Shown here piece by piece: positions 1 to 40,063 of a stretch of DNA of 40,063 nucleotides. The notes under the pieces were generated by a model. The model searched no databases. It saw nothing but the letters and a program-made list of their open reading frames with translations, and was not told the origin of the DNA. The DNA comes from Planctomycetes bacterium GWF2_41_51. Its GTDB lineage: Bacteria > Planctomycetota > Phycisphaerae > Sedimentisphaerales > UBA12454. The stretch spans positions 1-40,063 of the forward strand of contig MHXZ01000086.1 of the NCBI GenBank assembly GCA_001825665.1. Direction: 5' to 3'. Made by a program: the position numbers and the translations under genes. The number at the start of each line of letters is the position of its first letter. Within the stretch, counting starts at the first letter, position 1.

Positions 1-1
1 G

Positions 2-646
2 CAGGTCGTAATTTATCCCGGCCTGTGTTTATTACTAATGCTTCTGTCGATACTTACAGCATTTTTCAGCATCGGTTTATTTCTATTTTTAGAGCTGATT
101 TTAGCCCTGATTCTCGGCTGGATGCTCTCATTTTTCCGTGACCCGCTGCGCATGGTTCCGATTGGCGACGATTTGATTCTCTCACCGGCCGATGGTACCA
201 TTACCGACGTGGAAGTCGTTGATGAGCAAATGTTTATAGATGGCCCCGCAATCAGAATCGGCATTTTTTTGAGCGTTTTCAATGTCCATCTAAACAGAAC
301 TCCATGCCCGATAAAAATTGAAAACATCACATATAAGCAGGGCGGCTTTATCAACGCGATGGACGCAAATTGCGGTAAAATCAATGAAAGCAACAACTTG
401 GGAATGGTTCGATTGACCGAGCCTAAAGAGAAAATATTAGTCCGCCAGATTAGCGGCGCCATCGCCAGAAGAATAGTCTGCGACGCCAAAGAAGGTCAGG
501 AATTTACTGGCGGCACCATCTTTGGAATGATAAAATTCGGTTCCAGAACAGAGCTTTATCTGCCCGCCCAGAGCACGGCAAAAATTCTCGTGAAAAAAGG
601 CGATAAAGTCAAAGCGGGCCTGACTTTATTGGCGAAATATGAATGA
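2..646 (+). CDS. psd: Phosphatidylserine decarboxylase, type A family (5' end outside window)
   Basis: Converts phosphatidylserine to phosphatidylethanolamine at the inner membrane. From an internal ATG at 38 the product has a hydrophobic segment (about residues 1-32), then the FFRDP motif, SPADG (49-53), FLSVFNVHLNR (77-87) and the C-terminal FGSR. In this family the bond between Gly168 and Ser169 (numbered from the ATG at 38) is cut by autoprocessing, and the serine becomes the pyruvoyl cofactor. The frame stays open to the window edge, and upstream codons continue the hydrophobic segment, so the true start probably lies outside; I treat it as partial. It overlaps pssA by 8 bases, so the two are translationally coupled and act in sequence. 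Confidence 0.9.
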   Translation, partial: QVVIYPGLCLLLMLLSILTAFFSIGLFLFLELILALILGWMLSFFRDPLRMVPIGDDLILSPADGTITDVEVVDEQMFIDGPAIRIGIFLSVFNVHLNRTPCPIKIENITYKQGGFINAMDANCGKINESNNLGMVRLTEPKEKILVRQISGAIARRIVCDAKEGQEFTGGTIFGMIKFGSRTELYLPAQSTAKILVKKGDKVKAGLTLLAKYE

Positions 647-1574
647 AGAAATAAACAAATCTGAACGCGCAAAACGAAGCCTCCTGCGGAATGTACGCAA
701 GCAGCGATTGAAATATATCACCGTTTTGCCGTCGCTTGTTACCCTCATAAACGGCGCCTGCGGATTTGCATCCATAGTTTTCGCTTCCAAAGTCGGCCGG
801 GAAACCGCGCCGGGACTGGAAATTTATCACAGCCAGTTCCCGTTTTTCGCAATGGCAGGCTATATGATTTTCTTCGCGATGATCGCCGATATGCTCGACG
901 GCCATTTGGCAAGACTCAGCCAGAGCACCAGCAGCTTCGGCGGCCAGCTCGACAGCCTTTGCGATGTAATCAGCTTCGGAATTGCACCGGCGTTTCTGAT
1001 GCTGCGGGTCGTTGAAACTAATTTGTCGTTTAATCCAATGATAGATATTTTCGTGTACCGCTTCCTTTGGCTTGCCGCCGCGATATATTTCAGTTGTGCC
1101 GCTATTCGCCTTGCGAGGTTCAACGTCGAAAACGAGGAAGACGAATCGCACCACATGAGCTTTTCAGGCCTGCCCAGTCCCGCCGCCGCCGGCGCAGTTG
1201 CAAGCCTGATTATACTCAATCAGGAAATCACAAAAAAGATTCTCGAAAACTGGACGATTTATTCGCAGGTCGGCCACACGATTATAATTTATGCACTGCC
1301 GTTCGCCGCTCTCGCCGCCGGCGCTCTTATGGTCAGCAGAATTCGATATCCGCACGTTATCAATCAATACCTGCGGGGCAGAAAACCTTTTTCATATCTC
1401 ATTAAAGCAGTGGCCATTATCGTAATTGTCATCTACTATTTCGAAGTGGCTTTAGTGGTGGTGTTCTGGAGCTTCGCGCTTAGCGGAGTCGTCCGCTGGC
1501 TCTATAACCGCGTTATAGCCCATAAACCAGCCCAGGAAGAAACCGAACCCCCGCCAATCACCATTTCACATTAA
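639..1574 (+). CDS. pssA: CDP-diacylglycerol--serine O-phosphatidyltransferase
   Basis: Makes phosphatidylserine from CDP-diacylglycerol and serine, the substrate of the decarboxylase encoded just upstream. The 311-residue product has the full CDP-alcohol phosphotransferase signature DG-x2-AR-x8-G-x3-D-x3-D, with D87, G88, A91, R92, G101, D105 and D109. A basic N-terminus of about 28 residues is followed by several hydrophobic membrane segments, the last near 255-290. The ATG lies within the last codons of psd (8-base overlap). A weak terminator-like hairpin follows. Length and motif fit the PssA family well; archaetidylserine-type substrates cannot be excluded by sequence alone. Confidence 0.93.
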   Translation: MNEEINKSERAKRSLLRNVRKQRLKYITVLPSLVTLINGACGFASIVFASKVGRETAPGLEIYHSQFPFFAMAGYMIFFAMIADMLDGHLARLSQSTSSFGGQLDSLCDVISFGIAPAFLMLRVVETNLSFNPMIDIFVYRFLWLAAAIYFSCAAIRLARFNVENEEDESHHMSFSGLPSPAAAGAVASLIILNQEITKKILENWTIYSQVGHTIIIYALPFAALAAGALMVSRIRYPHVINQYLRGRKPFSYLIKAVAIIVIVIYYFEVALVVVFWSFALSGVVRWLYNRVIAHKPAQEETEPPPITISH

Positions 1575-1575
1575 T

Positions 1576-1605
1576 TTTCTGCCTTTGAAACAAGCAGAAG
1601 TTTTT
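1576..1605 (+). terminator. Possible intrinsic terminator after pssA
   Basis: TTCTGC (1577-1582) pairs with GCAGAA (1594-1599) around an 11-base loop, followed by five T. The stem is short, so this is a moderate call. It sits directly downstream of the pssA stop. Confidence 0.45.
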
Positions 1606-1962
1606 GAAAAAATTACAATTCATAACCCCTATATTTTCATTCGAAAATATTGCCGTAAGTCCTTTATTTTGGTTTGTAAATGCTGGAGTTAGGCTTTGCT
1701 GCGCAAGTTTTTAATTGCGCGGAATTTGCGATCTGCGATGTAAATGCGCACAAAAATGCCTGTAAAAAGCGAAAAAAAGTAATAAAAAGCGCCAAAAAAG
1801 TGAGCGAAAAACGAACGAAATTCAGGGGATAGAGGATAGATTTATGTAGGGTATAGGGTTCAGGGATAGGGGATGGAGCATTGAAGATAGAAGATTTAAA
1901 ATTGTAAATTTTTGGTTTCGGTGGACTTATACGTATTAGCGGATAAATTATTATTGTTTTTC
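1606..1962. other. Long spacer without a recognisable gene
   Basis: The 480-base gap between pssA and the kinase gene shows no credible reading frame. It holds A-rich degenerate text (about 1740-1820), a 6-bp inverted repeat GCGCAA/TTGCGC (1701-1706 and 1715-1720), and a run of imperfect short repeats of the kind atagggg/ggatag (about 1825-1880). I see no function in these. A promoter lies at its right end. Confidence 0.5.
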
Positions 1963-1990
1963 TTGAGAAGGTGGGAAAGGGTGGTATAAT
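1963..1990 (+). promoter_or_regulatory. Sigma-70-type promoter for the kinase gene pair
   Basis: TTGAGA (1963-1968), a 16-base spacer and a perfect TATAAT (1985-1990), 63 bases before the kinase start. It would drive the kinase and the following 434-residue gene as one unit. Confidence 0.6.
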
Positions 1991-2053
1991 TAGACGTCAG
2001 CAAAAAGTATACGAGGTAAATATTGGCACTTTATTCTATGGGATGGAATTGTA

Positions 2054-2875
2054 ATGCCTTTTGATCCACCTTTATCCTGCGAAGAAATCGAAGCAGCCTT
2101 TGGCGAGCTTTTCAAAGATGTGACATTACTACCTTGTGGGGGACAAGGTGCTGTTTTTAAATGCACGCATCAACCATCTAATGAAGTAGTAGCTTTAAAA
2201 ATATATTATACAGATCAAGTCCAACAACGTACACAACGTGAAATTGATTTAATGAAACGTATTGATGCAGATGCAATTGTTCGTCTGGTTGTATCTGGTG
2301 AAATTTTTATTAGGAATAATAAATGTATTTTTATGGCGACAAGATTTATCCATGGCAAAGTACTATCTGAGGTTATAACACAAAATAAAATAGAAATTTC
2401 TGTAATAGCTAAATGCGGTCATTATATTGCTAAAGCAATTCAACTATTATGGGCAGAAAGAATAGTACATAGGGACATTAATCCCAAAAACATTATGCTT
2501 AAAAATGAAGGTTCTGCGGTATTAATCGATTTGGGAATTGCTAGACATATAGAGCTTGAAGCTTTAACTATGCCAGGTTGTACTTGGGGCACACCGGGAT
2601 ATTTTTCTCCCGAACAGGCCAGAGCTGTAAGGCAATTATCGTATAAATCTGATATATTTGCATTAGGAATTACTTTGCAAGAATGTTTAGCTGGTAAGCA
2701 TCCAGTTAATCGGCGTCAAGATTTATTGCTTAACGGATGTCCAATTAAAACGAATACAATTAGAAATGATATACCACAACCTATGGTGAAAACCATTGAT
2801 TCGATGGTTAAATTCCGAGCATATGATAGACCTCGGATTGAAGAAATCTTAAAAACGTTTGAACTTTTTATTTAA
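2054..2875 (+). CDS. Eukaryotic-like serine/threonine protein kinase
   Basis: A compact soluble kinase of 273 residues that is almost only the catalytic domain. Visible motifs are a glycine loop (GGQGAVFK, 29-36), the VALK lysine K49, a probable helix-C glutamate E63, HRD at 139-141 with N146, a DLG in place of DFG (159-161), the SPEQA activation-segment end (185-189) and D200. All catalytic residues are present, so it is probably active. There is no transmembrane segment or PASTA/sensor region. GGA (2045-2047) lies 6 bases before the ATG. The gene is clearly more AT-rich than the lipid genes to its left, suggesting transfer. It is followed 12 bases later by an unrecognised gene, likely in the same transcript. 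Its target is unknown; the neighbour is a candidate. Confidence 0.88.
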   Translation: MPFDPPLSCEEIEAAFGELFKDVTLLPCGGQGAVFKCTHQPSNEVVALKIYYTDQVQQRTQREIDLMKRIDADAIVRLVVSGEIFIRNNKCIFMATRFIHGKVLSEVITQNKIEISVIAKCGHYIAKAIQLLWAERIVHRDINPKNIMLKNEGSAVLIDLGIARHIELEALTMPGCTWGTPGYFSPEQARAVRQLSYKSDIFALGITLQECLAGKHPVNRRQDLLLNGCPIKTNTIRNDIPQPMVKTIDSMVKFRAYDRPRIEEILKTFELFI

Positions 2876-2887
2876 TAGGAAACTATT

Positions 2888-4192
2888 ATGGCAAAGGAAT
2901 TTTTCTGGCCCGGAAGTGTTCAATTGAAAGTACCAAGTAATATTTCAGGAGTATCTGGTGGTATCATTTATCCTATAGGTATTGCATATCATACTTTAAT
3001 GCGTAGGAATCTTGATAAACAATACTATCATTTACAAAGACGCTTGTTAGATCCGCAACTTTATCTTATAAAGCTCGATCCTTACACTTGTCGAAAAAAA
3101 TGCGCTTATCTTGCAACATACCCATGGTTTCCAATTAAACCTTTTTCTAATTTTAATAGCGGCAAACATACACAAAGACAATGGCAAAATGAACTCACCA
3201 AAAATGTACATGAATTATGGTTAGGACAACTACCGAAAAAAAATGATGAAATCGAACAAACAATACAAGTATGTCTAGAAGTTCAAGAAAACTTGAATTG
3301 CGAACAATATATTTTACCTTCACCATTAACTGTTGATCAAGCTACAGATTATTCAATTGAACTAGAATGGATTGATAGTGGATTGAAAATTGCAAAACAA
3401 ATAAATAACAAGAAAGGAGTTTTAGCAACAGTTGCCATTTCTGATTCTGCACTACGTTTAATAGAGCCTTGGGACAATGAGTTAATTGATCTAATTATTG
3501 ATCAAATAAGTTCCAGAGAACTTGATGGTGCTTATATAGTTTTGGAACAATCAAATGAACAAGGTTATTATTGTACTCATCATAATACCGTAGGTTGCTT
3601 ATTACGTTTAGTCTATGGATTGAAGACGGCAGGCTTAAAACGAATAATTGTTGCATATACAGGTACTACAGGATTCCTTTCTCTTTTAGCCGGTGCTGAC
3701 ACGTGGGCTTCAGGATGGTATAAATCTGAACGAAAACTTAAATTAACAGATATCGAAGATAAAGATGGCAGGGCTTATCCTGCATATTATTCACATAATT
3801 TTGCGGGTGAATTTCACGTTGAGAAGGATCTTGACCGCGCATTTGAACAAGGATTATTTTCAGCTATTCTGGAACCAACTTCTGCTAGTGAACCATTGGT
3901 TGCTGGATTGCGATCGGGAAAAAAAGTATCTATGGTGCCGGAATGGGCATACCGGCCCACGAATGTAACAGCAGCAAAAGAGCATTTTGTTTCGGTTGCA
4001 ATCAATCGAACTTCAGAGATTGCTGATATGGGTGAAAGTGAATTATTTAACTATGGCCTCAAGTGGTTAGAAAATGCTAAGAGTTTGGCAGAGGTTATTT
4101 CAAAATTAGAAAATCGTCATCCTCGTACTGAGATAAATCATCAATCTTCTTGGTATAAAGCCTTTAAAAACTTTATTGAGAAAGCGGGATAG
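2888..4192 (+). CDS. Protein of unknown function linked to the kinase
   Basis: A 434-residue soluble protein that I do not recognise. It has no signal peptide or membrane segment. The middle (about 140-300) alternates hydrophobic strands and helices with short polar loops, such as ILPSPLTV, GAYIVLEQ, LKRIIVAYTG and GADTWASGWYKSERK, a pattern compatible with a TIM-barrel-like enzyme; a remote link to tRNA-guanine transglycosylase/DpdA-like barrels is possible but unproven. AGGA (2877-2880) precedes the ATG. It follows the kinase by 12 bases and shares its AT-rich base use, so the two probably came together. It ends 3 bases from the convergent nuclease-like gene. A substrate or effector role with the kinase is inference from context only. 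Confidence 0.75.
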   Translation: MAKEFFWPGSVQLKVPSNISGVSGGIIYPIGIAYHTLMRRNLDKQYYHLQRRLLDPQLYLIKLDPYTCRKKCAYLATYPWFPIKPFSNFNSGKHTQRQWQNELTKNVHELWLGQLPKKNDEIEQTIQVCLEVQENLNCEQYILPSPLTVDQATDYSIELEWIDSGLKIAKQINNKKGVLATVAISDSALRLIEPWDNELIDLIIDQISSRELDGAYIVLEQSNEQGYYCTHHNTVGCLLRLVYGLKTAGLKRIIVAYTGTTGFLSLLAGADTWASGWYKSERKLKLTDIEDKDGRAYPAYYSHNFAGEFHVEKDLDRAFEQGLFSAILEPTSASEPLVAGLRSGKKVSMVPEWAYRPTNVTAAKEHFVSVAINRTSEIADMGESELFNYGLKWLENAKSLAEVISKLENRHPRTEINHQSSWYKAFKNFIEKAG

Positions 4193-4195
4193 TAT

Positions 4196-4858
4196 TTACA
4201 TTATCCCAACTGTTTTGGATAATAACCATATCCACTTAGAAGATGGAGGGACATGTGGTTTGGGTTTGAAAACAATTCTGACAGAATTACTATTGACGGC
4301 GATCAATCCAATAGCCGATTTTTTACATTGTTCTTTAATAATTTCCTTTTCTGTCAAAGTACTAGGCAATGCAATGTACGCCATATGCGAAAAATTAAGA
4401 TAAGAAATTGCCTGCCTTAGTGCCTGACGCCAATTGGTGAGTTTGACTTCGATAGAAATAATATGATAATCAAGAAGACAAGTTTTATTTCGTAATTTAA
4501 AGCAATCAGGTTTAATCTGGACGAGTGTTGCTTTCTTATATAAACGGTCAAGCGATTTTTTTACTATTGCTTCTCTCACAAAAAGTCGGTTGCTAATTTC
4601 ATATGCTGTGCTATAACCATTTTCGACCAAATCCGATATAATCAAAGTATCAAGTTCTGGATGATAATTCATACAGTCTTGTCGGTGTGTTTTAGGAAGG
4701 GCAATGCATACAAGATCGGGTATCGTTGATCCAATAGATACTTCTGGAATTTGAGAAATATTCCTATTTCCTCGCTTTCCATAAAAGTATTGTGAAAGAT
4801 GGGATGATGATAATACATTGACCATATCCATTTCATATTTAAAAATGTTCTGATTCAC
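4196..4858 (-). CDS. PD-(D/E)XK nuclease-like protein with a winged-helix-like middle
   Basis: A 220-residue protein starting at GTG. IPDLV (46-50, D48) and ISIEVKL (134-140, E137 and K139), followed by a Q149-containing helix and a strand (MAYIALP, 159-165), match the order D...ExK...Q of PD-(D/E)XK restriction-endonuclease-like folds. Residues about 70-115 look like a small helix-turn-helix or winged-helix insert (two short helices, then VREAIVKKSLDRLYKKATLVQ). No signal peptide. The start is uncertain: only GGGA lies upstream, and ATG codons occur at residues 10 and 12. It is convergent with the 434-residue gene, with a 3-base gap, and is equally AT-rich. DNA cleavage is predicted from motifs, not shown; it may instead be a DNA-binding repair or regulatory member of the fold. 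Confidence 0.72.
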   Translation of the reverse strand: MNQNIFKYEMDMVNVLSSSHLSQYFYGKRGNRNISQIPEVSIGSTIPDLVCIALPKTHRQDCMNYHPELDTLIISDLVENGYSTAYEISNRLFVREAIVKKSLDRLYKKATLVQIKPDCFKLRNKTCLLDYHIISIEVKLTNWRQALRQAISYLNFSHMAYIALPSTLTEKEIIKEQCKKSAIGLIAVNSNSVRIVFKPKPHVPPSSKWIWLLSKTVGIM

Positions 4859-5056
4859 TATTTATTCCCGATTATTCTTAAATATGGTAATTTGCAATGT
4901 TGTTTACGAATAATTATTACATTTTAGATTATATTGCATATAAGGTAAAGAATTTAATTTTTATTAATTTATTATAGTTGGTAATTACAGAGAAATATTT
5001 TTTCGATAGTGGGTAATCGATAATGATTGAATTTTTAATTTACTATTGCGGGGTCT
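4859..5056. other. AT-rich spacer, no gene seen
   Basis: Very AT-rich stretch between the start of the nuclease-like gene and the decayed toxin-antitoxin locus. I see no reading frame or clear promoter; low-complexity A/T words dominate. Confidence 0.4.
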
Positions 5057-5111
5057 CCCCGGTTAGATAGCTAAGATACTGCAATGATGTTGATTGATTC
5101 ATCTAACGGGG
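5057..5111. repeat. Inverted repeat downstream of the toxin remnant
   Basis: CCCCGGTTAGAT (5057-5068) pairs with ATCTAACGGGG (5101-5111) with one bulged G and a 32-base loop. A smaller GGGG/CCCC hairpin (5050-5060) and CCGGA/TCCGG around 2 bases (5141-5152) lie nearby. The patch is GC-rich within AT-rich surroundings. It may have been the transcript end of the old toxin-antitoxin operon, or a trace of an insertion. Confidence 0.45.
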
Positions 5112-5126
5112 CAGGCCGGTATAGTG

Positions 5127-5264
5127 TCAGTTGATCAGGGCCGGATCTCCGGTTCTTGCTAAACTGAGTTCGCCGTTGGCTTCATCGAGTTTGTAAATTT
5201 AAATCCATCGCGGCTCAATGTACAGGGTGCGATAGAGTTTCTTTTTTGAATTGGGTCGAACGAG
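5127..5264 (-). pseudogene. Remnant of a YafQ-type (RelE superfamily) mRNA interferase toxin
   Basis: Directly downstream of the antitoxin, one frame reads KKKLYRTLYIEPRWI, a stop (TAA, 5199-5201), then IYKLDEANGELSLARTG and a final stop at 5127-5129. This lines up with the C-terminal half of YafQ toxins, which reads like YRDxHxEPDWxLIYK...RTGTHxxLF. The N-terminal half is absent: a stop lies at 5265-5267. Known YafQ catalytic positions are damaged: the histidine before EP is Tyr, the Asp of EPDW is Arg, and the late THxxLF histidine is lost. The Trp remains. It therefore cannot make an active toxin. The family match was made by eye. Confidence 0.75.
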
Positions 5265-5270
5265 TTAGTA

Positions 5271-5528
5271 TCAACCTTTTAAATCCTTTAGCAAATCTTC
5301 CACATTATTGAACTTTACGCCTTTGCCGGAGTCCAATTCCTTCATAGCTTGTATGGTCTCCTTATTCGGCAATTTTACATCAAAGGGGATGCTTTGGGTA
5401 TAAATAATTTGTTTGAAAAACAAATTTATAGCTTGTGACGGTGTCATTCCCAATAAATCCAATATTTTAGAAACTTTGGACTTGGTTTGGGCGTCGATAC
5501 GAACGTTAATTGTAGCTGAAGCACTCAT
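5271..5528 (-). CDS. RelB/DinJ-family antitoxin (orphan)
   Basis: An 85-residue protein with a ribbon-helix-helix N-terminus (ATINVRIDAQTKSKVSKILD, then LGMTPSQAINLFF) followed by IPFDVKLPN, the DinJ-type signature. RelB/DinJ proteins bind and neutralise RelE/YafQ toxins and repress their own operon. I choose the ATG at 5526-5528 because GGAGGT lies 3 to 8 bases upstream and the family homology begins there; an in-frame ATG 22 codons earlier would place the promoter inside the gene. The partner toxin downstream is a broken fragment, so this is an intact antitoxin without a cognate toxin here. It could still neutralise a related toxin elsewhere in the genome (inference). Confidence 0.9.
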   Translation of the reverse strand: MSASATINVRIDAQTKSKVSKILDLLGMTPSQAINLFFKQIIYTQSIPFDVKLPNKETIQAMKELDSGKGVKFNNVEDLLKDLKG

Positions 5529-5542
5529 ATTTACCTCCAAAA

Positions 5543-5574
5543 ACGTATACAATGTCAACACAATATATATACGT
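5543..5574. promoter_or_regulatory. Probable autoregulatory operator of the antitoxin
   Basis: Perfect arms ACGTATA (5543-5549) and TATACGT (5568-5574) flank 18 bases and overlap the -10 box of the antitoxin promoter. This placement is typical for RelB-type autorepression. Confidence 0.5.
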
Positions 5575-5594
5575 TGTAAACACAGAAAAGTCAA
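5566..5594 (-). promoter_or_regulatory. Sigma-70-type promoter of the antitoxin gene
   Basis: Read on the minus strand: TTGACT (5594-5589), a 17-base spacer and TATATA (5571-5566), 37 bases before the start codon. It supports the shorter start of the antitoxin. Confidence 0.65.
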
Positions 5595-5656
5595 GAGTTT
5601 TCTTGCCCCAAGACATAAATTGGGAAGTTTTTCGGAAATTGAGAGTACCGGTGAAT

Positions 5657-5962
5657 TTAGCTAACAGTTATGCCCATTGAGATTGCACGTTTGACGAGTT
5701 CTGCGGCTGATTTGGTGCCTAATTTGTGCATTAGCCGGTTTCGGTGGTATTCAATGGTTCGTTCGGTTCGGCTTATCTTTTGGGATATTTCCTTATTTGT
5801 ATGACCTGCGATAATCATACTTAGGATTTCGACTTCCCGCCGCGTTAAATTCTTGTCATCCAAGAGGTTATAAAACATATTCTCGAGGATTTCATCGTTT
5901 TGGAACCTTTGATTTCCTACTGGTTGGATACTTTTCGCCAGTATTTGAGTATCATTGGCCAT
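5657..5962 (-). CDS. LuxR-type helix-turn-helix transcriptional regulator
   Basis: A 101-residue protein whose residues 38-98 form a classic LuxR/GerE C-terminal DNA-binding domain: LTRREVEIL (39-47), GHTNKEISQKI (53-63) and RTIEYHRNRLMHKLG (68-82). The 35 residues in front are too short for a receiver or autoinducer domain, so it has no visible phosphorylation site. It is divergent from the Hpt-led signalling run, a common place for its regulator. The start ATG is preceded by a G-rich AGGCGGGG. Two-component receivers nearby carry no output domain, so a functional link between them and this free HTH is an attractive inference. Confidence 0.88.
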   Translation of the reverse strand: MANDTQILAKSIQPVGNQRFQNDEILENMFYNLLDDKNLTRREVEILSMIIAGHTNKEISQKISRTERTIEYHRNRLMHKLGTKSAAELVKRAISMGITVS

Positions 5963-5996
5963 TTTGCCCCGCCTATTAAAATATACATTTCCTATA

Positions 5997-6025
5997 ATTA
6001 TAATATTCGTTGAAACGCTTTTTAA
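5997..6025 (-). promoter_or_regulatory. Candidate promoter of the LuxR-type gene
   Basis: On the minus strand: TTAAAA (6025-6020), a 17-base spacer and TATAAT (6002-5997), 35 bases before the start codon. The -10 is perfect; the -35 is weak. Confidence 0.4.
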
Positions 6026-6055
6026 CTTAAGTTTTTTTTAATTTTTTGTATTTCT

Positions 6056-6070
6056 GGTACTTTCCGAAAT
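6056..6070 (+). promoter_or_regulatory. Conserved 15-base box, copy 1 (LuxR/Hpt intergenic)
   Basis: GGTACTTTCCGAAAT lies in the divergent spacer, 73 bases before the Hpt gene start. An exact copy lies upstream of the secretin operon (19471-19485, minus strand). Its core TTTC-C-GAAA is an odd palindrome, as expected for a dimeric regulator. Confidence 0.5.
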
Positions 6071-6143
6071 TTATCTGCCATCGAAAACAGTCGAAAAACT
6101 TATAACGTCGTTAGAAATGTAAATGTTTGTATAGAGAGAATTT

Positions 6144-6878
6144 ATGAATACCACTGATAAACTTACCAATGATGTTAAAAACGTGGAATCGCTATCTATC
6201 GCTAAATTGCAGTTGATTCTTGATTCTATTAACAGCAAGATTGAGCAGACATGCAATGTAATGCCCAGGCTCCTTGAGCAAATCAGAAGTACAAGCCAGA
6301 CAAGTACTTATGACGATTCGTTCAGGCCGGTATTACAGTCCCTTTCGGTTCTCCGCTCGTTTATCGGGCAAATCGAGTATTGGATAGAGAAGGCTGAGTT
6401 AAACAAACATAATGCCTTAATAGAGAACGCTTTAGAGCAGGATGAAATTTCCGAGGATGAGATTTCTCAGATTCTTGTATTCATAAGTGAATCGCAGGAC
6501 CACGTTGAATCCGCCTGTAACGGCTTATTTTCGCTGCAAACCAAACCGAACGATAAAGACAATTTGAATCAGGTATTCCAGGCATTTCATAGCATTAAGG
6601 GTATGGCGTGGTTCCTTAATCTTGTGGAGATTGGTTCACTTGCGCATAGTGCCGAATGTTTATTCGACAGTGCGCGAAAATGCGACCTCGTTTTAGATTC
6701 CGGCAATATCGATGTTGTTTTCGAAGCTGTCGAAATGCTTAAAGAAATGATTTCAGATTTGGCGGTATCGACGGAAATAAATCAGCCGGTAACAAAGCAT
6801 CTCAATTTCGAGCAGATAGTTCAAAAAATAAAGAGCATTAATTCGGTTAAAAGTAAAATTTCTAATTATGTGATTTAA
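6144..6878 (+). CDS. Hpt-domain phosphotransfer protein
   Basis: A 244-residue cytoplasmic protein. Residues about 105-215 form an Hpt domain of the CheA-P1 type, with the phospho-accepting H149 in FHSIKGMAWFL. The first 100 residues are predicted helical and unlike a known domain, perhaps for dimerisation or partner binding. Hpt domains relay phosphate between hybrid kinases and receivers, and this gene heads a run with two such kinases and three free receivers, so it is the likely phosphate shuttle. There is no kinase domain, so it is not a CheA. The gene begins a co-directional run; a 47-base gap separates it from the CBS gene. Confidence 0.85.
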   Translation: MNTTDKLTNDVKNVESLSIAKLQLILDSINSKIEQTCNVMPRLLEQIRSTSQTSTYDDSFRPVLQSLSVLRSFIGQIEYWIEKAELNKHNALIENALEQDEISEDEISQILVFISESQDHVESACNGLFSLQTKPNDKDNLNQVFQAFHSIKGMAWFLNLVEIGSLAHSAECLFDSARKCDLVLDSGNIDVVFEAVEMLKEMISDLAVSTEINQPVTKHLNFEQIVQKIKSINSVKSKISNYVI

Positions 6879-6925
6879 AGAGACAAATTCCGAGCAGGAA
6901 AAAAGCAATTATAAGGGACAATAAA

Positions 6926-7312
6926 ATGTTTAAAGCTAAAACAATAATGACGACAAACGTAATCAGCGTTAAGAGGGATACTGATATTTACGAAGCAATA
7001 AGGACGCTGGTTATGAATAACATTACAGGTCTGCCGGTGGTTAACAACGATATGAGTATCGCGGGGATTATCTCTGAAAAAGATGTATTGAAATTATTGT
7101 ATAACGCGGAGGGGATGGGAAACAAAGTTGAAGATTTTATGACAAAGGGTGTTGTCAGCTTCAACGAAGAGGACAGCCTGATTGATATAACAGAGTGTCT
7201 TATAAAAAATAATTTCAGGAGAGTGCCGATAACGTCGAGCGGGAAACTGGTCGGAATTATCAGCAGGAAAGATATTATCAATTACATTTTAAGATTAAGG
7301 CACAAGGAATAA
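6926..7312 (+). CDS. Two-CBS-domain protein
   Basis: A 128-residue protein made of a tandem CBS pair. The first repeat includes the MTTNVISVKRDTDIYEAIRTL start and GLPVVNN...GIISEKDVLKLL; the second includes MTKGVVSFNEEDSLIDI and RRVPIT...VGIISRKDII. CBS pairs bind adenine nucleotides such as AMP or ATP and act as energy-state sensors. With no attached catalytic domain it probably regulates a partner; its position inside a phosphorelay run suggests an input into that system (inference). AAGGGA precedes the ATG at suitable spacing. Confidence 0.92.
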   Translation: MFKAKTIMTTNVISVKRDTDIYEAIRTLVMNNITGLPVVNNDMSIAGIISEKDVLKLLYNAEGMGNKVEDFMTKGVVSFNEEDSLIDITECLIKNNFRRVPITSSGKLVGIISRKDIINYILRLRHKE

Positions 7313-7338
7313 CGACGATTTCACAGAGGCGAGTTGAG

Positions 7339-9822
7339 ATGAATTTTATGGAAAAGAAAACAATTAAAATTCTGCTTGTAGAGGATGATGCCAGCGATAT
7401 TGTTATAGCGAGGAAATTGCTGGCAGGTAATTCGCACACAATCGAATTTATCGTAGAATCTGCGCGAAGGCTTTCAGAAGCAGTAAAACTGCTCGGCGAG
7501 CAGACATTTGATTTGATACTTCTTGATATGATGCTTCCGGATAGCATGGACATAGAAACGGTTAAAAGCATACATAAGGCAGATCCATATACTCCGATAG
7601 TTGTTTTAACATCGATAGATGATGAAGCAACAAGCCTTTCGGCGATTCAAAACGGCGCATCAGATTATCTGGAAAAAGGTAAATTATCGCGCGATATATT
7701 ATTACGAACAGTCATTTTTGCGATTGAGCGCAAACAGTCGGAAGAAAAAATGCGCATTCAGCAGAAAATGCTTGCGACCGAGCGGAATAATCTTCAGTCT
7801 ATTTTCGATGCATCGAGAGTTTGTATGCTGCTGCTTGACCAGGATGGTAAAGTTGTTCGTGTTAATAAGGCGACTGAGCAGCTGGTAGGCAAAGATAAAA
7901 CGGAAATGCTTATGCATCAGCCGGGAAACAGTTTGTGCTGTATGCACGCGTTGAGTGCGGAAGGGGGCTGCGGCTACGGTGAAGCATGTAAAAGCTGTCA
8001 TATCCGCGAAGCGATTAGTGATATACTTCTCAATGACAAGTCGTTTAGGGAAATAGAAGTCAATCATTGGATTATGATTGATGGGGCAAATCGGGAATTC
8101 TGGTTTTCGGTAAGCGCTGTGCCAATCGAACTTGGCGGGAAACGGCATGTTCTTATTGGTTTACTGGATATCACGGCTCGTAAGATAGCGGAAGCGGCAC
8201 TGAGGCAAAGCGCGACACTGCTGGATAATATTTTTGCGGCGGCACCGATATGTATTATGCTGGTTAAGAAACGCATAATCTATAAAGTTAATGGAAGGAT
8301 TTCTGAAATTTCCGGTTATGATGCGGATGAATTGATTGGGCGTTCGCCGCTGATGCTTTATTCGAATGAAGCTGAATTTGATCGCGTGGGGCGGGAACTA
8401 TTTACAGATTTGGGGCAGTCGAGTAACAGCATAGAATCGCTATGGCGGCGCAAAGACGGTACGCTGATACATGTGCTGCTGCACGCATCAATGCTTGAAC
8501 CAAATAATCCTGACGCCGGCGAAGTAGTTACGGTAAGGGATATCTCCGAACGCAAGCGAAATGAGGATGAGCTGCTGGAAATCAATCGTCATCTGAAAGA
8601 AGCGACAATGCGAGCAAGCGAAATGGCAACGCGGGCAGCAATGGCTGATACGGCAAAGAGCCAGTTTCTTGCGAATATGAGCCATGAAATACGTACGCCT
8701 ATGAATGCGATTATCGGGTTTAGCGACTTGCTGGCGGAAGAAGAAGAGCTTGACGATGATATGAAAGAAGATATTAATATTATCAGGGAGTCGGGCCATA
8801 ATCTTCTTAAGCTTATCAACGATATTCTGGATTTCTCGAAGATTGAGGCCGGTCAGCTTGATATCGATATATCGGATTGTTCGTTGAACGGATTGCTTAA
8901 TTCTATCGAACTGCTGATGCGGCTTAAGGCGAAAGAGAAAAATTTGGATTTCAAAGTCATTAAAAACGCCAATCTTCCTTTGCGGATACACACCGATAAG
9001 GTACGTCTGCGTCAGTGTTTGATAAATCTCATAGGCAATGCTGTAAAATTCACGGAAAGAGGTCATGTGTACGTGAATGTTTTCCTAAAAGAAATTGAAG
9101 ATGTTCCATACATTCAGTTTGATATTGAAGACACGGGTATCGGCATCCCGCTTCATAAACAAGAAATCATATTTAATCCGTTTACGCAGGTAGATGGAAG
9201 TTCAAACCGGCAATATGCGGGTACCGGCCTGGGCCTGTCAATCACGAAACAACTGACAAGACTTCTCGGCGGCGAAATAAAATTGACCAGTGAAGCAGGT
9301 AAAGGCTCTGTGTTCTCGCTTATAATTCCAACATATTCGGGACTTATTGATGAGCAGCTAATGGGTAAAAATCATTGCGAAGAACCATGGGAAAGCAAAA
9401 TACTTAATTTTAAGCATATTAAATTTGCAGGAAATATATTGGTCGCAGAAGATGTTCCGAATAATCAGGCGGTTATCAAGTCTTTTCTGCAAAGGCTGGG
9501 ACTGTGCGTAACGGTGGTAAAAGACGGCAGGGAGGCAGTGGAGAATGCGGCGGCCAACGAATTTGATTTAATATTTATGGATATGATGATGCCGCATATG
9601 AATGGATATCAGGCGGTAAGGAAGCTGAGGCAAAACGGAATAACAACTCCGATAGTAGCCTTAACTGCCAAAGCGATGAAAGGCGACGATCTAAAATGTA
9701 TCGAAGCGGGCTGCGATGATTATCTGGCCAAACCGGTAGACCGTGAAAAATTTCTGCATGTATTAAGAAAATATTTACTAACAAATAAAAAGAAAGAAAA
9801 ACAATTGTGTTTAAATGAATAA
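7339..9822 (+). CDS. Hybrid sensor histidine kinase REC-PAS-PAS-HisKA-HATPase-REC
   Basis: An 827-residue soluble kinase. An N-terminal receiver (8-130) has the acidic pair E15/D16 and phospho-acceptor D63. A first PAS (about 150-282) carries a Cys-rich insert (C200, C201, C211, C217, C220); a second PAS spans about 290-405. The HisKA H-box NMSHEIRTPMNAIIG has H449. HATPase motifs follow: N567, DTGIGIP (598-604) and GTGLGLS (628-634). The C-terminal receiver has D748 and K798. There are no membrane segments, so the signal is intracellular or arrives as phosphate at the first receiver. The next receiver gene starts 13 bases after its stop. It resembles the second large kinase in the N-terminal receiver and in one PAS domain, indicating duplication and reshuffling. 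Confidence 0.93.
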   Translation: MNFMEKKTIKILLVEDDASDIVIARKLLAGNSHTIEFIVESARRLSEAVKLLGEQTFDLILLDMMLPDSMDIETVKSIHKADPYTPIVVLTSIDDEATSLSAIQNGASDYLEKGKLSRDILLRTVIFAIERKQSEEKMRIQQKMLATERNNLQSIFDASRVCMLLLDQDGKVVRVNKATEQLVGKDKTEMLMHQPGNSLCCMHALSAEGGCGYGEACKSCHIREAISDILLNDKSFREIEVNHWIMIDGANREFWFSVSAVPIELGGKRHVLIGLLDITARKIAEAALRQSATLLDNIFAAAPICIMLVKKRIIYKVNGRISEISGYDADELIGRSPLMLYSNEAEFDRVGRELFTDLGQSSNSIESLWRRKDGTLIHVLLHASMLEPNNPDAGEVVTVRDISERKRNEDELLEINRHLKEATMRASEMATRAAMADTAKSQFLANMSHEIRTPMNAIIGFSDLLAEEEELDDDMKEDINIIRESGHNLLKLINDILDFSKIEAGQLDIDISDCSLNGLLNSIELLMRLKAKEKNLDFKVIKNANLPLRIHTDKVRLRQCLINLIGNAVKFTERGHVYVNVFLKEIEDVPYIQFDIEDTGIGIPLHKQEIIFNPFTQVDGSSNRQYAGTGLGLSITKQLTRLLGGEIKLTSEAGKGSVFSLIIPTYSGLIDEQLMGKNHCEEPWESKILNFKHIKFAGNILVAEDVPNNQAVIKSFLQRLGLCVTVVKDGREAVENAAANEFDLIFMDMMMPHMNGYQAVRKLRQNGITTPIVALTAKAMKGDDLKCIEAGCDDYLAKPVDREKFLHVLRKYLLTNKKKEKQLCLNE

Positions 9823-9835
9823 AAGGAGAAATGAA

Positions 9836-10258
9836 ATGAGATTTTTAATTGTAGAGGATAATTTTGCCGCGAGAAGACTTTTGCAAAGATACCTTTCAGG
9901 TTACGGCGTTTGTGATTTAGCTGCTGAAGGAAATGAAGCAATCGAAGCTTTTCGCCAGGCTTTGGATGAAAAGGAACCTTATGATTTGATATGCCTTGAC
10001 ATCATGATGCCGAATATGAACGGACACGAAACGCTCAAACTCATACGTCGAATTGAAGAAGAACGCGGTATTTATGGTCTGGATGGAGTCAAGGTGATAA
10101 TGACAACAGCTTTGGGAGATTCCAAAAATGTTATTGGAGCATTCAGAGAAGGTTGCGAAGCATATATAATCAAACCAATCATTAAGGAAAAACTTCTGAT
10201 GGAAGCAGATAAACTCGGTGTGAAAATTCTATCAAGTGAGGTTATATTAAAAAAATAG
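9836..10258 (+). CDS. Single-domain response regulator (CheY-like)
   Basis: A 140-residue receiver with acidic pocket E7/D8, phospho-acceptor D55 (LICLDIMMPNMNG), T90/T91 and K113. It has no output domain. I choose the ATG at 9836 because AAGGAG (9823-9828) lies 7 bases upstream and the fold begins at MRFLIVEDN; an earlier in-frame ATG at 9815 overlaps the kinase stop and has no ribosome site of its own. It is a likely intermediate in the phosphorelay between the two large kinases, or acts by protein contact. Confidence 0.9.
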   Translation: MRFLIVEDNFAARRLLQRYLSGYGVCDLAAEGNEAIEAFRQALDEKEPYDLICLDIMMPNMNGHETLKLIRRIEEERGIYGLDGVKVIMTTALGDSKNVIGAFREGCEAYIIKPIIKEKLLMEADKLGVKILSSEVILKK

Positions 10259-10270
10259 AAAAAACCGGCG

Positions 10271-13200
10271 ATGAAAACGAAAAGCGATTCTATGAATAAA
10301 AAAACGATAAAAGTTCTATTAGTAGAGGATGATGATGGAGACATTATTTTAACCAGGAGTTTACTTTGCAATTCTCATACTTTTGAATTTGTGGTAGAGT
10401 CAGCTAAAAAACTTTCAGACGCTATAACGCATCTGAATGATCAGGCATTTGATTTGGCGCTGCTTGATATGGGACTTCCTGACAGCAGCGGCATTGATAC
10501 TGTTCAGAGAATCAGACAAACCAATCAACATCTGCCTATTGTTGTTTTAACAGGATTCAATGATGAAGAAACAGGACGTTTAGCGATACAAAACGGTGCA
10601 TCAGATTACCTTATAAAAGATAATTTATCAGGCGACACATTAATACGAACAATCATTTTTTCAATTGAACGCAAACAGGCTGAAAAAGAACGTGAAAAAA
10701 TGCTGTTTTTCCAACTTGGAATAAATTCAATCCAGCAATCGCTTCTTAGAACAATCCCAATTGAAGAAAGACTCCAAAGAGTAACAGATGATATAGTAAA
10801 ATTCTTCAATGTCGATTTTTGCCGAATATGGCTGATTCAAAACGGAGATGCCTGTCAGAATGGATGTGATCACGCTCAAATAAAAGATGGTCCGAATGCC
10901 TGCAATAATCGTGATAAATGTCTGCATCTGGTTTCAAGTTCAGGCAGATATACGAACACAGAAGGAGCATTTTATCGGCGGGTTCCTTTTGGATGTTACA
11001 TGATTGGGATGCTTGCTTCTGATGTGAAATACAAGCATGTTACCAACGATATTCAAAATGATATATATATTCGCGACAGACAGTGGGCAAAAGAAAATGG
11101 ACTTATATCGTACGCGGCATATCAACTGCGGTTTACAGACGGTCAGCCAATGGGGGTAATGGCTCTTTTTTCAAAAAATCCAATAGAGTCTTGTGAAGAT
11201 GCGATGCTCGATGGAATCAGCAGCAATGCAGCGTTGGCTGTTTATCAGTCTCAAACTTCAAAACAATTACAGGAGAGTGAGGAAAAATATCAATCCCTGA
11301 TTAATAATTCTGTTATGGGAGTGGCCGTAATGGACACCAATCACAGAATCATTCAGGTGAATTCAGTATTATCCGAAATGTTTAAAAAACCTGCCAGTGA
11401 ATTTGTGGGCAAATTTTGTTATAAAGAGTTCGAGAAAAGAGATGCAATATGTGAACATTGTCCCGGTGCACGGGCTCTGATTTCCGGCAAAACAGAAGAT
11501 GTGGAAACCCAGGGTATAAGGGATGACGGCAGCCGGTTTTATGTCCGCAACCGTGCGGTTCCATTCTTTGGACATGATGGTGCCGTTAAGGGTTTTATTG
11601 AAATAGTTGAAGATATAGATGTTCGTAAGCGTGCTGAGGAGGAATTACGATGGAAAACGGCACTCCTCGAATCTCAGGTAGAAGCGAATTTAGACGGGGT
11701 ACTGGTTGTTGACAATCAGGGAAAACGAATTTTAATTAACAAACGTCTGATTAATATGTGGAAAGTACCAAACGAAATTGTCGAGAACAAAGACGAAACA
11801 GTTTTAATGAAATATGCAATTGGTTTAACAAACAATCCGCAAGATGTTCTGGAAAAAGTAAAGTATCTTAACTCTCATCCTGACGAGATAAGCAGAGATG
11901 AAATTGAGTATAAAGATGGAACTGTTCTCGACCGGTATTCATCTGCCATTATAGATAAAGAAGGGAAAAATCTCGGAAGAATCTGGACTTTTCGTGATAT
12001 TACAGATCGTAAGCTGGCGGAGACTGCGTTAAGAAAGAACGCTTCTGTAATCAATAGTATTTTTCATGCAGCACCGATTGGCATTGTACTGACAAAAAAA
12101 AGATTCATTTATAAAATGAATGGAATGTTTTCGGAGATATCCGGTTATGCCGAGAACGATCTGATTGGCAAGACTGCACTGGTGCTATACCAGAATATAG
12201 GAGAATATAACAGGGTTGGTTATGAACTTTATAATAATCTTCTGCAGACCGGTCTCAACAGTTCGGAAACAAAATGGCGGCGGAAAGATGGTGCATTGAT
12301 AGATGTGCTGTTGAATGTATCGCCTCTTGATGTTAATGACATAGACGCAGGTGAAATTATTACCGTGCTCGACATAACAGAGCTTAAACTTTCGCAGGAA
12401 GCTATTCTTAGGGAACGTAACAAGGCACAAAGTTATCTGGATGTAGCCGGCGTAATAATGCTCGTACTTAATAGAGATATGACGGTGCATAGAATCAACA
12501 ATAAAGGCTGTGAAATTCTTGGATATGATGAAAATGAAATTATTGGGAAGAACTGGTGTGATACATTTATTCCCCCGCAATATAAAAACGACATTAGAGA
12601 GATGTTTAGCTATATGATGAAAGGTGAAATAAAGAATTGTGAATATCACGAGAATCCGATACTAACCAAAAAGGGAAAACAACGGTTGATCGCGTGGCAT
12701 AATGTTATAATGTATGATGAAGGAAGAAATATAATATCGTTATTAAGTTCAGGTGAGGACATAACCGAACGCAAAGAAGCTGAAGAAGCGATTAAAAAAG
12801 CTTATAAAGAGCTTGAAAAAGCCAACAGCGATATGAAAAATATGCAGGCACAAATAATTCAAAGTGAAAAACTCGCTTCGATCGGGCAATTGGCCGCCGG
12901 TGTCGCGCACGAAATGAATACTCCTGTTGGTTTTGTTGCGTGCAATTTTGAGACTCTCGAAAAGTATCTTGCTAAATTTAAAAAATTAATTGAGATGTAT
13001 AATCGGCTGGCTGATGACATTCCAAATAACAATAGCGCCGCTCTTCTGGAAAAAAATTCGACTATAATACAGGCAGCCATTGATATGAAGATGGATTTTG
13101 TGCTTGACGATATAGATGCATTATTTGAGGAGTCAAAAGAGGGCCTTACCCGAGTTACAACTATAATACAGAACCTAAGGGATTTTTCGAGAATAGACCA

Positions 13201-13735
13201 GGTCGAATCCTTAGATAGTTTCAATATTAATCAAGGCCTTGAATCGACTCTCGCAGTCGCAAGAAATACGATTAAATACCATGCCGATGTGATTACAGAA
13301 TTCGGAGATATTCCGCAGGTATTATGCAATGCCAGCCAGCTTAACCAGGTTTTCCTGAATATTCTTGTAAACGCGGCTCATGCTATCGAATCGCAGCACA
13401 GGGATTCCAAAGGTTCTATCAGAGTTAAAACTTACTCGGATGATGCACAGGTTATATGTGAAATTGAAGATGACGGGCCGGGAATTAAACCTGAAAATAT
13501 AAAGAAGATTTATGATCCATTCTTTACAACTAAACTTGCAGGCAAAGGGACCGGTCTGGGATTATCTGTTTCCTATGATATTATCGTAAATAAGCATAAA
13601 GGCATGCTGCTTGTTGATAGTGTATACGGCAACGGCGCAAAATTCACAATAAAAATTCCGTTAAAACCGGTAAAAGAAAATAACGAAAATTCAAACGAAT
13701 TAATTATAGAAGCCCAAAAGGCTGAAATTAAGTGA
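10271..13735 (+). CDS. Multi-sensor histidine kinase REC-GAF-PASx4-HisKA-HATPase
   Basis: A 1154-residue soluble kinase. The N-terminal receiver (12-135) has D66. A GAF-like sensor (about 150-330) has a Cys-rich loop (C195, C199, H201, C211, C217). Four PAS-type units follow (about 338-455, 462-582, 588-705 and 715-835); the first has CEHCPGA near 394-400. A long helix leads to the H-box GVAHEMNTPVGF with H880, then N1034, EDDGPG with D1068, and GKGTGLGLS near 1091-1099. There is no C-terminal receiver, so phosphate probably passes to the free receivers that follow. No membrane segment. The start could also be the ATG at 10292; neither has a strong ribosome site. The PAS near 588-705 closely resembles the second PAS of the other kinase. 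Confidence 0.92.
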   Translation: MKTKSDSMNKKTIKVLLVEDDDGDIILTRSLLCNSHTFEFVVESAKKLSDAITHLNDQAFDLALLDMGLPDSSGIDTVQRIRQTNQHLPIVVLTGFNDEETGRLAIQNGASDYLIKDNLSGDTLIRTIIFSIERKQAEKEREKMLFFQLGINSIQQSLLRTIPIEERLQRVTDDIVKFFNVDFCRIWLIQNGDACQNGCDHAQIKDGPNACNNRDKCLHLVSSSGRYTNTEGAFYRRVPFGCYMIGMLASDVKYKHVTNDIQNDIYIRDRQWAKENGLISYAAYQLRFTDGQPMGVMALFSKNPIESCEDAMLDGISSNAALAVYQSQTSKQLQESEEKYQSLINNSVMGVAVMDTNHRIIQVNSVLSEMFKKPASEFVGKFCYKEFEKRDAICEHCPGARALISGKTEDVETQGIRDDGSRFYVRNRAVPFFGHDGAVKGFIEIVEDIDVRKRAEEELRWKTALLESQVEANLDGVLVVDNQGKRILINKRLINMWKVPNEIVENKDETVLMKYAIGLTNNPQDVLEKVKYLNSHPDEISRDEIEYKDGTVLDRYSSAIIDKEGKNLGRIWTFRDITDRKLAETALRKNASVINSIFHAAPIGIVLTKKRFIYKMNGMFSEISGYAENDLIGKTALVLYQNIGEYNRVGYELYNNLLQTGLNSSETKWRRKDGALIDVLLNVSPLDVNDIDAGEIITVLDITELKLSQEAILRERNKAQSYLDVAGVIMLVLNRDMTVHRINNKGCEILGYDENEIIGKNWCDTFIPPQYKNDIREMFSYMMKGEIKNCEYHENPILTKKGKQRLIAWHNVIMYDEGRNIISLLSSGEDITERKEAEEAIKKAYKELEKANSDMKNMQAQIIQSEKLASIGQLAAGVAHEMNTPVGFVACNFETLEKYLAKFKKLIEMYNRLADDIPNNNSAALLEKNSTIIQAAIDMKMDFVLDDIDALFEESKEGLTRVTTIIQNLRDFSRIDQVESLDSFNINQGLESTLAVARNTIKYHADVITEFGDIPQVLCNASQLNQVFLNILVNAAHAIESQHRDSKGSIRVKTYSDDAQVICEIEDDGPGIKPENIKKIYDPFFTTKLAGKGTGLGLSVSYDIIVNKHKGMLLVDSVYGNGAKFTIKIPLKPVKENNENSNELIIEAQKAEIK

Positions 13736-13746
13736 GGTAATTAGTT

Positions 13747-14151
13747 ATGGAAATGAGAACAGTACTCTTCGTTGATGATGATAAACTTGTCCTTAGCTCT
13801 TTAAAGAGAGGGCTGATTGACGAGGAATACAACAAGTTATTTGCGGAAAGCGGCCAAGAGGCTCTGTCTCTGCTTGAAAAGTACGAAGTCAATGTGATTG
13901 TTTCAGATATGCGAATGCCTGAGATGGATGGGCTTACTTTGCTGAAAAGAGTAAGAGAAAAATATCCCACGGTTGTAAGAATGGTGCTTTCGGGTTATAC
14001 GGAAATTAATACTCTGCTTACGGCGATCAACGAGGGCGAAATTTTCAGGTTCATTACAAAACCCTGGCAGATGGAAGAGGAATTTAAACCAGCGGTTCGC
14101 CAGGCATTAGAGTTTTATAATTCAAGAGAACATAGTACGGTTGAAAAGTAA
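13747..14151 (+). CDS. Single-domain response regulator, tandem copy 1
   Basis: A 134-residue receiver with D10-D12, phospho-acceptor D54 (VSDMRMPEMDG), the LSGYTE switch region and K105 (FRFITKPW). The FITKPW ending is typical of receivers often fused to HD-GYP or ATPase outputs, but here nothing follows. It starts 11 bases after the large kinase and is the probable recipient of its phosphate. It is a clear duplicate of the next gene. Confidence 0.92.
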   Translation: MEMRTVLFVDDDKLVLSSLKRGLIDEEYNKLFAESGQEALSLLEKYEVNVIVSDMRMPEMDGLTLLKRVREKYPTVVRMVLSGYTEINTLLTAINEGEIFRFITKPWQMEEEFKPAVRQALEFYNSREHSTVEK

Positions 14152-14194
14152 ATTTGGAACAAGTTTTGGAAGTTAATATTACGAAACAGTAATT

Positions 14195-14593
14195 ATGGAA
14201 TCAAGAACGATACTTTTTGTTGATGATGATAAGCTTATTCTTAGCTCATTGAAAAGGGGTCTAATTGACGAACCCTATCATTTATTGTTTGCTGAAAGCG
14301 GTAAAGAAGCTTTGTCTATACTCGAAAAGAATGAAGTCCACGTAATTGTTACTGATATGCGAATGCCGGAGATGCTTGGGCTGGAGCTTCTTAAAATTGT
14401 AAAAGAGAAATACCCTAATATGGTTCGCATTATTCTTTCCGGCTATACTCAGGTAGGTACTTTGCTTACCGCAATCAATCAGGGCGAGATATTCAGATAT
14501 ATTACCAAACCATGGAAACTCGAAGAGGAATTTAAACCCACACTCAGGCAGGCGGTTGAATTCTATAACAGCAATGTGAACACACAAAAATAA
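14195..14593 (+). CDS. Single-domain response regulator, tandem copy 2
   Basis: A 132-residue paralogue of the preceding receiver, alignable along its whole length, with D54 (VTDMRMPEM), LSGYTQ and K105 (ITKPW). Differences are spread through the fold, so the duplication is not recent. It is the last gene of the signalling run and is convergent with the secretin operon. Like its twin it has no output domain. Confidence 0.91.
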   Translation: MESRTILFVDDDKLILSSLKRGLIDEPYHLLFAESGKEALSILEKNEVHVIVTDMRMPEMLGLELLKIVKEKYPNMVRIILSGYTQVGTLLTAINQGEIFRYITKPWKLEEEFKPTLRQAVEFYNSNVNTQK

Positions 14594-14637
14594 TTTCATT
14601 AATTCAGGATTCTCATATTTTCTCTGCTGATAGAATT

Positions 14638-14651
14638 ATACCAATTGGTAT
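14638..14651. repeat. Perfect 14-base palindrome between convergent genes
   Basis: ATACCAATTGGTAT lies in the 189-base gap between the last receiver and the coiled-coil gene. A second small hairpin CTCGC/GCGAG follows at about 14658-14672. No T-tract is attached, so I do not call a terminator. Confidence 0.35.
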
Positions 14652-14782
14652 TATTACTCGCGCGTTGCGAGGTTTGTTAAATTCTTGGCCCGCTTCGCTT
14701 TACCCGCGGAGCATCGCACGAATATTTTTTGGGATCCGTATTAAACATCACTAAAAGTCTAAGAATTGCTAACGCAAGTTTG

Positions 14783-15346
14783 CTATCGTATAATCTGAGT
14801 TTCAGCCGAGTCTGATAGTTTTTTCAGACGTCCGTTAAGCATTTTGACTGCTTCGGCATTACGAGCCTTGAGCGTTTCAAGCTGGTCAGTAAGATCTGCC
14901 AATTGATTATTCAGATTTTCAATTTGTGATTTTGAATTGTTCAAATCGTTTTGTGTGTGGTTAAGTTCAGCACTTGCTTTGATTGCCTCTGCCCTGAAAT
15001 TGTCTGTTTGGGCTCTGGATTCTTTCAGTTCCTTCTCGAGAGGTTCAAGTATATTTACTCTTACAGCAAGATTTTGCCTGCTGCTGTATAAATTGAAGCA
15101 TACCACTGAAGATACCGCAAATAGTATTGCAAAAGATATGGTAACACACTGCCAGACGAATTTCGCTTTTGCTTGGTCTGTTATGACATCGAGAAGAACG
15201 CTGTTGCCGACATTTGGTTTAAGACCGGCTTTAGATTTTCTCAGATGTTCAGCGGCTTCACTTCCCAATGGGCCGAGAATCGATTCTTCAAGCGATAAGG
15301 CCTGCTGAAAATCTTCAGTATTTTTATTTATATGCTGCTTCATCAT
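14783..15346 (-). CDS. Membrane-anchored coiled-coil protein
   Basis: A 187-residue protein of unknown family. A cytoplasmic N-terminus of about 63 residues is followed by one membrane segment (about 64-88) and a long heptad-type coiled coil (about 95-180) rich in E, L, N and Q. Its ATG overlaps the TGA of the preceding beta-rich gene (ATGA), so it is translationally coupled as the last gene of the secretin operon. A second ATG follows immediately. The arrangement would suit an inner-membrane protein reaching across the periplasm towards the secretin; that is inference. Confidence 0.78.
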   Translation of the reverse strand: MMKQHINKNTEDFQQALSLEESILGPLGSEAAEHLRKSKAGLKPNVGNSVLLDVITDQAKAKFVWQCVTISFAILFAVSSVVCFNLYSSRQNLAVRVNILEPLEKELKESRAQTDNFRAEAIKASAELNHTQNDLNNSKSQIENLNNQLADLTDQLETLKARNAEAVKMLNGRLKKLSDSAETQIIR

Positions 15347-15864
15347 AGCCCATCCCAGGTAATTGTAAGTGTCTGCGTAGCGGTGTATATGCCGGAATCC
15401 GCGACATTGTCGTTACGGTTGCTTGCCTGAACATGCAGCGTTACTTCCACTTCCGTATCACCTTCTTTGTATTGTATATTCAATCCGCCGCCGGATAAAA
15501 AATCATTGTATGGCACATAATTTTCCATACTGGTTCCGCCTGTGCCGTTTACGCCATCGCCGTCAAATGTAACCTTGTATTCTGTAATGAGAGTGTCGGT
15601 TGCTGAGTGCAGTTGAGCTGCCGCAGAATTGTCTGCTGTAAGAACCGCATCAGCATCAAATCCGCTTACATCCAAAATAAGCATTGCACTTCCATTGCGT
15701 ACACTGGATTGTGAATTAATGGGCCCATCCGGATCCTGTGTGTCAATATCTATATTAGGAAAAGTGGCTGACCGCCAGGCATATTCATTTTCAGCGCATA
15801 TCGTTATCGGCAGAATTGTTACCGCCAGTATCGCATAAACAAGATGGCTGATTAATGATTTCAT
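15343..15864 (-). CDS. Secreted beta-rich subunit-like protein, paralogue B
   Basis: A 173-residue protein with a signal peptide (about 1-24, ending ICA-EN) and a mature part of alternating short strands rich in T, D, G and N, without cysteine. It aligns with the first gene of this operon over the mature region: IDxDxQ...QSS, ADNxAxAQL, and the C-terminal DNVADSGxYxATQTxT block ending in W. Its ATG shares one base with the secretin stop (TAATG). The pattern is compatible with an Ig-like or pilin-like sandwich exported by the adjacent secretin; no exact family is recognised. Confidence 0.8.
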   Translation of the reverse strand: MKSLISHLVYAILAVTILPITICAENEYAWRSATFPNIDIDTQDPDGPINSQSSVRNGSAMLILDVSGFDADAVLTADNSAAAQLHSATDTLITEYKVTFDGDGVNGTGGTSMENYVPYNDFLSGGGLNIQYKEGDTEVEVTLHVQASNRNDNVADSGIYTATQTLTITWDGL

Positions 15865-17417
15865 TATTTTTTGCTCCGATTACTTTTACTATCGACTTCG
15901 AGCAGGGTTATCGCTTCCTGCAAAATCGCACGCTCCTGTTCGATTGCGAGCTGATTCTCAGGATAAGACTTATTTTTTATTTCTTTCGCTTTTCCAGTGG
16001 TATCCTTTTCACTGCCAAGAATGCTTACTACCTGGCTCAAGGAATTTAATTCTTCTTCTTTCATATTCTTGCGTTTTTTATCATTGTCTTTTCTTGCGAA
16101 AAATTCAGGTGCACGCATTTTTTCAATTTCTTCAGTGCCGTCGATCAGTTCATTGCGGTCGGCAAAAGCCATTTCTTCATCCCTGATTAATTGAGGGGTG
16201 ATGAATATCATAACTTCTTTTTTCGTTGTGCTGTCCTGTTTGCTTTTGAAAAGACCTCCAACTACAGGAAGGTCGCCGAACAAAGGAAATTTTCCGTGAT
16301 TAGTGGTTTCCTGAGTTTCGATAAGGCCGCCAATTACGATAGCGTCACCTTCTCTGACCCTGACGCGTGTGTCGGCTTTTCGACGTCGAATCACAGGCAA
16401 ATCGCTGCTTGAAACGGCGCTGTTGGCCGATGAGTTGCGTCTTGCCGCAACATCGCTTACTTCTGTTTGTACATCAATTGTGATATATCCCTCTTCGCCG
16501 ATATGTGGTGTCATTTCAAGCATTACGCCGGATTTGATTACTTCAAGTTCGGTTCGCAGCGAAGTACCGTAAAGGTCCGTAATAATCGTATAATATTCAT
16601 CGAGCGAAATATCTATTTTAGCTTTTTCGCCGTTGATTGTCGCAACTCTCGGCCTTGACCTTATACTTGCCTTCTTTTCCTGTATCAATGCCCGAAGCTG
16701 CAAATTCAATTCAAACAATCTGCTTGCCGCTATGCTTGTATAACCTGCCAGCCCGGTAAAGCCCGCGACACCTTTAGACATACTGAAAGCGGTGTGAGGA
16801 CCTAAAATACTCCAATCCAGTTCGAACTCGTCGCTTGTGCCTTCCCATAAATCAACGACAAGAACTTCAAGCATAACCTGCTGCTGCGGAACATCGAGTT
16901 TTTTGATGATTTCTGTTATATGCGTTGTGATTTCAGGAACAGCGTAAACCAAAGCTTCATTGTCTCTCTGGCCGCTCGTTACATATTGCTGTAAAGATTT
17001 GGGCAGAGATTCACTAAGATGTTTTGCTGTTATATAATTCAGATAAAGCGGTGTAGGCGTTATAGTTTCTAACGCACTTGGGCATGTTGCGTCGCCGCAG
17101 ACAATCAGGTAAAATTTGCTGCTTTTCTTTTTTACATAAAGTCCCTGTCCTGAAACCAGCTCATTGATACAGTCTTCTAACGTTTTACCTTTTGCTGCAT
17201 CGAGTGAAACCAGCGGGTCGGGTATGTGCGGACAAGTCGCGAGAATAATTCCGTTCTCAACAGAGATATCGCGGAATATCTGGCTCAGCGGCACATCGAC
17301 CCATATATTCTTTACGATGATTTCATCGGGGTCAACAGCTCCGGTGAGATTGACGGATAATAGCAGTAAAACTATCATCGCTGCTTTATAAAAATTATGT
17401 TTTACTTTTAATATCAT
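15864..17417 (-). CDS. Secretin (GspD/PilQ-family outer-membrane channel)
   Basis: A 517-residue protein. A signal peptide (about 1-27) is followed by an STN/N0-like domain (36-108), a second small periplasmic domain (121-178) and a secretin core (180-411). The core shows SRPRVATINGEKA (254-266), GDAIVIGGLIE (357-367), FPLFGDLPVVGGLFKS (377-392) and KEVMIFITPQLI (400-411). The tail of about 100 residues is charged and probably helical. It is shorter than typical GspD, with fewer N-domains. It lies between two paralogous secreted proteins and a chaperone-like gene, with no ATPase, inner-membrane platform or prepilin peptidase beside it, so a complete type II or type IV pilus system is not encoded here. 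Confidence 0.93.
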   Translation of the reverse strand: MILKVKHNFYKAAMIVLLLLSVNLTGAVDPDEIIVKNIWVDVPLSQIFRDISVENGIILATCPHIPDPLVSLDAAKGKTLEDCINELVSGQGLYVKKKSSKFYLIVCGDATCPSALETITPTPLYLNYITAKHLSESLPKSLQQYVTSGQRDNEALVYAVPEITTHITEIIKKLDVPQQQVMLEVLVVDLWEGTSDEFELDWSILGPHTAFSMSKGVAGFTGLAGYTSIAASRLFELNLQLRALIQEKKASIRSRPRVATINGEKAKIDISLDEYYTIITDLYGTSLRTELEVIKSGVMLEMTPHIGEEGYITIDVQTEVSDVAARRNSSANSAVSSSDLPVIRRRKADTRVRVREGDAIVIGGLIETQETTNHGKFPLFGDLPVVGGLFKSKQDSTTKKEVMIFITPQLIRDEEMAFADRNELIDGTEEIEKMRAPEFFARKDNDKKRKNMKEEELNSLSQVVSILGSEKDTTGKAKEIKNKSYPENQLAIEQERAILQEAITLLEVDSKSNRSKK

Positions 17418-17426
17418 AAAACCTTT

Positions 17427-18725
17427 TTAGTTCTTCGTAACCGTCCGTGAGTTTTCATCTATTACAACACTGACGGGAACTCGGTATTGAATAGCCTGTT
17501 TCTGCGATTGGCTTTCAAGCCCGGATTGCTCCATTTCAATAAGTATCATCCAATCATAAGTTCCGGCTTTTGCATCAGACGGTACTTTAACCGAACAGGG
17601 AATTGAAGAACCGCTGTTCGGAGCGAGAGTAAAATCTGTTTTTTTCAGATTAACCCAATCGTATTTAGAATTTTCAATTCGACAGCTTGCTGCAATCGTA
17701 TTCAGACCCTGATTTTTAATTTGCAGATTCGCGGATGTAAACCGTCCCGGATTTAATTTAAGCTCAATCTTCTCGGGGTCAAATTGCAGCTTTGTTACAT
17801 TATTTTCACTGCCGATATTTTTCGTCCATACTTTTGCCAAATCATCGCTTATTGTAAATTCGGATTCTTTCATAATTTGGCGTTTATTCGATTCCGATGT
17901 GAAAAATGTACGGAGTTTATATTCGCCCGCGGGCAAAGGCTGCGACATAATGCCCGTAAACCATCTGCTGTCGCCGGGCAAAACATTATTGCGGCTCGCA
18001 TATAATGGTATCGTTGCAATTTTTTTCATTTTTTCGTTATATACAATAGCTTTGCCAACTGCGGGAATGCTGATAAGGCCTTCATTTTTCAGCTTTGTTT
18101 CAATTTTCAAAGACTGTTTTTCATTTAATTTATAAAGTTCAGCTTCTGATAAATCTTTTTTATTTGGGCCGGCATCAAAAGTCGGCATAGTAATATTTAC
18201 ATCTGTAATATTCCCGCGTTCTGTATGTGTTCTGCGTGCAACACGAATAAATAATCCTGTGGCAGTTCTCAATTGAACCTTTATACCTTTTTCATTTTCT
18301 TTGGTTTCCCCGATGGAAACCATCGCCGATGCCCAGTAGTCGCCGTCTGCATCTATGGGCGCGGTAATCGTTCCCTTTACCTGCCTTGATTCTCCGGGCT
18401 GAAGAACAATTTGATTCTCATCAAAGGTTATCCAGGATGATGCTGTCCTTGCGTGTTTATGTTCCGGGCCAAACGAGAGAACGCCTTTGTCCGAAACCGC
18501 AAAATCAAGAATATCAATTTTGACAGGGCACGGGCTTGAGTTTTGATTTCTTTGATTGTTTGATAAACTTATAGTGAAATTAGCTTTTTTTCCCGGCTTG
18601 ACTTCTATTTGCTGTGTTAGAGGACTTACCGCAACACCTGCGAAAACAGTCTGCTGTAAAATAAAACAGAACAGAGTTGCTAACAATGTTCCTATATTTC
18701 TCTCTACTTGTGCTTTTCTTGCCAT
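17427..18725 (-). CDS. Periplasmic Ig-fold protein resembling pilus chaperones / DUF916
   Basis: A 432-residue exported protein with a signal peptide (about 1-30, ending VFA-G). The N-terminal domain (30-165) reads like PapD-type or DUF916-type folds: GVAVSPLTQQIEVKPGKK at the first strand, then a hydrophobic strand ending in FDENQIVLQPGES and a strand with LRTATGLFIRV. Two further beta-rich domains follow (about 175-300 and 310-425). No membrane segment is seen at the C-terminus. It sits 9 bases before the secretin and 37 after the first beta-rich gene. A role in holding or delivering those secreted proteins is inferred from context; binding to a surface scaffold is an alternative. Confidence 0.75.
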   Translation of the reverse strand: MARKAQVERNIGTLLATLFCFILQQTVFAGVAVSPLTQQIEVKPGKKANFTISLSNNQRNQNSSPCPVKIDILDFAVSDKGVLSFGPEHKHARTASSWITFDENQIVLQPGESRQVKGTITAPIDADGDYWASAMVSIGETKENEKGIKVQLRTATGLFIRVARRTHTERGNITDVNITMPTFDAGPNKKDLSEAELYKLNEKQSLKIETKLKNEGLISIPAVGKAIVYNEKMKKIATIPLYASRNNVLPGDSRWFTGIMSQPLPAGEYKLRTFFTSESNKRQIMKESEFTISDDLAKVWTKNIGSENNVTKLQFDPEKIELKLNPGRFTSANLQIKNQGLNTIAASCRIENSKYDWVNLKKTDFTLAPNSGSSIPCSVKVPSDAKAGTYDWMILIEMEQSGLESQSQKQAIQYRVPVSVVIDENSRTVTKN

Positions 18726-18762
18726 AGTTTAATCCCTTAAAAATAAACTCCTAAATCATTTA

Positions 18763-19359
18763 TTAGTTATCACTTGCCCATGCTGCTGTAATAGTTTGGG
18801 TAGCTTCATAGAGACCTGAATCTGCTACATTGTCAGTATCATGAGTCGCCTCTACATCCAATGTAACTTCAACTGCACCGTCTGTATTAAAATGGGTTAT
18901 ATCCAGAGGCGTAGCAAGGAAAAGGTTATGAAGTACATACGCATTCGAACCGCTGGCACCTACAGCGCCAACTGTTGCACCTGTTGCAATTACTCCGGCT
19001 CCATCAGTTGAGAGTTTATATTTTGTTACGAGCGCATCTTCATTAGCTCCACCACCTCTTTGATGTGTCAGTTGTGCTGTGGCGGTATTATCTGCGCTAA
19101 GCGTAAGATTGCAGTTGGTCCATAAAGTGTATACTGAAGTACCCTCTGGACTGCTTGATTGGGCTGTAAGATGGCCTTCCTGAGCATCAAGGTCAATAGC
19201 CGCGAAATTTGCGCCTTCCCATTCTATAATTGTATCAACTGTTACAGAGATGGCACAAGTCGCGGTATCGTCGCCGGGGTCAGCACTGATTGCCGGTTTT
19301 GGATTGTAACCCAAAATCACAGCACAAACAGCCATTAATAACACTATTCTCGTCTTCAT
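18763..19359 (-). CDS. Secreted beta-rich subunit-like protein, paralogue A
   Basis: A 198-residue protein with a signal peptide (about 1-25, ISA-DP) and a mature beta-rich region. It carries two cysteines (C35 and C83), possibly a disulphide, which paralogue B lacks. Shared blocks with B are IDLDAQEG...QSS, LSADNTATAQL, LVTKYK and DNVADSGLYEATQT followed by W. As the first gene of the operon it may be the main exported subunit, with B a minor or tip-like variant (inference). A conserved 15-base box lies about 110 bases upstream. Confidence 0.8.
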   Translation of the reverse strand: MKTRIVLLMAVCAVILGYNPKPAISADPGDDTATCAISVTVDTIIEWEGANFAAIDLDAQEGHLTAQSSSPEGTSVYTLWTNCNLTLSADNTATAQLTHQRGGGANEDALVTKYKLSTDGAGVIATGATVGAVGASGSNAYVLHNLFLATPLDITHFNTDGAVEVTLDVEATHDTDNVADSGLYEATQTITAAWASDN

Positions 19360-19661
19360 AACTTTATCCTTAAATTAGAATCCTTTAAATAAAATCTACA
19401 AAGTATTTATAGTAAAAGCGCAAAAAAAAGCACTTTGAAGTTCTATTCGTCATATTTTAACAGGGGAGTTATTTCGGAAAGTACCTGATTTTGCCAACCT
19501 TTTTATATAGCGATAATCACAGCCAATAATGACATCGTATTGCTGTATTATGGGACTTTGGAAACGTTGATTTGAAAAATAAAAAATAGTTTAAGCTGAA
19601 AATGGATATGCAAACTATTTATTTTAATATCGCAGCTATATGTGTTTTGAAAGTTATCGGA
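19360..19661. other. Spacer upstream of the secretin operon
   Basis: 302 bases between the start of the secretin operon and the end of rpe, both minus strand. It contains the conserved box at 19471-19485. I find no convincing sigma-70 -35/-10 pair; TATAAA-like words occur near 19408-19413 but lack a matching -35. No reading frame is supported. Confidence 0.45.
19471..19485 (-). promoter_or_regulatory. Conserved 15-base box, copy 2 (upstream of the secretin operon)
   Basis: On the minus strand it reads GGTACTTTCCGAAAT, identical to 6056-6070, with similar flanks (C at -2 and AT-rich text after). It is placed 112 bases before the first secretin-operon gene. Confidence 0.5.
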
Positions 19662-20366
19662 CTAAACTTTTACGGAATTGCGAATCGCTTCGATTGCTTT
19701 GGCTCTGTCGGGCTGACCGAAGATTGCGTTGCCCGCAACTAATGTATCGGCGCCAAGTCCGGTAACAATCGGTGTTGTTTCGGGGTCGATGCCGCCGTCA
19801 ACTTCGATGCGAATATCTGGTCCGATAATCTGGCGAATCGGTTTTATCTTGTCCGCCGCTTCCTGAATAAAGCTTTGGCCGCCAAAACCCGGATGAACTG
19901 TCATTACCAAAATCATATCCGCCAGGTGCGCGTATTTTTCGATTGCTGATACAGGCGTTTCGGGATTAAGGCATATACTCGCAGATACGCCGGAGTCGTG
20001 AAGCTTATTTATAAAATCTTTAGGATTAGGAACCACCTCGATGTGGAACGTAATATTGTTCACACCTGCCTTTATGAACGCATCGGCGTATTTCTCGGGT
20101 TCGCTAATCATCAGATGGCTATCGAAAAACAGATTCGAGCATTTGCGAATTTTCGAAATGACAACCGGCCCGATGGTAATGTTCGGCACGAAATGGCCGT
20201 CCATCACATCAAGGTGAACAATTTTAACACCCGCTTTTTCAACTTGTGCGATTTCGTTACCAAGACATGCAAAATTCGCGCTCAGGATTGACGGTGCAAT
20301 TTCAATACTTCCGGCTTTTGGCAGTTTTTGTATTTTCATACCCAAAGGATACCAAACTTTTGACAT
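19662..20366 (-). CDS. rpe: Ribulose-phosphate 3-epimerase
   Basis: Interconverts ribulose 5-phosphate and xylulose 5-phosphate in the pentose phosphate pathway. A TIM barrel of 234 residues (225 from the second ATG) with all signature blocks: IAPSILSANF, VHLDVMDGHFVPN (metal-binding His and Asp), DSHLMI, VHPGFGGQSF and EVDGGI. The start is uncertain: the first ATG is 3 bases after the preceding stop, while the ATG at 20337-20339 fits the usual family length; neither has a clear ribosome site. It ends an operon with an ion transporter and an EIIA-CBS protein. Confidence 0.94.
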   Translation of the reverse strand: MSKVWYPLGMKIQKLPKAGSIEIAPSILSANFACLGNEIAQVEKAGVKIVHLDVMDGHFVPNITIGPVVISKIRKCSNLFFDSHLMISEPEKYADAFIKAGVNNITFHIEVVPNPKDFINKLHDSGVSASICLNPETPVSAIEKYAHLADMILVMTVHPGFGGQSFIQEAADKIKPIRQIIGPDIRIEVDGGIDPETTPIVTGLGADTLVAGNAIFGQPDRAKAIEAIRNSVKV

Positions 20367-20369
20367 ACG

Positions 20370-21866
20370 TCAACTGTTTGGGTCGATATTTTCGATGTGC
20401 TCATAAGTTTTGTGATTTGTTTTTTGTTCAATTGCCTGACGATGAGTTTCGCGCTGCTGGGGTGTCGGCATATACGGTGAAAGCAGGGCGATGCCGCCCC
20501 AAGAGATAAGACACGAAACAATACCGATAACCGCGCCGACTTTCAGCCATTCGAAGAAATAGATGTGCGCTCTGTATCTTTTTTCGAGCATACCCAGAGC
20601 GACAATATTCGCGGTCGAACCGATCATCGTGATATTTCCGCCAAGGCACGCTCCGTGAAGCAAAGCCCACAGCAGGGGAGTTTGATCGAGTTTATTGACG
20701 ACAGGCATAAACGCCGCGACGAAAACTATATTATCGACAAATGCAGAGCCTATAGCGGATATACCGATAATCATCGGTGTGAGAACCGCAACATTATCGC
20801 CGAATGCCTGCTGGAAATAACCGGCAATTCTTGTCGAGACGTGCGTTTCTTCGAGCGTTCCAGCGACCGCAAAGAGCATCATAAAGAAAAGCAGCGTCCA
20901 CCATTCAACATCGGATTCTATATAATGCCGTGCGCGTTCGTGCCGCCAAAGCATCAGCAGGCCCGCGATTACCAGCGGCGCGACTATCAGAACGGTATTC
21001 GGCGCAAGGCCCAGTTTTAATTCGATTTGATGATGCAGCGCGATGAAAGTTATCATACCTATCAGCACGGCAAGACCGCTTTTGTATGGGACTTTTACCA
21101 ATGGCCCAAGACCAAGGCCGAGCTGACGCCTTGCGTTTAGGCGTTCGGTCAAAAGTTTAATATCTTTTCTGAACCAATACATCAGAATAACTATGCTCAC
21201 AGTCAAAATTACGATCATTATCGGAAATGACCATGTGATGAAATCGACGAAACTCAATGGCGGATTCGCTTTTTGGCCGATTAAAATACCAACCGGATTG
21301 CCGAGCATTGTTCCGCTTGATCCGATGTTCGTGCCTATTACGCCGATTATGATAAACGGTGTTGGACGTACTTTTAGTGTATCACAGACCTGAAATATAA
21401 GTGTGGCGATGAAAACTATCGATGTTACTTCATCAACCGCGCAAGCCATTAATGCGCCCAGCACGGAAATGATAATGACGAAAGTTGTTCCTGTGATTTT
21501 CGGAATTGTGATAACGCTTTGAATGATCCATGTGAACAGACCAAGCTCTTTCAGCACGCCGACCGTTACCATCATACCGACAAGAAAAAGAATCACATCG
21601 ATTTTACATTCCCTGATGAATGTCGGCAGGGTGAGCACATTTGTTCCCATGAGCACGCCTATTCCCACAAACGCGATAGCAAGCCTGAATTGCCAGAACA
21701 GCAGAGTCGCCATAATAATCATAATGAAAATCGAACACGACATTGCCTGCCGTTTGTCGAATTTCAGAAAATGCGCAAGCAGCCCGACCATACCGCTTAC
21801 ACTGAGCATTATGCAAATATATAAAGCATTTCTAATTTTCGCTTTTTTAATATCCTGTTCCGTCAT
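20370..21866 (-). CDS. NhaD/ArsB-type (IT superfamily) ion transporter
   Basis: A 498-residue polytopic membrane protein with about 12 hydrophobic segments. Two inverted-repeat signatures are visible: GTNIGSSGTMLGNPVG in the first half and GACLGGNITMIGSTANIVALG in the second, plus AVDEVTS and AFVDNIVF, as in NhaD-type Na+/H+ antiporters and ArsB-like permeases. Substrate cannot be fixed from sequence; Na+/H+ exchange is the best guess. It lies 2 bases after the EIIA-CBS gene, so the two are made together, and that partner may gate it. Confidence 0.85.
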   Translation of the reverse strand: MTEQDIKKAKIRNALYICIMLSVSGMVGLLAHFLKFDKRQAMSCSIFIMIIMATLLFWQFRLAIAFVGIGVLMGTNVLTLPTFIRECKIDVILFLVGMMVTVGVLKELGLFTWIIQSVITIPKITGTTFVIIISVLGALMACAVDEVTSIVFIATLIFQVCDTLKVRPTPFIIIGVIGTNIGSSGTMLGNPVGILIGQKANPPLSFVDFITWSFPIMIVILTVSIVILMYWFRKDIKLLTERLNARRQLGLGLGPLVKVPYKSGLAVLIGMITFIALHHQIELKLGLAPNTVLIVAPLVIAGLLMLWRHERARHYIESDVEWWTLLFFMMLFAVAGTLEETHVSTRIAGYFQQAFGDNVAVLTPMIIGISAIGSAFVDNIVFVAAFMPVVNKLDQTPLLWALLHGACLGGNITMIGSTANIVALGMLEKRYRAHIYFFEWLKVGAVIGIVSCLISWGGIALLSPYMPTPQQRETHRQAIEQKTNHKTYEHIENIDPNS

Positions 21867-21868
21867 TT

Positions 21869-22804
21869 TTATTCCCGAAGTACCTTGCTCAAAAACGCCG
21901 CAAGCGAAACTATTCCAATCAGCAATTTACCGCGCATAACGTACGCTATATCTGTATGCTGCCTTGTTATTTCCTTTGCTACCTGAATGGCCGGGGCGTT
22001 TTCATCAACGGTTGCGTAATCGCTGGTCATAATCTCCGCCAGCCACGTCTGGCTTTCTTTGCGAAGTATTTGTGCGAATGGTTCAAAATTCATCACAGGT
22101 GTTAAATCATCCATCCAAAGCACATAATCGGGCAAACATACTCGCAGAAGTTCGTGTGTCGAAACAACGCCGATTAGTTCGCCGTCCTTATCAATCACCG
22201 GAACTTCGCTGACTCTGTGCCGCACAAAAAGATCGATTGCGCGTTCCATTGTATCGTGCTCCAGCAGCTTGACTGTAACCGGCTCCATAATATCGCAGGC
22301 GCGAAGATATTCTGGCAACGCAGCGCCGTTAGTCTGGAAGAACGTCCAGATTTTTTCAGGCGAATCAAGTTCAGCGACTTTCTCCGCTGTCATCGGATCC
22401 TGACAGATTTTCGCGATGGAACTGATGGCTTGAAGGTACATACCGGGAGCAGTTTTTGGCGCTAATGTGAGGATTACGAGTTTGACAATATTGCTGCTTC
22501 TGTCCGGAGCGTAAACAAAACCATCTTTTATGGTTGCTATGCCCACAACGATTTTGTCAACGCCTTCGAGTCTTGCGTGCGGCATCGCAATACCCGGCCC
22601 GACTATCGTAGGAACTTCATTTTCACGCTGCTTCACTTCTTTAAACGCCTGCTCAACATTGCCAATACCCGCCTGATATGCCAATTGCGTCAGCAGTTCG
22701 AGCAGAATGGAATCACGGTCAGTTTTCTGCGTATGGCAGATAACGTATTCAGGTTTGAATAGTGATGCGAAATGAATATGATGTACTTTGTTATTTACAG
22801 CCAT
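21869..22804 (-). CDS. PTS EIIA type-2 domain fused to a CBS pair
   Basis: A 311-residue cytoplasmic protein. Residues about 10-160 form a PTS EIIA-2 (fructose/mannitol/nitrogen-PTS) domain with the phospho-accepting H76 in GIAMPHAR. Residues about 170-308 hold two CBS motifs (VSEVPVIDKDGELIGVVSTHELL and the weaker C-terminal IAYVMRGKLLIGIVSL). EIIA-Ntr proteins are known to regulate K+ and other ion systems, and CBS pairs bind adenine nucleotides. The gap to the transporter gene is only 2 bases, so it is a probable regulatory subunit for that transporter. No EIIB or EIIC is nearby. AAGGATA precedes the ATG. Confidence 0.88.
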   Translation of the reverse strand: MAVNNKVHHIHFASLFKPEYVICHTQKTDRDSILLELLTQLAYQAGIGNVEQAFKEVKQRENEVPTIVGPGIAMPHARLEGVDKIVVGIATIKDGFVYAPDRSSNIVKLVILTLAPKTAPGMYLQAISSIAKICQDPMTAEKVAELDSPEKIWTFFQTNGAALPEYLRACDIMEPVTVKLLEHDTMERAIDLFVRHRVSEVPVIDKDGELIGVVSTHELLRVCLPDYVLWMDDLTPVMNFEPFAQILRKESQTWLAEIMTSDYATVDENAPAIQVAKEITRQHTDIAYVMRGKLLIGIVSLAAFLSKVLRE

Positions 22805-22841
22805 ATTATCCTTATATCGACATTTATGAAATAAACCAATA

Positions 22842-22870
22842 AGTATAGTGATTTTCCTTACCCTTGTAAA
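22842..22870 (-). promoter_or_regulatory. Sigma-70-type promoter of the EIIA-CBS/transporter/rpe operon
   Basis: On the minus strand: TTTACA (22870-22865), a 17-base spacer and TATACT (22847-22842), 37 bases before the start codon. Confidence 0.6.
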
Positions 22871-23078
22871 GGATTTTAGCCTGCCGTCTTCCGGCCAAAC
22901 TTTTAGAATATTTCATCTAAATCAGGGCGGATTTCACGTGATTCTCGATTTCTGAAATATAAGGGGGAAACCTTAAAACGGTATAATATTAAATAATTAA
23001 TTATCCATTTCTTTTTTGATTTCTATATCTTTGGGTGTATCGTATGAATTATAGAAACTTAAACCAGGCAGATGTTCT

Positions 23079-25349
23079 ATGTCTATAAGGTCGAAACTTA
23101 TAATTGTGTTTCTTGCGGTGGCTTTGACACCAACTGTGTTGATACAATTTGTAACTTATGGAAGATACGAACAATCCTTAAAATCCGCTCAAATCCAGCA
23201 CTTGCAGGATGTGCTTGAATTCAAAGCTTCCCAGCTTGAAACATTTTTCAAGAGTCTTAAATCTGACATTTTGATAACTTGCGACCGTTACGCAATAAGA
23301 CAGAACATCCCCGAAATTGATCGGCTCGCGGATGAACCAAATAATCCTGAATATATAAAAGCCGGAAAAATCATCGATGAACAATTGAAACAGATGCAGG
23401 CTATTTTGAATTTGTCAGATATCATGATTGTAAATCCCAAAGGAACTGTCATTTATGCTATCAGAGCCGCGCATCATACCTTTGATATGTCGATTGCAGA
23501 CCCCGTTCAGTTAGAAGCTATTCGAAAAGGCAGAGAAGATGTCTATTTTTCCGATGTTTACTTCGACAAAGCTCACGACAATCGTTATGAAATGCTTTTA
23601 ACTTCACCGATTAATGACATTAATAATGTTTTTGCAGGTGTGATCGTTTTTGAACTGGATATGGCTGAAGTTTATAATCTTATCCAGGAAAAGACAGCCC
23701 TTGGTGCCACCGGTGAAGCCTTGATAGGTAAAAAAGTCGGCAGTGAAGTCGTTTATCTAAGTCCTCTTAAGTATGATCCCGATGCAGTACTCAAATTTAC
23801 AATAGATGTTGGAGGGGAAATTGCGGTTCCGATACAAAAAGGTGCTGCGGGGCAAACCGGTGCGGGCATTACCTTGGATTACCGAGGCGAAACCGTAATA
23901 AGTGCCTGGAAGTATTTGCCTTCTTTAGATTGGGGAATGGTCGCTAAGATTGACGCCTCAGAGGCGTTTGAAAGCGCTTATGATTTAAAAAAACTTATTT
24001 TAGTAAGAATATTTGTTGTTTTTTTGCTTTCCATACTAATATCTTATTACATTTCTCTCTATATTTCACATCCTATTAAAAAACTTGCACACGGCGCACA
24101 GATAATTGGAAGTGGAGATTTAGACTATAAAGTCGCAATCAATCAGAAAGATGAAATCGGCCGGCTTTCAAGAGTACTCGATAAAATGACATCCAATTTA
24201 AAAAACACTCTCGCTTCACGCGATGATTTGAACAGGGAAATTACAGAACGCAAAAAGGCAGAAGAGACGCTGCGTGAATCGGAAGAAAGATATCGTTCTC
24301 TGTTCGAATCGATTGATGAAGGATTCTGCATAATTCAGGTTATATTTGATAAAAATGAAAAGCCGGTTGATTATCTTTTTCTTTCTGTCAATCCGGCCTT
24401 TGAGAGGCAGACGGGAATCGTTAATGCCGTCGGCAAAAAAATGAAGGATATCGCACCGATGCACGAACAACATTGGTTTGATACTTATGGTAAAGTCGCT
24501 TTAACAGGGGAATCGATACGTTTTGAAAACTCAGCTATGCAGCTTGGTCGTCATTTCGATGTTTATGCGTTTCGCATCGGCCTTCCTGAAGAAAGAAAAG
24601 TCGCGGTTCTTTTCAAGGATATCACAGAACGCAAAAAAGCTGAGCAGAAAATGAAGGAGCTTAATGAAGAGCTTAAACGCTCCAACACAGAGCTTGAGGA
24701 TTTTGCAAATATTATCAGCCACGATTTGCGTGAGCCGCTTCGCGCGGTTACTGCCTTTATGGAACTTTTGAAAATGAGATATAAAGACAAACTTGACGAC
24801 AAGGCAAATGAGTTTATTGATTTTGCTATGAGCGGCGGAAAATCAATGAAAAATATGCTCAACGGCCTGCTTGAATATTCACGGGTCCAAACCGAAGGAG
24901 TAAAATTTTCTGAAGTGGATGTAAATGATATTTTACAGAATGCCATTAACAACCTCCAAATTAAAATAACGGAAACCTCTGCGGAGATTACAAATAATAA
25001 ATTGCCAAAAATAAATTGTGACCCGTCGCAGCTTACCCAATTATTTCAAAACCTGATTCAAAACGCTATTAAATTCAAAGGTAATGATAACCCGAAAATT
25101 CATATCGGCTCAAAAAGACAGGAAAACGGCTGGCTCTTTTATGTTCGTGATAACGGAATTGGTATTGAGCAGAAATATCTGGAAAGAATCTTTTTAATTT
25201 TCCATCGGGTTCATGCCCGGGACAAGTACGAGGGCACTGGTGTGGGTTTGGCTGTGTGCAAAAGAATCGTTGAACGTCATCGAGGCAAAATCTGGGTCGA
25301 ATCCGAACCCGGCAAAGGTGCAACTTTCTTCTTCACTATCCCCGATTAG
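23079..25349 (+). CDS. Membrane sensor histidine kinase (Cache-like sensor, HAMP, PAS, HisKA, HATPase)
   Basis: A 756-residue kinase. TM1 (about 7-27) and TM2 (about 306-329) enclose a 280-residue extracytoplasmic sensor of the double-Cache type (for example GTVIYA and SDVYFD...LTSPI). A HAMP domain (330-382), a PAS domain (about 398-518) and a coiled coil lead to the H-box NIISHDLREPLRAVTAF with H548, then N662, DNGIGI (691-696) and GTGVGLAVCKRI (719-730). The HisKA type is the phytochrome-like one. No receiver or regulator gene is adjacent. The next gene encodes a His/Met-rich exported protein 82 bases downstream, so envelope metal or redox sensing is one possible role (inference). Confidence 0.92.
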   Translation: MSIRSKLIIVFLAVALTPTVLIQFVTYGRYEQSLKSAQIQHLQDVLEFKASQLETFFKSLKSDILITCDRYAIRQNIPEIDRLADEPNNPEYIKAGKIIDEQLKQMQAILNLSDIMIVNPKGTVIYAIRAAHHTFDMSIADPVQLEAIRKGREDVYFSDVYFDKAHDNRYEMLLTSPINDINNVFAGVIVFELDMAEVYNLIQEKTALGATGEALIGKKVGSEVVYLSPLKYDPDAVLKFTIDVGGEIAVPIQKGAAGQTGAGITLDYRGETVISAWKYLPSLDWGMVAKIDASEAFESAYDLKKLILVRIFVVFLLSILISYYISLYISHPIKKLAHGAQIIGSGDLDYKVAINQKDEIGRLSRVLDKMTSNLKNTLASRDDLNREITERKKAEETLRESEERYRSLFESIDEGFCIIQVIFDKNEKPVDYLFLSVNPAFERQTGIVNAVGKKMKDIAPMHEQHWFDTYGKVALTGESIRFENSAMQLGRHFDVYAFRIGLPEERKVAVLFKDITERKKAEQKMKELNEELKRSNTELEDFANIISHDLREPLRAVTAFMELLKMRYKDKLDDKANEFIDFAMSGGKSMKNMLNGLLEYSRVQTEGVKFSEVDVNDILQNAINNLQIKITETSAEITNNKLPKINCDPSQLTQLFQNLIQNAIKFKGNDNPKIHIGSKRQENGWLFYVRDNGIGIEQKYLERIFLIFHRVHARDKYEGTGVGLAVCKRIVERHRGKIWVESEPGKGATFFFTIPD

Positions 25350-25430
25350 GTAAAAAATCCTATGCCAAAATAATCTTTCCCCTGATTTATAATCGCATTT
25401 TAATCCTTTATCAATTATGAGGAGAAAAAA

Positions 25431-26771
25431 ATGATTAAAAAGCGAAACAGCAAAACAACTATATTAATAATAATTTTTTCACTTTCTCTTAATCTTTTTG
25501 CTGAGAAGCGAAACGAAGTTTCATATCTTCGCGGCCCATACAATTACGATTTCTTTTATCGCAACAACGAATCCTACGATATGAGTTCCGCAATTCACTT
25601 CGCGCACGGCTACCAGCACGATATACTTGAAAAAACTCCGCTTTCGCGGCATCAGCCAGTCGATGATGAAACTTACGCCAAATATTTGGATTATTTGTAC
25701 AACCCTCCTAAAACAGAGCCGACCATGGAATATTTCGGCCCGTATATTGCGCGTTCGATGTGGCAGTTATACCGTGCAATCGACTGGACACACATGCATC
25801 ACGAGCAGACGTATGACATTATGTCTTATCAGAAGATTCCCTGGCCGGATAAAAAAGAATGGACAGACCGATCTGTTAGATACTATCTTGATAAATTCGA
25901 TATCCCCCGTTCCATTGCTCCGCTCGATATCACTATGCGCCGTGCCGGAGTTATGATGAAGCCATACACAACTTACTTCAGGAATAATTATCCGAAATCC
26001 AATAACTATTTTTATTTCGCTCATTGGTGGCATCCTATTGCTTATGAAGCCCAAATGATTGGAGGCAATGACAGCCAGCAGGTCGCCGCACTTACAGATG
26101 TCGATAAACTCGGCAAAACAATTGTGGTAAATGATCCGCCTTTGAGAATGCTTTTGAGCCGTGAAGTAATGCCCCGATATTCGCGTATGTCGCCTGAATC
26201 CGGAAATATTTTCGATAACCTGCATATGCTTCACGGAATCGCTTATGATATTCTTGCCTACGAAGGCTGGACTATCGAGGAGAAGAAAAAAGAACTTTAT
26301 CGTGTCATTAACGCAATGGCTTACCATCCCGGCGATGAAAAATACGTCCGTAAATTTCAGTTGCCCCATCCTGATGTTGACCCGCGAGTTTATGAACCCT
26401 GGATGAAAACCGTCGAAGGCGATATGAACAGGATGATGCGCGAAATGATGATGGAAATGATGCCGCTGATGATGGATGTCAATTCGATGTCCGCCCAAAT
26501 GCACCAAAAAGCGATGGACCAGTTTATGCTTAAATTGACTCCCGGCATACAGGAGGGAGAATTTGAAGGCTCCATCTCCGATGCGATGAAAAAAGTTATG
26601 CCCAATATGAAGATGGATGAAAAATCAATGTCCCCTGGCGCAACTCCGCAGAAAATGATTGATGCGATGCTGCAAGGCTGGCATGAAAAATATGGTAATC
26701 TGCCGGATGTAGAACCTATCGATATGCAAAACGAACCGTCGCTTCCCCCAAAACAGGAGAACAGGGAATGA
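25431..26771 (+). CDS. Exported His/Met-rich protein with four HxxHxxxY[DE]-like motifs
   Basis: A 446-residue protein of no family I recognise. It has a signal peptide (about 1-24, LFA-EK) and no cysteine. A motif HxxHxxx[YH][DE] occurs four times at 56-64, 121-129, 198-206 and 265-273, spaced 65, 77 and 67 residues; three copies continue with I[LM]. Residues 332-400 are very Met-rich (14 Met within 332-366), likely one or more amphipathic helices. His and Met without Cys suggest metal binding, perhaps copper or iron, in the envelope. GAGG lies upstream of the ATG. It overlaps the next, barrel-encoding gene by 4 bases, so the two products probably act together. Confidence 0.82.
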   Translation: MIKKRNSKTTILIIIFSLSLNLFAEKRNEVSYLRGPYNYDFFYRNNESYDMSSAIHFAHGYQHDILEKTPLSRHQPVDDETYAKYLDYLYNPPKTEPTMEYFGPYIARSMWQLYRAIDWTHMHHEQTYDIMSYQKIPWPDKKEWTDRSVRYYLDKFDIPRSIAPLDITMRRAGVMMKPYTTYFRNNYPKSNNYFYFAHWWHPIAYEAQMIGGNDSQQVAALTDVDKLGKTIVVNDPPLRMLLSREVMPRYSRMSPESGNIFDNLHMLHGIAYDILAYEGWTIEEKKKELYRVINAMAYHPGDEKYVRKFQLPHPDVDPRVYEPWMKTVEGDMNRMMREMMMEMMPLMMDVNSMSAQMHQKAMDQFMLKLTPGIQEGEFEGSISDAMKKVMPNMKMDEKSMSPGATPQKMIDAMLQGWHEKYGNLPDVEPIDMQNEPSLPPKQENRE

Positions 26772-27592
26772 ATCGAAAAATCTCTATTATTGTCATTGCA
26801 AGAAGTACTGATGAGCGAAAGCAAATCAGGACGCCGAAGCAATCTCAGCTTTTAAGATTTTCCTATAGCTTCGTTTTGCTCATGTTAGCCTCATTTTCAA
26901 ATTGTTTCGCCGGCGACCATTTGAATCTCGAAGAAGGATTGCCTGTACAGGTCGAAGATGCTTATCCGACCGCTTACAGAAATCGTGAAGTGCAATTAAT
27001 CACAGGCTGGCAGCACAATGATGACAATACAGATGAATTTCATTTAACTCCCGTTCTCGAATTCGGTGTTTGGCCAAATACCGAACTGGAAATATCTTCG
27101 GATTTTCTTTTCGGCAACGCCGACCGTACCGGCAGCGGAAATCTATCAATCAATGGATTGTATAATTTTAATCAGGAATCACTTTTCTGGCCTGCATTTG
27201 CTATTTCCGGCGGCCTGACTCCTCCCACAGGTGAGGATAACGAGGGCGTTGATACGAACATAAAATTCATTGCGACAAAGACCGTCACCGGCTTGCACAG
27301 AATTCATTTTAATTTGAATTTGAAAAACAACGATGAGCCGAAAGATGAAGAACGGCGAAACAGGTATCTTGCGATTCTCGGCTACAGTCTGCCCTTAAAC
27401 GCAGATACGCTGCTTGTAATGGATTACGTCAGAGAGCAGCAGAGAGAAAAGGAGATGGAGTCAAACATATTTGAAATCGGTGCAAGATATAAATTGACTC
27501 CGCGTACCGTCCTTGCGTTCGGCATCGGTTTCGGCTTCGGCGAAGAATCCCCCGGTTTCCTCACAAACTTCGGTTTCCAATATTCATTCTAA
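26768..27592 (+). CDS. Outer-membrane beta-barrel protein (MetA-pathway/transporter-like)
   Basis: A 274-residue exported protein. After a signal peptide (hydrophobic core about 33-47, cleavage near FAG-DH) come repeated amphipathic strands such as REVQLITGW, TELEISSDFLFG, FWPAFAISGGLTPPTG and TVLAFGIGFGFGE, ending in FGFQYSF with a terminal phenylalanine, the usual outer-membrane barrel signal. The pattern resembles the broad PF13557 group of predicted outer-membrane proteins. The N-terminal extension of about 30 residues is unusual and the true start may lie downstream, but the ATGA overlap with the previous gene supports coupling. A strong terminator follows. Confidence 0.82.
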   Translation: MNRKISIIVIARSTDERKQIRTPKQSQLLRFSYSFVLLMLASFSNCFAGDHLNLEEGLPVQVEDAYPTAYRNREVQLITGWQHNDDNTDEFHLTPVLEFGVWPNTELEISSDFLFGNADRTGSGNLSINGLYNFNQESLFWPAFAISGGLTPPTGEDNEGVDTNIKFIATKTVTGLHRIHFNLNLKNNDEPKDEERRNRYLAILGYSLPLNADTLLVMDYVREQQREKEMESNIFEIGARYKLTPRTVLAFGIGFGFGEESPGFLTNFGFQYSF

Positions 27593-27663
27593 TTCTTGCT
27601 TCTCAAGAATCTTGGCGGTTTGTTTTTAAGAAAAAATAAATAAAAATACAAAATCACAATCAA

Positions 27664-27698
27664 CAAAAAAGGCCGATGATTTTGCATCGGCCTTTTTT
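27664..27698. terminator. Bidirectional intrinsic terminator
   Basis: A-tract, GGCCGATG / CATCGGCC stem with a 6-base loop (27679-27684) and T-tract. It serves the barrel operon on the plus strand and pgk on the minus strand. Confidence 0.92.
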
Positions 27699-27741
27699 TA
27701 TTTATATCTCTGTGAACTCTGTGTTCTCTGCCTGCCCTGTA

Positions 27742-27760
27742 GAATTGACTTTGTCAATTC
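27742..27760. repeat. Small inverted repeat downstream of pgk
   Basis: GAATTGAC / GTCAATTC, perfect 8-bp arms with a TTT loop, 16 bases after the pgk stop. It is not followed by a T-tract. Possibly part of a dispersed repeat. Confidence 0.45.
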
Positions 27761-27775
27761 GTATCGGGGTGGCTA

Positions 27776-29017
27776 TTATTTTTCGTCAAGAATCTCGATG
27801 GCCTTGAATTTTTTACCTTCGAGGAACTCAAGACTTGCTCCGCCGCCGGTGGAGACGTGCGTAACCTTATCAGAGAGTTTCATTTTCTTTATAGCGCTTG
27901 CGCTGTCGCCGCCGCCAATGATGCTCTTTGCGCCGTTGTTCTGTGTGGCATCTGCAACCGCCTGAGCAACTGCTTTTGTGCCTTCATCAAACGGTTTCAT
28001 TTCAAATACGCCCATCGGGCCATTCCAGACGACAGTTTTAGCATCCGCAAGTTTATCAACAAAAAGCTTCCTTGAAGCTGGTCCGATATCCAGACCCTGC
28101 CAGCCATCTGGAATATCGCCGGTAACAACTTTATTTTCTGCGTTTTCCTTAAATTCGCTTGCGATTACATCATCGACAGGCAGGATGAGCTGGCAATTTG
28201 CGGCCTTTGCTTTGCCGAAGAGTTCTTTTGCTTTTTCGAGAAAATCGTCTTCACATAAACTCTTGCCGATTTTTCTGCCTTGTGCTTTGAAGAACGTGTA
28301 AGCCATTGCGCCGCCGATAAGTATCCTGTCGACCTTGGTCAGGAGATTTTCGATAACAGCAAGTTTATCTGAAACTTTTGCGCCGCCCAAAATCGCCACA
28401 AACGGATGGACGGGATTATTAATGGTATCGCCCAGGAATTTGAGTTCCTTTTCAACGAGGAAGCCGACAACCTTTGGTTTATTTCCCATCATCTGCGGGA
28501 CAGTGAGCATCGAAGCGTTGTCTCTGTGAGCAGTTCCAAAAGCATCATCGACATAAACATCGCCAAATTCTGCGATCTGTTTTGCAAAATCGTCTTTTTC
28601 CTTGCGGAGAGCCGCATCGTCTTTTGCTTTTTTATCTTTTATTTCTTCAGCTTTATAGAAGCGGACATTTTCGAGCAGCATGCAATCGCCATCTTTTAAC
28701 GCCAAGGCTTTGGCTTTTACATCCGGTCCGATGCAGTCATCGGCAAAGATGACAGGTTTGCCTAAAAGTTCGGAAAGCCTCTTGGCGACAGGTTTCATAG
28801 TAAATTCGAGTTTCTTTTCGCCATCAGGTCTGCCGAGGTGCGACATTAAAATTACTCTTCCGCCTTTTTCGATGATACTCTTAATAGTGGGCAAAGCCAT
28901 TACTATACGATTGTCGGAAGTTATATTTCCCTTGTCATCGATTGGGACATTAAAATCGACTCTCATCAAAACTTTTTTACCTTTTACTTCAATGTCTGCT
29001 ACTGTTTTTTTAGCCAT
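27776..29017 (-). CDS. pgk: Phosphoglycerate kinase
   Basis: Transfers phosphate from 1,3-bisphosphoglycerate to ADP in glycolysis. The 413-residue product has the family blocks: [11 protein letters not shown] near the start, SHLGRPDG, the GGAKVSDKL hinge region, [15 protein letters not shown] and the C-terminal [11 protein letters not shown]. An extra Lys-rich stretch (about 125-140) is longer than in model enzymes. It follows ndk by 16 bases, and gap lies just upstream, so the sequential enzymes GAPDH and PGK are encoded side by side, separated by ndk and a terminator. Confidence 0.97.
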
Positions 29018-29033
29018 AACAGTTCCTTTCGCC

Positions 29034-29771
29034 TTATATGTTTTCTCTATTGATTAGATATTTTGCTGCAACGGTATTTAATCTTCCTGTTTTGCATCCT
29101 TTGGAATCGCAGCTTTGGAGAATCTCAAGATCGGACTTCCAAACCAAATCGCCCGGAGCCAAAAGCAGCGTACTGCCGGTTTCATAGTTGTCAACGAGAT
29201 GACCGTCTTTGTAATAATAATGTCTTTGGCAAATTTCGGTTGGATACGCTCTCATCATCGGCGGAATATCGTTAGGAACAAACCAGAGTTTGATTTCCCG
29301 CTCGGCCTCTTCGATTGAAGCCGACGTGTGGATCAGGTTATCCAGTCTGTCGCCGATATCGTTGCCGTCTTTATCCTTGAGATTTACAACTGTGCCCAGG
29401 GCCCTGATGCAGCCGGGTCTTTCTTCCCTCGCTTTATGAGGATTAGTAGGGCCTGCAAGCGCTCTTATCCTATCGAGAACTCCGTCGCCCTGATAAACAA
29501 TCGCGATTACTCTTCGTTTCCATTTATTTTCTTCGGAATAATGGACTTTGCCCATGATATATTCGAGCAGTGCCTCAAAGAATGGTTTTCCTATGTGTTC
29601 GGCGTAATGCTCTTCTGCAAGGAGCCTTGAAACGTTTACAACCTTTGCGGCTGCAAAGCGGGCTCCCGTGTGAAATTCTGATAATTGTGAAAATATAAAT
29701 CCTGTTATTGAATTCTTAAGAGCATCAGGCTTGATAAGGACAAGTGTTTGTTCGAATTGATTTTCATTCAT
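29034..29771 (-). CDS. ndk: Nucleoside diphosphate kinase, extended form
   Basis: Equilibrates NTP and NDP pools through a phosphohistidine. The chosen start gives 245 residues, against about 140-150 for ordinary Ndk. Motifs: [11 protein letters not shown] near the start, [20 protein letters not shown], and NLIHTSAS with the catalytic His (about residue 148). There is an insert between the core strands and a C-terminal extension of about 75 residues ([13 protein letters not shown]... to the end) with two Cys. I reject the in-frame ATG at 29826-29828 because that leader would be translated from the gap terminator hairpin; AGGA lies just before the ATG at 29771. It is probably co-transcribed with pgk. 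Confidence 0.9.
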
Positions 29772-29787
29772 ACGTGAATCCTGGATT

Positions 29788-29820
29788 AAAAAAAAGCCCC
29801 ATCCGTTCGGACAGGGCTTT
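29788..29820 (-). terminator. Intrinsic terminator of gap
   Basis: On the minus strand an 11-bp stem (29819-29809 with 29804-29794, two wobble pairs) with a 4-base loop is followed by eight T. It lies 14 bases after the gap stop, between gap and ndk, so ndk-pgk must rely on readthrough or a start of its own. Confidence 0.88.
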
Positions 29821-29833
29821 ACTGTCAATATTA

Positions 29834-31042
<1,209 letters not shown>

Positions 31043-31078
31043 AAAAAAACCCATCGAGTTATATAGCTCGACGGGTTT
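31043..31078 (-). terminator. Intrinsic terminator of the small anchored-protein gene
   Basis: On the minus strand AAACCC-G-TCGAG pairs with CTCGA-T-GGGTTT (one mismatch, 8-base loop) and is followed by a T-run. It lies about 125 bases after the stop of the 115-residue gene. Confidence 0.75.
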
Positions 31079-31203
31079 CATATTCCTCCGTCTAATCCGT
31101 CGTTTAAGGATTATTCCTTAAAAACAGAGATTTAGACAGAGGCTATTTAAATTCTTACTCCTGCGTAAGTTCCAATTCACTTATGCCACTGAACACAGCT
31201 TCT

Positions 31204-31551
31204 TTATTCCTCATTTTCTTTTTTAACTAAGAAGACCTGTATTTTATTCTGCAAAGTTGTCAAAACGTCTTCCGCTTTTTGCATCTCATTTTTTGCAGTC
31301 GTTTCATCGTTATTTTCAATTGCCGCAATTGCGCCGGATATCGCGGACTTCGCGCTATCGACATCAATGGCACAATTCGCAATTTGCTTTTGTATAAATT
31401 TCATTAATAACGTATTTTCGCGAGTTTCTGTTTTGCCCGCTTGTGCTTTAGACTCGGATATAGGCGGCGATAATGCAAGCCACAAAACGGCAATACAGAA
31501 AATAGAAACAATAGTTGACCACAAATTCAAGTGTCTGTTGTTATCTGCCAT
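31204..31551 (-). CDS. Small membrane-anchored protein of unknown function
   Basis: A 115-residue protein with a short cytoplasmic N-terminus, one hydrophobic segment (about 10-28) and a helical, charged remainder (about 45-112) rich in A, E, K and N. It could be an uncleaved signal anchor with an extracytoplasmic helix bundle. One Cys (C60). No family recognised. It stands alone between gap and an opposite-strand amidohydrolase and has its own terminator. Confidence 0.7.
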   Translation of the reverse strand: MADNNRHLNLWSTIVSIFCIAVLWLALSPPISESKAQAGKTETRENTLLMKFIQKQIANCAIDVDSAKSAISGAIAAIENNDETTAKNEMQKAEDVLTTLQNKIQVFLVKKENEE

Positions 31552-31676
31552 TTTTCTTCCTGATTTTAAATGAACATTTTGGTTCCCGATATGCTAAAAC
31601 GATAAACGATTTTGAAAAAATGATAAATAAGGAATATCCCCATTTTCTCTCCGTCTTTTCCCCAAATCCGTACCTT

Positions 31677-31696
31677 AATTTTCATCCTTGAAAATT
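31677..31696. repeat. Inverted repeat upstream of the amidohydrolase gene
   Basis: AATTTTCA / TGAAAATT, perfect 8-bp arms with a TCCT loop, 39 bases before the ATG. It may be a regulatory site or leader hairpin. Confidence 0.4.
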
Positions 31697-31735
31697 GTCA
31701 GCTTTATTTGTAAACTTCACCTCAAAGGATAAACT

Positions 31736-32533
31736 ATGCAGAAAATTATCGATTTTCATACTCACGCGTTCAGCGATGAACTCGCTCCCAAGGCCATGAA
31801 AACGCTTACCGAGCACCATCCCGAAATACCGTACTATCTCGATTCCACAATTTCTTCGCTTTTAAAATCAATGGATTCTCTCAATATCGAAAAAAGCGTT
31901 ATCTGTTCAATTACCACAAAGCCAAAACAGTTCCAGCCGATTTTCGACTGGTCGCTGCAAATCCAATCCGATAGAATCATCCCGCTCGCTTCCGTTCACC
32001 CACAGGACCCCGAAAGAGACGACCATATAAAAATGATTGCTGATGCAGGCCTCAAAGGCATAAAGATGCATCCGTACTATCAGGATTTTCTGCTCGATGA
32101 TGATTCGATGATGGACCTTTACGAGCAGCTTTGCGAAAATAATCTGCTCCTCGTTATGCACACCGGCTACGACATCGCTTTCGAACACACACGAAAGGCA
32201 GACCCCGCGAGAATTGTCAACGTTACAAAGAAATTCCCAGAGTTGAAATTCATCGCGACACATTTCGGTGCCTGGCAGCAATGGGAAGAAGTCGAATCGG
32301 AAATGATTGGCAAAAATATTTATATGGAAATTTCTTTTGCACTCGAATATTTGCACCCGCAAACTGCAAAAGCGCTTCTCGAAAAACATCCCGCAGATTA
32401 TATCCTCTTCGGCTCAGACAGTCCCTGGACAGACCAGAAGAAAACTCTCCAGCTATTGAAAGACCTCGACCTTGCCCCCGATTTAATGCAAAAAATCCTC
32501 TACTCCAACGCCCAAAGGCTATTATCATTCTGA
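31736..32533 (+). CDS. Amidohydrolase-2 family metal-dependent hydrolase
   Basis: A 265-residue TIM-barrel protein. Metal-ligand candidates in order are the HxH near the start (H8 and H10 in DFHTHAF), H112 (GIKMHPYYQ), H142 (VMHTGYD), H176 (ATHFGAW) and D228 (FGSDSPWTD), the ordinary set for amidohydrolase-related enzymes (PF04909), a family that includes decarboxylases and hydrolases. Substrate unknown. AAAGGA precedes the ATG. It stands alone and its stop is close to the convergent pseudopilin-like gene. Confidence 0.88.
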   Translation: MQKIIDFHTHAFSDELAPKAMKTLTEHHPEIPYYLDSTISSLLKSMDSLNIEKSVICSITTKPKQFQPIFDWSLQIQSDRIIPLASVHPQDPERDDHIKMIADAGLKGIKMHPYYQDFLLDDDSMMDLYEQLCENNLLLVMHTGYDIAFEHTRKADPARIVNVTKKFPELKFIATHFGAWQQWEEVESEMIGKNIYMEISFALEYLHPQTAKALLEKHPADYILFGSDSPWTDQKKTLQLLKDLDLAPDLMQKILYSNAQRLLSF

Positions 32534-32551
32534 ACGAAGCGCAGTGAAGAA

Positions 32552-32579
32552 CCTTCTACATTCTACCTTCTACATTCTA
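32552..32579. repeat. Tandem 14-base direct repeat, two copies
   Basis: CCTTCTACATTCTA occurs twice without a gap at 32552-32565 and 32566-32579. The second copy includes the stop codon of the pseudopilin-like gene (minus strand). Confidence 0.7.
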
Positions 32580-33494
32580 AAAATTACACACATCATCCTT
32601 CGTTCCGAATATTCCATCCGCTCCCGCAGACATCAGGATATAGCTGTTTTTATTCATTGGTGTTAAATACGTTGGAATATTATAGTTGATTATGTTTTTA
32701 TAGAATTCTGCTTTCCCCACATCAACACCACGATGGAAATCATCGTACACATGATATTCTTCCGTGGTTAGTCCGTAAGTTTTAACTGTCGCCAGGTCGA
32801 AAAATCCTTCGTTATCGTGCCAGTCGTAAATCCACCTGTCGCAATCGGTATAATCTATCGCCGGCAAAGGTGCAGAACCTATCAGTGCCGTGTTATCGAC
32901 AAACTTTTCAGTCGGATATGCGCAGAAATAAAGTATCGGTGTGCCCGTTTGCACAAATTTTTCCTGCCACTGCCGAGTCAAAAAATCGAATTTCTGCACC
33001 GCGATTTTCTTCTGATAAAAAAGATCAGAGATTACAGGATAATAATCCACGATGTTCTGCGTCGAATCGTCACCTGCAAGATTGCACGAATTGTCATAGA
33101 TTTGGATTGGGTTGACCATCAGGAATTTATCTTTATCGAGATATTCCTTGCGTTCATTCAGATCATTTGAATAATATTCGCCCGGCATCATATTCCCATC
33201 CGGTGTATAGCCGAACAAATCTCTTCCTAAAAGCGCAGCCGTCAGCTTATGAGCGCCGTAAACCCCGTTTGCGTTTTCATCTTCAGACGAAGGATAAATA
33301 TTATCGTTCTCATTCGAGAACGCTTCAAGTCCGCTGCTGATTGTCCGAAATTGCGCCTTCTGCTGCAAATTTTTCGCTATGATTCTCATCTTCGAAATCG
33401 ACGGCACAAGAACCCCGATTAAAACCGCTATAATACTGATAACAACAAGTAACTCAATTAAGGTGAAACCAAATTTTGATTTTTTCTCCATCAT
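32577..33494 (-). CDS. Type II secretion/type IV pilus pseudopilin-like protein
   Basis: A 305-residue protein with a class III prepilin leader: a short basic leader ending in G9, then FTLIELLVVISIIAVLIGVLVPSISKMR, with the conserved Glu at mature position 5. The prepilin peptidase would cut after G9. The remaining 270 residues are a soluble globular domain, mostly loops and short strands, with a C-terminal motif near ILMSAGADGIFGTKDDV, common in planctomycete and Verrucomicrobia proteins of this type. An alternative ATG is the second codon. CCGGAG precedes the start. Its export machinery is not in this window. Confidence 0.88.
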   Translation of the reverse strand: MMEKKSKFGFTLIELLVVISIIAVLIGVLVPSISKMRIIAKNLQQKAQFRTISSGLEAFSNENDNIYPSSEDENANGVYGAHKLTAALLGRDLFGYTPDGNMMPGEYYSNDLNERKEYLDKDKFLMVNPIQIYDNSCNLAGDDSTQNIVDYYPVISDLFYQKKIAVQKFDFLTRQWQEKFVQTGTPILYFCAYPTEKFVDNTALIGSAPLPAIDYTDCDRWIYDWHDNEGFFDLATVKTYGLTTEEYHVYDDFHRGVDVGKAEFYKNIINYNIPTYLTPMNKNSYILMSAGADGIFGTKDDVCNF

Positions 33495-33653
33495 TTTTTT
33501 CTCCGGATTTAAGAATATAATTTATAATGCAGCATTAACAGATATTCATCATTTAAGTCTCTCTGATAACAATCCCCAATCAGCAATAAGATTAATCTTG
33601 ATAACTTTTTTGCTGACGCGCCTTTTACCTGCCTGATATTAGTAAAACAATGT

Positions 33654-33684
33654 TTGGCATAAATGTTTTTAACCTGTATATAAT
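33654..33684 (+). promoter_or_regulatory. Promoter of the hemerythrin-domain gene
   Basis: TTGGCA (33654-33659), a 17-base spacer, then TATATAAT (33677-33684), about 30 bases before the ATG. The start is also marked by GAGGAA. Confidence 0.55.
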
Positions 33685-33713
33685 AATGAGACTTTTGAAT
33701 AAACGAGGAATAT

Positions 33714-34265
33714 ATGAATCACGATTCGAATAAAAGCTGGTACGAAGCTTCGTTGTTGGAACTGTTGGACTGTATCGAGCAAAGCCATCAAACCGTTCTG
33801 GATAATCTGATTCCCGTGATTCGTCGGAATATAGAAAAAGCTTTAACCGTCGATAAGCAGTACCGCCAAATGCTTACATCGTTAAATGATGTATTTTCTT
33901 TATTCGCCGATGAAATAGAATCCCACTTTGCTCGAGAAGAGGAGCTGCTCGTACCATACATCCGCCAAATTGACTGGTACGACAAAAACAATGGCGATAA
34001 ACCGCAAATTCCCCTAAACAGTTTGACTAATCCAATCAGCCAGATTGAATACGAGCACGATATCACTGAAAACACTTTATTAAAAACTATGCGTATAATT
34101 GCTTCTGATTTTAAAGCTCCTCCGGATGCTTCCAGTTGGCTCAAATCTCTTTATAAAGGTTTGGAAAAACTCGAACAGACAATTCACGAGCACATCCACA
34201 TCGAAAACGATATTTTATTCCCCAAGGCCATTCAAACCGAAATGACCGTCCTCCACGGCAAATAA
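33714..34265 (+). CDS. Hemerythrin HHE-domain protein (RIC/ScdA-like)
   Basis: A 183-residue helical protein with the di-iron ligand set of the RIC/ScdA-type hemerythrin domain: H25 (EQSHQ), H71 and E75 (ESHFAREEELLVPYI), H115 (EYEHD), and H160 with E164 (HEHIHIENDILFP). The known RIC/YtfE/ScdA proteins repair iron-sulfur clusters after nitrosative or oxidative stress. The N-terminal ScdA_N domain is missing, so it may be an oxygen or NO sensor or iron-storage variant. It has its own promoter and no co-directional partner, since the next segment is a broken gene. Confidence 0.85.
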   Translation: MNHDSNKSWYEASLLELLDCIEQSHQTVLDNLIPVIRRNIEKALTVDKQYRQMLTSLNDVFSLFADEIESHFAREEELLVPYIRQIDWYDKNNGDKPQIPLNSLTNPISQIEYEHDITENTLLKTMRIIASDFKAPPDASSWLKSLYKGLEKLEQTIHEHIHIENDILFPKAIQTEMTVLHGK

Positions 34266-34322
34266 AAAAGTCGATTAATCCCGTATAACTGGTTATAGTG
34301 CTACATAACCGTTCAATTGTGA

Positions 34323-34568
34323 GACCTGGCTTTCATAGTTTCTCTGTGGCTAATAGAAAGGTTCGCTGTTGTTGCCGATATGGTTCCAAAATCCAAACGC
34401 GGAACAGGCTATGGCATTTTCAACGCCGGTTATGGTATATGCTGGTTTCTCGGCAGTACGGTAATAGGACTGCTTTATGATATTTCCATCCCGTACTTGA
34501 TTGCTTTTTCAATGATTGCACAGTTTGCTTCTCTGCCGCTTTTGATATTTGTAAAACGAAGGTTGTAA
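34323..34568 (+). pseudogene. C-terminal remnant of an MFS transporter
   Basis: One frame from 34323 to a stop at 34568 reads like the end of an MFS permease: WLIERFAVVADMVPK, then KRGTGYGIFNAGYG and GSTVIGLLYDISIP, ending with a hydrophobic segment and KRRL. Only about 80 codons of an expected 400 remain, and a stop (TGA, 34320-34322) precedes it. It cannot encode a working transporter. Confidence 0.7.
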
Positions 34569-34633
34569 AAAACTGAAAATTCGTGTAATCTGTGGAATCA
34601 GCGATTAAAATTAAAGTAAATTAAGGATGAATG

Positions 34634-36031
34634 ATGAAACTTACTTTTCACGGTGCCGCAGGCGAAGTTACCGGCTCGGCTCACATACTTACAATCAACG
34701 GCAAAAATATCCTTCTCGATTGCGGCCTGTTTCAGGGCAAAAGAAAAGAAGCGTTCGAAAAGAACCGCAATTTTCTCGTTGACCCCTCCAAAATCGATGT
34801 AATGGTCCTTTCACATGCGCACATGGACCATAGCGGCAATGTCCCAACCCTTGTAAAAAAAGGTTTCAAAGGCAAAATTTTCTGCACAGAGGCCACAGCC
34901 GATTTATGCAAGATAATGCTGCACGATTGTGCCCGTATTCAGGTTCACGATATCGAATTTGTGAATAAAAAGAGGCTCAGGCAGGGCAAAAATCCTTTCG
35001 AGCCGCTCTACGCACCTGAAGATGCCGAAAGAGCCATCCAGCAGCTTGTGCCTATGCCGTATTCAAAGCCTTTCAAACTATTTGATAATGTCGAAGTTAC
35101 TTTCCATGATGCAGGCCATATTTTAGGTTCAGCTTTTTCTGAAATAGATTTCAGGGAAAACGGCACTGGCGCAAAAAAACTGATGTTCACAGGCGATATC
35201 GGCCGTCGCGATATTCCGATTCTCAAAGACCCTGTTCTTATTAAGGACATAGATTATTTAATCACTGAAAGCACGTATGGCGACCGCAGACATCCGCCCG
35301 CTGAGGATGCCAAGGGCGAACTTGAAAAAGTTGTCGATACAATCTGCGACACAAAAGGGAAACTCATCATTCCAGCTTTCAGCGTCGGAAGAACGCAGTA
35401 TATCGTCTATATGCTCAATAAACTCTTCACAGAAGGGCGTATTGAACCCGTGCCGGTTTATGTCGATTCGCCGCTTTCCAGTGCTGCTACGCAGATTTAC
35501 AGCAAACATCGTGAATGCTGGGATTCAGGAGCGGTTGAGTTCCTTATCAACGGAAAAAAGCCTTTTACCTTCGATAATATGCACTATACCGAAAGCGTCC
35601 AGGAATCGATGGCTTTGAATACCATGCCCGGCCCGATGATAATTATTTCCGCTTCGGGTATGTGCGAAGCAGGCAGAATCCTTCATCACTTAAGGAACAA
35701 TATAGACGACCCGAAAAACATTGTTTTGATTGTCGGCTATATGGCTGAAAATACTTTAGGCCGCCGAATCGCCGAACGCCGCAGAGAAGTAAAGATTTTT
35801 GGAAATTACGTTCCGGTTCGCGCCAAGGTAGTGGAAATCGCAGCTTTAAGTGCCCACGCCGATGAATTCGAGATGCTCGAATATTTCGATGGCTGCGGTG
35901 CTTCGCATATCGAACACGCTTTCTGTGTCCATGGCGAAAAAAATGCACTTACGAACTTTTCGCAAAGTTTGCTCAAAGCCGGAATGAAAAACACCCATAT
36001 CCCGCTCCCCGGACAAATTTTTGAATTTTAG
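34634..36031 (+). CDS. Metallo-beta-lactamase/beta-CASP RNA-processing hydrolase
   Basis: A 465-residue protein of the YSH1/CPSF-like group (COG1236). The metal site is SHAHMDHSGN (HxHxDH), followed by HDAGHILGS and FTGDIGR. The beta-CASP part has SFSVGRTQ, then SGMCEAGRILHHL, and the C-terminal RMMBL part has LSAHADEFEML. These enzymes cut or degrade RNA with two zinc ions. Two adjacent ATG codons exist at 34631 and 34634; AAGGA (34623-34627) fits the second better. It is monocistronic; tRNA-Thr lies 56 bases downstream. Confidence 0.94.
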   Translation: MKLTFHGAAGEVTGSAHILTINGKNILLDCGLFQGKRKEAFEKNRNFLVDPSKIDVMVLSHAHMDHSGNVPTLVKKGFKGKIFCTEATADLCKIMLHDCARIQVHDIEFVNKKRLRQGKNPFEPLYAPEDAERAIQQLVPMPYSKPFKLFDNVEVTFHDAGHILGSAFSEIDFRENGTGAKKLMFTGDIGRRDIPILKDPVLIKDIDYLITESTYGDRRHPPAEDAKGELEKVVDTICDTKGKLIIPAFSVGRTQYIVYMLNKLFTEGRIEPVPVYVDSPLSSAATQIYSKHRECWDSGAVEFLINGKKPFTFDNMHYTESVQESMALNTMPGPMIIISASGMCEAGRILHHLRNNIDDPKNIVLIVGYMAENTLGRRIAERRREVKIFGNYVPVRAKVVEIAALSAHADEFEMLEYFDGCGASHIEHAFCVHGEKNALTNFSQSLLKAGMKNTHIPLPGQIFEF

Positions 36032-36087
36032 GCTTTTGAATTTGCTTGCAAAAAATCACGTTTTAGTGTAAACTTCCGCGTTCTATC

Positions 36088-36159
36088 GCCAACGTAGCTC
36101 AACGGTAGAGCTCCGGTTTTGTAAACCGGGGGTTATCGGTTCGAATCCGATCGTTGGCT
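36088..36159 (+). tRNA. tRNA-Thr (anticodon UGU)
   Basis: A complete 72-base cloverleaf: acceptor GCCAACG/CGTTGGC, D stem GCTC/GAGC with loop AACGGTA, anticodon stem CCGGT/ACCGG with loop TTTGTAA (anticodon TGT, 34-36), variable GGGTT, T stem ATCGG/CCGAT with TTCGAAT, and discriminator T. CCA is not encoded. Confidence 0.97.
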
Positions 36160-36161
36160 TT

Positions 36162-36228
36162 TAGCCGCAAAGGTGTTAAGAAGCGAATATTTTATAAAAT
36201 ATTTGGTGTCTTAGTGTCTTTGTGGCTA
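36162..36228. repeat. Long imperfect inverted repeat with a palindromic centre
   Basis: Arms of about 33 bases starting TAGCC-CAAAG and ending CTTTG-GGCTA enclose a perfect 18-base palindrome, AATATTTTATAAAATATT (36186-36203). It begins 3 bases after tRNA-Thr and ends 22 bases before argB. It may be a REP-like dispersed element or a tRNA transcript end. Confidence 0.65.
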
Positions 36229-36249
36229 TAATTTTTTACGGAGGTAAAA

Positions 36250-37128
36250 ATGGTAAAAAGAGCTATAGAAAAAGCCAAAGCACTTGTCGCGGCGATGGAA
36301 TATATTCGCCTGTTCCGCGGCAAAATCGTCGTTGTAAAGCTTGGCGGAAGCGTACTTGACGACCCTGTGCTGCAAAAAAGACTTCTGACTGACGTTGTCT
36401 TTATGGCAACAGTCGGCATTCGGCCGATTCTCATTCACGGCGGCGGTAAGGCAATTACCAAAGCTATGAACGAATCCGGTCTCGAACCGCAATGGGTTCA
36501 GGGCAGACGTTACACCGATGAACGCACGATGGCAATTGTCGAACACGTACTCGTTCACGATATTAACGCCTCGATTTGCGAAACAATAAAAAGTATGGGT
36601 TGCGATGCTATGGGCATGCATTCGCTCAGCAGTTGCGTCCTTTTCGCTGACCCGCTTCGTTTCACAGACCCTGACGGAAGAAAAATTGACCTTGGCCTTG
36701 TAGGCGATGTGAAGAACGTCAATGGTCAATTGCTCAAAACCCTCTGTGCTAATGAAACAATTCCTGTAATTGCCCCGGTTGCGATTGACAGGGGAGGCGG
36801 AAAATTAAACGTGAACGCCGACAGTGCTGCCGGTAAAGTTGCCGCTGCCGTCGAAGCTGAAAAATTCGTTTCCGTAAGCGATACTAACGGTATCCTGATG
36901 GATGTCAAAGACCCCGACAGCAATATCTCCAGCGCAACCGAAGCCGAAATCAAGAAGATGATTGACGATGGAGTAATCAGCAGCGGAATGCTCCCCAAAG
37001 TCGAAGCATGTTTAATTGCCCTCGACGGCGGCGTTAAAAAGGCGCACATTATTGATGGCCAGATTCGTCATTCTTTGCTTCTTGAAATTTACACCGAAGA
37101 GGGCGTCGGCACTCAAATTATTAAATAA
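36250..37128 (+). CDS. argB: Acetylglutamate kinase
   Basis: Second step of arginine synthesis: phosphorylates N-acetylglutamate. The 292-residue product has VVKLGGSVLDD (about 34-44), LIHGGGKAITKAM, GRRYTDERTM, and NVNADSAAGKVAAA with SVSDTNGILMD, all standard amino-acid-kinase-family blocks. GGAGG lies 5 bases before the ATG. An N-terminal extension of about 28 residues is typical of the arginine-sensitive hexameric form, so feedback inhibition is possible. It is followed by argD after a hairpin. Confidence 0.96.
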   Translation: MVKRAIEKAKALVAAMEYIRLFRGKIVVVKLGGSVLDDPVLQKRLLTDVVFMATVGIRPILIHGGGKAITKAMNESGLEPQWVQGRRYTDERTMAIVEHVLVHDINASICETIKSMGCDAMGMHSLSSCVLFADPLRFTDPDGRKIDLGLVGDVKNVNGQLLKTLCANETIPVIAPVAIDRGGGKLNVNADSAAGKVAAAVEAEKFVSVSDTNGILMDVKDPDSNISSATEAEIKKMIDDGVISSGMLPKVEACLIALDGGVKKAHIIDGQIRHSLLLEIYTEEGVGTQIIK

Positions 37129-37136
37129 GTAATTAG

Positions 37137-37159
37137 CCCCTGGCTCTGCCGGGGGTTTT
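37137..37159 (+). terminator. Intercistronic hairpin between argB and argD
   Basis: CCCCTGGC pairs with GCCGGGGG (one wobble) around a TCT loop, followed by four T. It looks like a partial terminator or a processing signal that could reduce expression of argD and argF relative to argB. Confidence 0.6.
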
Positions 37160-37188
37160 CCAAAATAAATAAAAAGGTTAAACATAAA

Positions 37189-38373
37189 ATGAAAACTCAA
37201 GATGTTATAAAGATGTTCGATGAATATGTTATTGGCAATTACTCCCGCCTGCCGCGCGCGATAGTCCGCGGAAAGGGCAGTTATATTTTTGATGCCGATG
37301 GCAATCAAATTCTCGATATGTTCCCCGGCTGGGCAGTCAGCGGCATCGGCCATTGCCATCCAAAAGTTGTCAAGGCGATTCAGAAACAGGCTGAAATGCT
37401 GCTCCACATGGACAATACTTTTTATACTGAAGCCCAGGGCAAACTCGCAAAATTGCTTAGCGAACGTGCTTTTGGCGGCAAAACCTTTTTCTGCAACAGC
37501 GGCGCAGAAGCCAACGAAGCCGCTCTCAAACTCGCACGTATTCACACACCAAAAGGCAAATATAAATACATAACCGCCATAGGCAGTTTCCACGGCAGAA
37601 CATTCGGCGCAATGACGGCAACCGCACAGCCCAAAAAATTCGAGCACTTCCAGCCTGTCGTGCCCGGTTTTGTTTACGTTCCTTTCAATGACATCGTCGC
37701 ACTTGAAAAAGCATTCGACGATGAAGTTGCCGCAGTTTTGATTGAGCCGATTCAGGGCGAAGGCGGTATCAACGTCGCAACACCGGAATATATGAAAGCG
37801 ATTCGCCGGCTCTGCGATAAAAACCAGGCGATGATGATACTCGACGAAGTTCAGACCGGTATGGGACGAACCGGAAAATGGTTTGGCTACCAGGATTATG
37901 ATGTAGTTCCAGATATTATCACATTGGCAAAGGCTCTCGGCGGCGGCGCTGCAATTGGCGCTATGATGGCAAAGCCCGAAGTTGCCGCTTCTCTTGTGCC
38001 CGGAACTCACGCATCGACTTTCGGCGGAAATTGTATCGCTTGTGCCGCCGGTATCGCGGTAATTGAAGCCATTGAAGAAGAAAACCTGCTCGAAAACGCA
38101 TCTAAAATGGGCAAATACGCTTCAGATAAATTGAATCAGTTGAAGAGCAAGCACACGGTAATCGACCACGTCCGCGGCAAAGGCCTGATGATTGGCATAC
38201 AATTAAAACAGCCCGGCGCCCAGATAGTTGCCGATTGCTTAAAAGAAGGTTTGCGAATAAACTGTACACAGGATACTGTTGTTCGTTTTATGCCGTCGAT
38301 GACAGTTACAAAAATCGAAATCGATAAGGCTGTTGAAATTCTGGATAATGTTCTTGGCCGAATGAATTTATAA
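37189..38373 (+). CDS. argD: Acetylornithine aminotransferase
   Basis: Class III PLP aminotransferase of 394 residues that makes N-acetylornithine in arginine synthesis. Visible are CNSGAEANEAALKLAR (102-117), FHGRTFGAM (134-142), the ILDEVQTGMGRTG block with the PLP-binding Asp219, and the Schiff-base Lys K248 in ITLAKALGGG. It lies 60 bases after argB and 8 bases before argF. Substrate overlap with succinyldiaminopimelate is known for this family. Confidence 0.94.
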   Translation: MKTQDVIKMFDEYVIGNYSRLPRAIVRGKGSYIFDADGNQILDMFPGWAVSGIGHCHPKVVKAIQKQAEMLLHMDNTFYTEAQGKLAKLLSERAFGGKTFFCNSGAEANEAALKLARIHTPKGKYKYITAIGSFHGRTFGAMTATAQPKKFEHFQPVVPGFVYVPFNDIVALEKAFDDEVAAVLIEPIQGEGGINVATPEYMKAIRRLCDKNQAMMILDEVQTGMGRTGKWFGYQDYDVVPDIITLAKALGGGAAIGAMMAKPEVAASLVPGTHASTFGGNCIACAAGIAVIEAIEEENLLENASKMGKYASDKLNQLKSKHTVIDHVRGKGLMIGIQLKQPGAQIVADCLKEGLRINCTQDTVVRFMPSMTVTKIEIDKAVEILDNVLGRMNL

Positions 38374-38381
38374 GGTGCGGG

Positions 38382-39289
38382 ATGAAAGATTTCTTATCAG
38401 TAAGCAGTTGCAGTACGGATGAATTACTTGAGCTTCTCGATTTAAGCGATACCTCAAGAAATATTACAAAAAAGGCAATCGCGACCTCTGCCTTGCCGGC
38501 AAAAGTCTTATTATGCTTTTTGAAAAGCCGAGTCTTCGCACTCGGATGAGTTTTCAAATCGCTATGGCGCAGCTCGGCGGCCATCCCATCTATGTAAAGC
38601 CAGAAGACATCGGCGGTATCGGCAAACGTGAGCCGATTAAAGATATGGCTCGTGTCCTCGAACGCTATGCCAGCGGTATTATGGCACGTACATTCGCGCA
38701 CGAAACCGTTATTGAGCTTGCGAAATTTGCCGAGATTCCAGTGATAAACGCTTTGACCGATTGGTCGCATCCCTGTCAGGCAATGGCAGATATTATGACT
38801 ATCCGTGAGCATTTCGGAAAACTCAATGGAATTAAAATAGCGTACATCGGCGATGGAAACAATGTCGCGCGTTCACTTTCTTTCGGCTGTGCAAAATTAG
38901 GAATGAAAATTTCAATCGCATCACCGAAAGGTTACGAACTCGATAAAGAATCGATTGACAAGGCAAATCAAATCACATCCGGCTCAACAAATCAGATGAA
39001 CAGTCCGCAGGATGCAGTAAAAAATGCTGATGTGATTTATACGGATACATGGGTCAGTATGGGACAGGAGACTGAAAAGCAAAAACGCATTGCCGATTTT
39101 CAGGGCTTTGCCGTGGATGCAAAACTTATGTCTTTGGCTCCGAAAGCCAAAATTATGCACTGCCTTCCCGCTTATCGCGGCTTTGAAATAACAGATGAAG
39201 CAATGGAATCTGAAAATTCGATAGTCTTCGATGAAGCCGAAAATCGTTTGCACTTCCAGCGTGCTCTTCTTAAAAAACTTTTAAGCTGA
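38382..39289 (+). CDS. argF: Ornithine carbamoyltransferase, interrupted by a frame change
   Basis: Makes citrulline from ornithine and carbamoyl phosphate. The expected N-terminus MKDFLSVSSCSTDELLELLDLS starts at ATG 38382 in one frame, but the rest of the enzyme (from YLKKYYKKGNRDLCLAGKS onward) is in the -1 frame. Joined, they give about 302 residues, the normal size. The main part has FEKPSLRTRMSF (carbamoyl-phosphate site), HPCQAM, DTWVSMGQE and HCLPAYRG. Reading only the second frame from ATG 38513 would lose the first helix. A one-base loss near 38447 is the simplest cause; an in-frame A-AAA-AAG (38468-38474) could also shift ribosomes by -1. rdgB starts on the last base of its stop. 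Confidence 0.85.
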
Positions 39290-39912
39290 TGAAGATTTTA
39301 GTCGCTACAACCAACCCCGGCAAACTGAAAGAAATTTCAGAGATGCTTGATTTCGATGTCGAGTGGAAGAGCCTCGCCGATTTTCCCGATATAAAAGAAG
39401 TGGAGGAGGACGGCAAAACTTTCGCCGAAAACGCTCGGAAAAAAGCTCTCGGCTATGCCAAACAAACCGGCCTTTGGACTCTCGCTGACGATTCAGGGCT
39501 TGTTGTCGATGCTCTCGGCGGTCTCCCCGGCGTAAACAGCGCACGTTTCAGTGGTCAGAGCCGCGACAGTAATGGAGCCCTCAGCAGGGGATTGCTCGAC
39601 CACAAAAATATGGCTAAACTTTTATCATTGCTCGAAAATATTTCCGATGAAAAAAGAACAGCGAGATTTATTTGCTGCCTTTGCATTGCAAATCCTGAAA
39701 AAATTTTGATTGAAACATCAGGTGCTCTCGAAGGTGTAATAATCCGAAAAGAGCAGGGCACAAATGGTTTCGGTTATGATCCGATTTTCTTTGTTCCCAA
39801 TTTTAAAAAGACAGTAGCCCAACTCGAATCCGCCGAAAAAAATAAAATCTCTCACCGCGGTAAGGCAATACACAAATTGAAGCCTCTTTTGCTTGATTTA
39901 ATTAATAGATAA
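39289..39912 (+). CDS. rdgB: Non-canonical purine NTP pyrophosphatase (RdgB/HAM1)
   Basis: Removes ITP, dITP and XTP from the nucleotide pool. The 207-residue product has LVATTNPGKLKEI at the start, EEDGKTFAENARKKA, LADDSGLVVDALGGLPGVNSARFSG, and GTNGFGYDPIFF followed by KNKISHRGKAI, all characteristic. Its ATG shares a base with the argF stop (TGATG), so it is translationally coupled to the arginine operon. No co-directional gene follows. Confidence 0.96.
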   Translation: MKILVATTNPGKLKEISEMLDFDVEWKSLADFPDIKEVEEDGKTFAENARKKALGYAKQTGLWTLADDSGLVVDALGGLPGVNSARFSGQSRDSNGALSRGLLDHKNMAKLLSLLENISDEKRTARFICCLCIANPEKILIETSGALEGVIIRKEQGTNGFGYDPIFFVPNFKKTVAQLESAEKNKISHRGKAIHKLKPLLLDLINR

Positions 39913-39950
39913 AAAAATGGCACTTTCCCTTAGCTCGGAAAATGCCATTT
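39911..39950 (-). terminator. Intrinsic terminator for a minus-strand gene at the right edge
   Basis: A 14-bp stem with one mismatch (39915-39928 with 39937-39950, 8-base loop). The seven-base T-run lies on the minus-strand side, so it ends transcripts coming from the right; it may also act weakly for rdgB. Confidence 0.75.
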
Positions 39951-39989
39951 CCTACGTGACCCCCTTTCTTCGCCTATTAAAACATAACG

Positions 39990-40063
39990 TTAATAATACG
40001 GGTATGGTCCAAATGGTGTCGGATACAACTCACGAGTATTACCCGTATTTTCTGTAAAAATAG
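39990..40063 (-). CDS. 3' end of an unidentified minus-strand gene (partial)
   Basis: On the minus strand the frame open to the window edge reads IFTENTGNTRELYPTPFG and PYPYY, then TAA at 39992-39990. The minus-strand terminator lies 40 bases beyond. With only 23 codons, identity cannot be assigned; the call rests on the open frame and the matching terminator orientation. Confidence 0.4.
   Translation of the reverse strand, partial: IFTENTGNTRELYPTPFGPYPYY

Follow-up and report, generated by a model that had tools for sequence, protein, structure and literature searches.

A typically cysteine-free His/Met protein family encoded beside an outer-membrane barrel and probably involved in bacterial copper handling

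Sequence analysis of a 40,063-nucleotide stretch of DNA from Planctomycetes bacterium GWF2_41_51 (here called the window) revealed a gene for an exported, cysteine-free His/Met protein of 446 amino acids that overlaps the gene for an outer-membrane beta-barrel. We propose, with a probability of roughly 0.6, that the His/Met protein and the barrel form a two-gene cassette for copper handling, with the His/Met protein acting in the periplasm. Since the family travels with its outer-membrane partner, mostly as part of copper-resistance clusters, it probably represents a means of coping with toxic copper that has not been described before. Copper-resistance islands hold conserved genes that are annotated merely as hypothetical, and the present family is one of these. 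If copper is bound as we propose, the family would extend bacterial copper defence by a new component, with a metal site unlike that of any family tested here, and would make the function of one such unnamed gene, present in many copper islands, directly testable.

Sequence features and conserved residues

The open reading frame (25431..26771, plus strand) starts with an ATG preceded by a GAGGAG ribosome-binding site. Its first ~24 residues (25431..25502, plus strand), with a hydrophobic stretch following KKR, resemble a signal sequence, in line with the export proposed in a preliminary description of this DNA; the conserved, mature part of the family begins at about E25, with E25 and R27 nearly invariant. 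The protein has four copies of the motif HxxHxxx[YH][DE] and no more, at residues 56, 121, 198 and 265, and cysteine is lacking entirely, both as first described. We refer to the motifs as A1 (H56-H59-H63-D64; 25596..25622), B1 (H121-H124-Y128-D129; 25791..25817), A2 (H198-H201-Y205-E206; 26022..26048) and B2 (H265-H268-Y272; 26223..26249), all on the plus strand. Among 200,000 shuffles of the mature sequence, 198,517 contained no motif, 1,474 contained one and nine contained two, while three or four were never obtained. Furthermore, residues 332 to 400 (26424..26630, plus strand) harbor 19 methionines, a number reached within 69 residues in none of 20,000 shuffles. The initial observation of four motifs plus an extreme methionine cluster is therefore far beyond chance.

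Conservation of the motif histidines among homologues had been named beforehand as a critical test. In a core alignment of 19 family members, three of them fetched later, H56, H59, H63, D64, H121, H124, Y128, D129, H198, H201, Y205, E206, H265, H268 and Y272 are invariant, so that all eight motif histidines (two per motif) are fixed in the close family. The acidic residue previously assigned to each motif holds for D64, D129 and E206, but D273 is replaced by serine in the Methylobacterium and Jannaschia rows shown. A further histidine, H123, falls just short of invariance. Toward the C terminus, M332, M336, M339, M343, M347, M393, M409, M413 and M432 are invariant, the first five of which form a stripe on a predicted helix (residues 331 to 347). 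The absence of cysteine is typical of the family, though not strict, as members from three loci (L007, L008 and L027) have a cysteine in the mature part.

A distant relative, from Gemmatirosa, shows 24% identity and reads DxxHxxxYE, HxxHxxxYD, HxxQxxxYE and HxxHxxxSD at the four motifs. It thus retains six of the eight motif histidines and all four acidic positions, with H56 replaced by aspartate, H201 by glutamine and Y272 by serine. This copy (L029, ~6903-8206) has no in-frame start; a start resembling that of a signal peptide is present in a different frame, which probably reflects a sequencing error or a disrupted gene. Also, the copy of Hymenobacter sp. UV11 (L006, 5938-7278) is divided between two frames.

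The four motifs derive from a duplicated two-motif unit in the order A-B-A-B. In the Gemmatirosa protein, a profile of residues 170 to 310 matched each of the two halves (domain E values of 3.3e-12 and 4.4e-17), and with the same profile the first half of every family member outscored all shuffled copies. The alignment places A1 on A2 and B1 on B2, so that the spacings of 65, 77 and 67 residues reflect the duplicated unit. Direct comparison of the two halves by HHalign gave a weak match (10.8% probability, E value of 0.0029). Of the four equivalent units envisaged earlier, the four motifs remain, but the profile of the second half and the Gemmatirosa relative argue for a duplicated pair.

Predicted structure

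AlphaFold, supplied with a 23-row alignment, predicted an all-helical protein (pLDDT of 79, pTM of 0.81), in which each motif lies inside its own long helix (residues 46-68, 108-132, 188-211 and 255-276), and each of these helices is followed by a second one. The His, His and Tyr or His of each motif, at i, i+3 and i+7, are expected to share one helix face, as residues at bundle-core positions do, and we infer that the motif histidines converge in three dimensions. Because of this a-d-a pattern, the most likely arrangement of the four long helices is a bundle whose histidine-lined core would hold several copper ions. The methionine-rich C-terminal helix most likely takes up Cu(I) in the periplasm and hands it over to this core. 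The barrel most likely docks to the protein, either to export copper from the periplasm or to anchor the protein to the outer membrane.

No convincing fold match in the PDB was obtained with Foldseek or VIA-align. The best Foldseek hit for the full model had an E value of 1.5, and VIA-align yielded a best Z score of 3.7 (rmsd of 5.0 over 140 residues) for the full model and of 4.4 for the core alone, both in the range of unrelated helical proteins. The latter search carries little weight, since the core folded on its own gave a poorer model (pLDDT of 62) than the full protein (79). Searches of Pfam, NCBIfam and PDB sequences with the window protein as well as with a profile of 23 family members returned only chance-level matches, in agreement with the earlier statement that no known family has this layout. 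In the literature, we recognised no paper describing the family; in one on the copper islands of Methylorubrum extorquens, hypothetical proteins appear solely in the legend of a figure (PMC9948745). We tentatively consider, as a less than even possibility, that this is a new family and perhaps a new fold, in which a duplicated helical unit forms a cysteine-free, histidine-rich polynuclear copper site in the periplasm that is fed by a methionine helix and coupled to a barrel. If so, bacteria would have yet another answer to copper in the periplasm, in addition to multicopper oxidases and cysteine-based storage proteins.

Distribution of the family

Relatives with 50 to 65% identity, most of them nearly full-length, were found across phyla in Methylobacter, Desulfobacteraceae, another deltaproteobacterium, Hymenobacter, Chitinispirillaceae, Jannaschia, Methylobacterium/Methylorubrum and Bacteriovoracaceae. 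Copies annotated as "hypothetical protein" are also carried by Methylobacterium plasmids. Within 59 genomes of the genus, family and order of the window, no second copy of the gene was detected; among 392 genomes of its phylum two others have it, and in the genus of G421 it is present in one of five genomes. Viral contigs yielded no relative. This patchy spread, together with identity that stays high between phyla, suggests that the gene has been transferred horizontally between distant bacteria, and a patchy, partly plasmid-borne distribution is as expected of a transferable resistance trait. The export signals, as read from the sequences, appear to be of the Sec, twin-arginine or lipoprotein type, with twin-arginine signals in the Methylobacterium and Jannaschia members and lipobox signals in those of Hymenobacter. 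The family combines cross-phylum identities of 50 to 65% with a constant outer-membrane partner, eight fixed histidines and a methionine stripe.

The barrel partner

The downstream gene (26768..27592, plus strand) overlaps the His/Met gene by four bases and encodes a predicted outer-membrane beta-barrel of 274 amino acids matching PF13557 (Phenol_MetA_deg; E value of 9.9e-8). Its score of 32.8 bits exceeds the curated cut-off of 22; among the barrels of other loci, that of L002 reached 32.0 and that of L004 fell just below, at 21.8. At E values up to 10, the Pfam search of the window barrel returned PF13557 and three weak other matches, with no CopB among them. At each of the 30 loci examined and in the window, a barrel homologue adjoins the His/Met gene. 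The Gemmatirosa homologue is found on the opposite side of the His/Met gene, and therefore the pairing is not merely inherited gene order.

Copper genes around the family

Neighbourhoods were analyzed in fetched flanks of about 6 to 10 kb, and lineages were tallied once each. Of 12 lineages, 9 have at least one copper marker in these flanks, namely, Methylobacter, the SURF_4 Desulfobacteraceae, Hymenobacter, Chitinispirillaceae, Jannaschia, Methylobacterium, Bacteriovoracaceae, G222 and G421. The three marker-free lineages are the window, Gemmatirosa and the HGW-15 deltaproteobacterium, whose flank has nothing beyond genes for an outer-membrane efflux-like protein and an RND fragment. Neither near the His/Met gene of the window nor beside the Gemmatirosa copy did we detect a copper gene; the genome of the window encodes a CPC/MSLSS ATPase on another contig. 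These findings, like the replaced motif histidines of the Gemmatirosa copy, speak against a role in copper handling. Several Methylobacterium loci are near-identical, so the loci are not all independent.

CPC together with MxxSS is the signature of Cu(I)-ATPases. ATPases with CPC are encoded in eight loci of Methylobacter, Hymenobacter, Chitinispirillaceae and Methylobacterium/Methylorubrum, in seven of which MxxSS is readable. An ATPase match was found in the Jannaschia flank and the C-terminal piece of an ATPase in that of G421. Other neighbours include genes encoding HMBD and YHS domains, RND efflux genes, DUF305 genes and, in Hymenobacter and Bacteriovoracaceae, multicopper oxidase genes. 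Csp-like DUF326 genes were detected by tblastn in 14 of the 30 loci (L003, L005, L009, L011-L013, L015, L017, L019-L022, L024 and L032). As they recur near the family, a cysteine-based copper store and the exported His/Met protein may act as partners. Islands of the same kind, with Cu-ATPases, CusAB and a Cys-rich four-helical protein, are described for M. extorquens AM1 (PMC9948745).

The preliminary description had left the metal open between copper, iron and heme. Gene neighbourhoods single out copper, while nothing in favour of heme or iron was found. A heme role was set aside, as the window protein has no cysteine, and hence no CxxCH, and no cytochrome genes recur nearby; likewise, an iron role was set aside given that no iron genes recur nearby.

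Relation to known copper systems and alternative roles

The arrangement resembles PcoA-PcoB and CopA-CopB, in which an exported (often twin-arginine), methionine-rich protein in a copper context is also encoded beside an outer-membrane barrel; export of PcoA in folded form and the role of PcoB have been described (PMC7558416). However, the window protein is all-helical in the model and lacks Cu-oxidase domains, and its barrel partner matches PF13557 rather than the CopB model. None of 23 family members matched the Cu-oxidase models PF00394, PF07731 and PF07732 at E values up to 0.1; the search returned only two unrelated matches at chance level.

This bears on the alternative that the protein is a copper enzyme, e.g., a cuprous oxidase with a polynuclear, histidine-ligated copper site, that does the job of PcoA/CopA beside the barrel. 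The twin-arginine export of many members, the methionine-rich segment, the paired barrel and the copper islands all parallel PcoA-PcoB, and the invariant tyrosine beside the histidines could serve redox chemistry. Yet the multicopper-oxidase domain is absent, and the Hymenobacter and Bacteriovoracaceae loci encode a genuine multicopper oxidase as well, so that a simple replacement does not apply there. We regard an enzymatic role as unlikely and rank storage or sequestration ahead of it for the putative copper protein.

Csp1 and Csp3 are copper storage proteins of the DUF326 type, built as a four-helix bundle lined by cysteines. The present family resembles them in being helical, with putative ligands on one face of four helices, and in being often encoded near a Csp-like gene. 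In contrast to Csp1/Csp3, the putative ligands are histidine, tyrosine and acidic residues without cysteine, the protein is about three times as long, and there is no sequence match: none of the 23 family members matched PF03860 (DUF326), and the window protein contains no cysteine. Csp1 is Tat-exported (PMC7558416). CopM/DUF305 and the PcoE/SilE sponges are likewise exported His/Met-rich proteins of copper islands, but the present protein is much longer and has a fixed motif layout; moreover, DUF305 genes coexist with the family in the same loci, and no member matched PF03713 (DUF305/CopM). Since the defining models are not matched, the window protein is a member of neither PcoA-PcoB nor Csp1, to which it would be analogous in function.

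A metallochaperone or assembly factor delivering copper to a cuproenzyme, instead of a detoxification protein, would suit the several methylotrophic hosts, which have many periplasmic metalloenzymes, but is very unlikely, as the neighbours are efflux, storage and oxidase genes rather than structural genes of cuproenzymes and the patchy, partly plasmid-borne spread suits resistance. It is similarly improbable that another metal (silver, zinc, manganese or iron) is bound and that copper genes are neighbours through the clustering of metal-resistance genes: silver and copper systems overlap, and an ATPase with CPH instead of CPC adjoins the gene in L004 and L032, but the CPC ATPases, DUF326 and the methionine stripe all favour Cu(I)/Ag(I), and we saw no recurring gene specific to zinc or iron. 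Copper sequestration or processing in the periplasm by the His/Met protein, together with its barrel, remains our preferred reading.

Other genes in the window and at family loci

A terminator-like hairpin of 14 pairs (27665..27698, unstranded; consensus match only) lies between the operon and a converging PGK gene. Upstream, at a distance of 81 bases, a sensor histidine kinase with dCache, HAMP, PAS, HisKA and HATPase domains is encoded (23079..25349, plus strand). Its link to the operon is uncertain, and a function as dedicated sensor was set aside because the kinase gene does not accompany the family consistently. In several Methylobacterium loci (L011, 8280-9014; L014; L019; L023), the gene pair is followed by a gene for a DUF4396 membrane protein (PF14342). 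About 7 kb downstream, the window encodes a hemerythrin-domain protein (33714-34265, plus strand; PF01814, E value of 3.4e-12), likewise a helical His/acid metal protein, with no sign of a link. Two very large tandem PAS-containing sensor kinases, followed by small response-regulator-like open reading frames, are encoded about 12 kb upstream (7339-13735).
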